From: Dioscorea cayenensis subsp. rotundata
Taxonomy: Eukaryota; Streptophyta; Magnoliopsida; Dioscoreales; Dioscoreaceae
Reading direction: 5' to 3'
Assembly (NCBI RefSeq): GCF_009730915.1
Contig: NC_052495.1
Span: forward strand, 372,001 to 436,000
Length of the DNA: 64,000 nt
Part shown: piece by piece, positions 1-64,000 of the stretch
Position numbering within the stretch: position 1 is the stretch's first letter
How the letters are laid out: each line of letters opens with the position of its first letter
Position numbers and translations under genes: made by a program
Notes under the pieces: generated by a model
Seen by the model: only the letters and a program-made list of their open reading frames with translations
The model's database searches: none
What the model was told of the DNA's origin: nothing

Positions 1-251
1 CAGATTGGTTTTGAACTAATTAAAACTACCAAAGAAGAGGGAAAAAAGAGAGAAGATGCAGGGTTTTGGGATATAGAGATAGCAATGGGAAGGACAGTGC
101 GCTGGACTAATCCCCTTGACAAATGTATTGACTATGCTATTGACTACATTGACATCTCCTTGGACCATAGTGACCACCTACAGAATGTTTGATAACGTGC
201 GTCCTCACTCAAGGCTCGGAGCGGACTAAACCCCTTCCCTAATGTGTGCCC
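1..251. other. Unassigned edge sequence
   Basis: No coding region or recognised repeat is supported here. The sequence abuts the inverted LTR structure that starts at 252, so it is probably repeat-derived or the original insertion site. I see no clear target duplication between this flank and the DNA after 2530. Confidence 0.3.
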
Positions 252-2530
252 TGATAGGGATGCAAGTGTATGTGTAGACCAAGTAATAAAGTGTGCGTAA
301 GTGTAGAGTGTCAATCTACAGGGAAGAAAGAGAATACTAATAATAACTCTATATCCAAAAAAATAGCTTGAATAGTGAAGTGATTTATGTGTGAACAAGA
401 GCAAATAAAAATAAGAGAATATGGGAAATGACAGGAGAGAAATCAAGGAAGAAAGCGATGTCGGGCATAGCATCCCTCTAGGGTTATGAAGCACAATACA
501 ATGGTTGTCTATAAATGTAATCCTATTTGACCAGAAAGGTTTCCAGACATCCCAATTTCTCAAGCAAAGTGTAACTAAATAGGTGTTGAGCTTATACAGA
601 TATCCACACAATCGCATTAACACTCTATTAAACCTTATCATATACTAATGATAATCTCTTAAGTAGACAATCTTCCCTAAAGAGATATTATCCCTAATCT
701 GAATACAGAGCAGAAATGTAATTTCTCCTATAATTCTCTCCACATGATTACAAAGAGCCCGGATATTATCATCAATCCATTCAGAAGGATTGTGGAAGAC
801 TAAGTCTTGTAGATACCCCAACCAGAGGTGTACCCACTATCCTCTCAAATTGCGGCAAGTCTATGCTAGGTGGGAATTTCTTAGTGTCACATAGCAATAC
901 AATGCATGATAGCTAGAGCCTTCGCCTTATTAACAACCAAGTATTCAATCACGCAATTAGACTAAAATAGATATGATTGCAAATAAAAGAATCAATTAAA
1001 GCATCAAAGATCCAACAACCAAAATCAAGAAAAATAAACCCTAGAGTTTAACTATGCCCAGACATCTACAAATTAACCCTCCATTAATTGAGGACAAGTA
1101 TTCAAGATACAAAGAATAGAGGAAAACATGAGATCCATGAAAACCCCCTTTTTCAATCCCTAGGATGAAGAGCCACCAAAGAAGCTTCCACGCACGCCAT
1201 CAAGATGAACTCGACAGCTACGATCTTCAATCCGCTTGAATGTAGGACAAGATCCCTATCCAAATCACTCCTAAAGTACTAGAGATTCGATACTTTTCTT
1301 CCACAATCGTAAGTCATCTCGTAAGGCTCACGACAATCTTTCCCAGCTCCCTTACGACCTAGTCCTTACACTTGTAAGTAGTTGGGTATAAATAGAACTT
1401 AAGAGGATTTGTAGGGAATCATCTATTCTATCTCTTTATTCTTTAAGAGGCGATTCTTGGAAGTGAGATTGAGAAAGAAAAGGGCCAAACCTCTAGCACC
1501 TTAGGTAAGATTTGGAGAGGGATTTGGCTCAGCATTCGAGGGGATTGGAGATCGTAGTCGTCAAGCTCACCTTGGCGGTATGCTTGGAATTTACCTTGTT
1601 GACTCTCCATCTTAGGGATTGACAAGGGGGTTTTCATGGATCCTATATTTACCTTTATCCCCTGTATCTTGAATCCTTGCCCTCCATTAATGGAGGGCTA
1701 ATTTGTAGATGTTAGGGCATATTTAAACTCTAGAGTTTATATTTTGTGACTTTGGTTGTTGGATCATTTATGCTTTAATTGATTTCTCCATTGTAATCAT
1801 ACCTATTTGAGTCTAATTGTGTGAATCGATGCTTAATGGCTAACGAGGCGAAAGCCCTAGCCTTCATTTCGTGTATTGCTATATGACAAGAAGAAATTCC
1901 CACCTAGCACAGGCTTACCGCAATTTGAGAGGATAGTGAGTGCCTTTCGGTTAGGCTATTTAGGAGACTTTGTCTCCCGCAATATTTCCGAGTGGGTTGA
2001 TGATAATCTCTATGGCAATCATGTGGAGTTGATTTTAGAAGAAATCTCATTTCTACTCTGTATTCGGGTTAGGGACAATCTCTCTTTAGGGGAGATTATC
2101 TACTTAAGAGATTGTCATTAGCTCACAATAATATTTCATAGAGTGTTATTGCAATTGTGCGGATGTCTATATCAGCTCTGCACCGATTTAGTTACACTTC
2201 ACCTGAGAAATCGAGGTTTTGTATGCTTCCGGAAATCTTTCGGTTGAAATAGGATTGCATGCTTAGACAACTATTGTCTCGCACTTCATAACCATAGGGA
2301 GATGCTATGCTTGGACATCATTCTCTTCCTTGAATTCTCTCCTGAGATTTTCCCGTATTTTGTAGTTTTCTTTTTAGTTTTGTTTTCACACACTTCACTT
2401 ACTTCATTAAGCTAATTTTCGGATTTAGAGTTATTACTAGTATTCACTTCCTTCCCTATGGACCGACACTCTGCACTTCAAGCCCACTTTATTACTCGAT
2501 CGGCATGTATATTTGCGTGTGTCCCTATCA
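252..2530. mobile_element. Head-to-head inverted LTR structure A
   Basis: The left arm (about 252-1242) is the reverse complement of the right arm (about 1532-2530). It starts TGATAGGGATGCAAGTG, and the right arm ends GTGTCCCTATCA. The roughly 290-bp centre holds CTTACG/GTAAG palindromic motifs and a TATA-like GTATAAATAG near 1387. The right arm plus the centre read as the U3-R-U5 part of an LTR also found at 5487 and 12802. The left arm is therefore an extra inverted copy of the R/U5 side. Many substitutions separate the arms, so the event is old. There is no coding capacity. Confidence 0.7.
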
Positions 2531-3324
2531 ATAGGAAAACGATAAGAGAAATAAAAATTATCCATCAACACCCTTCTTGTTTCACAATCGTGTCAAAGAA
2601 AGGTCGACGATTGATCATCACCGGCAATCTTCCTATCTTGCGCTTATCTCCACTCTGAATCTGGCCCTAAACGATGCCGAACGCTGTTCTCAGCCGCTCC
2701 TACAGAAAGAGAAAAGAAGATCTCCCTTGAAATCTAACTTTGGTTCATAAATACCCCTTTCCCGATGCGAGCATAGTCATGCTCTTGGCCGTGCTCCTAA
2801 CCATGCTTGGCTCCAAATATTTGGAAATAGTTCTCTGTGTAATTCTAGTAAAATGCACGGGAGCAAACACGCCTGTGCTTGCTGCCCGTGCTTACTGAGC
2901 ATGCTGGTGCAAGGATCACTGTGGTCATCCTTTTATTTCCATGAACTTTCCAATAAAACACATGAGCTTAAGCACGCTCGTTCTTTCCGACCATGCTCCC
3001 TCAGCACGCTAGTGCTCGGGGCAGTAAAACCGTGCTCACCAATTTGTGTAGACTCCAGTGAAATGTACGGCACTCAGCAGTCGTGCTTTCGACCTTGATT
3101 TCTTAGCACGGGTGTGCTTTGGACTGTGCTTGTTCTGTAAAGTGCATTCCAATGTCGTTTTGTGCTAGAATTTGTCTCTATTCTTTCCTTTTTGTCTAAA
3201 ACTTAATTATCTGCAACAATTAATAAACTTACCTTAAGTAGCATTGGTTTATAACAAAAACATGCAAAAAGGACAAGTAAAACACACAATAGGGCATCTA
3301 AAATATTTATATAAAATGCACTCA
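2531..3324 (-). mobile_element. LTR fragment of a second family, minus strand
   Basis: Read on the minus strand this begins TGAGTGCATTTTATAT (forward end about 3324). That resembles the start of the solo LTR at 22314-23486, which on the minus strand begins TGATGAGTATAATTTGC. Positions about 2775-3140 carry repeated GC-rich imperfect palindromes of the form GCACGCTNGTGC. A TATA-like GGTATTTATG (minus strand) lies near 2745. The left boundary is uncertain because the inverted LTR structure abuts it. Confidence 0.45.
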
Positions 3325-3643
3325 TTAATTTTTGTTTCACTTGAATTGATAAAAAGTTCAGCACAAGATACTTATATTTACCGAGCTAATTAAGAAAAAC
3401 AAAATAATCAACTAATAAAACAAGCAAAATCAGAGTACAATAATGTCACAAATTTCCAAAGGTAACCACTCAAGTCTATTCACAAAAAGAACATCCATAA
3501 TCAACATATAAGATCTCTTTCTAGAAGGTCCTTAACAAAATTTGTTGGTCTTAATCATGATCGTTGTGAAATATCTTTCCTAAGATCTCAACACAATCAC
3601 CATAAATAATAAGATCTCTCTTTCTCAAAAGATCAAATCTCGC
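3325..3643. other. AT-rich intergenic stretch
   Basis: No gene or bounded repeat is recognised between the two LTR-derived elements. Confidence 0.3.
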
Positions 3644-5452
3644 TGATAAGGATGCAAGTGTACGTGTCGATCGCGTAATAATAGTGTGTGTAAAGCAGAG
3701 TGTCGGTCCACAGGGAAGAAAGAGAATAATAATAGTAACCCTAAATCCAAAAATTAGACTAATCGATCGAATGATGTGTGTGTGAATAGAAGAGAATAAA
3801 AACAAGAAATATAGAAATAAAACTAGAGAGGAATTAGGAGAAGAAATGATGTTCGGGCATAGCATTCCACTAGAGTTATGAAGTACAGGATAAAGGTTGT
3901 CTAGGTATGTAATCTTATTTGAACTGAGAGGTTTTGATAATCATACTAAACCCCCTTTCGAGGATAGAGAGTAATTGAATCAGTGCAGATCTGATACAAA
4001 CATCCACACAATCCAATTAGCACTATGAAACCTCACTATGGGCAAATGAGAATCTCTTAAGTAGACAATCTCATTTATGAGGAGAGATTGCCCGTATGGA
4101 GTTTAGAGCCAAATCAGAGGACCTTACTTGTAGGACTTACGCCCGTAAGGATGCTCATAAGGATCATCCAAAGAAGCTTACGACCAGAGCTTATGCTCGT
4201 TAGGGTAGTCGTAAGGTGTAGCACAGTGAAGCTTACGGTCCAGTGCTTACGGCTGTAACCTCAGCTGTAAGTGTTCCCGTAAGGCTCGTAACCTATCGTC
4301 TCCACTTTCTTCCGTCCATGTTCTTATGCCCGTAAGCAACCAAGTATAAATAGATCGGATGATGATTTTTTAGGGCATTCTTTGGATTTTCTTTACTGTT
4401 TTCTTAGAGGCTAAGCTAGGGGAGAAAGGATATGAATCTCCAGGACTCAAGGGGCTAATATAAGAGGAGATTTAGATCCACATTCAAGGGGATAGTTGAT
4501 CATAGCCGTTAAGCTCATCTTGGCGGTGTTCGTGGAAGCTTACCTAAGGATTCTTTGGTGATTCATCTTCGGTATGATTGAGAGTGGGTATTATTATTTT
4601 CAATATCTTTCATCATGGCTTATTGTTTGAATGATTGACCTCCATTAATAGAGAGCTAATTTGTTAGATGTTTGGGCATACTGAAATATTAATCTAGAGT
4701 TTATCTTTTGATATTAGTTGTTTGATTTATGTGATATACTACTTTTCCTTATTGAAATCTAATCTATTTGAATCTAATTATGTATTTGAATGTTTGATTT
4801 CCATTGTGGTGAAAACCCTAGTAATCATACTTGATGTGCTTAGTGACGAGAAGAAATTCCCATCTAGCATAAACATGTCATGATTAGAAGGACTTGTGAG
4901 TAAGCCTAAACATAGGGTACTTTGGAGACCCCGTCTCCCTCAATTCTCCTGAGTGAGTTAATTGATAATCTCCGTGCTCTTTGTAATTATGTTTGCATCT
5001 CTACTCTGTATTCAAATTAGGGGTAATCTCTCCTTATAAGAGAGATTGTCTACTTAAGATATTCTCATTAACACATAGTGAGGTTTTATAGTGTTAATGC
5101 AATTGTGAGGATGACTGTATCTCAGTTACTCTTCACCCTCTATAGAGGGATTTAGTATGACTCAAGAAACCTCTCGGTTCAAATAAGATTGTGTACCTAG
5201 ACAACCTTTGTCCTGCATTTTTTCAAACCTTAGAGGGATGCTATGCGCGGACATCATTTCCTCCCTTGATTTTTCTCTTATTTTATTTCGTACTTATTGC
5301 TTTTACTTTCTTTTTCTCACACACATCACTTGATTGATTAGGCTAATTTTCAAAACTAGAGTCATTAATAGTACTCTCAATTTTCCTTTTGGACATCTTG
5401 CTTTTATGCATACTTTATTAGACGATCGGCATGTACACTTCAGTCCCTATCA
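3644..5452. mobile_element. Head-to-head inverted LTR structure B
   Basis: The left arm (3644 to about 4100) starts TGATAAGGATGCAAGTGTAC and is the reverse complement of the right end (about 5010-5452), which ends CAGTCCCTATCA. The rest (about 4101-5452) is a partial forward LTR. It has GTAAG/CTTACG palindromes at 4130-4345, a TATA-like AGTATAAATAG near 4345, then the R/U5 side. The organisation matches structure A, but the inverted arm is about half as long, so the two have different breakpoints. There is no coding capacity. Confidence 0.65.
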
Positions 5453-5486
5453 CATAGTATTTGCAACAATTGTTTTACATCGTAAA

Positions 5487-8400
5487 TGATAAGTGTACAA
5501 TATGCATATATTTTATACCAATTTGTATACTCATCCGGCATGTATTAGGATAATTTGTGAAATTCGATGCTAAATCTAGTGTATTTCATATTAACAGACT
5601 TATGATAGTGCTCCAAGACAAGAGAGAGCAAGAATAAGTATTTCAGACCTTAAACGATAAAGTTGGAACTCTCTCAGTATCATTTAAACTAAGTCAACGA
5701 AAAACTAGGCGGCTTATGGGTTGCTTACGGCCAACCTTATGGCCTTAAGTCAATTCCAGAAGACCTTGTAGGCATGCTTATACCTGTAAGGGGAGATTCA
5801 GAGCCAAGTCAGAGGAACTTATGGGGATACCCTTAATTACCATCCAGAGGAGTTTACAACAACAGCATACGCCCGTAAGGGCAGTCGCAAGAAACAACAC
5901 ACTGAAGTTTACGGTATAGCGCTTACGGCCTTAAGCTAGACCATAACACAAATAGAAGACATTATGAACATGACTTACAACCGTAAGTGCTCCAGTAAGG
6001 CTCATGACTATCTTCTCCAACTCCCTTAAGGCCACATCCTTACGCCCGTAAACAACCCGTAAGCAGTCGGGTATAAATAGGCCTGATGGGAATTTTTAGG
6101 GCATCAAATTCTTTTCTTTTGGGAGATTCTTGAAGGAGAAGTTAGGGAAGATAAGATACGAATCTCCAACACCAAAGGAGCAATTTAAAGGGGGATTTTG
6201 CTCGTCATTCAAGAGGATTGAAGATTATAGCTGTCAAGCTCATCTTGGCGGCGCTCGTGGAAAACAACCTAAGGTTTCTTCGGCGATTCTTCATCGATGT
6301 AATTGATAAGGGGTACTCATGTCTCCTCTAATTATTTGTATCTTGAATGCTTACACTCTATTAATGGAGGGCTAATTTAAAGATGTTTGGGTATAATTGA
6401 ACTCTAGCGTTTATACTTTTGACATTGGTTGTTGGATCTTTGATGCTTGAACTATTTTCCTAATTGCAATCATATCTATTTAAGTCTAATTGTGTGATTG
6501 AATGTTTGGTTGCTAACGAGGCGAATGCCCTAGCTATCATATTTGGTATTGCTACGAGATGAGAAGAAATTCTCACCTACATAGACTTACCGCAATTGGA
6601 GAGGATAGTGAGTACACCTCTGGTTAGGGTACTTTGGAGATATTGTCCCCGTAATCCTTTTGAGTGGGCTAGTGATAATCTCCATGCTCTTTGCAATCAT
6701 GTGGGGTGAATTTTAGGAGAAATCCCATTTCTGCTCTATATTCGGATTAGGGGTAATCTCTGACACACCCTTGCATGTGTGTACCGCAAGTGCACGGGTG
6801 TCAAAGTAATAAAATAGTCAAAGGGTGGGTAGTCAAATCCATAGGGAATAGACTTTAGAAACAAATAATATTGCTAAAGAGCTTAAGTGACAAATCGATT
6901 GGTGAATGTGCTCAAGTTAATAACAAAAGACAAGAAAATAAGCAAAGGTAAAAAGATGAGACAATCAATGATAAAGTAGGGTACCTGAATAATGCTCCCC
7001 CTAGGACTCTCATTTTAAGTGAAAGAGTAAAATTACTCTTTACTCTTCCCTAATTGAGATTCAATGAGTCATGGATATTCAAAAGCACAAGGACCCAAAT
7101 CTAAGGTCAACCATGACTAGTCCCCTACGAGATCCCGGCGGAGAGAAGACTCTCGACGCCTCACACGATGTATGACTGCTTAAATTTCTAGGGATTCCAA
7201 GTGATAAACTCTATTCCCAAATCTAAGTCAAACCCTTTGGCCTAGGCAAAAGATCCCTAATCATAGGGAACTCTCGACGCTTCACTCTGTTGTGATTGCA
7301 AAGAACTCTTGGAATGTGGAGGTAGGATAAATCACACCAGAGAAGAAAAGGGACGGTCCACAACCCCTCGACTCACCCTCCGAACCCTCTTCAACCTTGA
7401 TAAATCTAATCCTAATGATGATGGTCACTTGTCAAAAGGATGAGAACAGTAGGTTCTCAACCCTACTACCTAAGTGTCACTCTAAGGGAAAATCAAGCAT
7501 CAAACACACAAGATTGAAATTCAAATAAATTCTCCATTAAAGGAAACACAATAAAAGTCAATGAAACAAAAACATCCTAGCGTTTACATGTCCAAGTACC
7601 CACTAGAGGTTTAGCTCTCCATGAGCAATACAAAATCAAAGATGAAAGCAAGTAAATGTACAAGCAATCCATAAAGATAACCCCCTTTTGCTTAGTGATG
7701 ATGGTCTCCAAAGATTTCTCTGTCAAGATTAGGGCACACCTCGGCGAATCAATGGCGTCGAAAGCTCCCCTAATAACTCTCCTTCGACGGAAATCAATGT
7801 TGAATGGCGTGGGAACGCTCCAAAATCTCACAAAAACTTTCTCCAAACCCTAGGTGCGCCCTATCTCCAAGATGGAAAAAAAGTACCTAAACTAACTCTT
7901 CAAGTGGCCATTTAAACCTGGAAATCGGGGCTCCACACGGCCTTGTGGATTCTCTGTTTTGGCACAGGAATAGTAATCTGCTACAGTGGCTTGTAAACAG
8001 TGGTTTACTACGGTAGCCCATAAACAGTGCCACCATTTTCTTTCTTTTTTTTTGAGGCCACACTGAGAACACTTTTAAAACCTCTGCAAAAGCTAGAACA
8101 TAAGTGTGAGATTACCTCTGTGCCCTTCCAACTCATGAGTTGACTTGAACTTGGCACACACCCTCATGCATATGATCAAGGCTTGTGTCTTTATCCTTGT
8201 TCCACATAAGAGAAATCTCAAAATCTGCATTCATGACCTATTTTTGCATCCTTTCTCTTTAACATGTCCTCACAACCCTGAAATACACAAAATAATACAA
8301 AAACACAAAGAATGAGCCATAAAACCAGGTAAAAGCAATGCTCAATGTAAGTAAAACATGCACATTAATATGTATACACAAACACTTATTAATCTCTCTT

Positions 8401-8834
8401 TTGGGGTAGACTATATATTTAAGAGATTGTCATTAGCCTACAATAAGGTTTCATAGAGTGTTAATGTGATTGTGTGGATGTCTGTATCAGCTCTGTACCT
8501 ATTCAGTTACTTTTCGCCTAAGAAATCGGGTTGAGTATAATTCTAAAACCTTTCGGTTCAAATAGGTTTGCATGTTTAGATAACCTTTGTCCTATATTTC
8601 ATAACCCTAGAGGAATGTTATGCCCGAGCATCGCTTTCTTCCTTGACTTTTTTCCTATTATTTCCCGAATTTTTTTATTCTTGCTTACTCTTGTTCATAC
8701 ACACACATCATTCGATCATCTATGTTATTTTTCGGGTTTAGAGTCATTACTGGTATTCACTTTCTTTCATGTGGACTGATACTTTGCATTTAAGCACACA
8801 TTATTACATAATTGACACGTACGCTTGTGTCCCA
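5487..8834 (+). mobile_element. LTR copy C, interrupted by another solo LTR
   Basis: It begins TGATAAGTGTACAATATGC and ends near GTGTCCCA. Its U3 has CTTACGGCC/GGCCGTAAG-type motifs (about 5727-6070) just upstream of the TATA-like GGTATAAATAGG (about 6068). The R/U5 side matches structures A, B and copy D. The interval 6761-8391 is a separate insertion, so the LTR itself is about 1.7 kb. CATCG occurs at 5478-5482 and 8835-8839 and might be a target duplication, but it is offset from the TG start by four bases, so I leave it open. Confidence 0.6.
6761..8391 (-). mobile_element. Solo LTR of another family inside copy C
   Basis: The segment is flanked by the 5-bp direct repeat ATCTC (6756-6760 and 8392-8396) and interrupts the R/U5 sequence of copy C, which is uninterrupted in related copies. 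The forward left end is TGACACACCCTTGC. Read on the minus strand it begins TAATAAGTGTTTGTG, resembling the TGATAAGTG starts of neighbouring LTRs with TG changed to TA. It has no gag or pol. Short open frames here (for example 7577-7846) have no recognisable product. Confidence 0.6.
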
Positions 8835-8843
8835 CATCGATCA

Positions 8844-9393
8844 AATGTGTCACAAAGTTTAACTCATTTGCGACTTCATTTTTTTGGATTATTTAACGAT
8901 TTTTGTGGCAAGAATATAGGAGAACTTTGTCTTTGAAATAAATAAATAAATACCTATGAAATATAAATCTCATTTATTCAAAAAAATATTATTATTTATG
9001 AATTCGATTATTCAAAAAAAATATTATTATTTATTATAATTTCTTTTTATTTATTATATATTTTTTTTATAAAAAATAAACAAATAAGTACCTATGAAAT
9101 ATAAATCTAATTTATTGAAAAATATTATTATTTATGAATTCGATTATTTATCATCATTTGATAAAAATAATCTATCTTCTTTACTTTAACTCTAGTATCA
9201 ACTGCTAATTTTTATTTTGGACTAAATTAAGCCAGATTGTTTGAGCTCTTGAAATTCGAAATGAATTGAGATCACGCATATATGACTATATATGAGCTCA
9301 AGTTCAAACAAACTAAAATTTGTAACCGAACTAGAGTTAGAGTTGGTAGTGAAGGAGGACGAGATGAGGAGGATGAAGGAGGAGAATAATTAA
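8844..9393. other. AT-rich intergenic DNA
   Basis: It contains short direct repeats: a block with ATAAATCT, TTATTCAAAAAAATATTATT and GAATTCGATTAT is repeated two to three times over about 8935-9150. No gene is seen. Confidence 0.4.
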
Positions 9394-10639
9394 GGAGCTG
9401 AACAGCGCGAGAGATGCAAAGAGGATTAGAAGGGAGATGCGAGCTATTGAGAGAGATATTGCCGAGTCTTATGATGGGTTGTCAGCAATAGAGGAGAGAG
9501 CATTGGAGCTGGAGGCTGCCTCACAGCTTAAAGTTCAAGGAGATGGAGGCTTCGGCGCCGTGGAACAATGCAATCAGGCAATAAGAAAGTAAAACCTCTC
9601 TTTTCCTTATCTTCTTTACATTCTATGCCTTGCTCAATGACACTAAGTTATTTACTGAAACTGACGTCTCCCTAATGTGGATTTTGCTTATCAGTACTCT
9701 TCTATGGATTTTTCTTTTATGTTGGATTGAGGAGGATCTTTTATTTTCTTCTAAAACTAGATTTGATTTGCAAATTCCAATGGTTTTATAATGGAGCTGT
9801 TTCTGGTGCAATATTGTTTTTAATCTACTTAAAGCCAATTCAACTTGGCAGGGTTTGATAAAAAAAATAGTTGAAATTAGTTCTTGCGTTTGTGTAATGT
9901 GAATGTAGGAGCAAACTTCGAACCTTTGCTACTTATTGTGCATCCAAGTCTCTTCTTCAAGAGCATTATGTAACTTTGTTTCTACAATTTAGAAGTTTAT
10001 GGTACAATAGTGTTTTGATTTCTTCCCTAAAGGCAATCTGACCTAATAGGTTTTGATAAAAATATGGTTTATAATTATAAAAATAGGTGTCACCGAACTT
10101 TACTATTTATTGTGCACTTTTGAAATAGATGATGAAATATCCCAATCTTGGGCTCCTTTTATCATCTTGTTTATTTTGATTGTTTGTTTTCTACTCTTAC
10201 AACATGCTTTTTTAGGGTAATTGCATGTTGTTGGATTCCCATAAAGCAAAACATTTGCTATAATTATAAGCATCTGTACAACCTGTCCTTGATATGTTAG
10301 TGCATGATGATATTAGAAGGTATCTTCCAATCTAATTCTTTTGAATTTTTTTCAGGTTAAAGCTTGGGAATGACTTCCAATAGAATGCTGAAGGATCCTC
10401 ACCATCTAAGGTGTTGGAAATTGTTTACAAAACCACTGTTAATTAAACCTACTCTGATTTCTCTTACGGAAGATATGAAAAAATTATCTCTTTTGAAGCT
10501 CAAGGAGTTGATTGCCCTGCAACAACAAACTGAGCAGAACACTAAAATTCTTAAGGAAAAGAAAGACCAACTTGCTGGTTTACAGTCCAAAATCAATGAG
10601 GTACACCATGTCTTACATCAAGAGAATTTTGAAGTATAG
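9394..10639 (+). pseudogene. Broken coiled-coil gene fragment, unrecognised
   Basis: About 9394-9590 encodes a charged, helix-rich stretch including ELNSARDAKRIRREMRAIER and GDGGFGAVEQCNQAIRK. Just upstream the frame is closed by TGA, and an adjoining frame carries a short MRRMKEEN-type stretch, which suggests a frameshift. After an intron-like segment with a T-rich tract and CAG (about 10355), 10364-10639 encodes another Lys/Glu/Gln-rich helix containing LLKLKELIALQQQTEQNTKI. I do not recognise the family. The absence of an upstream start, the frame break and the setting between LTR fragments favour a decayed gene piece over a working gene. A real small gene with unusual splicing remains possible. 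Confidence 0.4.
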
Positions 10640-11116
10640 ATTCAGCATTCTAATTCCTAGTTAATAGTCACTTGGGCATAAATGTTTATTGATTATTTCA
10701 AGAAAAACATGATTCTGAAGTCAGAATCTTTCAAGAAATACTTGATTCTGAATATTAAACCCAAAATTCACAATCATTTTGAATCTTTTGCTGACTAAGT
10801 TCTATACTATACATTGTTTAGAGAGATCCATTGGAATGAAGGGATTAAAGGGATCAATCCTTTTCTTTTATTAAAGAATGTACATCCAAGAGTTACCCAT
10901 AGTAAATTAATCATCTTCTTTATTGGGCATGAATTGTTTTAATTAGTAAGGATGGTAAAGCAGATATAAAACAATATATAATGATTATTTTAACAAGCAG
11001 CCTCAACCTTAATGCAAGAAACTCAATCTATTTCTCAAAATGTGTGGTATAGAAGGATTATAATTTCTCAATTTGTTGGCACAAGAAGTGAAAATCTCTC
11101 TTCCTTTTTACATATC
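10640..11116. other. Intergenic, nothing recognised
   Basis: AT-rich sequence with no open frame, structured RNA or repeat boundary that I can support. Confidence 0.3.
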
Positions 11117-11855
11117 TGATAAGGACAAATGTCACCTATGAAATGCGAGTGCACGTGCCGATCAAGTCATATAGTGTGCTTAAAAGCAAGGTTGTCAGTT
11201 CCACAAGCTAGGAACTAGAAAATACTTGTACTAACGTTCGCCCTACTATCTAACCTAAAGCAAGAGTCGGTGAACAAAGTCAAATAATGGCAACGATACT
11301 TAAAAAAAACTAATGACAAAAACTGATGAGAGGTAAATCAAGCAAGGGGAAATGGGATACATGGGCATAGAATCCCTCTAGGGATTTACAAGTCCAGGAA
11401 AAAGATTGTATAAGTATGCAATCCTATTTGAACCAAGAGAAACCATAAATTATACTAAACCTCTCTTGCAAAGATGAATAGTAACTGACTCAGTATAATG
11501 CTGATACAGACACCCCATAATCGTATTGCACTCTATGAAATCTCAATGTAAGCTAACAAGAATTTCTTACATAGATAATCCTTCTTGAGAAGAGATTATC
11601 CCTAAATACATACAGAACAAAACTATGTTTCTCCTAAAATCTATTCCCTATGATTTCAAAGAGTATGGAAATCATTTGTTAATTCACTCGAGAGGATTGA
11701 AGGATGAGAACTCTCAACTCCAAAGTACCCCATTGTTAGGCTTACTCACAATCTTCTCCAACCGCGGTATGTCTATGCTAGGTGGGTATTTCTACTCATC
11801 ACAAAGCACATCATTCATGAGAACTAGAGCTTTCGCCTCATTAGCAATCAAGCCA
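11117..11855 (-). mobile_element. LTR fragment E (U5 side), minus strand
   Basis: It begins TGATAAGGACAAATG. It follows the left arm of structure A through GGGCATAGAATCCCTCTAGGG, the GATTATCCCTAAAT segment and GCTTTCGCCTCATTAGCAATC, and then diverges at about 11855. It is therefore the R/U5 side of the same LTR family in reverse orientation, truncated. Open frames across it are incidental. Confidence 0.55.
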
Positions 11856-12801
11856 TACAAAGGACACACTACGCCGGTTCTAAGAGACAATGAACTCTTC
11901 AATATTGTTTACATTGCCTTGCATACTTCTCTTTTATACACAATGAGGGCAATGTATGATTTAAGTGTGGACCGGGGAGGGGTTTAAGTTTCACTGTAAA
12001 CTTTTTACATGCCAAGTCGGGACTTATGACGGTGCATTGGAAATGCAAAGGAGTTTCTTAGTATTAGAGTCGACACATGCAAATTTGTTCCATTTTAAGT
12101 TCTATTTTTTTTTAGTGTGCACCTTATTTTTGGCTACTCACCTAATTAGAGCACACAACTTCTCTATTGTAGCAACTTAGACTGTGTTGGACTTCTTTTA
12201 GTTTTACTCATTATATTCTCGTGATAGAATTGAGAAATTTTTTTGCAAATTTGAAAGAATTTGTTTTAAATAGAAAAGAAAAAAGTTGAGAAATGGAAAG
12301 AGCTACCCCTATTAGAAGTGTGAAGCTACTCTCAACAAGTCAGATACTATGTATGCCCTAACGAAAGAAAGAGCTACCTCTTTGGGTGAGTGAAAGCTAC
12401 CGTATTTTTAGTAAAAGATGTGGAAAGAGCTACCTCTTTTAAGTGTGAAAATCGCTCGTTGAATGTTCACGGGAAAGGGCTGCCTTGGGAGATGTGTAAA
12501 GACACCACCTTTTGCATAAGAAGTTTTTTGTGCTAGTGTTTGCTTTTGGAAATCTGCTAGGTCTAAAGAAGTGAAGTAAAGAGTTGCAACACACACACAC
12601 ACACACACACAATGATAGTCTTGAATAGAGTGTACACTAGTCTTGGAACTTGAAGTTTTTAGCATGCTTGTATTGTGGAAACTCAAAATACTTGTGAGAC
12701 TCCTAAATTCTTGGGTGCCCAAGATCATGCACTTTCTCCGCTTGGTTTGTATTGTTTTATTTTTGCTTGAGTATAAGCAAAAGCTTAAGTGTGGGAGAAT
12801 T
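11856..12801 (+). mobile_element. Retrotransposon 3' internal remnant with polypurine tract
   Basis: This is non-coding sequence with repeated GAAAGAGCTACC motifs (about 12296-12440), a (CA)n run (about 12590-12611) and two phrases typical of the 3' untranslated part of plant Ty3-type elements: GATTTAAGTGTGG near 11958 and CTTAAGTGTGGGAGAATT at 12784-12801. The latter directly abuts the TGATGAG start of LTR copy D and is a good polypurine-tract candidate, which makes copy D a 3' LTR. No protease, reverse transcriptase or integrase frame is left. Confidence 0.5.
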
Positions 12802-14108
12802 TGATGAGTGTACAATGTTCATATTAATTTGTACACTCAATTGCCGTGTATTAGAATCATATTATAGAATTCGATGGTAAATACAGTGTGTTTTGTATTA
12901 ACTAGGCTTAGGGTAGTGCTTAAAGACAAGTGAGAGCTAAAGGAAGCATTCTATACCCAAAAAGATGAGTTTGAAACTCTGTCGACGTCATTGTATTAAG
13001 GACAACGCAAACTGGGTGGCTTACGGGCAGTTTACGGCCAGCCTTATAGTCGTAAGTCAAATTCAGAGAACCTTCGGGATGCTCATGCCCGTAAGAAGGA
13101 TTCAAAGCTAATTCAAAGAACCTTACAAACAAGGCTGCGTAAGAATACCCGTAAGGACCATCCAGTGGAGCTTACAACCACAGTTTACGCCTATAAGGGC
13201 GGCCACAAGAAGCAGAAAAGTGCAGTTTATAGTCTAGAGCTTATGGCCGTAAGTTGGACAAAAACACAAACAGAAGACCTTAATGGAGGGCTAATTTGTA
13301 GATGTTTGGGCATAGTTAACTCTAGGGTTTATTTTCTTGACATTGGTTGTTAGATCAAAGGTGCTTTAATTGATTCCTTATTTGCAATCATATCTATTTG
13401 AGTCTAATTGTGTGAATGAATGCTTGATTGCTAACGAGGTGAAAGCCTAGCTATCATATCTTGTATTGCTACATGACGAGACGAAATTCTCACCTAACAT
13501 AAACTTACCGCAATTCGAGAGGATAGTAGGTACACCTTTGGTTAAGATATCTAGGAGACTTTGTCTCCGACAATCCTTTCGAGTGGATTGATGATAATTT
13601 CTGAGCTCTTTGCAATCATATAGAGCAAATTTTAGGAGAAAGTCCATTTCTGCTCTGTATTCGGATTAAGGATAATCTCTTTTTAGGAGAAGATTATATA
13701 CTTAAGAGATTATCATTATTCTACAACAAGGTTTAATAGAGTGTTAATGCGATTGTGTGAATGTCTATATCAGTTACATGTCGCCAACAAATAGGGATTT
13801 TGTATATTTCTGGGAACCTTTTGGGTCAAATAGGATTGCATGTTTAGACAACTATTGTCATGTACTTCATAACCCCAGAAGGATGCTATGCCCGGACATA
13901 GCTTTCTTTCTTGAATATCTCTCTCCAGTTATTTCCTATATTTTCTTGTCTTCATATGCTCTTGTTCATACACAAAAACACTCAACTATTCAGGCTATTT
14001 TTTGAATCTAGAGTTATTACTAGTATTAACTTTCTTCCATGTGGACTGACACTCTGCACACACGCACACTTTATTACACAATTGGCACGTACACTTGTGT
14101 CCCCATCA
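12802..14108 (+). mobile_element. LTR copy D, internally deleted
   Basis: It begins TGATGAGTGTACAATG and ends TGTGTCCCCATCA. Its U3 has ACGGCC/GTAAG motifs (about 13015-13255). Around 13282 the sequence jumps directly into TTAATGGAGGGCTAATTTG, so the TATA-like box and the first part of R seen in copy C are missing. The remainder matches the R/U5 sides of A, B and C. Confidence 0.6.
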
Positions 14109-14900
14109 CTTGCCAACCCTCAAATTGAACTGAAGGGTGGTTTTAATCAGTAACCCAAATTTCAATTATTATTTTTTGTTTAATGGTTATTCATGTAGTG
14201 TTTCCATAGCATGTCTTCTCCTTTGGGCATCAAGAGTTTTACATCATAGCAGCAAGGAGCCTTGTTGTCCTTTTATGTAAAATTCTATTAATGCAATCAA
14301 AGTTTGGGCTGCTATGTTATTTATTGGGTAGTGAAGCCAATGCAAGTTGCAACCCGAACCAAGGATATTAAGGTTATTATATTTTGTATTGAATTGTCAT
14401 AAAGATATTTTGACTATTATATTTTGTATTACATTTTTATTCTGACATTTTTAAATTGTATTTTTTTTTACAAAATAATATAAAAATTATTGCAGAGTAT
14501 TGTAAATTAGGAATTAAAGCAGATTTGCTAAAAATGTTTCAAAAATTGTTGCAGTTTTACATTTCATGAAAAATAAATTTGCGACAATCAAAATATGTCA
14601 TAAAGAGTTGCAAAAAATCACACACAATTGCAACACAATTAACGACACACTAAATATGTCACAAAACAAATGTCACACATCGTTTCAGATTGAATTGCAA
14701 ATATTATTTCATTGGACTCATGAATTGTGATGAAATTTGCAACCTTATCGTTTCGAGTCACAAATTTTGCGACATCTGAAATGCACTGAATAAATTTTTG
14801 TGTCGCAAATTGTAATGTAGATTGCCTTCTGCAAATACATTTTGGAGTTTTTGCATTGTAAAAACATATCGCAAGTAGCATTTTTTTTTTCCCTGTAGTG
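14109..14900. other. Intergenic, with GCGACA/TGTCGC-rich segment
   Basis: About 14575-14880 is rich in related short words (TTGCGACA, TGTCACA, GTTGCAA) in both orientations, a pattern common in decayed DNA transposons. No termini or target duplication could be fixed, and open frames here (14639-14963, minus) look incidental. Confidence 0.35.
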
Positions 14901-15457
14901 TATGCAACATATTTTAAAATATCTAATAACATAATTATATTTAATACTAACACTATTAATCATCGCATTTGTGGATTTAGTTGTGATAATAGGTCCTGGT
15001 TATGTGTGCGAGTATGCAACCTAAACCTCATGTTGCCGAGTAGGGGCACGCAAGCTGGCTAATTAATTCGTAGCTTGTGCTTGTGGACGCTTCTTGACTG
15101 CACTAAAAAAAACTATTATTTCAAATCTAATTAATAGCTATTATTTTAGGAGGCAAGTGTGGCTGCTTCATTCCAGGTATCAATATTAGATAAAGTATCT
15201 AAATGCAAGAGAAAAAAAAAAGTAAGATTATAATTTGAAGATAGAACATAATAACCAGAGCAAATTTGCTTATTTAAGCTAGAGAAAGGTTACACACACA
15301 AAGATTCAGAAGAGGCGGCAATAGCAGCTGCTGCATTCTCTAGCTAGCTAACCAACATAACCAAACAAAGCGGGGAAGAACCCAATATAGAACAAAGAAG
15401 CACACGCGTAGAAACTACTTTATTATGTAAACATGAACATCTCAGTAAAAAGCAAGT

Positions 15458-16369
15458 CTAAATTGTCACCATCTCGATTTTTTCAGCAACAACAACAGAA
15501 GCAGCAGCAGTAGGAGCAAGAGCAGTAGAAGAAGAACCATCATAAAGCCAAGTCTTAAGTCCATAAATCGTAATCCGACCAAAATACCGAAGAAGACAAA
15601 CATAAAGTTTTTCTTTCGCTAAATATCCACCACTCCACTGTGTATAAACTCCAGATTCATTATACCCTTGAAGAAGAAGCTGTCCATGAGACGTAAGCTC
15701 AAGGAAGCACTGTGTTGGTTCAGCACTCGTTGGCCATGAATGCCATATAGTCTTATTAGTAGTATCATCCTTCACAGCGAGTGCACACTTATTAGTAATA
15801 ACAGTTGAAACCTTACCGTTTTGTGCAATAACAACATCACCATTCGCACTGCCAGTGACAATGTCACCAGGGAAAAGAATGTAATCTGCGAACCCTGTCT
15901 TTAGCTTTTCATGGTTAAGGCCTCTGGTGGGTTCGTTGATATTAAATAAAGTTGAACGCGAGACACCATTGTTCCAGATGGCAGGCCCGAAGATACCAAG
16001 CTTGCCGTCTAGGAATAGCAAAGCGTAACTCCCGGAGTAGGCCTTCTTGCTGATGGCTTGGGTGATGGTTCGCTCATTATCAGGGACGAGAAGAAGTCGG
16101 CCATATTGGCTGACTAAGAGGGCACAGTATGAGGTGGTGGTGCTCGTGTTGAAGTCTAGGACGGGGATGCCGGCTTTGTAGAGGATAAGGCCACAGTCGT
16201 TGGACAGGGATAAAGTTAGGTCACCGTCAGTGAGGCTTTGGCCGCCGAAGAGGAATTGGAGAGGCTCCGAGAACATGGCTTGGGTTTCTGCATGGGAGGA
16301 TGATGGGTGGATGAGAAGACATAGGGAAAGGATTAATGGCCATGGGAGGAGATGATAGTGATCAGTCAT
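15458..16369 (-). CDS. Two-domain GNA-type (B-lectin) protein, intact copy
   Basis: This single-exon gene encodes 303 residues. Residues 1-27 are a signal peptide (hydrophobic LILSLCLLIHPSS, then SHA). Two bulb-type lectin domains follow, at about 35-145 and 158-275, then an Ala/Val-rich tail ending EKIEMVTI. Domain hallmarks are FLFGGQSLTDGDLTLSLSND and IFGPAIWNNG in the first and GSANGDVVIAQNG and YGLKTW in the second. GNA-family proteins bind mannose through QxDxNxVxY in each of three subdomains; here the best match is NDCGLILY (57-64), and no site is complete, so sugar binding may be lost or altered. A secreted storage or defence role is an inference from the family. The start matches the paralogues at 27471 and 40513. 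A TATA box lies 67-74 bp upstream. Confidence 0.9.
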   Translation of the reverse strand: MTDHYHLLPWPLILSLCLLIHPSSSHAETQAMFSEPLQFLFGGQSLTDGDLTLSLSNDCGLILYKAGIPVLDFNTSTTTSYCALLVSQYGRLLLVPDNERTITQAISKKAYSGSYALLFLDGKLGIFGPAIWNNGVSRSTLFNINEPTRGLNHEKLKTGFADYILFPGDIVTGSANGDVVIAQNGKVSTVITNKCALAVKDDTTNKTIWHSWPTSAEPTQCFLELTSHGQLLLQGYNESGVYTQWSGGYLAKEKLYVCLLRYFGRITIYGLKTWLYDGSSSTALAPTAAASVVVAEKIEMVTI

Positions 16370-16435
16370 TGTTTTTAGTTGTTTTTTTGGTTACTTAATT
16401 TGAGTTTGTGTGAGTTTGGTGTAAGGTTGCATGGA

Positions 16436-16443
16436 TATTTATA
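16436..16443 (-). promoter_or_regulatory. TATA box of the intact lectin gene
   Basis: TATAAATA on the minus strand, 67 bp upstream of the ATG. It is conserved in sequence and spacing at the third lectin copy (40588-40595) and altered at the frameshifted copy. Confidence 0.7.
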
Positions 16444-17391
16444 GATAGGAGGAAGGGGGGAAGTTAAATAATTGAGGGCTGGTTTGGTAAATTTATTTGA
16501 ATGGACTAATAGTGCCATGCTTTGTTCTTGTCAATTTAAGGTGTTGCATTTTCCTGAGTTTGCGGTCCTTGTTTGCTATTTTTCTTTTATTTAGAAGTAA
16601 TAGATATGTTAATTAAGCTCTTTTCTTTAACAGTTGTCACCATAGTTCAAACTTATATCTTTTCATTATGTTTGTTAACTTTAGCTTGAAGAGATTCCAA
16701 CCCATAAACAAGTTATTTTTTAATTGAAAATTAAAGGAAAAAAAACAAGTTGATGATATTTTGAAAGAGTAAAGCTTCAGATGAATGTTGGGTAGCTTTG
16801 ATTTTTATTTTATATGTAACTCTGTTAATTAATTTATTTTATATTTGATTAATTTGGATTTATACTAAATGCAATATGTATTATGTTTTGATATTTTTTT
16901 TAAAAAACAAATTTATCTTTCTTTTTGATAAAGATGCAAGCATTGTTAAAAGTATAAACAAACACAAAGGTGCATCATTTATGATGACTTAATTACTTGA
17001 TAAAAATTTATTATGTGAGACTGACTAACACAAAAGACAATAACATTCTGTCGTATATATGCACCCAACCCAAGTTGTTTAAAATTTCAATGTGCATGAA
17101 TAATGAATAGTTGAATTCAAGACTCAAGAATGTATATTACATCTTATTAATTGGTTGTCATCACTGAAGAAAAATATGACAAAAAGGACTTTTATATTTC
17201 ATAATATTGTCCGACCATTTTTATATGGTCACAAGCATCATTATTTACCACTCGTAATTCATGCTATGTCTGTTCATGTCTTCATTCCAGCTCATTGGGT
17301 ATAAATAAAAAGCATCAGACTATTTTTGGTAGATGGATAAAAATTTTAATTTTTTACTTTATACTGTATGTACACACCAACTTTTTTTATA
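16444..17391. other. Lectin upstream flank, part of the duplicated block
   Basis: The phrases GGCTGGTTTGGTAAATTTA, TCAATTTAAGGTGTTGCATT and GATTAATTTGGATTTATAC recur upstream of the other lectin copies, at about 22060-23640 and 40620-41130. The duplication unit therefore includes several hundred bases of promoter. There is no additional gene. Confidence 0.6.
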
Positions 17392-17707
17392 CTCCCTCAG
17401 TTCATTTTTATTTGTCACATTTACTTAATTCATACCGATTAAAAAAAGTTGGTTAAAATTAATTTATAACTTATATTTTATAAAAATTTTAATTATTTTC
17501 CCAAATTACCCTATTTAAAACTTCATTAGTGGAGTATATAATTTAAAACTTAGTTGATTGTGATTTATTGAAAATTATACAAATATATTAAATTAAAAGG
17601 TAAATTTTAAAAAAATAATTTAATATTGTACAAAATTTCTAATATGATAAATAATAATGAACAAAGAAGAGCTCCAAAGCATGACAAGTAAAAAGAAACG
17701 GAGGGAC
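17392..17707. mobile_element. Stowaway-like MITE
   Basis: The ends are inverted: CTCCCTCAGTTCATTTTTAT at the left, and on the opposite strand GTCCCTCCGTTTCTTTTTAC at the right. The element is flanked by TA on both sides (17390-17391 and 17708-17709). CTCCCTCCGT termini with a TA duplication are the hallmark of Tc1/mariner-type Stowaway MITEs. The 316-bp length and lack of coding fit a non-autonomous element. Confidence 0.75.
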
Positions 17708-18310
17708 TATATGGTTAGTTTCATGTCATATCCATGCTTGTCTTTTTTTAAATTATTATTATTATTATCTCTTTGGGAGATATGTTGGATCGTCTCAAGG
17801 GCAACCACTCATTAAATAAAGAAACAACTCTTAGAAAAAAAAATTAAAAAAATAATATTTTAAAATAATTCTTTTACAAATCTGTATAGATCTCCCAAGT
17901 TCACATAGTTTAGCCATTTTTTATATTGTCAATTTTTTTTTAAGATCTTGCTTCTGGTCCATTAATTTTATCAAGGTGCTAAATAAAATGTTTTGTGGAT
18001 AGTTGAATTGAATGATCGCAATTTTCCACAATAACAAGAAAAAAAAAAGATTTTGTTTAAACATCAAATATTTCCTCGTCAAACAATAGTTGTTTTGAAT
18101 TAAAAGTATTCAGATAATTGATAATCCAAAATTTATTTTCTTTTTTGAAACATTAATCAGTTATGTTTCAACTATCTAATTCAGTCTCTTAATTTTTTTT
18201 ATTATATAAATTTAATATATAATATGTGTGTTTGGGTGAAGCAATAATTGTAAATGTTTGTTTCCCTAAAGATATCATACTATAACTCTACTACTTATTA
18301 ACCAATAACT
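17708..18310. other. AT-rich intergenic DNA
   Basis: No gene, RNA or bounded repeat is recognised. Confidence 0.3.
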
Positions 18311-18312
18311 AA

Positions 18313-18500
18313 GTGATCTATTGGTAGTCGGATCTTCATTCGAACTTTTCACAAGTGGTGAGAGTAGTGGTTGTATACGAGTGGTCTTAGTGCTATCTCA
18401 TATATGCACGGGCCCTACCCTCAATTGTTCCACTGAGATTTATATGCACGCTTCTATTTTTCTTAGCGGCGTAGTCACTCATCTCGTAAAAAAAAAACCT
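18313..18500 (+). mobile_element. Possible SINE remnant
   Basis: The segment has a tRNA-like CTATTGGTAGTCGGATC, then CATTCGAAC reminiscent of a Pol III B box, and ends in a run of ten A. The layout resembles the better-supported SINE at 28338, but I could not fix a target duplication. Confidence 0.35.
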
Positions 18501-18720
18501 GTATTACTTATCTAATTGATACTAAGTTGATACTAAGTCATCAACTAGATCAATATGGGTGTGTTTTTTATTTATACCAATTTTTTATTTTTGAACTAAT
18601 TAATATATAATAGCACATACTCTAATCATGCATGAACCCAGCATGCGGACAAATGGAGCAAGTTGGCCTTTCTATAATACCGGCAAGATCAAGCTGAATT
18701 AAAAGGTGAACTCAAACAAC

Positions 18721-18786
18721 ACTGACTACTTGTTCTCTCCCCGCAAGAAGGTTAACGGAAGCGCAAACGGAGATGTTGTAGTTGCA
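18721..18786 (+). pseudogene. Lectin domain-2 relic on the plus strand
   Basis: In one frame this reads TDYLFSPRKKVNGSANGDVV followed by VA, matching the second lectin domain of the neighbouring genes (TDYILFSGNIATGSANGDVV), especially the invariant GSANGDVV. It lies on the opposite strand from all other lectin copies and is closed upstream by stops. Downstream, an LTR-like sequence (TGTTGGGATTACGCC) begins within a few bases. It is most likely an old, inverted fragment of a lectin gene. Confidence 0.6.
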
Positions 18787-18788
18787 TA

Positions 18789-19330
18789 TTGTTGGGATTA
18801 CGCCCATAGGATAAGGCTACTGTGCTTCAGAAACTCACATGAGAAAGAATAGGGCAAACAAATAATTCAAAAACACGAGAATTTAACATGGTTTGGCTTA
18901 AAGCTTACATCCAAGGTTAGAGGTGACAAAAAAAATTTCACTACAATGTTGAAAGATACAAGTTTATGCAAAACTTAGATTTACGAGTGGCTTCACAAAC
19001 AAGAAGAGAAATTGCCTAAGGGCTTGCAAAGCATGAAGATCAAGCTTACTCCTCTTCTTCACTTGCTTGAATGAACATACAAAGTTTCTTGGAGTTTCCA
19101 AAGGTGATCTCAAGGTTTTCTCATCAATTGCACTCACCCTCTTCCTTTATCTTTGCTTTCATTTCTCTTCTTGTGTTATGAAGGTTTAAGATCCTCAATT
19201 TACATGCTTGTGCTTGGGCCATGTTTTCGGCAAAACTCGAATTCCTTAGAGTTGAATGAACATGGGCACGCTTTTGCACAATGTCAATGCACATAATTAA
19301 TTAGCATTCTTTTGCAAAGTGACATGATCA
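18789..19330 (-). mobile_element. Copia-type LTR fragment, minus strand
   Basis: It starts TGTTGGGATTACGCC. It contains AACACGAGAATTTAACATGG and TTTGGCTTAAAGC, a degraded form of the ACACGxxAATTTACGTGGTTCGGC block that marks the R/U5 side of many plant Copia LTRs in reverse orientation. The right boundary is not defined. Confidence 0.45.
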
Positions 19331-20490
19331 GCATAGGCACACTTGAGTTGCTACATGGAAGGATGAGAAGGACTTATGCTACTAAAGTATTGAGGGTTGA
19401 AGTGAGCCCTCCTCTTAGTTGAATAATTTTTTTTTTAATTTAATGAAGTGAAAAGAAAGATTAACTCTAACCCTCCAAAATCCTTTAAAACCTCACTTTT
19501 TCTGAACGCCCCCTCCATTTGGGGTGCCGAGGAGAGAACCTTCTAAAATTTTATAATTTTTAAAAAGATCTATGTGCGCTCAAATTTTTAAATTAATTAC
19601 ATAACCTCATTTAATAAAGTTCTTCACCTTTTCACAATAAATCAAGTGTTGTCCCGGCACTAATTATCTTGTCTAAAAAGTAATATTCTTACACCTAATC
19701 TTTTATTCTTGATTCGATGCTTGTTGTTAATTCCACATATCTTGCATCGATTTTATTTTGTGTTTTTGATCTTTCTTCTCTCTCTATTTATTGATGTAGA
19801 TCATACATTTACTTTAACTAGAATGTTGATATTTCACTAGATTTCTTCTTTATAGGCTTTCATTATTATATTAGCATATCTTAGTTCTCCTAGGGTAGAG
19901 TTTTTGTTTTTCTTATTAATGTGCAGAAATTCTTATAGAAAATACATGAAATTGTAGATTTAATGGGTTTACGCCACATCGATCACAAATCCTCATTACT
20001 ATGTGTTTCTTTTGTGTTTGTTTATTTGTTTATTTGTGTTTTTTTCCAAACAATTTTATGTTATGTTTTTTATTTTTCAATTGATCTTTGAAAAACTTTG
20101 AAGAATTTATAGTAGAAATAAAGTTTGAAATGGAAAGCAAAATAATAATAATTTCAATATTTATAAAAAATTTACTTAAAATGTGTATTTATTTGAGAAA
20201 TTAATAATGCATATGTTTAAACAGAAATAAATAATTTTTACTTAATAATAAAGATATAATTAATAATTATATATATTATTATATATTCTTGTTTGCCCTT
20301 TTCATTTTTAACAAAATAAAGTTTATTAAAAAGTCTCCTTTTCATTTTTCCCTTCATAAAATTTGACTATCCAAATAAGGTTCGATTGTCCACTTTGTTT
20401 CTCTTTTTTTTGTTCTTTTTTTTTCTTTCCCATTTTTTATTTTTTTACTTTCTTTTTTTATTTTTGAATCCAAACACTATATTAAGACGA
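19331..20490. other. Intergenic, nothing recognised
   Basis: AT-rich sequence with homopolymer tracts. No gene or delimited repeat is supported. Confidence 0.3.
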
Positions 20491-20626
20491 TGATTAATGG
20501 GAGGAGATGAGTGATCAGTAGTGGCAGATACTGACAATAAGTCTAAGAGATCGAGATCATAAAAAGTTTAACTATAAATAATAAAAATATTATGGGCCAA
20601 TTTAGAATTTTCAAATATAAATATAT

Positions 20627-21879
20627 CAAGGTTGTCAGACCCGGCCCGGACATTGACCCGGCCAAGGCCAGGGGTCAAGGGTCGATGGGTTCGATCAGGT
20701 TGAACCGGGGTTAATAATAAAATATTAAAAATATATTATAATAATTAATAAATATAAAAAAACAATATAATCACTATTTTTCATAACTAAAAAAATATAA
20801 TTAATCTAATTTAATATTTAAAATATTAATTTTATATATCCTTCTTAACTTTCAAAACCTATAAAATATTTTAAAAAAATTAAAATTAAAAATAAAAATT
20901 CAAATGCATGTGATATATGTGAGGCCCGAGCGAGTGGTCATGCATCTCAAGACTTACATGACCACTCTCTCTCTTTAAAATAATTTTTTTTTATTCTTAA
21001 TGTCATCCCTTATTAATTATAATGAAAAGTTTAAGAGTTCAATCATCTTCTTCTCACTCACGTTTATCACTTCTCACTTGTAGGGTATGTGGAGCCTGAT
21101 TGTGTGACACCCCAGGAGGTGCGGTAGAGCATCGGTTTAGGTTGGAGGTGCAGGGAGAACACCCCGCAGTAGGATACAAAGGTAATTTGTATATAGTTAG
21201 GATTATAGTTTGATAATCTTGTAAAATTGTACCCAGATAGGATTTGTATCCAGATAGGTTTAGGATCTTGATAAATTTTGGATCCAGATAGGGTTAGGAT
21301 CCAGATATGATTTACCCTCTTCCTGATATGCCTTAGAGTACTAATCTAGGTATGCCTCAGAGTTCTAATCCAGGTATGCCTCAAAGCTCTAATCCAAATA
21401 TACCTCAGATTTCTTCTATATATAGGCAGTCCCTTGTAAGATGTATGGGTGCTTCAGATATTGAAATAAAACCCTAGTGCGGCCGTGGACGTAGGCAATC
21501 TTGTCGAACCACGTAAATCTTGTCTTTCTTGTGATTGTTTTCTACTTTATTTTTCTCTCTCGATCTTCAGAGGGAATCCGAATTCCAAACATCACTGTGT
21601 GTCCCTCTCTCTCAATCTCTCCCGGCCGCTGCTTCTTCTTCTCTCCTCTCTATTTTCCTCTTCTTCACTCTCTCAGCCTTTCTCTTTTTTAGTCATACGT
21701 TAGAACCGGCCGGTTTAACCAGGTCGATTTAACCGGTTCTCGGTTAAACGGCCGGGTCGTCCGGGTCTTAAACGGGCTAGTTGAAGCCCGAGTTTAAGGG
21801 CATGCCCGGACCGGTCTCATGGCTGGTTCCCAGTTTTTCCGATCGGACCGGCTGGGCCGGTCCGGGTTTGACAACCCTG
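20627..21879. mobile_element. hAT-like element with perfect 8-bp target duplication
   Basis: The left end is CAAGGTTGTCAGACCCGG and the right end, on the opposite strand, is CAGGGTTGTCAAACCCGG. Both are followed by CCGG-rich subterminal repeats. AAATATAT flanks both sides (20619-20626 and 21880-21887), the 8-bp duplication typical of hAT elements. No transposase is encoded, so it is non-autonomous. The interior (about 21070-21600) contains a Copia-like LTR segment. Confidence 0.8.
21070..21600 (+). mobile_element. Copia-type LTR segment inside the hAT-like element
   Basis: It contains TATATATAGGCAG (TATA-like), AATAAAACCCTAG and then GTGGACGTAGGCAATCTTG followed by GAACCACGTAAATCTTG, a recognisable R/U5 signature of Copia LTRs. 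Boundaries are approximate. It is either a nested insertion or captured sequence. Confidence 0.5.
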
Positions 21880-22313
21880 AAATATATACGTAATATTAGA
21901 AAATTTTATAATTTTTGTGGGGCCAAGTAGGAAAATGCCCCAAAAAGTCTACTACGGTATTGATCAGCCATTGGTTTCCTATTACTTTATTTGAGTTTGT
22001 GTCAGTTTGAGATGTAAGGTTGGATTGGCGTTTATAGATGGGAGGAAGGGGAGGTTGAATAATTGATGGGTGGTTTGGTCAATTTACTTGAATAGACAAA
22101 TAGTGACATGCTTTTTTCTTGTTAATTTAAAGTGTTGTACTTTTCATGAATTTGTGGTCTTAATTTGTTTGTTTGTTTTCTTCTCTTTAGAAATGATTGA
22201 TGTATGATTCTAAAATAATTAAGCTCTTTTCTTTTAATATTTGTCATATTAGTAACTTTGATCTTTATTTACGAAACTCTGTTAATTAATTTATTTTATA
22301 CTTGATTAATTTG

Positions 22314-23486
22314 TGTTGGTTGTGATTTATATAACGCAAGTATACACTATCGCAAACAAGTAATATAATGATAAGAGAGTATCGTTCCCACGAGGATTGA
22401 GCTTATTAATTACCAAAATTACTAACACTAATTCTACTTGATTAATGAAATTGAAGAGGTTTAATTTAGGAAATCTTTTTCAAGGACTAGAGAGAGAGAG
22501 CTAAGGAGAAATCAATGTCGAGATTCTAGGGTTTCCGAGTTCACCTAGACTAATTCTACCTAGATCATCTAATTCAATCAATCAATGTTTTTTTCTTATG
22601 TTGTCATCAAATTTCCCTAAATTACATATTGATCTTTCTCAAGCATCAATAGCATATTTCACTAGATAAGTTAACATCATCTCTGAGATAACTGTGAACC
22701 TATGGAACTCATTAAGCTCTAGAAATTTATAATGATGCATACAACCTCATAAATATCTCTATCTTATGATGATTGTACGATATTTCAACCAAGACCTAAT
22801 TCAATTATCACCTCTTGGTCTCAAATCAAATTAATATTCATGCAATTGGTGATCAAGCAATCACAAGCATTAAGCATAGATTAAAATATCCAACATAGTC
22901 TTGAAACAAGCATCAATTAAATTAAACAAAGATGAATCTAGGGTTTCATAGTCTAGCTACATCGTAGCCCTAGAAAAAGTATTTAGAACATAATAATTGC
23001 AAAGTTAGACATATAAATAAGGTTCATAATCAAATAATCAAAGAAAAACTAAAAACTAAAGCCTGGCAATGAATCCGCGCAGAATCTTCGCTCCCGGTCT
23101 CTTGATCTCCGAAATTCTCCTTCTCTTTTCGTCTCAACCCTATCCCCTTTTATAACATAAAAATCGGGGTAGCGCCTAGGCGCCAGAGATTGTAGCGCCT
23201 AGGCGCTATAGTTTCTGTTTTGCACATCTTAATGTTGTAGCGCCTAAGTGCTGCATGCTAGCGCCTAGGCGCTAGATTTTCTGTTTTGCTTGTTCCTTCT
23301 TTGTTGAAACTTTGCTCTTCTTTCTCCAATTTTGTGCCTTTACATATTCTTCCTTCGAATCATTATCTTTCTTTCCTACAATGCAATAATAATAAAATTA
23401 GGAGTAAAATTGGTTTAAAATAATTCAAATTTAATTCATTATGAGTTAAAGAAGGTCTATATATTAAGTGCAAATTATACTCATCA
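22314..23486 (-). mobile_element. Solo LTR with perfect 5-bp target duplication
   Basis: The segment starts TGTTGGTTGTGATTT and ends TACTCATCA, giving TG...CA ends. It is flanked by ATTTG at 22309-22313 and 23487-23491. The uninterrupted sequence GATTAATTTGGATTTATAC is present at the intact lectin copy (about 16849-16867), proving the insertion. On the minus strand it begins TGATGAGTATAATTTGC. Palindromes of the form AGCGCCTAGGCGCT occur four times at 23170-23275. It has no coding. Confidence 0.85.
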
Positions 23487-23650
23487 ATTTGGATTTATAC
23501 TAAATACAATATGTATCAAGGTTTGATATTTTTTTTATTAAAAGTCAAGTTTTCTTTTCTTTTTGATAGAGACGACAAGCTTTGTTAAATATACAGATAA
23601 ATACAAAGGTGTATTATTTCCGGTTATTTAATAATATACTCATATTTATT

Positions 23651-24240
23651 CCTCTATTAGTGGATTTTATCTCTAGGTTTAGCCTTCTTAATACAGGCAA
23701 GTGTTATACCAAATTGGGATATTAATTTCACATCCTTCTATGTGTATAATTGTGTGAATATTTGTGTGAGAGATTTCTAACTCACAATAAATCCATCAGA
23801 ACTAACACAATCAAGTATTTTTTTTCTCAATGTATATTGATAAGCAATCAACTAGAATTGATCATTAATTTTATTATATATGTAGATGAGTTTTTACAAT
23901 TTTATGCCATACAAGACAAGCCTAAAAAAATATGATATTTACATGAGATTAATTGTAGAGATTTATTTTCAAATTAAACCTTTGTAAAATTAAATTATTT
24001 CTTCATTTTAATGTATGTATACACACCTATTTTTTATATTAACAATATAAAATTTAAAATTTATTTTCATTTTTAAAACTATACATCATTAAATATTTTT
24101 TTATTGGCAAAGAGAGGAGGTGTCCTCTTCTATATGGTTCCACTACTGGCGCTGGCAGTGGCATCTATAATAGGGTCAAACTGACATGGTACGCTAGTGG
24201 GGTCATAAGACTCATAAGTCATAACCCAATGTAATATATA
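23651..24240. other. AT-rich intergenic DNA
   Basis: No gene, RNA or bounded repeat is recognised. The 61-codon open frame at 23750-23935 has no recognisable features. Confidence 0.3.
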
Positions 24241-24249
24241 TATATATAT

Positions 24250-24895
24250 AGGGAAAACATCATCTAGGGGACGTCCCTAGATTTCAAATCTAGGGATGTT
24301 TTTAAATCTAAGCCGTTGGATCATCATCCGATGGTTGATTGATTATATAAACATCGTACACCTTTTTCTTGTTCATAACCATCTGACAACACTCGTAGAA
24401 CGCGGTTTCTCATGTTCATAATGATAAGAGCCGTCGGATTTTCATCCGATGGCTACTATGGACATCCCTAGATTTGAAATCTAGGGACGTCCCTAGATGA
24501 TGGGTTCTCATATATATATATATGAGACCCATCATCTAGGGACGTCCCTAGATTTCAAATAGATGAGAACCCATCATCTAGGGACGTCCCTAGATTTCAA
24601 ATCTAGGGATGTATATATATATATATGAGAACCCATCATCTAGGGACGTCCCTAGATTTCAAATCTAGGATGTCCATAGTAGCTCATCGGATGAAAATCC
24701 GACGGCTCTTATCATTATGAACGAGTAGAAACCGCGTTCTACAAAGGTGTCATGCGATTGTTATGAGCAGAAAAAGGTGATGCGATGTTTATATAATCAA
24801 TCAACCATCTGATGATGATCCAACGGCTAGATTTAAAAACATCCCTAGAAATTGAAATCTAGGGACTTACCTAGATGATGTTTTTCCTATATATA
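24250..24895. mobile_element. Head-to-head MITE cluster
   Basis: Two near-complete copies of one MITE lie in opposite orientation, about 24250-24512 and about 24625-24892, with terminal fragments of further copies between them. Each copy ends in the inverted motif CATCATCTAGGGACGTCCC then TAGATTTCAAATCTAGGGA. The interiors share GCCGTTGGATCATCATCCG-type and ATAATCAATCAACCAT words. All copies sit in TA-rich tracts, suggesting insertion into TA repeats. Confidence 0.7.
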
Positions 24896-25050
24896 TATAT
24901 ATATATGTATATACGTGTTGCTAGAAATAAAAATTGATGATTTTTTCATGTGATTTTAAAAAAAAAAATTTATGTTTTTATGTTAATAATGAAATTTAAA
25001 AGTTAATGAGATAATAAAGCATTTATTTTCTAATTTGAAAAAGAAATATA

Positions 25051-25873
25051 CAATGTTTTGAAAACTGGACCGGACCGGCCGGTCGGACCGAAAAACTGGG
25101 AACCGGAGCATAGCCCGGTCCGGTTTTGGAATTAATGTTGGCCAAATTTTGAACCGGTCAAACCCGGCCAAACCCGGTGAACCGGCCGGTCGGACCAAAA
25201 CCGGATGGAACCCGATTTTTCAATTTTTTTATTTTTGTTTTATTTTTGTTTTTGTTTTTGTTTTTTTGTTTTTTTGTTTTTTTGTTTTTGTAAGAAAGGA
25301 CTTAGGGCATGAATTTGCTCTTTTTTTCTTGATTTCATTATGCTCTTTGAGTCTTGATTTGTCGAAAAATATTGTTTGGATTTTTAGAACTTTGGAGTTT
25401 AGAGGTATGAGAAAATAAACAAAAAAAACTTATAAATTGTTTAAGAGGTATTAAATTAATCATACTTAGTTATAGTTTTGTTTTGAATTTTTTTTTTCAT
25501 GTCTTGTCTCATCCTCACATAATTAGTAATTTAATTAGTGGTTTAATTTATGTAGTTATCATCATCCATTTATGATTAATAGATTAAGAAATAAAAGGTT
25601 TAAGGAGTTGTATTTGTTGCTTTATCTAGATTAATTATTTGAGTCTTCAACCATTTTGATAAAATCATAATGATATTAAAATAAATATTTAAGATAATTA
25701 TGATTAAAAATATAATAAAGTTTGTTATTACATGTATATATAATATATATTATATATAATATTTATGATAATTATTTATTTATGACGTTATCCGGTCCGA
25801 CCAGAACCGGTCATCCGGTCGAACCGACTGACCCATGACCCGTGACCGGTTTTTGGGAAGTTTTGAAAACTAC
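25051..25873. mobile_element. CCGG-rich non-autonomous DNA element, likely hAT-like
   Basis: The left end is GTTTTGAAAACTGGACCGG. The right end, on the opposite strand, is GTTTTCAAAACTTCCC, followed by AACCGGTCACGGGTCA. Subterminal CCGGTC/GACCGG repeats are dense at both ends and the interior is AT-rich. TACAAT and TACGAT flank the ends, an imperfect match, so the target duplication is not proven. The composition resembles the hAT-like element at 20627. Confidence 0.55.
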
Positions 25874-26567
25874 GATGGGTGAACAGTAATTTTTCCCTAA
25901 GAAAAATAATTTATCAGATAATTGAAAATATTATGAACAAAATATGAAAATATATAAAAATAATAATGATAATAATATTAATATTAAGAATAAGATGCTG
26001 CATTTCTCAGATTGTGTACTTTAAAAAAATGGAAAAAATTTTATACGTTCAAACAATTAATAGTGTAGGCAGGCGATCGAGGAGGTTGATTTTTGTATAT
26101 GTTATATATATAATATAATATAATTATATCTAATATTAAAACCATTAATCGACTCTAAAATTAATTTCACCATTCATGCAGTCTCCGGCAAGATTGAATA
26201 AAATTTAGTTAATAATGCATCAAAGTCCAACTTGTATATATTTATTATTAAAATCAATACAAGAAACTAATTTATTTGAGCAAGTGTGTGGCTTTATGCC
26301 TTTGTATCTCAAATAAATGATCAGAATCCCAGAGAAAAAGAAGAAAGAAAGAAAGAAAGAAAATAATAACAAAGAAATTATTTATTTAAGCTGGAGCTTA
26401 ATTAACTATCATTTACTTTCTCCACATACAAAGATCGAGAAGCTGCTGCTGCAGCAGCAGTAGTAGTTCTATTCTCTAGAAAGAACACAACGGAGAACAA
26501 AGAAACACATGCATGCGTAGAAATTAAACTACTGTCTTATACCTATGCATACATGAAACACAAAAGT

Positions 26568-27471
26568 CTAAGCAGTGACCATCTTAATCTTCTCAGCAAC
26601 AACAGCGGCAACAGCACCAGCAGAAGAAGAACCATCTTGATAAAGCCAAGTCTTAAGTCCATAAATAGCAATCCGACCAAAATACCGAAGAAGACAAACA
26701 TATAGATTCTCTCTCGCTGTATATCCACCTTTCCACTGTGTATAAACTCCAGATTCATTATACCCTTGAAGAAGCAGCTCTCCATGAGACGTAAGCTCAA
26801 GGAAGCACTGTGTTGGTTCAGCACTCGTTGGCCATGTAGACCATATAGTCTTACCAGTATCATCCTTTACAGCGAGTGCACACTTTTTAGTAATAACAGT
26901 TGAAATATTGCCATTTTGAGCAATAACAACATCACCATTTGCACTGCCAGTGGCAATGTTACCAGAGAAAAGAATGTAATCTGTGGAACCAGCTGTCTTC
27001 AGTTCTTCATGGTTAAGGTCTAGGCTGGGTTTGTTCATATCAAAGAAAGTTTTAGGCGTGACACCATTGTTCCAGATGGCAGGACCGAAGATACCAAGTT
27101 TTGCCGTCTACGAATAGCAAAGCGTATCGACCGGAATAGGTCTTCTTGCCGATGGTTTGAGTGGGGGTTCGCTCGGTATCGGCGACCAGAATGAGTTGGC
27201 CGTCTTCGCTGACGAAGAGGGCACAGTATGAGGTGGTGGTGCTTGTGTTGAAGTCTAGGACGGGGATGCTGGCTTTGTGGAGGATAAGGCCACAATCATT
27301 GGATAGGGATAAAGTTAAGTCACCGTCGGTGAGGCTTTGGCCGCCGAAGAGGAGTTGGAGAGGCTGCGAGAATATGGCTTGTGTTGCTGCATGGGAGGAT
27401 GATGATGGGAGGATGAGGAAAAGAATTTGGACAAGGATCAATGGGAGGAGAAGATGATGATGATGAGCCAT
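26568..27471 (-). pseudogene. Two-domain GNA-type lectin with a single-base frameshift
   Basis: This is the same architecture as the intact paralogue: signal peptide (LLLPLILVQILFLILPSSSS), first lectin domain with FGGQSLTDGDLTLSLSND, second domain with GSANGDVVIAQNG, and a C-terminus ending VAEKIKMVTA. At 27099-27102 there is a run of four T where the paralogue has CTT, so the frame shifts inside the first domain (after FVDGK) and ends 24 codons later. The second domain is open in its own frame (26568 to about 27095). The TATA position reads TACAAATA instead of TATAAATA. It is either a young pseudogene or a one-base assembly error. Duplicated 3' flank at about 26050-26567 ties it to the array. 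Confidence 0.85.
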
Positions 27472-27564
27472 TAATAATTGGTTTTTTGTTGGAGAGTGTG
27501 CTTAATTTATTTTTGGTTACTTTGAGTTTGTGTGATCAATTTGAGGGTGGCATGGGTATTTGTA

Positions 27565-28322
27565 ATTGTTAGATGAAAGGGTGGCTGCTTAAGCCTGGCT
27601 GAAGGGGAAGGAACAGGTAATTGAATGATTGAGGGGTGGTTTGGTTAATTAACTTGCATTGATATATTATTTAAGTCATTACTGATCATGAATTATTCAT
27701 TGATTCGTTTATTATTTTGTTATCTCAGTGGGTGTGTTGTTTGTATTAGGTGTTTGTGAGTGTTGACAGCCATGTTCTATGTCTTTATGTTTATATATTT
27801 TATGAGTTATATAGATATTCGTAATATGTATAGGTATATATAACTTTTTCTATCAATTTAAGGTGTTATAATTTAGCTAAAATGGGCATCCTTGGTAGTA
27901 TTTGTCTCTACTTATTAATTGATTTTATTATTATTTTTTTTATTCAGCCACATCAATCACAATGGTCTAACGATGCTTTTAGAGAATAAATCTCATTTAC
28001 CATATAATTTTAGACTGAAGAAAATACTAATCCTCCCATAAAAACCCCATATGAAGACCAATAATTAATATTAATAAATAATACTAAACCCTAATATATA
28101 ATGCAAAACAGTACCAATAAATAATACTATAAAAAAAGAATTTTAAATCTTTATATTTTATGCTATTTGTGGTAAATTACCACCAGACTACTAGTAGTTT
28201 TTTTTTCAAACTGACTTAATAAATAGTTTGTGCTTGTAACTATATCAAAATACTTTTACGTATAAATAAATATTAATGATTTAACATGTATCACAATTGG
28301 GGTTTGATATTTTTTTTAATAA
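27565..28322. other. Upstream flank of the frameshifted lectin copy
   Basis: It contains GAGGGGTGGTTTGGTTAATTA and further on TCAATTTAAGGTGTTATAATT, recognisably the duplicated lectin promoter but more diverged, and then AT-rich DNA. There is no gene. Confidence 0.5.
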
Positions 28323-28337
28323 AAATAAAAGATATTT

Positions 28338-28583
28338 AGAAACCTTGGGTTAGCCCAATGATAACTACCCATGATTGTAAGTGAGAGATCTCGAATTCGA
28401 ACTTCTCTAGCTTACAATTCATATTTAGGGTCCCCTATGAGTTACATGAGTGATTCACTGTCTCCCATTCGAGACGTGGTGGGAGATTATTCCCGGGAGG
28501 TCATTCGCTCATAATTAGTGATCTCTATACTGCTTTTTTTACTTTTGTCGACTTGTCGACTTTTGTCAAAAAAATAAATAAAT
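28338..28583 (+). mobile_element. SINE with 15-bp target duplication
   Basis: The body starts AGAAACCTTGGGTTAGCCC, with an A-box-like TTAGCCCAATGATAAC and a B-box-like GAATTCGAAC, and ends in an A-rich AAAAAAATAAATAAAT tail. A 15-bp direct repeat, AAATAAAAGATATTT, lies on both sides (28323-28337 and 28584-28598). A Pol III-type head, A-rich tail and long target duplication together identify a SINE. Confidence 0.8.
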
Positions 28584-28956
28584 AAATAAAAGATATTTTA
28601 CAGAATATCAAAATATAAGGCATAAACAATGATATTAAAACATGGCAAGCATGTGGGTGTTGAGGATACATGTACTACAATATTTTTGGCTTTTCATTAA
28701 ATACAAGGCATTTGGTTTTATAGGTCTCTATTTCTACATGGCTTGATGTGATTTGATGCACAAAAAGTCATAGTGAGTGGTCATGGGTCGTTGGTGGTAA
28801 CTGTGGCGAAACAGAATCAAGAATAAGAGTGCTATCTTCAAATTAAAAATATTTAAAATATTTAAAAATTTTATACTACATGTCAGCCCATATGGTTTGC
28901 CCTAAAAAAAATTTGAAAAAAATTTTATACTACATGTCAGCCCATATTTAAAAATA

Positions 28957-30400
28957 TGTTATCACTCAAAAATTCACTCAAAGATTAAACACACACACAA
29001 TCAAACATCAAGAGAAAGAAGACACGCAAATTGGTAACCCAGTTCGGCACAACCTTGCCTACATCTGGGGGTCAGACCCGGAGAACCAATCCACTAAAAG
29101 AGGTATAAGAACAAAGAGTACAACACTCTCTCATTCTCTCAATACAAAGAATATCCTCTCAAGATTGCCCGATGACCACACACTCAACTCTCACCGAAGA
29201 GTCTCTCTCTGGTTGGCTCATTCTAAATCTTCGAGTTGGATCTTTTATATAGACGCACCGACGTCTAATACAGTTACCTCTTTTAGAATTCTCCGCGGCT
29301 TCCTAACTTAGACACCTTCCAAAGTTAGATGTTACAACAACCAGCTACAACATGGCCCATCTTACTGAACATGACTGAGTTCTACCCAGATACACCCGAA
29401 TCTGCGACCTTCAACCTCCCGATTCCTTCAGACCGTCTCGTTGCAGTTGACTCGATCCGAGCTCCTCCTGCCTGCAGCTGCTTCCTTCCTCTACTCACTT
29501 CAGTAGGTTGCCCTCTCCCAAGGGACATGCCCACGAGACCATCTTACCAAAGATAGCCACCGAAGATCTCCCAATCTTCTTTCCAAACTTGGCCCAAGTT
29601 TGGTCTTACAAATGATCTTCATTTGACTCATGAAAATATTGTTAATAAACTTGATCACATCTTCATCCAAGTTTAGCCTTCAATATCTTCAAGCATGATC
29701 TTCAATCACCCATGATTGGATTTTCAAATCTCTAATCATATCTCATGCAATCTTCAAACAGTCTCCACACATGATTAGTCTCCATGAATAGTTCCTCCCC
29801 ATAGATAGCTCTTGGATCTTTCTAAAATCTTGTGTTGCTAAATATGGTCTTGATGATCTCCTAAGTCTCTTTTTACCTTATTTAGTTTGTGTCTTTAGAT
29901 ACCTTCACACCAAACTAAACATGTTCTTTCCTTCTTGAAATTGTGTCTTCAAATAACTTCATACTAAGTTAAACTTTGTGTCTTCTAATAGCTTCATATA
30001 ATTTTCATGATCTTCAATTTTTGCCAATGATAGACTATTCCTCTCTCTTCAAATAGATCTTTCTAAAAAGAAGCTCTATCAAAGATATGATTTATCATCT
30101 CGGATCTTACCAAGAATAAATAAACATACTTTAAATAAAACTTGCCTTTCTTGAAGAGATCCTTTAGACTTGATGCACTTTCCAAAAATAGTTGATCATC
30201 ACATGACTTTATTGAGAGGAACATAAAAAAAAATCTCCACCTTGATCTTCATATCCCTTGAAGCTTTATTAATGTTTTGCCACATTATCATCCTAGTCAC
30301 CTCTTCTTTTGATGAGTCATCACATGCAACGTCACTATCCTCTTGCCGTGTCACTACTTGGTTTGTCATATAATGTCAATCCATGTCATCAGACTTAACA
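28957..30400 (-). mobile_element. Copia-type LTR, minus strand (copy 1)
   Basis: It starts TGTTATCACTCAAAAATTC and ends ATCAGACTTAACA, so on the minus strand it begins TGTTAAGTCTGATG. It has the R/U5 signature CCCAGTTCGGCACAACCTTG with ACATCTGGGGGTCAG, and a TATA-like CTTTTATATAGACG (about 29243). A second, diverged copy lies at 34140-35586. No convincing 5-bp target duplication and no internal coding region were found. The open frame at 29329-29556 is incidental. Confidence 0.65.
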
Positions 30401-31087
30401 ATTTTAAAATAATATTTAGTAAATTACCTCTAATTTTAAAATTTAAAAATATAATATAAAAGAAAAAAAATTACAAATTATATTAAAATTGAAAATTTGA
30501 AATTAAAGCTTAACCCAAATAATTTTAAAAAAAAATCATACACATGAGCAAAGAAAAGAAAATTTTATTTCATTTAAATTTTTTTTTGTTAATTATATAC
30601 ACGTTCAGGCAAACATTCATTAACAACTTGATGAATGTCTTAAAATTGTATTCAAAATCCAATTAGTAAACAAATAAATCTATAAATTAGATAGAATTCT
30701 TCAACTTTTTAATTTTTCCATGCTTTTTTTTTCTACATTAATTGATCAAGTTTGGCATTTCTCGAGAGCTTAAATAGAAAATGACTGATGGAGCTAGAAA
30801 TGCTTTTTAAGAGTGCCCAAATGAATGTATTTTTTAAAAAAAATATAATTTTTAAAATTTTATATTTCAATTTATAAAAAAAAGAAATTTTTTCTAAAAA
30901 TAAATTTGTAATGCTATATAAAAAAATTTGTAAAAATAAAAGGATGGAAATAATAGATTTTTTGAAAATATTTTCCTTAAAAATAAAATTTTATAAATTA
31001 TGTGGGTTGGTTTATTAAAAACATCTCACATTACAAAAAAATTATATAAACCTACAAAGCATCTCACTGCATATGTGATGTCTACGT

Positions 31088-31276
31088 TTATCAATGAAGT
31101 CATCTTGCGTGGTTCCAGAACTAGGTTATTCTTTGGTTCTCTCCTATTACAACATGACACATGTTTCCCAATTACAACATAAAAAAAATAATAACATTCT
31201 TGTCAGGATGTGACAGGAGAGAACTCAAGAATAACCTGATTCTAGAACCAGATGAGATGACTTCTTCATCAATGAA
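31088..31276. repeat. Long imperfect hairpin / MITE candidate
   Basis: The left arm (about 31088-31147) includes ATGAAGTCATCTTGCGTGG and TTCCAGAACTAGGTTATTC. The right arm, read on the opposite strand, includes ATGAAGAAGTCATCTCATC and TGGTTCTAGAATCAGGTTATT. The arms are about 60 nt with mismatches, and the loop is about 65 nt. No coding is present. It is most likely a small foldback MITE; a small-RNA-producing hairpin is possible. Confidence 0.55.
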
Positions 31277-32834
31277 CGTGTGAAAAGATTTATTTTTAAT
31301 ATTTCTTTTTCTTAATTAATAATGATAGTAAATATTTACAAAAAAACAATACATAATGAAAGTTCATAACAAGTAATTCAGTTCTCAAACAAGTCACAAT
31401 TAATCAAAACTTAAACATTAGTTTACTTAATGTAATATTTCTCAAATTTTTTCTTTTTTTATGGATAATGACTATAAAACATCTCATAATTTATAAGGAG
31501 ATATACAATTTAATGCGAGTGCATGATCAAATATAAAGTGGATGTTTCCACCGATGTAAAACTTGATTATTCTAATATCAATAACAATTATAAAGTATGG
31601 TGTGAATATGTTCAGCTAGAATTAGTGAGTTGTCTATGATTTTGGTTGGATATATAAATCAAATAATAGCTTATTGGTTTTAAAAGTCAAGATAGGCTAT
31701 ATCATAACTTAAAATCATAAAAAATTATTATTATTAAACTTATTTGAATATGAATAACAATATGAAAATTCTGTGCGCATAATTATTTTTTCTTATCTAT
31801 CATTTTAAATTAGATAGATTTTTTTATACAATATTATAATATTAAAACATTGCCAAAGTTGTTAATAAAAACAATTCACTCGATCAGCTAAACGCAAAAG
31901 CAAAAAGAAATAAATTGAAAGGGCCACTTGTAACAGCTAAACGCAACATGGTTTTCCTCAGTCAGCACACAGGATCAAGCAATGAGGCGCTAGTAGAGTA
32001 AGGAGAGAGTAGAGAGTGAGCCCCTTTACTTTGCTCTCAGTTTGGGGTCCCTGGGCTCCTAGAGATTTTTTTATCCTTATTGTTTTGTTTTGATTCTCTG
32101 TTTAGTGTTTGTATTTCTTTTCTTGTTATAATTTTTTGTACTTTATGAGCTTTCACTTCTTGTGGATTCTTTTATGTTCTTTCTTTTAATGCATGTGATT
32201 TATCTATTTTTTTAAATCAAAAAATTATATTCAGAAGATAAAACTTTGACTTTTTTTAATTAAACGGTCTAAAATATATAAAAATTTTTAAATAAATAAA
32301 AGCAATTTTCGTAAGCTATCAAGCCGTCCTTCAAAAAATAATTCCAAATTCCAAATTATTAAAAATTTCCGGCTGGCCTCATATTGTTAGTCAACAGCTT
32401 GATAAATTATTAAATCGACTGTTTTAGGCATTACCCTAAATAATCTGATATATTAAACAAATATTGATTTATATGAAAATAAATAAATAGGAAGCATGCT
32501 CAATCGTCTGAAAAAAAATATATAAATAAATAAATAAATCCAAAAGGATCAATGCATTGCATTAAACGTGCACCTCAAATGTCCATTCGACAATTTGTCT
32601 GGCAAGTTGAGTTCATGTGACGTGACCAATTGCACACCTCTTGTTTTTTTCTCACCTAGGGCCCCAAACAAATAACATAGTGATATATAATAATTATAAT
32701 ATTAATGATGCTCATGTATATATATTAGAATATCATTCCATCATTCTATTCAACTACTGTTTATGTAAAAGACTAATAAAAAACAGATGTATAAGTTAAT
32801 ATTTGTTTATATAACACATTCTTTCAAAGTTTAA

Positions 32835-33145
32835 TGCCTTGTTTGGGTTGGCTTATTAAAATTTTTTTTTTTTCAAATTTAGTAGAAGTGCTTTTGGAAA
32901 AAGTCTTTTAGAAGTAAGTTAATGACTTTTTTTATATTTTTGTGTTTGTATTGAAACTTACGTAAACAAAGCTGTAAAAATAAACTAAAAAGCAGTTTTT
33001 TCAAAAGCTCGCTCATGGCCCAGAACATGTTACGAACCTGCTTTCTACGAAAAGCCCAGTCTGAAAACTGTTTTTGAGCCCGGGAAGTCTTTAACTTATA
33101 AAAAACACTTCGGGTTTCAAAAGTCGATCCAAACATGTGCTCAAG
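32835..33145. mobile_element. TIR-bearing MITE candidate
   Basis: The left end is GCCTTGTTTGGGTTGGCTTA. The right end, on the opposite strand, is GCACATGTTTGGATCGACTT. TTTGTTTGG-type termini with purine-rich AAAAGTC subterminal words are common in plant hAT and PIF MITEs. The target duplication is unclear, so the superfamily is not assigned. Confidence 0.5.
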
Positions 33146-33690
33146 TGAGGCGCATGAGTTTACCAATAAAATAATTCACACATAAAATGGAGAAATATGT
33201 TTTGCAACAAAGAAATTGAAGTATTTTATTTCACTTCAATTGGTAACTCAGTTTGGTGTAATATACTTGCGTCTACAGGGTTCTGTAAGAATCATTCAGT
33301 TAAATAAATAAGCTAAAACAAAAGTATAACCGTCTCAAGAATTTTGAAAGATAACCATTACCCTTACAAATTTATAGTTAACTCCACAATAGTATCATTA
33401 ATGATCAACGTACTAAGATCTTTTTTTCCTAATAGCCCTGCCTAGCTTAACCAACCTCTGTTGGTCTCAATCATCATTAACCCAACACGTCTTTCTTCCT
33501 AATGGCACACTCCTAATTTAGCTCCGCTAAGACTACAACAAAAAAAGCATAGAAAATTTACCCCTCCATAAAATCTGCTTAATTATCTAATAACTAATGC
33601 CAACCTTGAGAATACACTAAGAATTGTTTTTTAACCCCGACAATAAATATAATATTTAGTACATATACATAAAAAAAAATCTTTAATATA

Positions 33691-33856
33691 TTTTAAAATG
33701 TCTAATAACATAATTATAGTTAATATTAAAACTATTAATCGTACCTAGATTTGGCTCATCACGGACGGCAAAGTTAAATAAATTTGTAATTTTAAGTCCA
33801 ATTAATATATATTATTTTAGGAGACAAGTGCCGCTCCACCATTCCTTGAATATATC
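33691..33856. other. 3' flank of the third lectin copy, displaced by an insertion
   Basis: Phrases such as TCTAATAACATAATTATAG, ATTATTTTAGGAGACAAGTG and CACCATTCCTTGAATATATC align with the 3' flank of the intact lectin gene at about 14915-15190. The sequence resumes after the 5.1-kb insertion at 39002 (ATATCAATAT). Confidence 0.65.
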
Positions 33857-35991
33857 TGTGGGCCCCAACTTTCCTTGTCCTCATTCATTTGTAAAAGCTA
33901 TGAGAGCCCGGGATTCCTGGCCAAAATTATGCAAACGTTTGCATCAATTCATGAAGCTCGTTTTAAACTTGTCTTTGTTACCATCTTGTTATTGACAATG
34001 AAGCCCCAGCCTTTAGTATCCTTTCTTCTATCCTTTTAGAGAGAGAGAGAGAGAGAGTTGTGATCTCCTCCGGTGAACTTGCGGCAAACCTCTGGTGCTG
34101 AACCGTGTAGTCATAGTTGAAGGTTCTGGTGGGGTGTGATGTGGTAAGTTCACTCAAAAACTCAATCAAAGATTAAACATGCACACAATGAAACATCAAG
34201 AGGAAGGAGACAAGCAAATTAATAACCCAGTTCGGCACAACCTTGCCAACATCTGGGGGCCAGGCCCGGAGAAATAATCCACTAAAAGAGGTATAAGAAC
34301 AAAGAGTACAACACTCTCTCACTCTGAAAGAATATCCTCTCAAGATTGCCCAACGGCCACACACTCAACTCTCACCGAAGAGTTTCTCACTTGTTGGCTC
34401 ATCCTAAATCTTCAAGCAGGATGTCTTATATAGGCACTCGAGCGTCCACACGATTACCTCTTTTAGAATTCTCAACTGCTTCCCTAACTTGGACACCTTC
34501 CAAAGTTAGATGTTGCAACATCCAGATTCTGCACATGGCTCACTCTACTAAATATGGCTGAGTTCTAGCCGGATGCATCGAATCTGCGACCTTCAACCTC
34601 CCGGTTCCTTCAGTCCGCCTCGTAGCAGTTGACTCGACCCGAGCTCCTCCCGCCTGCAGTTGTTTCCTTCCTCAGGTCACTTCAGTAGGTCTCCCTCTCC
34701 CGAGGGATTTGCCCACCAAGGACACATGACCATCTCACCAAAGATAGCCACCGAAGATCTCCCGATCTTTTTTTCAAACTTGGCCCAAGTTTGGTCTTCC
34801 CAATTGATCTTCGTTTGCCACATGAAATATTGTTACTAAATTTGATCTCATCTTCATCCAAGTTTAGCATTCAATATCTTCAAGCATGATCTCCAATCAT
34901 CCATGCTTGGATCTTCAAATCTCTAATCATATCTCATGCAATCTTCAAATAATCTCTACACATGATTAGTTCCTCCCATAGATAGCTCTTGGATCTTCTT
35001 TGAAATTGAGTTGCTAAATATGGTCTTCATAATCTCTTTGGCATGTATTTACCTTATTTAATTTGTGTCTTTAAATAGCTTCACACCAAACTAAACCTTA
35101 TGTCTTCTAATAACTTCATACAAAGTTTAACTTGTGTCTTCTAAAAACTTCATACAATCTTCATGATCGTGCCAATGATAGAATATTCATCTCTCTTCAA
35201 ATAGATCTTTCTAAAAAGGGAGTTCTATCAAAGATATGAATTTTCATCCCGGATCTTACCAATGATAGACAATCATACCTAAAATAAAACTTACTTTTCT
35301 TGAAAAGATCCTATAGTCTTAATGCACTTTTCAAAAATAGTTTATCATCACATGATTGTATTGAGAGGAATATCTACTAAATAAAATCTTCAACCTTGAT
35401 TTTTATAACCCTCTAAATAAAATCTCCACATTGATCTTCATCACATGTCATGACATCATCCTTTGCCACATCATCATCCTTGTCACTTCTTCCTTTGATT
35501 AGTCATCTCTAGCCACGTCATCATTCTCTTGCCATGTCACTATATGGCTTGTCATATAATGCCAATCCATATCATCAAACTTAACAGCCTCATCTTATCA
35601 CTCTTCCAAAGTAATCATCTAGCCTTTTTATCTTCAAAAAAATTGGGTGGTGTGGTGGTTGTAATTACTTGGGTGAAGATTATCCTTGATGCCTTATCTA
35701 GTAGTAGTTTATTTGAAGTTTATCTTACCTTACTTTGTGCTAAGGATTCGTGCATGATGTTCATGTTTAGAGCCTAGCATATATCTCTTGGAGATGATCT
35801 AAGTTGCACCCTTCTCTTTTTCCCTTCTTTTGATCTGGCCGCAACCAATTTATACAACTATGTATATACATATATGATTTATGATCTCTAATGTTTGAAC
35901 ACGCATACACACGTTGAATCTACATCATGGTTAGGCATGCATGCATGCATATATATATATATATATGTTGAGTTGCCTCATGGATATTTTA

Positions 35992-36030
<39 letters not shown>

Positions 36031-39001
36031 TGGGTTGTTAGATTGTGCATTTTGCTTTCATCTTATAGGATTTGTATATGTTGGATCTCTTGATTTTTGA
36101 AAACCCATGCCATTACCTTCTTTGTCCTAGTGGTACAAGTGTTGCATAACCCAATATGAGCTGCCTCTAAGATATTTTAGTAGATACTTTGGGTGTATGT
36201 AGGTGGTGACCTTAGCTTAAATGCAATGTTTACTAGTCAATTATTTGTTGCTTAAAGTTCTGTATATCTTGGTTTCCTTGTAGGCATTATAGTATCGAGG
36301 AAAAGTTGGTTTTACCGTAGGACCTCTTCAAGAGGGGTTTATTATTGTTGTTCGGATTGGGTTGGAATTTTGTCTTGTACCAAGTAAGTAATTCACACAT
36401 ATTATTTTGACAAGTTTTAATTGCAAAATTTCTGATATTATCTGTTTATATGTTTTAAAAACTCCCAAGAGTGGGAACTTGCAACCATTTTGTTTAACGG
36501 AATATTTGATCATTTTTGGGTTTTAAATTTTGGAATGTTTTGGAAAGTTTGCAGTATTCTTTCAGTGACTTCTAGTATATGGATTTTGAAAATGTAGAAA
36601 ATCCTGAACTTATTAGTCTTCAAAGATATTTTGTTATGAATATTGTAAGTGGTCTACTGATATCTTTTGTATATCATTTCATTTTTATTTTTTGTCCTTA
36701 TTTTTGGGATTTTTCTGAAAATATTGTTATGTTGAACATCTAATCATCTTTTAAATATTTGTTTGGTCATCCATTTGTTTATAATATCTGTGTATTCTTA
36801 TGCACTAGGATTGTGATCATGTTATGGTGTGATGATAAGATCAAAGTTCATGAAGTTAAGGTATTGTGAATGCCATATATGTTTTGAAGGATGTATGTTG
36901 ATTATAGATAATGTGGAATTGATGTCCAAGTTGACGTATAGGTTCTTGGAAGAAATGTTAGTATGGGTGAATGTCAGAAGTGAATAAATGGGATACTACA
37001 ACCATGAGGCAAGATTGAGTCTTGAAATTTCATGTTTTGATCTATTGTCTAGGATGGGGATAGCCTCTCCTTGATGATATTATTACTAAAATTATAAGGA
37101 TGCATTTTGGAAGTAAATTAGGTCATTTGGTGGTTTAGAGCTTAGAGACAATATTTCAAGGGTTATTGTGATATATTCCTACATATTTGAGACCTTTACA
37201 CTATATGCTTCATGCTGGGAATTTACTAGAGTTAATTTGCAAGTTATGATAATAAGTTGAGTGGAAATTGAGACTTGTATTTGGAGGTCATAGAGATGGA
37301 ATTTGTAGAAGATTAAATTTAAAAAGTTGTAATGATTTGTTTGATCTATTTATGTACTAAATTTCATCTTAATTGGGTCGTACACTCTATGAGATACGAT
37401 CCATTCTATTTTTCGTGTCCTAAAAATAATATTGTATAGACCTACAGATTTAGAGTCAAATTCCGGACTTAATAAGTAAAATTAGGTAAAGTGCTCAATA
37501 TAGAAAATATTCCTTCTTACCCTGACCTCTAATCTGCAAAATTTCAAGTTTATTGGATTTGTAGATTAGAAGTTACGATTTATTAAAAGACTTGTGCAAG
37601 ATGATGTCTCTATAGAGAATCTTAAGGTTTAGCATGATTTTTCTCACTTCTGGAGACAATTTTGAGAAGGATTTAACAAGAAAAAAAAATGTTTAGGATT
37701 GTCGTGAGTTTTGTTCTGCAAAATATCTTTGCAATTGTTAGTATGATCTTGGAGTTATGTGTTGTGAAATGAAACATGTTAGAAGTGATATTATGCCGAG
37801 ACCTTGAGAGTATAAATTTTCAGGGTGATTGGTTTTTATTTGATGATTTATTCAATTATTATATTTTGTAAATAATCTCTGTTTATTCAATTATTTTTCC
37901 TAAAGTGGTATTTTGAAATTCTATATTTTCATTTGCATGAATACTTGAAAAATATCTGTGAATATATTCTATTTTATGGCTTTGAAATTTGTCTGAATAT
38001 TTTGGGATCTCCAAATGAGCGATATGCAACCATGTCAGTGGAGGGTTAAACCCTGACCTTGTCGACAAGAAATTATGGAAAAATGAGACTGCAGTTTCGC
38101 ACTGTGTCGAGTTCGGTGAAATAATCAACGGCCACTTGATATTCAGTCTCAAGTCACTGAGGATAAATAAATAATCTCTGTTATTCTAGCTCGGGTCACC
38201 GATGATAAACAAATGACTTCTGGCATTTATAGTGAATTTGAAGACATACACTTGAAATCTGTTATTTTTTGGCTTTGCCCTTTTGAATTTTGATTTTTCT
38301 GCAAAAACACAAATATTTGTCCTGCCTTGATTTATATCGTATTTCTGGGTTTTGAATTCCGATAAATCATATTTGGAAATATTCTTTTATTAGAATATTT
38401 CACTTTGTATTTTGTTTAAATTATGTTTTGAAGACCTATGCTCATTTCTGACGAATTATTATTTGGAGTTATTAAATATGGTATTCTTTTGATTTTTAGT
38501 TATCTTGAATAGCGTTATTACTCGAGAACTATATCTCTGTTGAATTATTTATTTTGTATTTGTTTAAACTATATTTAAACTTTGAATTATTCTTAATATT
38601 TGAATTCAAGATTCATAAACCCTGTTGTTTTAAAACAATTTCTGGATTACTTACTAGTGCTAGTGAGCTTATGGATTTTCTTTAAATTTTTTTCAGATCA
38701 AGAGTGATAGACCAGCTTGGATCTTGAAAGATTGTCTGTAGATGTTGTCTTTCCTGTTATAAATTTTTGAGTTCTTGTCATTGTTTATCCCTATATTCTT
38801 GTATTTTGTATTTTAGATTTCTATATCCCGGTATTGTGTACTTTGTAGAGTCTGTAATCCTGTAACTCAGTTGGGTTATTATAGATTTGCCTATCCTGAA
38901 TCATATTCTGAGGACTTGCAGGCCTATGGGGCTCACACCTTGTTGGTCTGAGGCCGTTTGTCTCCGCATCGAGTCCAATGAGCTGGGTTCGGGGCGTAAC
39001 A
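33857..39001 (-). mobile_element. Large LTR insertion with 5-bp duplication, probably Ty3-type
   Basis: The segment starts TGTGGGCCCCAACTTTCC and ends GGGGCGTAACA, and is flanked by ATATC at 33852-33856 and 39002-39006. On the minus strand it begins TGTTACGCCCCGAACCC, the usual start of Tekay/Del-like Ty3 LTRs. Without the nested LTR at 34140-35586 it is about 3.7 kb, a plausible very long solo LTR. I find no protease, reverse transcriptase, RNase H or integrase frame. The insertion separates the lectin 3' flank (33691-33856) from the lectin gene. Confidence 0.7.
34140..35586 (-). mobile_element. Copia-type LTR, minus strand (copy 2, nested)
   Basis: It is co-linear with 28957-30400 over its whole length (shared GGTATAAGAACAAAGAGTAC, CTTTCCAAACTTGG-like and AAACTTAACA end segments) with many substitutions and small indels. 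The start reads TGTGGTAAG rather than TGTTATCAC. It lies inside the larger LTR insertion. No target duplication was found. Confidence 0.65.
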
Positions 39002-39367
39002 ATATCAATATAAAATATATAATTTAAAGTTCAAGAGAAAAAAAGAAGAAGTAAGATAATAATATGAAGCAAATTAATTTGCTTTATTTTTAAGATAGAG
39101 CAAGGTTACTCATGCACACAATTCAAAAGCAGCAGTAACATCTGTATGCTCTACAACTAGGTATATAGCCAATTGATCATACAAAGCAAGAAAGAACATA
39201 ATACAGTAGAAAGAAGCACACGCGTACAAGCTACTTTTATATATATAAACATGAACATCTCCATAGTAAAAGCACGTCTAATTAAATTGTCACCATCTCG
39301 ATATTCTCAACAACAACAATAGAAGCAGCACCAGCAGTAGAAGAAGAACCATCATAAAGCCAAGTCT
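39002..39367 (-). pseudogene. Displaced 3' end of the third lectin gene
   Basis: On the minus strand about 39288-39367 encodes the Asp-Gly-Ser-Ser / Ala-rich tail and the final EN-EMVTI-like codons of the family, followed by the conserved 3' flank. It is cut off from the rest of its gene by the insertion at 39368-39695. Confidence 0.65.
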
Positions 39368-39695
39368 GTTAGAATTAATCTTGTTATTGCATTTAGGACC
39401 CTATGTTATTTATATATTACGTTTAGGCAGTGTTGCATTTATGCATTTAAGTTTGCAGTTATGACCCTCCTTGTTTTATAAATTGCATTTGTATTTAAAA
39501 TTATGTTAGGATTATGTTTAGATAAGTTTGTTAGTTTGAATCTTTTTAGTTTCTTGGTGGCTAAGTAACTTAGTTTGAATTCAGTTATCAATATCAATAT
39601 AAAAGATAGAAAGGTGGGGAGTTTTTGTTGATCGCGTCAAAATTAACTCATCTTCTTTGAGTATTCTTTGTATGTTTTTCTCTGATTTTCCTAAG
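39368..39695 (+). mobile_element. Short LTR-like insertion in the third lectin gene
   Basis: This 328-bp segment begins (T)GTTAGAATTAATCTTG and contains TTGCATTTAGGACC, like the start of plant Copia LTRs. It ends TTTTCCTAAGA. The lectin sequence AGCCAAGTCT is present on both sides (39358-39367 and 39696-39705), so the target was duplicated. Ten bases is longer than the usual five for LTR elements, so the class is not settled. Confidence 0.6.
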
Positions 39696-40513
39696 AGCCA
39701 AGTCTTAAGTCCATAAATAGCAATCCGACCAAAATACCGAAGAAAACAAACATATAGTTTCTCTCTGGCTGCATATCCAACTTTCCACTTTGTATAAACT
39801 CCATATTCATTATACCCTTGAAGACGAAGCTCTCCATGAGACGAAAACTCAAGGAAGCAATGTGTTGGTCCAGCACTCGTTGTCCATGAATGCCATATAG
39901 TCTTATTAGTAGTACCATCCTTCACAGTGAGTGCACACTTATTAGTAATAACAGTTGAAACCTTGCCGTTTTGTGCAATAACAACATCACCATTCGCACT
40001 ACCAGTGACAATGTCACCAGAGAAAATAATGTAATCTGCGAACCCTGTCTTTAGCTTTTCATGGTTAAGGCCTCTGGTGGGTTCGTTGATATTAAATAAA
40101 GTTGAACGCGAGACACCATTGTTCCAGATGGCAGGCCCGAAGATACCAAGCTTGATGTCTACGAATCGCAAAGCGTAACTCTCGGAGTAGGCCTTCTTGC
40201 TGATCGCTTGGGTGATGGTTCGCTCATTATCAGGAACCAGAAGAAGTCGGCCATATTGGTTGACTAAGAGGGCACAGTATGAGGTGGTGGTGCTCGTGTT
40301 GAAGTCTAGGACGGGGATGCCGGCTTTGTAGAGTATAAGGCCACAGTCGTTGGATAGGGATAAAGTTAGGTCACCGTCGGTGAGGCTTTGGCTGCCGAAG
40401 AGGAATTGGAGAGGCTCCAAGAACATGGTTTGGGTTTCTGCATGGGAGGATGATGGGAGGATGAGAAGACTTAGGGAAAGGATTAATGGGAGGAGATGAT
40501 AGTGATCAACCAT
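39581..40513 (-). CDS. GNA-type lectin with transposon-derived C-terminus
   Basis: This open frame encodes 310 residues from the ATG at 40513 (MVDHYHLLPLIL...). An in-frame ATG at 40669 would add 52 residues, but the paralogues start at the equivalent of 40513 and the TATA box (40588-40595) lies between the two, so I reject the longer form. It has a signal peptide (about 1-25), a first lectin domain (FLFGSQSLTDGDLTLSLSND, IFGPAIWNNG) and a second (GSANGDVVIAQNG, YGLKTW). After LKTWL the last 37 residues are encoded by the inserted LTR-like sequence (starting LGKSEKNIQ, ending FYIDIDN) and replace the family's DGSS...EKIEMVTI tail. Both domains are complete, so a folded secreted protein is possible. 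Sugar sites are as degenerate as in the intact copy. Confidence 0.75.
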   Translation of the reverse strand: MVDHYHLLPLILSLSLLILPSSSHAETQTMFLEPLQFLFGSQSLTDGDLTLSLSNDCGLILYKAGIPVLDFNTSTTTSYCALLVNQYGRLLLVPDNERTITQAISKKAYSESYALRFVDIKLGIFGPAIWNNGVSRSTLFNINEPTRGLNHEKLKTGFADYIIFSGDIVTGSANGDVVIAQNGKVSTVITNKCALTVKDGTTNKTIWHSWTTSAGPTHCFLEFSSHGELRLQGYNEYGVYTKWKVGYAAREKLYVCFLRYFGRIAIYGLKTWLLGKSEKNIQRILKEDELILTRSTKTPHLSIFYIDIDN

Positions 40514-40587
40514 TTGGTTTAGTTGGTTTTGGTTTCTTAATTTGAGTTTGTGTGAGCTTGAGGTGGATGTAATTAAGGTTGCATAAA

Positions 40588-40595
40588 TATTTATA
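40588..40595 (-). promoter_or_regulatory. TATA box of the third lectin copy
   Basis: TATAAATA on the minus strand, about 75 bp upstream of the ATG at 40513, at the same place as in the intact copy. It supports the 40513 start over the upstream ATG at 40669. Confidence 0.65.
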
Positions 40596-40708
40596 GATGG
40601 AGGGAAAGGGGAAGTTGTATAATTGAGGGGTGGTTTGGTCAATTTACTTGCATGGACAAATGGTGACATGCTTTTTTTTTCTTGTCAATTTATGGTGTTG
40701 TATTTTTC

Positions 40709-40969
40709 TAGAATCTTGTAAAAATTATTAAAATGAATAAACCATAATTTTATTGAAAAGAAAACGGAGCAAAAACAAAAAGTACAAAGTGAACTAGCAA
40801 CAAATAGTAAGGGAAACAACAACAAAAAGATAGAGAGTTATCACCAAAGTAATAAGCTTCTAACAGCAAAGCAAACTAAAAAAGCCAACAAAAAACAAGA
40901 ACAAAGAAAAACAGAAACGCAGCTATGAAGACGAAGTCCGCCGGAAGGAAGCAAAGGTCTTTATCTGCT
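40709..40969 (-). mobile_element. 5'-truncated LINE fragment with 25-bp target duplication
   Basis: It is flanked by GTCAATTTATGGTGTTG... at 40684-40708 and by the same 25 bases with one mismatch at 40970-40994; these belong to the lectin promoter. On the minus strand it ends with CAATAAAATTATGGTTTATTC, typical of the 3' end of plant L1-type LINEs. No coding remains. Confidence 0.65.
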
Positions 40970-41187
40970 GTCAATTTAAGGTGTTGTATTTTTCCTGAAT
41001 TTGTGGTCCTTGTTTTTTTTTTTTTTACTAATAATTAATAGATATGTGATTCTAAAATATTTAATTAATTAATTTTTTTTAACATTTGTCACTTTAGTAC
41101 ACACTTATACCTGTTAAGTTTGTTAACACTGGCTTGAAAAGATTCCGATGGATAAACAACATATTTTATATTTTAAATTAATGAAAA

Positions 41188-42187
41188 NNNNNNNNNNNNN
41201 NNNNNNNNNNNNNNNNNNNNNNNNNNNNNNNNNNNNNNNNNNNNNNNNNNNNNNNNNNNNNNNNNNNNNNNNNNNNNNNNNNNNNNNNNNNNNNNNNNNN
41301 NNNNNNNNNNNNNNNNNNNNNNNNNNNNNNNNNNNNNNNNNNNNNNNNNNNNNNNNNNNNNNNNNNNNNNNNNNNNNNNNNNNNNNNNNNNNNNNNNNNN
41401 NNNNNNNNNNNNNNNNNNNNNNNNNNNNNNNNNNNNNNNNNNNNNNNNNNNNNNNNNNNNNNNNNNNNNNNNNNNNNNNNNNNNNNNNNNNNNNNNNNNN
41501 NNNNNNNNNNNNNNNNNNNNNNNNNNNNNNNNNNNNNNNNNNNNNNNNNNNNNNNNNNNNNNNNNNNNNNNNNNNNNNNNNNNNNNNNNNNNNNNNNNNN
41601 NNNNNNNNNNNNNNNNNNNNNNNNNNNNNNNNNNNNNNNNNNNNNNNNNNNNNNNNNNNNNNNNNNNNNNNNNNNNNNNNNNNNNNNNNNNNNNNNNNNN
41701 NNNNNNNNNNNNNNNNNNNNNNNNNNNNNNNNNNNNNNNNNNNNNNNNNNNNNNNNNNNNNNNNNNNNNNNNNNNNNNNNNNNNNNNNNNNNNNNNNNNN
41801 NNNNNNNNNNNNNNNNNNNNNNNNNNNNNNNNNNNNNNNNNNNNNNNNNNNNNNNNNNNNNNNNNNNNNNNNNNNNNNNNNNNNNNNNNNNNNNNNNNNN
41901 NNNNNNNNNNNNNNNNNNNNNNNNNNNNNNNNNNNNNNNNNNNNNNNNNNNNNNNNNNNNNNNNNNNNNNNNNNNNNNNNNNNNNNNNNNNNNNNNNNNN
42001 NNNNNNNNNNNNNNNNNNNNNNNNNNNNNNNNNNNNNNNNNNNNNNNNNNNNNNNNNNNNNNNNNNNNNNNNNNNNNNNNNNNNNNNNNNNNNNNNNNNN
42101 NNNNNNNNNNNNNNNNNNNNNNNNNNNNNNNNNNNNNNNNNNNNNNNNNNNNNNNNNNNNNNNNNNNNNNNNNNNNNNNNNNNNNNN
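41188..42187. other. Assembly gap of exactly 1000 N
   Basis: A round-number run of N marks a scaffold join of unknown true size, just beyond the promoter of the third lectin copy. The 350-codon open frame spanning it is an artefact of the N run. Confidence 0.99.
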
Positions 42188-43047
42188 GAGGGGTATTTAA
42201 AAAAGTAAAGAAACTATTTAGAAAATTATACCTATGAATATATATATATATATATATATAGGAGTTTTCATTTTTGCCTTAGTTTTCAAGAAGTGGCTTT
42301 TCTCGATGTGACATTAATTTGTGTGTTATTATTTACAATGTACTTATAGTTTTACAGTTTATTTATTTTATTAAATATCATCATATTCAATACCGTAGTT
42401 AAGTAATTTCCTTCCTAGCTTAAAAACTGAAACATGCAATATGGTAATTAGTATTTTATTTATAACATATAAGGCCGACTTTTATCTTTTGGCTTTAACC
42501 TTCTTCTGTTAATAAATAACAAAAGCTAAAGTCCTTTTTCATAGTAGTAAGAAGGACTATTCAGTTCTTAAAATCACCTATAAACAATAAACGTGACTTG
42601 GTGACCAAGCCCCAAACCGCTGGCAAGTCTCTTTCCATTTTCTTCTATTTACCCTTGAGAGGAAATTCTCTCTTAGTTCAGAGTTTATTTGTATTTTGGT
42701 GTGTTGTTTATTTTTTTCACCTCGATTGTATTTACGTATTTTTCCTATTATATGGATTCTTGTGACATTTTATGTTGTTTGGTTTTTTTAATAAAATTAT
42801 GATTTATTTATTTTAAAAAAAATCATGTCCACAATTAAAAAATATTAAATAAATTTTATTTTATTATAAAAATCACCGACTCTTAATTTACTATGTTATG
42901 AAAGGACAACTTTCTTCTACGGAATTATTCCACTTTCTTCTACGGATAAATTTTGGTGAGAAATATCATTATATAAAAAAACCTCAATTTATTTATTATT
43001 TTATTTATTTATCTCTTCTTTTTACCTTAAATTTTTCCTTAAATTTG
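42188..43047. other. AT-rich DNA with LINE-tail-like sequence
   Basis: About 42640-42815 is T-rich and ends TTAATAAAATTATGATTTATTT then poly-A-like sequence, as in plant LINE 3' ends. The rest shows nothing recognisable. Confidence 0.35.
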
Positions 43048-43420
43048 GTCATTGGCGCCAAAAGGATGCATTTGATTCTCTAAAAACTAAGTTAAACATA
43101 CTGAACAATCCTAAGATTGACCTTATCCCACACCATTGGAATAGAATTGCTAATGCTTTGGCTGCTCATGGCATCAATTCGGCTCATCTATCTTTATTTC
43201 ACTTGGGCATGGAGAGACCATTTTGGCTTATGAAGTTGATCAATTAGTCTGGTTTTTCCTACTAGTGTCTTTGTTTATTTTCCTGTTTTTTCTTGTTTCT
43301 TTGTGTTTCCTTAGTTTTTTTTATTTTGGTTTTGTTTTCTTTAATTGTACTCAGACTTTTGTTTCCTGATTTTCTTTAATAATAATTAGCTACTCTGTAG
43401 CTCTTTTCCCAAAAACTTAT
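43048..43420 (+). mobile_element. LINE 3' fragment with RNase H C-terminus
   Basis: A frame ending at the TAG at 43245-43247 encodes ...LIPHHWNRIANALAAHG followed by HLSLFHLGMERPFWL and MKLIN, the typical end of the RNase H domain of plant L1-type LINEs. A T-rich untranslated tail and TTTCTTTAATAATAATTAG follow. The fragment is 5'-truncated and dead. Confidence 0.65.
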
Positions 43421-44443
43421 TTATCATTATCTCTTTTGTTTCACAAATACGATGGAAAAATCACTTTAGCAATGGCGAAGTGTCGAGATTTTTTTCTCAT
43501 CATCCGTAAAATAAGTATCATGGATGTCATTGTCTAACCTTCAGCAATGGCGAAGTGTCGAGGTTTTTTCTACTTTGATCTACATTTTGGGCAAAACGAA
43601 ATTAAAGTTGTGTTTCATATTAAATAAAACATTTCGGGGAGTTTGATATATCCATGTTATACTTGTGTCCGACACTGACACAACATGGACACTCCCGGAC
43701 ATGGTGTTGATGTCGGTGTCGAATACTCAGGACATTTATGCGCTTTATAAATGATTTTTTTTAACATACCCATTTATATTTCCCAATTGCTTCTCAATAC
43801 TATAGATTATCAAAATAATCTATAATAAATATATGAAGTATATTACATGAAAAATATATAGATTTATATTTATAATAAATATTGTATACAACTATATAAT
43901 AATTTTTATAGTTGTATCCTGTAGTACTCATGTCTTTAATTTTCACCATGTTTGTGTCCGTCTTGTATCGTGTCACTTTGTTCGTGTCTGTGCTTCTTGG
44001 CCTTTCATCTCATCAAATAATCGGGGAATAAACTTGTTTTGTTTTCTATTTGAACCACTTGCATCTCAACTGTGTTGTATTTTATTCAAACAAACAGTTT
44101 TACTGATTTTTGCATGATCAAATGCAAAACAAAGTCAGCGGAATTACGGAGTAGTCTGCTTCATCATAGGTTGGCATGATTTGATGCAAAAGCTTTCACT
44201 TTGCTGTTTAGTTTTGCAATTTTTTTGGTTCAAATCTAGTGGAGTATTTGCATGCATGACTAGCAATCTAATTAGACAAAAAAGCTTTCTTCTTTTTCAT
44301 ATTAAACAAAAGTTCTAGTTTTGATGTTTTAAATGGAAAAATTCATAATTTTCAATTATTATTTGTTATTATATATCATAGTGTTTCTGACTTCCAAGTG
44401 TATAAAAATCCTAGAAAGAGTGTGCCACTGCATTGCAAGAAGC
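43421..44443. other. Intergenic, with GTGTCCG-rich repeat remnant
   Basis: About 43660-43735 and 43935-44005 carry GTGTCCGACACTGACACAA- and GTGTCCGTC-type words in both orientations, as in decayed DNA transposons with ACGTGTCC-like ends. An earlier direct repeat, AGCAATGGCGAAGTGTCGAG, occurs twice (about 43470 and 43543). There is no gene. Confidence 0.35.
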
Positions 44444-46477
44444 ATGGATATTTCTAAAGCTCAGAGCTTGCCAAGAAGCAGAAGCTTGAGCATGAGAGCT
44501 CCTTCAAGAGATGCGAGTGATTTAATCCGTGATTCATTCACTTTGTCAAGAGATTTGGTGGAGGAGATGCTCAGAGATGTTGATGGTTCTGTGATTGCAC
44601 AAGCAGGAGATAGTGGTAGTAGAGTAGCTGATGATTTGGCTGCTGAAATAAATGAGCAATTGGATTTGTTTTCTTTGAATAATGTTGAGGCAAATGGGAA
44701 AGTAGCTGCTTCTCCACTTCCCACTGATGCTATCTTGCATTTAGGTGAGAAGAATCAGATTGAAATTAAGAGGAGTTCATCTCTCAAGGTGAAGAAAGAA
44801 AAGCTGACACACTCTCTTTGATTGTGTGCTTTTGTTGAATGAATATCTGCAATTTGTTATGCCACTTTTAATTAATGTTTTGTCTGCAGGAAAAGAAAGA
44901 TAAGCTTCCGGGGGGATTGGATCACCTTTCTTATTTGATTCACTTGGCTGTGTTTGGAATTTTGGGGGTAAACTCTTGAACTCCTTTAAGGACTGTTGGG
45001 ATTCTGAAATTTTGTATTTAATGTCTTCTAAATAAACTATAAACCTTGAGAGAATTTTTTTTTTTAAAAAAAATTGCAAGTATATATGGAAGTATGTCCA
45101 TTGACATCTATTAGATGTTGTGCCACTTGATTTTCATGGCACAAACTCAAACTCATTATATATATGAGACTTTTGAATATGTATTTGTTCTAAGATGTTC
45201 ATAACCATCTTTATTGATCATAAGCAGCTGTTCACAAGATACCTATTGCAGAAGCTTCTTGGTCCTGGCCTTGTTAAGCTCACAGGGGAAATTTCAGCAC
45301 TGTACCCTGATCCCCTGCCTGTTATTGCATGCCTCATTGTATGTTTTACATATATATATATATATATGTGTGTGTGTGTTCCCTGCTTTAATCCATTTAA
45401 TTTGATTTACACCATAAGATAAATTTAACATACAATTTTTATCAGTCAGGTTCCTTCTTCATGGCATGGTTTGGTGTGATATTCAGGGCTGATCTCCGTG
45501 ATATATCCGATCATTTGGTGATTGGATTAACTACAGGATATCTTGGAAGCCTTTCCACCTTTAGTGGATTAATTATGAACATGCTTGATTTCTCAACAAG
45601 AGGCCATTGGGTATTCGCCATCGGTTACATAGTTCTCGGTAATTTTTTTTAATAACTACATCCACACTGTTGATTATTTTTACATTGTTTGTATTTTGAT
45701 TCTTTAATTTTATATCATAGGATTGGCAGTCATGAATGAGAGCATGCGATACGGGTTAGAGACAGCAGAGGTGCTTCGCAAATGTATACTGAATTGGCAC
45801 AACAAAAGCTCTCAAAAAACCAAAGTTATGCTTCAAAAACTTGAGAGTGAACACTTATAATCGACGTATTTTAGTTCTGATATCGATGATAATGATCTAC
45901 ATCACTTTATGGAGCTTAAGTTGTGTATTAGCGACGAGGAAGCTAGATAGCGTCGCTAGTGGAGCTGTTCTTTGGTTAGGCTGTTTGGTTGGACCACCGG
46001 GCGTGTGGATCCGATGGTACCTTGCAAGACTAAATGGCCGGGGAATTGGAAGGAAGGGAATCCTCAAATGGCTTCCAACAGGAACATTAATTGTCAATGT
46101 TCTTGCATGTTGTATCATGGCAGCACTCTCAACAATTACTAAAGAGGTTCACAGACCAAACTTGTTCTAAATTTAAATGTCTGTCTTATTATTATCGAAA
46201 ATGAATCTATAATCTTGATTATTATTATTATTACTATTACTATCACAGGTGAACACAAAGAGATGTCAGATCATTGCAAGAGGAATTCAATTTGGGTTTG
46301 TAGGCTCTTTAAGTACTATTGCTGCTTTTGCTGCAGAAATTTTTGCAATGAGGCAGAAATGGACACTTTTTGAGGGCTAATGCTTACATGCTACTTACTG
46401 TCATTCCTTCTTTTGGACTTGGGACTCTGATTTACTCTTTACCAGTTTGGTTGAAACATTACAATTTGTTGAATTAA
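44444..46477 (+). CDS. FEX: FEX/CrcB-type fluoride export protein, two frameshifts
   Basis: Six exons are inferred from frame and GT-AG sites: 44444-44788, 44890-44967, 45228-45338, 45446-45638, 45721-46146 and 46249-46477. The first exon is a soluble N-terminus (MDISKAQSLPRSRSLS...). Two homologous CrcB membrane domains follow, as in eukaryotic FEX proteins, which pass fluoride out across the plasma membrane. Hallmarks are GSFFMAWFGVIFRADLRD and GYLGSLSTFSG in domain 1, and GFVGSLSTIAAFAAEIFAMR and FGLGTLIYSLPVW in domain 2. The frame breaks twice: between KVMLQ and VNTYNRR in exon 5 (A-runs 45814-45819 or 45835-45839) and after MRQKW in exon 6 (T-run 46367-46371). Each break looks like one extra base in a homopolymer; with both discounted the six exons total 460 codons. 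Either assembly error or a recent pseudogene. An upstream in-frame ATG at 44333 adds a poorly supported hydrophobic leader. Confidence 0.85.
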
Positions 46478-46639
46478 TCTCCAAAAACAAATACATACAT
46501 ATATATATATATATATATATTCAGCTGGCTGCAGGTGTTTCTGAAGATTAATATTTTTTTCAGCTACTACTGAGATCGAAGAATGATAGCAACGGCATTT
46601 GCCGTGCCGGTCATTTCTTGATCTTCGTATTCGGATTAT

Positions 46640-46835
46640 ATTTCTATGTATACACAAACAAGTAAGCATGTAACTTGGTATGGTTGCAGTTGTGATTGAA
46701 AAGTCTCAAATTTGAATCCCTCATATTACAATTCATGTTCAAGACCCTGTGAGTCAAGTCATCGTAACTGGTGCACCTCCGTATCCGCTTATCTTTTGTT
46801 TTGTCTTGTCGACTTTATTAAAAAAAAAAAAATTT
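46640..46835 (+). mobile_element. SINE-like sequence
   Basis: A tRNA-like ACTTGGTATGGTTGCAG head, CAAATTTGAATCCC as a B-box-like word, and a TTGTCGACTTTATT end followed by a long A run resemble the end of the SINE at 28338 (TTGTCGACTTTTGTC plus A-rich tail). No target duplication was fixed. Confidence 0.45.
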
Positions 46836-47071
46836 GTATGAAAAATATATACTTTGCCATTATGTAATTATCACACTGTTTTTTTTAAAATAATAATTCA
46901 TACAATTAAAGTTAATATTCAGATTTTAATATTAAACTCCAATATAAAATCTTGACCCGTTTATAGGAATACTATTTCGGGTTATCGGGTTTCCACCCGA
47001 ATCCGCTTCTTTGTCTCTATAAATTCAGGGCGCCAACATCTCCTCTTCGTCTTCCCTCCATTCCATCATCA

Positions 47072-48760
47072 ATGGTTGAGGCTTACCCTGCGCCTCTCTG
47101 CTTATCGTGCGCCACTCTCATGGCGCCGGAGCCTTCTCCCCTCCTCTCACTAGCCCGTCTCCCTAATCGGTTCTTCTCCTTCTCTCGTGGTCTCGATGGT
47201 CGTGGGATTCGATCCATCCCTTCCTCTTATTCCCCCTTGTTGGCCTGGAAGAGGAGGTGGAGACGAGGTTCGGCGACGAGAAATTTTTCCTCCAATGTTT
47301 GTTGTGCTTTATCTGAAGCTCGTAAGCTTTCTATGGCTTTGAATCTTTGTCTTGTTCCTTTTGATTGAAACCCTAATGTCAATCCTTGGCCTTTAACCCT
47401 AAATGGATTGATTGAGTGAATCGGATGTTGTTCTGATCAATTGAACATATTTTTATTGGTTTGAAGGAATGAGGAAATTGTTAGGAATGGTGGAAGTATT
47501 TGATTGTTGATATATGAGATTCTGTGTGTGCATTGAGCATGGCATTGTTTCATAAATTCTTATGGATTACGTATGTACGATGATATGTTGAGAAATTCTG
47601 AATAAAGGAAGAGAAATGGAGAGAAAAAGGGAAGGGAGTAGTTCATTAGGTATAGCGAGGATGCACCAGTTGCTATCATTGGCATGTAGAGGTTGCTCAT
47701 CATGTAACATGAGTTCAAAGATTTCTTTTTTTTATTTTTTTTTATTTTGCAGTATTTGTTTTCTGGTTGTTTACATTCACATATAGTTTTCATTAGCCTT
47801 GGAATTGTACAGCCGGAATTCAAGTAGGGATCCGTTTGGTTGGATTTTCCATTGTCAAACTGGTGGTTGAGCTTGTCATCCATTGGAGAGGTGTTGATGG
47901 CTGGAATATATGGGTGTAAGGGTGTACATATTTGAGGGAGTTCTATTTAACATTTGAAAAGCTTGGGATTTTTTGTTGCCCCTCAAATTTTTAATACTTA
48001 GCCTCAGCCTTATCTAGTTTTTGAATTTTTTGCTTTCATTTGACATGCATGTCAGCCATTCGCATATTGTCTTTCTCCTTTTATGTCTTTTTTTAAAAAA
48101 ATTTTATCTGTTATTGTTGTTATTCTTGGTAATTTTGTGTTTCCTGCTGCTAATGTAATGTTCAAGGTCATATAGTGAGCAGTAGAAATTTGTCTTGTCA
48201 TTTTTTAGTATTGTGTCTTTTGGTCTTTGAAAAGTTGCCCAATGGCAGTCTAAGCTCTTAGATATCCTTTCTTTTAGTTGAGTAGATCAGATGAAGTCCA
48301 ATTTTTAGCCATCGCTTGGGTTGTGCAACAGAGAGATTAACTGAAAATTTGTGACAAGTTAAAATTAACACTTATTCAAAGGTTCATTGTGTGATTGTGC
48401 TTGTGATCTGTGATTCTAATCTCCTATTGGACTTGTGCAGCTGAAGTGATAACTGCATCCTCCTGGAATACTGCTATTCTCCAGAGCGATGCCCCGGTTC
48501 TTGTTGAGTTTTGGGCATCATGGTGCGGGCCATGCAAAATGGTCAATCGAGTGTTTGAGGAGATCGCACGGGAGTATGCTGGAAGAGTAAAATTTTATAA
48601 ACTCAACACTGATGACTACCCACAAGTTGCAATTTCCAATAGTGTTGAACGAATACCAACAGTTATACTGTTCAAGAATGGAGAGAAAATACAGAGCATT
48701 ACTGGTACCTTGCCCAAGTCTGTTTATGTTACAGCAATTGAGCAATCTTTAACTAACTAA
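47072..48760 (+). CDS. TRX-m3: Chloroplast thioredoxin, m3-like
   Basis: Two exons, 47072-47321 and 48441-48760, encode 189 residues. The intron is about 1.1 kb, phase 1, with a GTAAGC donor and TTGTGCAG acceptor. The N-terminal ~80 residues are Ser/Arg/Leu-rich with few acids, a plastid transit peptide. The mature thioredoxin fold carries the redox site WCGPCK in VEFWASWCGPCKMV, then a RIPTVILFKNGEK segment with the conserved cis-Pro. The ending SITGTLPKSVYVTAIEQSL is most like plant TRX-m3, from my memory of that subfamily. It should act as a stromal disulfide reductase; the m3 type has been linked to redox control of plasmodesmata and plastids in Arabidopsis. There is no sign of damage. 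Confidence 0.88.
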
Positions 48761-50006
48761 TGAGCAGCCAGGTGGTTTTTTTTAATCCATTAGTGCTTTT
48801 CTCATTGATTTAGGAACCCCTCTTGTGCCACCTACTGGGTTTCTGTTTTATTGAAATATGACTGTCCCGGGTGTAGTAATTCTCTGCCTGAGTGCCTGTA
48901 TCTATATGTGTTGTATATTGTTGTCGTACCAAAAGCATTGGTGTATATTTGATTTTTTTCAAATTTAACAAAATTCAAGGCTGTTCACTGAGTCTATTCA
49001 GGAATGAACCTTGTTCTTCAACCATCTTGTTATTCTGCTTGTTATGTTGTTATCTTTGTATTGTTTGACAAACAACGGATTTACTTATGAATTATAGCCG
49101 GGATAAATTTGCATTTTAATCATGTATATGTTTCTATGGCTTACAGGATTAAAGAGGTGGTTTTTGTTCTTAATGACAACCTCTGTTCAATGAATTCTTG
49201 TGATGAGTTTGTGAATTTGGTCCATTAAACTTAGTAATCTTTTATGTGCTGATGATTGTGTTCATGTGCCTCTCTTTATGGGTTTCTATTAGGATAATGG
49301 GGGACTGCATATGAATCAGGATGTATGCAGAAAAGAATTCTCCTTACGTTGCTTGTCACTAATTAAATTCTTGCTCAAGGTATTATCCTACATTTGTATT
49401 TGTGTGTCAAAGCATCAAACTTTAATATGGAAAGGATGACAGCATTATTGATTGTTTTATGATCAAATCTTTAGTATTGCTTGCATATTAGCTTGTAAAC
49501 AGACATGCCAACTGTTATTCAGTACTTTGAAAGGAATGAAGCAAGGCATGAGTCATGACATTTTAGCTTTTTGTCCTTTTTTTGGTATAGCTTCATGTCA
49601 AAGCCAATACCATGTCTAGTTTATTTATAACATACAGAAGAATAAATTTAAATTTAAATTTAAATTTTAGGGAAATACAAAAATCCATTTAGTCTCATAT
49701 GTGGAAAACACCTATGCAACAACATATAATTTATACTAGAAAACAAAAAACAAAATAAAAAGAAAGACAAAAAAAAAAACAATAAATTACAACCTATATC
49801 ATAGCTGTGATGCACAAAGACAAAACTCTTTGACACTTCAATAAAACATGAGTTCTTTCTTTTCTTTTATTATTATACCATAAGAATCTCAATGAAATAG
49901 ACCCATTCCAAAAGTCATCAAAGCCAACCTGTCTCAGTAGTAGTCCATCATTCCCAGCTGTCTCCCAACTCTGAAAAACTCAGCCATCTTTCTCAAGTCT
50001 CAAGTC
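48761..50006. other. Intergenic between convergent genes
   Basis: It contains the 3' untranslated regions of the thioredoxin (+) and LEA_2 (-) genes. About 49640-49670 has a short (AAATTT)n run. No further gene is seen. Confidence 0.45.
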
Positions 50007-51203
50007 TCAACTATACTGACAGGAATTCTTCAATGAAACTGGAGTATTAAGCTTATTCTGATTCAAAACAAGAGAACACTGTACATTTATATAAAACTTA
50101 GGCTTCACAAGCTTCCCCAGAACATAAGCCCTGGACCTCACTTGAAAACTAAGATTCAAAGGCACTGGACTGTTGTTAGACTTGCCATTAGAACTAGTTA
50201 AACTAGCTCCACCTCCATACAATGGAATCCTATTCCCCACCACCACCACATTCAAAGTCCTCTGACTCTTCCTTGATTGATAAAACTCCTTAATCTACAA
50301 AAAATAAAAAAATCAAACAACATTAACACTTCATCATCATCATCATCAAAGAACACCAAGAGATCTATTTTTTTATTTTTTATTTTTACTTACATCACCA
50401 GTGGCCAATGTGAGTTCATAGTAGTTGAGATTCACTGGAGTTGAAGTGACATGAACACCAAAAAAAGTAGCAGTGTTTTTGAAAGTGAGCATCAAGGTTG
50501 AGTTCATGGTCACCATATCTGTGGGCACCAATGTTGCATCTGTTCCTGCTTGTATGATAAAGTTCTCAAACTTCATACTCTGCAAATACATCAAAATTTC
50601 AATTTTTATTTTTATTTTTATTTTTTATTTTTGGTTAAAATGATCAAAAATTGAAAATAATGGAGATCATCAAGGAAGCATTTTTGAAAAAGATGATACC
50701 TTGAGAGAGATCTGAGGCTTTTGAGATTTACTAGCACCCCAGAGAATCAAAGAGAAGAGGGTGAAGAGAATGAAAAATCCAAGAATAAATGCAAGAAAAT
50801 AGCATTTTTTAGGGATCACTCCTTTATGATCATCCTCATCATCAAGCAACCCTTCTTCTTCAATGACGGCGCACTCCTTCCAATGCTTGCCGCCGCCTTT
50901 GCGGGAGGCGCCGGTGGTGGTGCGGGTGGTGTCATTGGGGGTGACTTTCCTGGATCCGGGTTTCAACGAGCCGGAGAAGCGGCTGGATGAGGATTCACGG
51001 GAGTGGTGGCCGACGGAGGAGTTGGAGTGAGGAGGGGAGCCGGTGGGGCTGAGGACGGGTGTGGAGTGGAATGAAGCGGTGGTTTTCTCTCCGTCGTGGG
51101 AGTCTCTGGAGGGGCTTTGGACGTAGTACACTGGACGGCGCGGTGATCTCGTCGGAGACGATGGTGCGATGCTCGTCACTTCGGAGTCCGTCTTCGCGTG
51201 CAT
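50007..51203 (-). CDS. Membrane-anchored LEA_2 / NDR1-HIN1-like protein
   Basis: Three exons (minus strand: 50700-51203, 50394-50579, 50007-50294), all phase 0, encode 325 residues. The N-terminus is a conserved cytosolic region (MHAKTDSEVTSIAPSSPTRS, RRPVYYVQSPSRDSHDGEK, SSRFSGSLKPGSRK, KECAVIEEEGLLDD). One transmembrane helix spans about 134-156 (CYFLAFILGFFILFTLFSLI). The rest is a LEA_2 domain (about 165-320) with TFKNTATFFGVHVTSTPVNL and VRSRAYVLGKLVKPKFY. It matches, from memory, a conserved plant subgroup of uncharacterised LEA_2 proteins; a plasma-membrane or cell-wall-interface role is a guess from the family. Ten GAA codon-like repeats abut the ATG. Confidence 0.9.
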
Positions 51204-51234
51204 CTTCTTCTTCTTCTTCTTCTTCTTCTTCTTC
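51204..51234 (-). repeat. (GAA)10 repeat directly before the LEA_2 start codon
   Basis: On the mRNA strand ten GAA units end immediately before the ATG at 51203. An upstream ATG at 51318 opens a frame that runs through the repeat as poly-Glu and overlaps the main frame to 50995. Confidence 0.85.
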
Positions 51235-51319
51235 GGATGAGGATCTCTGATTCACAAGGAAATCCAAATGCAAATGAAATGCAGATGCAAATGAAATGCG
51301 AATCCAAATGCAAAGCACA

Positions 51320-52636
51320 GCGTTTTAAGAGCTCATCTTTCTTCTTCTTCTTCTTCGTCTTGTTGAGCACTTCACATGGGAAGCTTCCTTGTTATCAGGT
51401 ACGCGTTTACTTTTTGGTTGTTTATTATTATTATTATTTAAAAAAAAATTAGAAATAAATAAATAAATAAATATTTTGTAATAAAGAAAGAGGTAAAAAC
51501 ATAGTTTAAATGTTAAAAATAATTTAATTTTGAAATGGGTGGGAAGTAAAAATGTCTTTATATATCAAGTTATCAACGTGATGGGTTATTAATTAGGGAG
51601 TGATTAGGAGGTTTGATTAATTAAGTAAAAGGTGTTTTATTATTTAATATTATTATATATATGTATATAGTGTGATCACGTTGGGAGTGATGGGTGAACC
51701 ACGTGCAGTCAGCTTGCGGACAGTTCACGGGAAGCTGGCATTTGTTCCGGTTTCGCCCGCAGTTACTTCTCCACCGCCGCTCATCATCATCATCATCTGC
51801 CACCCATTCCCTTCTCTTGCTTTGAGATACGTGCTTTCTTTTTTCAACATTTGCCATCTATAATTATTGATTAGGATTGTTGAACTATTATATATCAGGT
51901 CTGATGGCAATGGCGTATAAGCATGCAAAAGAATGTTTTTTTTTTTCTTTAATTTTTAATTGTGGGGAAGAAATTTTTAACCCTTAAAACATAAATACCA
52001 CCGACCGCCTTTTAACATATTGGTACCGAATCTTTTGTGTAATTTATTTATTTTGAAAAGAACCCATGATCAAATCCAAAAACACACTCAAAGTAAGGCT
52101 ATAGATGCTTATTGAGATTTCTTCACGCCTATTCATATCTATGACACACACTCGTCATGTTTTGTAAATAAATAAATATCTCCGTATGATCCATTTACTA
52201 GAGACATATGTACATAACAATTTTATTCACATTTCTATCACAGCTAGTGAATTTGAATCCAATGGTCGCTAATCATTTATTGTTACAAACAGTATTCACC
52301 AAACAGTATCAAATAGTGCAATCAATAGGGTTATGTGTATTATTTATCATATTGTTTACATTCATAACAACTAAGTTTCCTATTTTTCTCTAATTTTTTT
52401 TTTAACAAAGGCAACAAGCACCACCCCACAATAGGGTGTCGAAGGACAAACAGGTTCGGAAGTGCACCAGTTACAATAGCTTAACTACCCCTAGAAATTT
52501 ATTAACTCGGTCAGATAGGGCAATTAGATTCCTACCATGTGTAGGCCTAAAAGATATTTCAGAAATCAAACTTAATTAATAAGTCTTTTTAATTTATAGA
52601 TGTTCTAGGACGTTAGCATAACCATAATGAATCGTG

Positions 52637-52690
<54 letters not shown>

Positions 52691-53421
52691 TATTAATTTA
52701 AAACTGCTTATTTAATCAACTCAAATTTCTATTTTAGATCAACTTTATTTGACAGTAAAGGAATGTCCTCTACTTTTAAAAATATATAAGTTTTAAATAA
52801 AATCTATTAATAATTATTTATTTTTACAAGAGTATGTTTTATTTTAGAAGATAAAAGCACGTATTCATTACATTAGTCACATAAAATAGATAATTTTTAA
52901 ATCTTCACATAAATAAACCGAATATAAACTAGTATATTCTATAATTTAGATATTGCATATTGTCTGGTACATACAAGCAGTTGTAGTGATCCACATAATC
53001 CACAATTCCTAGATCTTCTTCTTCTTCTTTTTAAAAAAATATTCATAAGCCACAAATTGAACTCTCAGTATTTGATTGCAGAGGAAAATTATATACAACA
53101 TTGCAAGTTTGTGTACATATATATATTTTTTTTCTAATGAAAATTTGAAAGCATTTGTGAACACTTTGCAAGTGTTTTGCTATGTCTTTCTCATTTGTAA
53201 TTTTGTGCCAGAAAAACTATTTCCTTCATTTGTTTCCAAGATGTCAGCAACCACCAACCCCATTTATATCCACCCACAATGAATTGAGGAAGTTTTGGTA
53301 CACACTCCACAAAAAAAGCCACCACCTTCTCCATTTCTCCCAACAAATATCCAAAAAAACCAAATTTTATACTACCTTACAAACTTCCCAGCTTTCCAGA
53401 GTTACAACAAAAAAAAACTCA
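51320..53421. other. Intergenic between divergent genes
   Basis: This is AT-rich promoter space for the LEA_2 (-) and PLC-X (+) genes. It has a (TA)n tract at about 52646-52685. No gene is supported. The short open frames at 51621-51928 and 53076-53282 look incidental. Confidence 0.45.
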
Positions 53422-56049
53422 ATGATCCAAACAAGGTTTGTACTGGCAATATTGCTACTGCTATCCTTGCAATTGCCTCTTTTCTCATATGCTGCAAAGG
53501 TCCTTGCTTTCTCTCATATCTCTTTTAGTTTTTTCTTTCTTTTTTTTTCAGTGATTATAATGTTATCATCTTCTTCAAATATGTGCAGATTGGGCAAACA
53601 TGTTTGCTTGACAAGAACTGTGACAGTGGACTGCATTGTGAGACATGCATAGCCAATGGTAACTTAAGGCCAAGGTGTACAAGAGTTCAGCCATTAGACC
53701 CCATTTCCAAGGTCCTTCTTTCTCCAACCTTTTCTTTCCATCTTTAAACAACCATGAATGAATGAATGAATGAATGAATGAATGAATGAATGCAGGGGGT
53801 TAAGGGGTTGCCATTCAATAGGTACTCATGGTTGACAACTCACAACTCTTTTGCCTTGCTTGGCCAAAAGTCACTCACTGGAATCCCAATTGTTGCCCCT
53901 ACAAACCAGCAGGATTCTGTCACTGCCCAGCTCCAAGTATGGTTTCTTCTCTTCTTTCCTTCTTTGATTGAGTGTACTCAATCACTCAATCCTTATCCAA
54001 ATTTTCTTCTTTTTCCTTGTATGTTTGTATGTATATGCATTTGTATGTATGCCAATGTTTGAGTTATTCTGCTTTTATGACAATGTTTGGAATGGGGATA
54101 TTAAGGAGGGGTTAAGCCTCTCATGTTAACTTAAATTTTCTTGATTAAAGGGATGTTTGGAGTAAACTATTCCTCTTGGATAAGTTTATACTACCACTAT
54201 GGAGAATGAGTCTGCTTTTTCATCTTGGTCTTTTACCTTTATTTGTATTTGTTTAATTTATGGGTTATGATAGTGCTTAATGGTGTGATCATGTCTATTA
54301 AGATAATTAATTAAGGATGGTGCATATGCTTTGTAGTTTAATAAACACAACATTCACACACAATTGGTTGTTTTGTCTAAGATGTTTGAAAATAGAGCTT
54401 CATTATTTATCAAGAAAAGTACTTGTTTTGACTTTTGGAACATAGACATTGATTTGAAGCAATTAACCTCTTCTTCTACTTGTTTAATTGTTAGGTTTGA
54501 AGCAACATTAGATATTAAAGCACCTCACTAAAAAAAACCAATTGTTTGATTTGTTCTTAAAGCATGAGCTAACAGGGCTGTCTTTATCTGTGTTTCCACT
54601 CAAGATTTCAGACAGTTCATACTTTGTTTTCAATCTTTATAGTTGAGTGTTCTATCAACCAAGCAAAAGTAAACTTGAGATTAGGTTTTGAACTAGTCCA
54701 TCTGGAAGCTTAAGACCAATTTTTTATATAGCACATTGACCTTACATTAATTCAATGAAATCTTTCATAACTCTTACATTTCAGAGATTTTATCTTATTC
54801 TGTCAAGTAGATTATTGCAATTAACTACCTGAATTGAATTTTCACAGAATGGAGTCAGGGGTCTAATGCTGGATATGTATGACTTTGAGAATGATATATG
54901 GTTGTGCCACTCTTTTGGTGGCACTTGCTACAACTTCACAGCTTTTGTAAGCAATTGAACTTTTATCGATTCATAATTTTATCGCTTGGTTTCCATTTTA
55001 CATATATTTCCCAACCATGAATTGATCAGCAACCAGCCATTAACGTGCTCAAAGAAATCAATGTCTTCATGGAAGCAAATCCTTCAGCAGTAATCACCAT
55101 TTTTATCGAAGACTATGTTACTTCCCCAAAAGGTCTCACAAAAGTGTTCAATGCTTCCGGCCTCTTTAAGTACTGGTTTCCAGTGTCACGCATGCCTAAA
55201 AACGGCGGAGATTGGCCATTGCTAACCGACATGATCAGCAGTAACCAACGCCTCGTCGTCTTCACATCAAAACAAGCCAAAGAAAGTTCTGAGGGAATTG
55301 CCTACGAATGGAGATACGTTGTAGAAAACCAATGTACGGACATTTACTACTATTTATATAAACTAGATCATTTCAATTGATCAACATAATGACTATGAAT
55401 GCAGACGGAGACGATGGTATGAAAGCAGGATTGTGCCCGAACCGAGCTGAATCACCGCCAATGAACACAATGTCAAGGTCCCTTGTCTTGATGAACTATT
55501 TTCCTACCACTCCGGACTTGGTAACTTCTTGCAAGGATAATTCTGCTCCTCTTGTTAACATGCTAAACACATGCCATAATTTATCTGGTAACCGATGGCC
55601 GAACTTCATCGCCGTGAACTTTTACAAGGTACCATTTATCGAATTAAGTTACTATCGTTCGAAATCACTCTGATGAATAATAATGTGCGTCATTTGATTA
55701 TCTGGTGTAGAGAAGTGATGGCGGTGGAGCTCCGGAAGCTACAGACATTGCCAATGGACACTTGATTTGTGGGTGCAACAGCATCACAGATTGCAAGGTT
55801 GAGTAATACTATTTGTATAAAAGAAATTTTACTGGATTGATTGATTACTTGAATGATTAAAAGCTACCCATGTTATTATGGATTTATTACTGTGTTTAGG
55901 TTAATGCAAGCTTTGGCAGTTGCCAAGACCTCCCAAAAGCTGAACTTAGTGAGAATAGTACATCAATGGCTTCAATGATCATGTGGAACAAGTGGTTTGG
56001 GTTTTATATGGTGCTATTGGTGATGGTCTTCTCATGTTACTTGTATTAG
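53422..56049 (+). CDS. Secreted PI-PLC X-domain protein
   Basis: Eight exons (53422-53499, 53589-53711, 53796-53936, 54848-54946, 55030-55333, 55405-55628, 55711-55797, 55900-56049) join in frame to 401 residues. Residues 1-24 are a signal peptide ([14 protein letters not shown]). A Cys-rich segment follows ([17 protein letters not shown]), then the X domain with the two catalytic-type histidines, TTHNSF (His 83) and WLCHSF (His 135), and LMLDMYDF. Later landmarks are [19 protein letters not shown] and NFIAVNFYK. The C-terminal ~18 residues are hydrophobic ([15 protein letters not shown]), suggesting a GPI anchor. It resembles plant PI-PLC X domain-containing proteins of the At5g67130 type, which lack Y and C2 domains. 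Substrate and function are unclear. Confidence 0.92.
53755..53790 (+). repeat. (TGAA)9 microsatellite at a 3' splice site
   Basis: Nine perfect TGAA units end directly before the TGCAG acceptor of intron 2 of the PLC-X gene, where a pyrimidine-rich tract is usual. Confidence 0.9.
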
Positions 56050-56726
56050 GTTATGAAGGTGATTGTTTGGTCAATCTTACATTAAATTATTGTAGTGTTT
56101 TAAAAAAAGGTTTCCTTTTTCTTAATATGAATTTCAGTGATATGTACATGTTTATATTGTTTCCCTCTGGAAAATTGAATGGTTAAGATACTATCTTTAC
56201 TGAATTTTTTTACTGTAGTACCTTGTCAAACAATCTGTTTTATATTAAATTTAACATGAAGTGTAAATTTTTACTAATAAATAATTAAGCCAAGAATTGA
56301 TCATCAAGAAATGGAAGAAATGGCAACCAACTCAAGTGTTTGCAAGGCGAAAATATTATCTCAAACCATCCACCATGCAATTCCATTTCCTTAAAAAAAA
56401 AAAGAGGAACATCCAGATACATACATGCTAAAAAAGTATACTTGCTGTTCACCTCTTTCAATCAGTTACATTTATATGTAATTTCCGGCTTCAAATCTGC
56501 GAATCCGATAATAATCTTGTTAGTTCAACTTACATTAGTATGTATCTGTGCAAAAGGATGAAGGTCATGCTTCGAATGCCGATCTTATTACCCCCGTCCT
56601 TGCCTTTAGAATTGATTGATTGTGCTACTGAAGCAATCAGTGCTTTCGGGTTTTGCTTCAGAAGTTAACATTCATGGCATGATCTTCACATGATGTATCG
56701 CGTAACATTTTAACTTTCGCCGAACA
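56050..56726. other. Intergenic between convergent genes
   Basis: 3' untranslated regions of the PLC-X (+) and MIP3 (-) genes. No further gene is seen. Confidence 0.45.
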
Positions 56727-59700
56727 TCAGAGGTAACTAGACGATCCCAATAACAATCCAGACATGTCATCTGGTGTTAATAGAGTTGTGCCCCCAACAA
56801 TAAATTCTATTTCCGGTCTACTGCTCTCTGACACGGCCTCCATAATTTCCACAATCTAGTAAGAATGAGAAAAACAAAACTAAATTAAGAAACCAGTAGT
56901 ATTATTACTGTTAAAACAGCAAACACTTCAAGATGCCATACTGGGAAGTTCAAAAATAAAAAACCAAGAAGATGTCATGAGTACCGTAACAATAGTTTAT
57001 ACCTCAACACTGCTAATGCCCCCGACAACGAAAATTATGATTGCATTTTGATCGCCAAGCAATGGTTTTGCCTACAAAAGCATAATCAGCTCATATGCTA
57101 ATGTGACAATGAGTAAAAACAGTATATACAGAAACCAGAGAAGGAATATGCACCTGTCCAAGGCCGAATCTACCAAACCCACTCTTTAGAAACCGGCCAA
57201 CTGCTGACGAGTGGTATTGCAACCCAGGCACATCATACTTCGCCAGCAAGGTGTTTAACAGCTTATACAACAATCCTTTTCTACTGTTAGCATCACCTAA
57301 ATAATTACTTTCGGATGGTATCAGCCCTTCTTTGAAAGTTGAATGTCGCTGCTTTAGACTAGATAGCTTGTGGAAGAGCTTGAAAAGATTATCTACTCTG
57401 TCACGCAACTCCAATTTAAATTGCATGTCCCCATAAGCTTGATCGTTATTTTGATCAGTATCTTCATCATCCCAACTACCCCACTGATCATCGAAATCCT
57501 CCACCACCGTAGTTGAATTTGCAGCAGCCCCGCCGCCATGTTCCTCAGACTCTGTCTTTCTTGAATTAGCTTCAAGCTCCTTCTCTAAACCATGAAGGAA
57601 GCGGAGGTTTGTGCAAGCTGGGTTTTCAAGGATGGCGTCCACCACAGCTTCTTTAAGTGAGTGTTCCTCTTCCCAAGAGAATGGGCCAATGGAACCTGAT
57701 GTTGGAAAATTTTCACCAGCCAAGATGTATCCAATCATGGACAGAAGCAGTGCATCTTGAAAGGAGAGCAAGCTCTGGGATGCTCCCGTGCTATTGTTCG
57801 CATCACAAGATCTCACTGTGACACTAGTATTTATGAGATCACGAATTTGACTTGAAAGACTATGACTAGTGTCTAAAGAGTTTATGTTCAGGATCCTTTC
57901 AGCACTCAGAAACGCATCCCAGTGGGAACTATGTGGTTCGCTAAGTGCCTTTTCAGAAGCTAACGCCAGCTGGATAATCCATCTGTTCCTGATTAAAGAT
58001 AACTCGTTCATGGCCAACTTCTTAACTAAACCATGGAGTTCCAAATCTTTCGCCAAACTCAAACGACCTTTTGTGTTTGGGGTGACATTTTCACGCTTCA
58101 GGGCTTCCAAAATCAACTTCTTTATAAGCATGACCCCATCTTTAGATTTTCTTACTAGTAATTCCTCCATGTAGTTACCTCCTATAGTTTCAGCTAGAAA
58201 CGAACCACTCAATAAGCTTATCTCATTGTCCAAGAGATTATCTTGATCCTTCTCAGCATGCTCAACAATATCAGCACTTCCATTGACTCCATTAGAGTTC
58301 CAACCTGAACTAAAAGCTTTGATATTTTCACGCAGCTGAGGGTTACTCATTGCTGGTTCTTCACTAAATACTGTTTCAAAGGGTACTCTTAGATCAAGTG
58401 AGGGACGTTCAACTCTGGCAGCAGACTTGCTTGGAACTTGTGAGCTTCTTGAAGCTGAAATGGATGCAATCCTTTTCCTGCGTGGCAAAGAGGAAAAAAC
58501 TCGATCAACAATCGAGTCCCCATGGCAGCAGGGCGTGAGAAGGTCAAGTGTGCGGTCAACAAGCAATAAACCAGCAGATTTTCTATTACGGCGGCCTACA
58601 TCATACAGACTTGACATATCTGTCAACATCTTGCCTATGGTTTTGGATAAATCACCCAGTGAGAATATTTCCATCTTCAGATCCATCTATGCAATTCGTC
58701 ACAAGAAAGGGAATTCAGAACTGAAGGTATCACATCAAGAATACAGAAATTTAGTGCAATAAGTAGAAGATAAGATGCATAAATAAGATGGGATCGGATG
58801 AGATGGCTTTAAGTTGTCAAAGCACTACCTTGCCAGCCATATGGTAAAGAAAATGAGCAGTCAGTGTTGCCCCAGGAGGAATGTCATCACCATCAGAAGG
58901 TAGACCACTGCAAATGGAAGGCAGACCAGGGCTAAGAGCATCTTCACTTTCATTCGACAAGCACGCCTCTGCAATTATTCCTTCCGAAGGAAAAACAAAA
59001 GATCTTGGCGAGAGCGGGCAAATAATCATTGGGAAATGACGTACAGACACAACCAATTTTGCAGAGGACAAATCGTCCACTTCCAAAGAGTTGATGGCGC
59101 CATCATCATACGCATCCCTTCTTCTGGAATATCTTTCAACATTAGGATCATCATCAGTGCTGGAATCCATTGCGGCCCAACCAACATCCTCTAAGTTTGG
59201 TGCTGCTTGATGGCCAACACCCTCTGGCTCTGAGATTTTCTCATGTTGAAGCGGGGGAAGGGGGTCACCATCTGTAGACTGTCTGATATTCTTATTTTGA
59301 AGTAACGGAGGTCCCTTTTTTTCATACCTCTTTCTGTGCTCTTCATAGTCTTGCAGAAGCAGAGATTCATACTCATGAAAAGCATCAGGACCCAAAGGAG
59401 AGTCAACATATGCAGAGTGAGCTATCTGGAGTTGTAAAGCAGAGCAGTCAGCAAGGTAATCTTTGACAAGAAAAACAAAATCACACAAGAAAATGGGCAA
59501 GTTTGAGCAGGCAAAAAATTATAGTAAATACATTTAAGAGGAAATTTCTCGATCCAGCCTTGTTGAACGGCACTAACCTTATCTATTATATCTTTTATGG
59601 CAACAGAACACGAAATATTTAATGAAGCAGTACAACAAATACATGTTAGCAGGAAAAAAGAGATCAACAGAAAATTACTTTATAGAGCAACTAAATGCCT

Positions 59701-60644
59701 TTGATTTGAATTTCATAGTCAACTTGTGTTGTTTGAGAAGAAAAGATGAAATTTAGCAACTTTATATCCACACTAGATGCAGGATTTTTCCCAAACAATG
59801 AAGCCAATTGGCACCAAATCTCAAAACAATCCACAAAACAACTAAAAGAGTTGGGATGCACCTCTGAGATCGATGTAAATATAGTACAATGGACAATGGT
59901 CTGATGAGTGTCCAAACAACGCAGAATATACCGATGAGCATCGCTAAGAAGGCGGGACGTCATAATTATCATCTTCTTAGCAGGGCTATCAAATGTGGAG
60001 TTCCAATCCACAACCTACAAGGATAATAGCAACAAGAATGAGACTGCATAACACCAATACTATGCTAACCAGCGCTTGCTTAGTAGAAACATCATTACTA
60101 TACTCAGAATTCAAAAAATGGCAAACTGACATGAATGAATCCTTAACAGGAAGTTTACAATAAATTGTCATTCACCATGAATTAAACAGCAAGCCAAAAA
60201 ATAAAAGATTTGAAAGAAAAGACATAATTTTCAGCATAAAAGAGTGATCATAAGGGCAAATGGAAGAGAAAAACCCTTACAGTATCAAGAGAAGACATGT
60301 TCTCCAAACTACAAACAGCGCGCACACCAAGTTGTAGCAAAAGAGGAAAGGCCCCGATAAACTGAAAGGCTTCCAAACAACCAGCATCGAGATACACGAC
60401 AGCATCCGAAACCTCATCGGAAATCTACAATCCAAGGAAGATAAGCAGAAACAAATTAGTGAATTGGGGCCAATAGGGTTTCGATAGAGATCATAGATTC
60501 AAATAATCGAGAGAGAAAGAGAGAGAGAGAGAGATCGAGATTGAAATGGAAATCTTCAGAGAAGTGGGAAGGAGAGAAGACAAAGAAGAGCACCTGGCGG
60601 ATGGAATCGAGGCAAGAACGGAGGACATCGATGGCGGAGGCCAT
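56727..60644 (-). CDS. MIP3: Sec1/Munc18-like protein MIP3
   Basis: Seven exons (minus strand: 60594-60644, 60281-60424, 59862-60014, 58829-59425, 57154-58686, 57003-57071, 56727-56855) join in frame to 891 residues, all at phase 0. It is a divergent Sec1 family protein: the N-terminus MASAIDVLRSCLDSIRQ is followed by SDAVVYLDAGCLEAFQFIG, and KKMIIMTSRLLSDAHRYILR and RKSAGLLLVDRTLDLLTPCC lie in the Sec1 core. The end is a nucleotide-like IIIFVVGGISSVE then VEFI-type EIEFIVGGTTLLTPDDM. Plant MIP3 belongs to the MAG2/Dsl1-type tethering complex for Golgi-to-ER transport. An acidic insert (about 420-690) with DDQWGSWDDEDTDQ is notable. Intact. Confidence 0.88.
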
Positions 60645-60658
60645 GGGAATGGCTTGCT

Positions 60659-60665
<7 letters not shown>

Positions 60666-60694
<29 letters not shown>
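60666..60694 (+). repeat. (GA)n tract in the MIP3 5' leader region
   Basis: About fourteen GA units lie roughly 20-50 bp upstream of the MIP3 ATG, i.e. a CT/TC repeat on the mRNA strand. Such pyrimidine repeats are common near plant transcription starts. Confidence 0.7.
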
Positions 60695-60698
<4 letters not shown>

Positions 60699-60799
60699 CT
60701 CCTCTGCTTGTTTCCTCTATTTTCTTCTTTGGATTCATGGAAGGGATCCGAGTCCGATCGGATTCCCTAAGCTGGTTCAGGTTGATCTGATCAGCTAAC

Positions 60800-62071
60800 C
60801 AGCGTCGACTATATATATATTATTAAAATAGATGTATAATTTGCTCGAGATTATTTCAAGAATAATTTTATTTTTTTAACATTTAAATTTATTTATATTA
60901 TTAATAATTAAAAAATATTGATTACACCTAATTATTTATGCAATAGATGTCCATATGACTTTTAAAATCCAAAATATACAATAGTTTTCATGATATGAGT
61001 TATTTAATTATATTATTTTATATATGATATTAAAAACTCCGATACGAAACCGAGGAGAATACCTAGTAATATATAAATTATCCACCAACATTCTCTCCCA
61101 ATAGTTGGATTTTAAATTTTAATCTCATCGTTGGATTTGGATCCAACGGTTATCTTGGATTATTTTTAATGAATATTAAAACATAAGATACACAGTGATT
61201 TTATAAGCCGTATTAATATATTACACAATATAAAATATATCAATCAAATACTTCCAAGAGTATTGTATATACACTGTTTATGATCATTTCTCTTCTTACC
61301 TCTTTAAGACTCAACCTCTTCACCTTTTTATATTTTTTTTTTAAAGGTAAATAAACTACTTAAATTAAAAACAAACAAACAAGCAAAACAACAATTAATA
61401 TATATATATATATATATTGATAAATGCTTTATTTTGTGCTGGATCAAATTTTGACTACCCCTCAATGCATGGTTGTGCCTATTAAAAAAAAAAATCAATA
61501 CCTGATTTTCTTAAAAAAATCTCTTGGATAATATAGTGGCGCTATCAGGTATCACATGAGTTCAATAAAAGCAAAATTGTTATAAATCTTACTCATTGTT
61601 TGACGGCAAAATGTACATGTTTAAATATTGTTATGGCTGATTGTTGGGTTTATACTTTATACTTCAAAAGGCATAATAAGAAAATGTCTATAAAAATTAG
61701 AACCAAATTTTAATTAATAAATAAAACCATAAGAAGATTGCATGGAACAGGGTTCATCCAGATCATACCATGAAAATGCCACTGAGGCAAATGGGAACAT
61801 GCACTGGTTTTATGACTATGAAACATTCTTACTAACAGGTCACAGGTGCAGTGCCTCGTTTATGCAAGCAAACCAAAACTGCAAACTTTTTGGAGGCTCA
61901 TTGAAGAACAACTACAATGGGAACGAACGCAATAATGTAAAGAGTAAGGCATGAATCAAGTTTGATATTAGACCCCATACAGAAATTTACTATCTTGTAA
62001 CACAAAACAAGAAATAAATAGGAACAAAAAAAAAAAAATTGAGAAAAGGGACAATGGAATGGCAAGCTACT
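60800..62071. other. Intergenic between MIP3 and eS10
   Basis: AT-rich DNA, then the eS10 3' untranslated region. The open frame at 61742-61954 (+) lies in the antisense of that 3' region and has no recognisable features, so I do not call it. Confidence 0.4.
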
Positions 62072-64000
62072 CTACTCCAGAGCTGGTTGTGCAGAGCTCT
62101 GGCCATATCCACCTCCACCCCGACCAAATCCTGGACGACCACCAGTGCCCTGTGAATAATACATAACAAGCGAAGTCAGGGATTTTTGTATCCTAATAAT
62201 AGAAATTTTGTTTGCTAAATGGCACAATGATAAATCCTTAGAAAAGCATGTGCTGCAAAATACAACTCATTGCCCACAAATTACATTTGTGTCCATTGGC
62301 AAAACATGGTTAACTCAAGGCGGAAATGAAACTGAGGTATGCAACACAAAATCACATGGCATGGAGATGGTCAACAGATACATATTTGTCAAGCAAGGGA
62401 AAAAAAATGTCTATATATCAATAAGACATGGCTAAACAATATTCACATTTGACTACTAGCAACAGAAAATGCTCATATGCAAATAAATGAATGAAAGATC
62501 CATCAGAGTTGGATTGGAAGTCATCCTGGACAGAGTGTCTCAGATGACCGTCGTGATGTAATTTCTCATCACTTGGACTAAAGAACCGCATGGCATAGAG
62601 ATGAAAAGTTTAGTTCATTGGACAAAAGACAGGGATTTGCAAGCAGGAGAAAATTTTTGTCTATATATCTACAAAACCCAACTGAATAATATTTACTCCA
62701 TTTTAACTTTCAAATTTGACTACTAGCAACAGAATTTTCACAAGCTAATAACAGAAGGAAAGACCCATCAGAGTTGGATTGAAAATCATCTTGGACAGAG
62801 TCTATCTCAGATGACCGTCGTGATGTAATTTCTCATCACATGGTTTATTTCCTTCCTAGCTTGTAAATGAGGTAACAGAGAAAAAGGTGTCAAAATTGGA
62901 ATGGCAAGATAATTGCGAAAGGGAAACAACAATAGAGAAAAAGAAAAAAAAATTGACAGTGAAACATTGGTAAAAGCATATTCTTTCCAAGCCCGCGTTG
63001 ATGCTCACTCAAATGACATGACAATCGCAATACATAATAGAGAGAGCAGTGGTGATGGACAATTCCATCACTTGATGATATTGGAAACAAAGACAAATAG
63101 GCAACTGATACTCTGCTAGTACCAATATTCACCACTTATGATTAACAATATGGCAATATGATACCAGACCTTTTCATGCTATCTGAACCTACACCAATCA
63201 ATTTATGGAAAGATAAATAGAAGAATTGTACCAAAAAAAATTCCATGGGAAGCTACAAACAACCCAGTGTTTTGGTAAGGTATCAAAAGAAATCCAAACT
63301 AAAGCAGAGTGTATAACATGAAAAAGAAAAGGCATGGCACTGCATGGGATCAGACTGACGTGCAATGCTTCATCAGAACTATCTGAAATAAGACAGCCTC
63401 TGATATAATGATACTTATCATTGGCATCATTTCCCAAAAACAATGCAAATAAATAAATACATAAAATAATTTACAGCAATAAACAACAGAAGTGTAATAT
63501 GACTTCCCCTATCGGATTATGTGTCTGGGAATGCATTACTAGTTATGCGGCACACAGAATGTAACAGCATTTAACTGGCATCAAGATGATCACAAGGCAG
63601 CAATGCTATTGAACCAAACAAGGCTATCAAGGATTTCAATGACCACATAGGCCACATATACCTCTAAAACATCAACTAGATTGTACATATATAAATAGAA
63701 GAGTTGCAAGTGGCATTTACCAAGGATAACTAAAAAGAATAATGTAAAAAAATAATCAAATCAAAATTTGAACCTTCAAAAGAATAAAGGCAAGTCGAAG
63801 AAGATTACAACAAGAGGTCTTACCCTAAACGATGGCTGAAACTCTGGCGGAGCACCACCCTTGTCACCACCAAAATCACCACCTCCACGAGGACCCCCGC
63901 GGTAGCCATCCCTATCTCCAAACCTCGGCCTGTCTCCTTCGAAACGCGGGGGACCCCTATAAAATACAATAAATTGATCCAAATATCAACAGAAAGTTAG
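62072..64000 (-). CDS. RPS10: 40S ribosomal protein eS10, 3' part (runs off the window)
   Basis: The last two exons are visible on the minus strand. Exon 63824-63956 encodes [20 protein letters not shown] and then [19 protein letters not shown], ending QPSFR. The final exon, 62072-62149, encodes [19 protein letters not shown] then AQPALE and stop. The order of these Gly/Arg-rich blocks is that of the C-terminal tail of plant eS10 of the small ribosomal subunit. Splice sites are AGG|GTAAG and CACAG|GGC, phase 0. The N-terminal S10/plectin domain exons lie beyond 64000. The 1.67-kb last intron contains two box C/D snoRNA candidates. Confidence 0.9.
62499..62577 (-). ncRNA. Box C/D snoRNA candidate 1 in the eS10 intron
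   Basis: On the minus strand, same sense as the host gene: terminal stem TCCA, C box GTGATGA (62566-62572), guide ATTACATCACGACGGTCAT, D' box CTGA (62540-62543), C'-like GATGACT, second guide AATCCAACT, D box CTGA (62503-62506), closing stem TGGA. Length, box order and the four-base terminal stem all fit a C/D snoRNA, and ribosomal-protein introns are standard hosts. The rRNA target is not identified. Confidence 0.75.
62764..62845 (-). ncRNA. Box C/D snoRNA candidate 2 in the eS10 intron
   Basis: A paralogue of candidate 1, about 260 bp upstream in gene direction: C box GTGATGA (62833-62839), identical guide and D' box CTGA, C'-like GATGATT, second guide AATCCAACT, D box CTGA (62768-62771), and flanking CCA/TGG able to pair. 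The boxes and guides are preserved while the linker between D' and C' differs by an insertion and substitutions. Confidence 0.75.

Follow-up and report, generated by a model that had tools for sequence, protein, structure and literature searches.

The last intron of a gene for the ribosomal protein eS10 lies on the minus strand at the far end of the window (the whole 64,000-nt stretch of DNA analyzed here). Splice sites and frames judged by eye give an intron of 1,674 nt, the final one ahead of the stop codon at 62072-62074. The exons flanking it encode the C-terminus of plant eS10 by structure-chain match: their joined translation matches six distinct solved chains, five named S10 or eS10 and one an S10_plectin domain protein, and the best of these is 4v7e_BK, 40S ribosomal protein S10E (E 2.1e-24), from a structure that we take to be of wheat. 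An Rfam search of the whole window at gathering thresholds returned a single RNA, the box C/D snoRNA snoZ122, which lies in this intron. Two further elements, designated copies A and B, occupy the same intron (table). A sequence-only reading had described them as a tandem box C/D snoRNA pair in the last eS10 intron, and both copies are indeed located there, on the minus strand. With snoZ122 as their neighbor, the U35-type pair makes this intron a three-snoRNA cluster, and the eS10 intron can be recorded as host of such a cluster; the sequence-only reading mentioned neither snoZ122 nor the part that the linker takes in the duplication.

The D-side guide of snoZ122, GCACGTCAGT, looks complementary to a conserved stretch of 25S domain II. 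A pattern search for LSU domain II, wanted as a target for this guide, returned 0 records. Arabidopsis SnoR122, which may or may not be the same RNA as snoZ122, is called an orphan in PMC8053127.

Elsewhere in the window, three mutually similar reading frames (15458-16390, 26568-27501 and 39581-40684 (-)) look like mannose-binding lectins. Three pieces of these frames were scanned against Pfam: two match B_lectin below the cut-off (23.5 and 21.3 versus 32.4 bits), and the piece at 39584-40684 has no Pfam match. About 1 kb near 41185-42190 is read as X in the reading frames and is apparently an assembly gap.

Table. Coordinates of the eS10 exon and intron, the snoRNAs and their boxes and guides
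Feature	Position	Strand	Basis
Last eS10 coding exon with stop codon	62072..62149	-	Sequence and structure-chain match
Last eS10 intron, GT...AG, host of three snoRNAs	62150..63823	-	Splice sites and frames by eye; eS10 match
snoRNA copy A, upstream on host strand, U35 / snoZ161_228 type	62763..62846	-	Rfam RF00328, 42.3 bits, E 2.1e-6
C box GTGATGA, copy A	62833..62839	-	Sequence
D' guide TCACGACGGTC, copy A	62813..62823	-	11 contiguous pairs with 25S GACCGUCGUGA, +5 = C2960; -21.7 kcal/mol
D' box CTGA, copy A	62807..62810	-	Sequence
C' box AAGATGA, copy A	62786..62792	-	Sequence
D guide CAATCCAAC, copy A	62773..62781	-	9 contiguous pairs with 25S GUUGGAUUG, +5 = G2918; -12.8 kcal/mol
D box CTGA, copy A	62768..62771	-	Sequence
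snoRNA copy B, U35 / snoZ161_228 type	62498..62579	-	Rfam RF00328, 40.1 bits, E 8.1e-6
C box GTGATGA, copy B	62566..62572	-	Sequence
D' guide TCACGACGGTC, copy B	62546..62556	-	+5 site C2960
D' box CTGA, copy B	62540..62543	-	Sequence
C' box AGGATGA, copy B	62521..62527	-	Sequence
D guide CAATCCAAC, copy B	62508..62516	-	+5 site G2918; -13.1 kcal/mol
D box CTGA, copy B	62503..62506	-	Sequence
Third box C/D snoRNA, snoZ122, same eS10 intron	63343..63438	-	Rfam RF00343, 51.5 bits, gathering 38

Both copies have the layout of a box C/D snoRNA, with a C box of the form RUGAUGA and a D box CUGA near their ends and a closing stem. All of the boxes named in the sequence-only reading, including the C'-like GATGA, are present in each. 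The pairing flanks that it also described are short in both copies, with five pairs, one of them G-U, in copy B and 3 bp, counted by eye, in copy A. A strict scan of the window for C box, D box and a stem of at least 4 gave two candidates, copy B and a match at 51709-51796; copy A was missed because its stem is 3 bp. The match at 51709-51796, on the minus strand with a stem of 4, has its C box inside a TGA-type simple repeat; it is probably a product of chance and apparently unrelated to the pair. Single-strand fold energies do not stand out: z is -1.54 and -1.95, and 12/200 and 6/200 shuffles fold equally well. In these predicted folds of the isolated RNA, some of the D' guide is taken up in pairing with the C box. 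Such folds provide no support for the snoRNA reading; the function of C/D snoRNAs is not known to depend on them.

Independent evidence of box C/D identity comes from the covariance model RF00328, which aligned full-length to both copies with the boxes and the D' guide in register, though at scores that do not reach its gathering score of 45 bits. Because of these scores, we call the pair U35-type by guide and target, not as a scored member of RF00328. The alignments lack 8 positions between the C box and the D' guide and contain smaller gaps ahead of D. One table lists RF00328 as AtU35 in clan CL00056, to which yeast snR73 and human U35 also belong; in the older numbering of that table, AtU35 is paired with Cm2949 and AtsnoR34 with Gm2907.

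The two copies lie 267 nt apart. A single tandem duplication, about 267 nt in length and comprising the snoRNA and its downstream linker, gave rise to them. Counted over aligned copy A bases, with gaps in copy B scored as mismatches and 3 snoRNA and 4 linker positions beyond the local alignment dropped, identity is kept at 73/81 snoRNA positions versus 113/179 in the linker. Within the snoRNA, the region from the C box through D' (62806-62839) is kept at 34/34 positions, the spacer with most of C' (62787-62805) at 15/19, and the D guide with the D box (62766-62786) at 19/21. The functional core is better preserved than the linker, in agreement with the sequence-only reading. An identical stretch ahead of D' had been pointed out before; the identity in fact spans 29 nt, from the C box to the base preceding the D' box (62811-62839 and 62544-62572), and a pattern search of the 64 kb allowing up to three mismatches found the two copies and no other occurrence (0/100 shuffles). 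The claim of a diverged linker holds for the linker overall, with the qualification that the linker belongs to the duplication and contains a 26-nt stretch outside the snoRNAs (62442-62467 versus 62709-62734) that is 96% identical. Because of this stretch, the snoRNA is not the sole well-kept part, and with two copies the youth of the duplication is inseparable from local constraint.

A relic of a decayed third copy possibly lies at 63049-63074 on the minus strand, where 19 of 26 nt agree with the C box and the beginning of the guide in the pair (0/200 dinucleotide shuffles of the intron); no CTGA is found there where D' and D would lie. A longer, gap-ridden alignment of this region with the copy B unit has a score reached by 1/200 plain shuffles. 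When the copy A unit was used to search for a third copy, the best alignment fell elsewhere, with a score reached by 20/200 shuffles.

Targets were sought on about 100 nt of conserved 3' LSU sequence from a eukaryotic record, L001, whose bases 1-361 match RF02543. Numbering was anchored by equating target position 9 with Arabidopsis U2922, and the letters agree at six other mapped sites (G2918, G2923, A2935, A2947, C2949 and C2960). In both copies, positions 3-13 of the D' guide form an uninterrupted run of 11 Watson-Crick pairs that places C2960 at the fifth nucleotide, and positions 2-10 of the D guide form a run of 9 that places G2918 there. Both nucleotides are 2'-O-methylated in Arabidopsis according to RiboMeth-seq (PMC8053127, Table 1), where U35 is given as the guide for C2960, and SnoR34 and SnoR6.3 as guides for G2918. 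Each copy thus carries a predicted guide for the site served by U35 and snR73 and, by register alone, one for the site served by SnoR34. The sequence-only reading had expected from the +5 rule that D' would direct methylation of a C and D that of a G, and the two predicted nucleotides are exactly such mapped sites. It had also suggested that the target might be unusual or unlisted; this idea is rejected because both guides fit known 25S sites.

The two sites are 42 nt apart in 25S, the same spacing as Cm2949 and Gm2907 in the older numbering, and they flank U2922 and G2923, which are labelled A-site in PMC8053127. Rows in a table of PMC11542601 read Gm2918-Gm2921-Gm2920-Gm4494 and Cm2960-Cm2963-Cm2962-Cm4536-Cm2959; going by the numbers and the table note, we take the columns to be Arabidopsis, two further plants, human and yeast. 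Neither 2960 nor 2918 appears as a number in the main text of PMC8351944.

How readily such matches arise was gauged against the seven known sites of PMC8053127 Table 1 that fall inside the 100-nt target (Um2954, from PMC11542601, was left out). Among 329 CTGA sites on both strands, four have 16 nt upstream that pair over at least 9 bp in +5 register on a known site, and all four belong to the pair, which has one D' box and one D box per copy. Outside the pair (62400-62900 excluded), the 9-bp level is attained by 12 of 124,906 16-mers and the 11-bp level by 2; in a set of 1,968,303 random 16-mers that includes the pair itself, the counts are 252 and 59. The shuffled D' guide reaches a known site at 11 bp in 3/300,000 trials, and the shuffled D guide does so at 9 bp in 29/300,000 (copy A) and 52/300,000 (copy B); these chance rates apply to the target stretch of about 100 nt only, and other parts of rRNA or snRNA may offer better pairings.

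Guides, targets and family alignment together point to a duplicated pair of U35-type box C/D snoRNAs, with a D' guide for C2960 and a D guide fitting G2918, a reading to which we assign a probability of roughly 93%. Both RNAs would most likely be trimmed out of the debranched eS10 intron, join the usual box C/D proteins, among them NOP56, NOP58 and 15.5K, and bring fibrillarin to C2960, with G2918 as a probable further target through the D side. We speculate that one RNA could hold the two sites simultaneously. The chances seem evenly balanced that U35 in this lineage is a true double guide for C2960 and G2918, taking over or sharing the job of SnoR34 and maybe bridging the two sites of one 25S molecule during assembly.

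A competing explanation, which bears solely on the G2918 step, is that the U35-type RNA acts through D' alone, on C2960, and that the D-side match arose by coincidence or gives no more than weak accessory pairing. Arabidopsis U35 is assigned just C2960 in PMC8053127, the Rfam RF00328 consensus line has no G2918 guide, and the D duplex is short, at 9 bp and -12.8/-13.1 kcal/mol versus -21.7 kcal/mol for D'. Against this, the D register falls exactly on a mapped site, as rarely happens in the shuffles described above, and the paired part together with the D box (CAATCCAACTCTGATGG) is the same in both copies. We consider action through D' alone a minority possibility, though one to be taken seriously. 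It is improbable that one or both copies are decaying, unexpressed duplicates: the D'-C' spacer differs between them, the closing stem of copy A is reduced to 3 bp and both RF00328 scores are below gathering, but the two copies agree fully in boxes C, D' and D and in the base-paired portions of both guides, and even the spacer with most of C' is largely kept. That the repeat is a chance or mobile-element sequence merely resembling a snoRNA, as its place in a duplication that includes non-snoRNA sequence might suggest, is extremely unlikely given the RF00328 E values, the exact register of two guides on known methylated sites and the CTGA-site, 16-mer and shuffled-guide controls, which argue strongly against chance resemblance.

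The duplicated U35-type reading turns what looked like an orphan into a concrete prediction, namely two rRNA nucleotides beside the A-site, one RNA and two gene copies. Should the D guide prove active, a conserved snoRNA would carry a second conserved target, and two marks that separate RNAs set in Arabidopsis would become coupled; the general picture of plant snoRNAs would be unchanged. Pattern searches with the D' core returned 0 records in viral_contigs and one in genome_contigs, a bacterial MAG contig in which neither a C box nor a second guide was seen by eye in 141 bases, and which we take to be a chance match. A U35 with a second, G2918 guide is not described in the portions of the plant snoRNA literature covered here (PMC8053127, PMC8351944, PMC11542601, PMC2780460, PMC8575768, PMC11222342, PMC3511168 and PMC3022908), and rice snoRNA papers might list one.

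In plants, ribosomal-protein introns as hosts and clusters of homologous snoRNAs have already been described (PMC3022908). The eS10 intron resembles the rice intronic loci in this respect, 15 of an estimated 31 of which lie inside ribosomal-protein introns according to that paper, whereas the term S10 is absent from its main text. On the G2918 side, the D guide is comparable to Arabidopsis SnoR34, Neurospora CD17 and human HBII-210, the listed guides for the equivalent site; these are separate snoRNAs, and the other targets of SnoR34 and CD17 are given as 18S U1273 and 18S Am154, not the C2960 equivalent. The closest likeness is to plant U35 (snoZ161_Z228, RF00328), in which the C box, the D' guide UCACGACGGUC, the D' box and the D end align in order with those of the pair and which in Arabidopsis serves C2960 (PMC8053127), the site predicted for the D' guide here. 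Yeast snR73 and human U35, with which Neurospora CD31 has been grouped, belong to the same clan and are listed for the equivalent site. The pair differs from the RF00328 consensus in being shorter between the C box and the D' guide and in its D-side guide, which fits G2918, and it differs from snR73 and human U35 in that each of these has one listed rRNA target and no listed G2918-type guide. U35 is an already-known, conserved snoRNA, and the D-side guide is the one feature of the pair without a counterpart in a U35 in the literature covered here.
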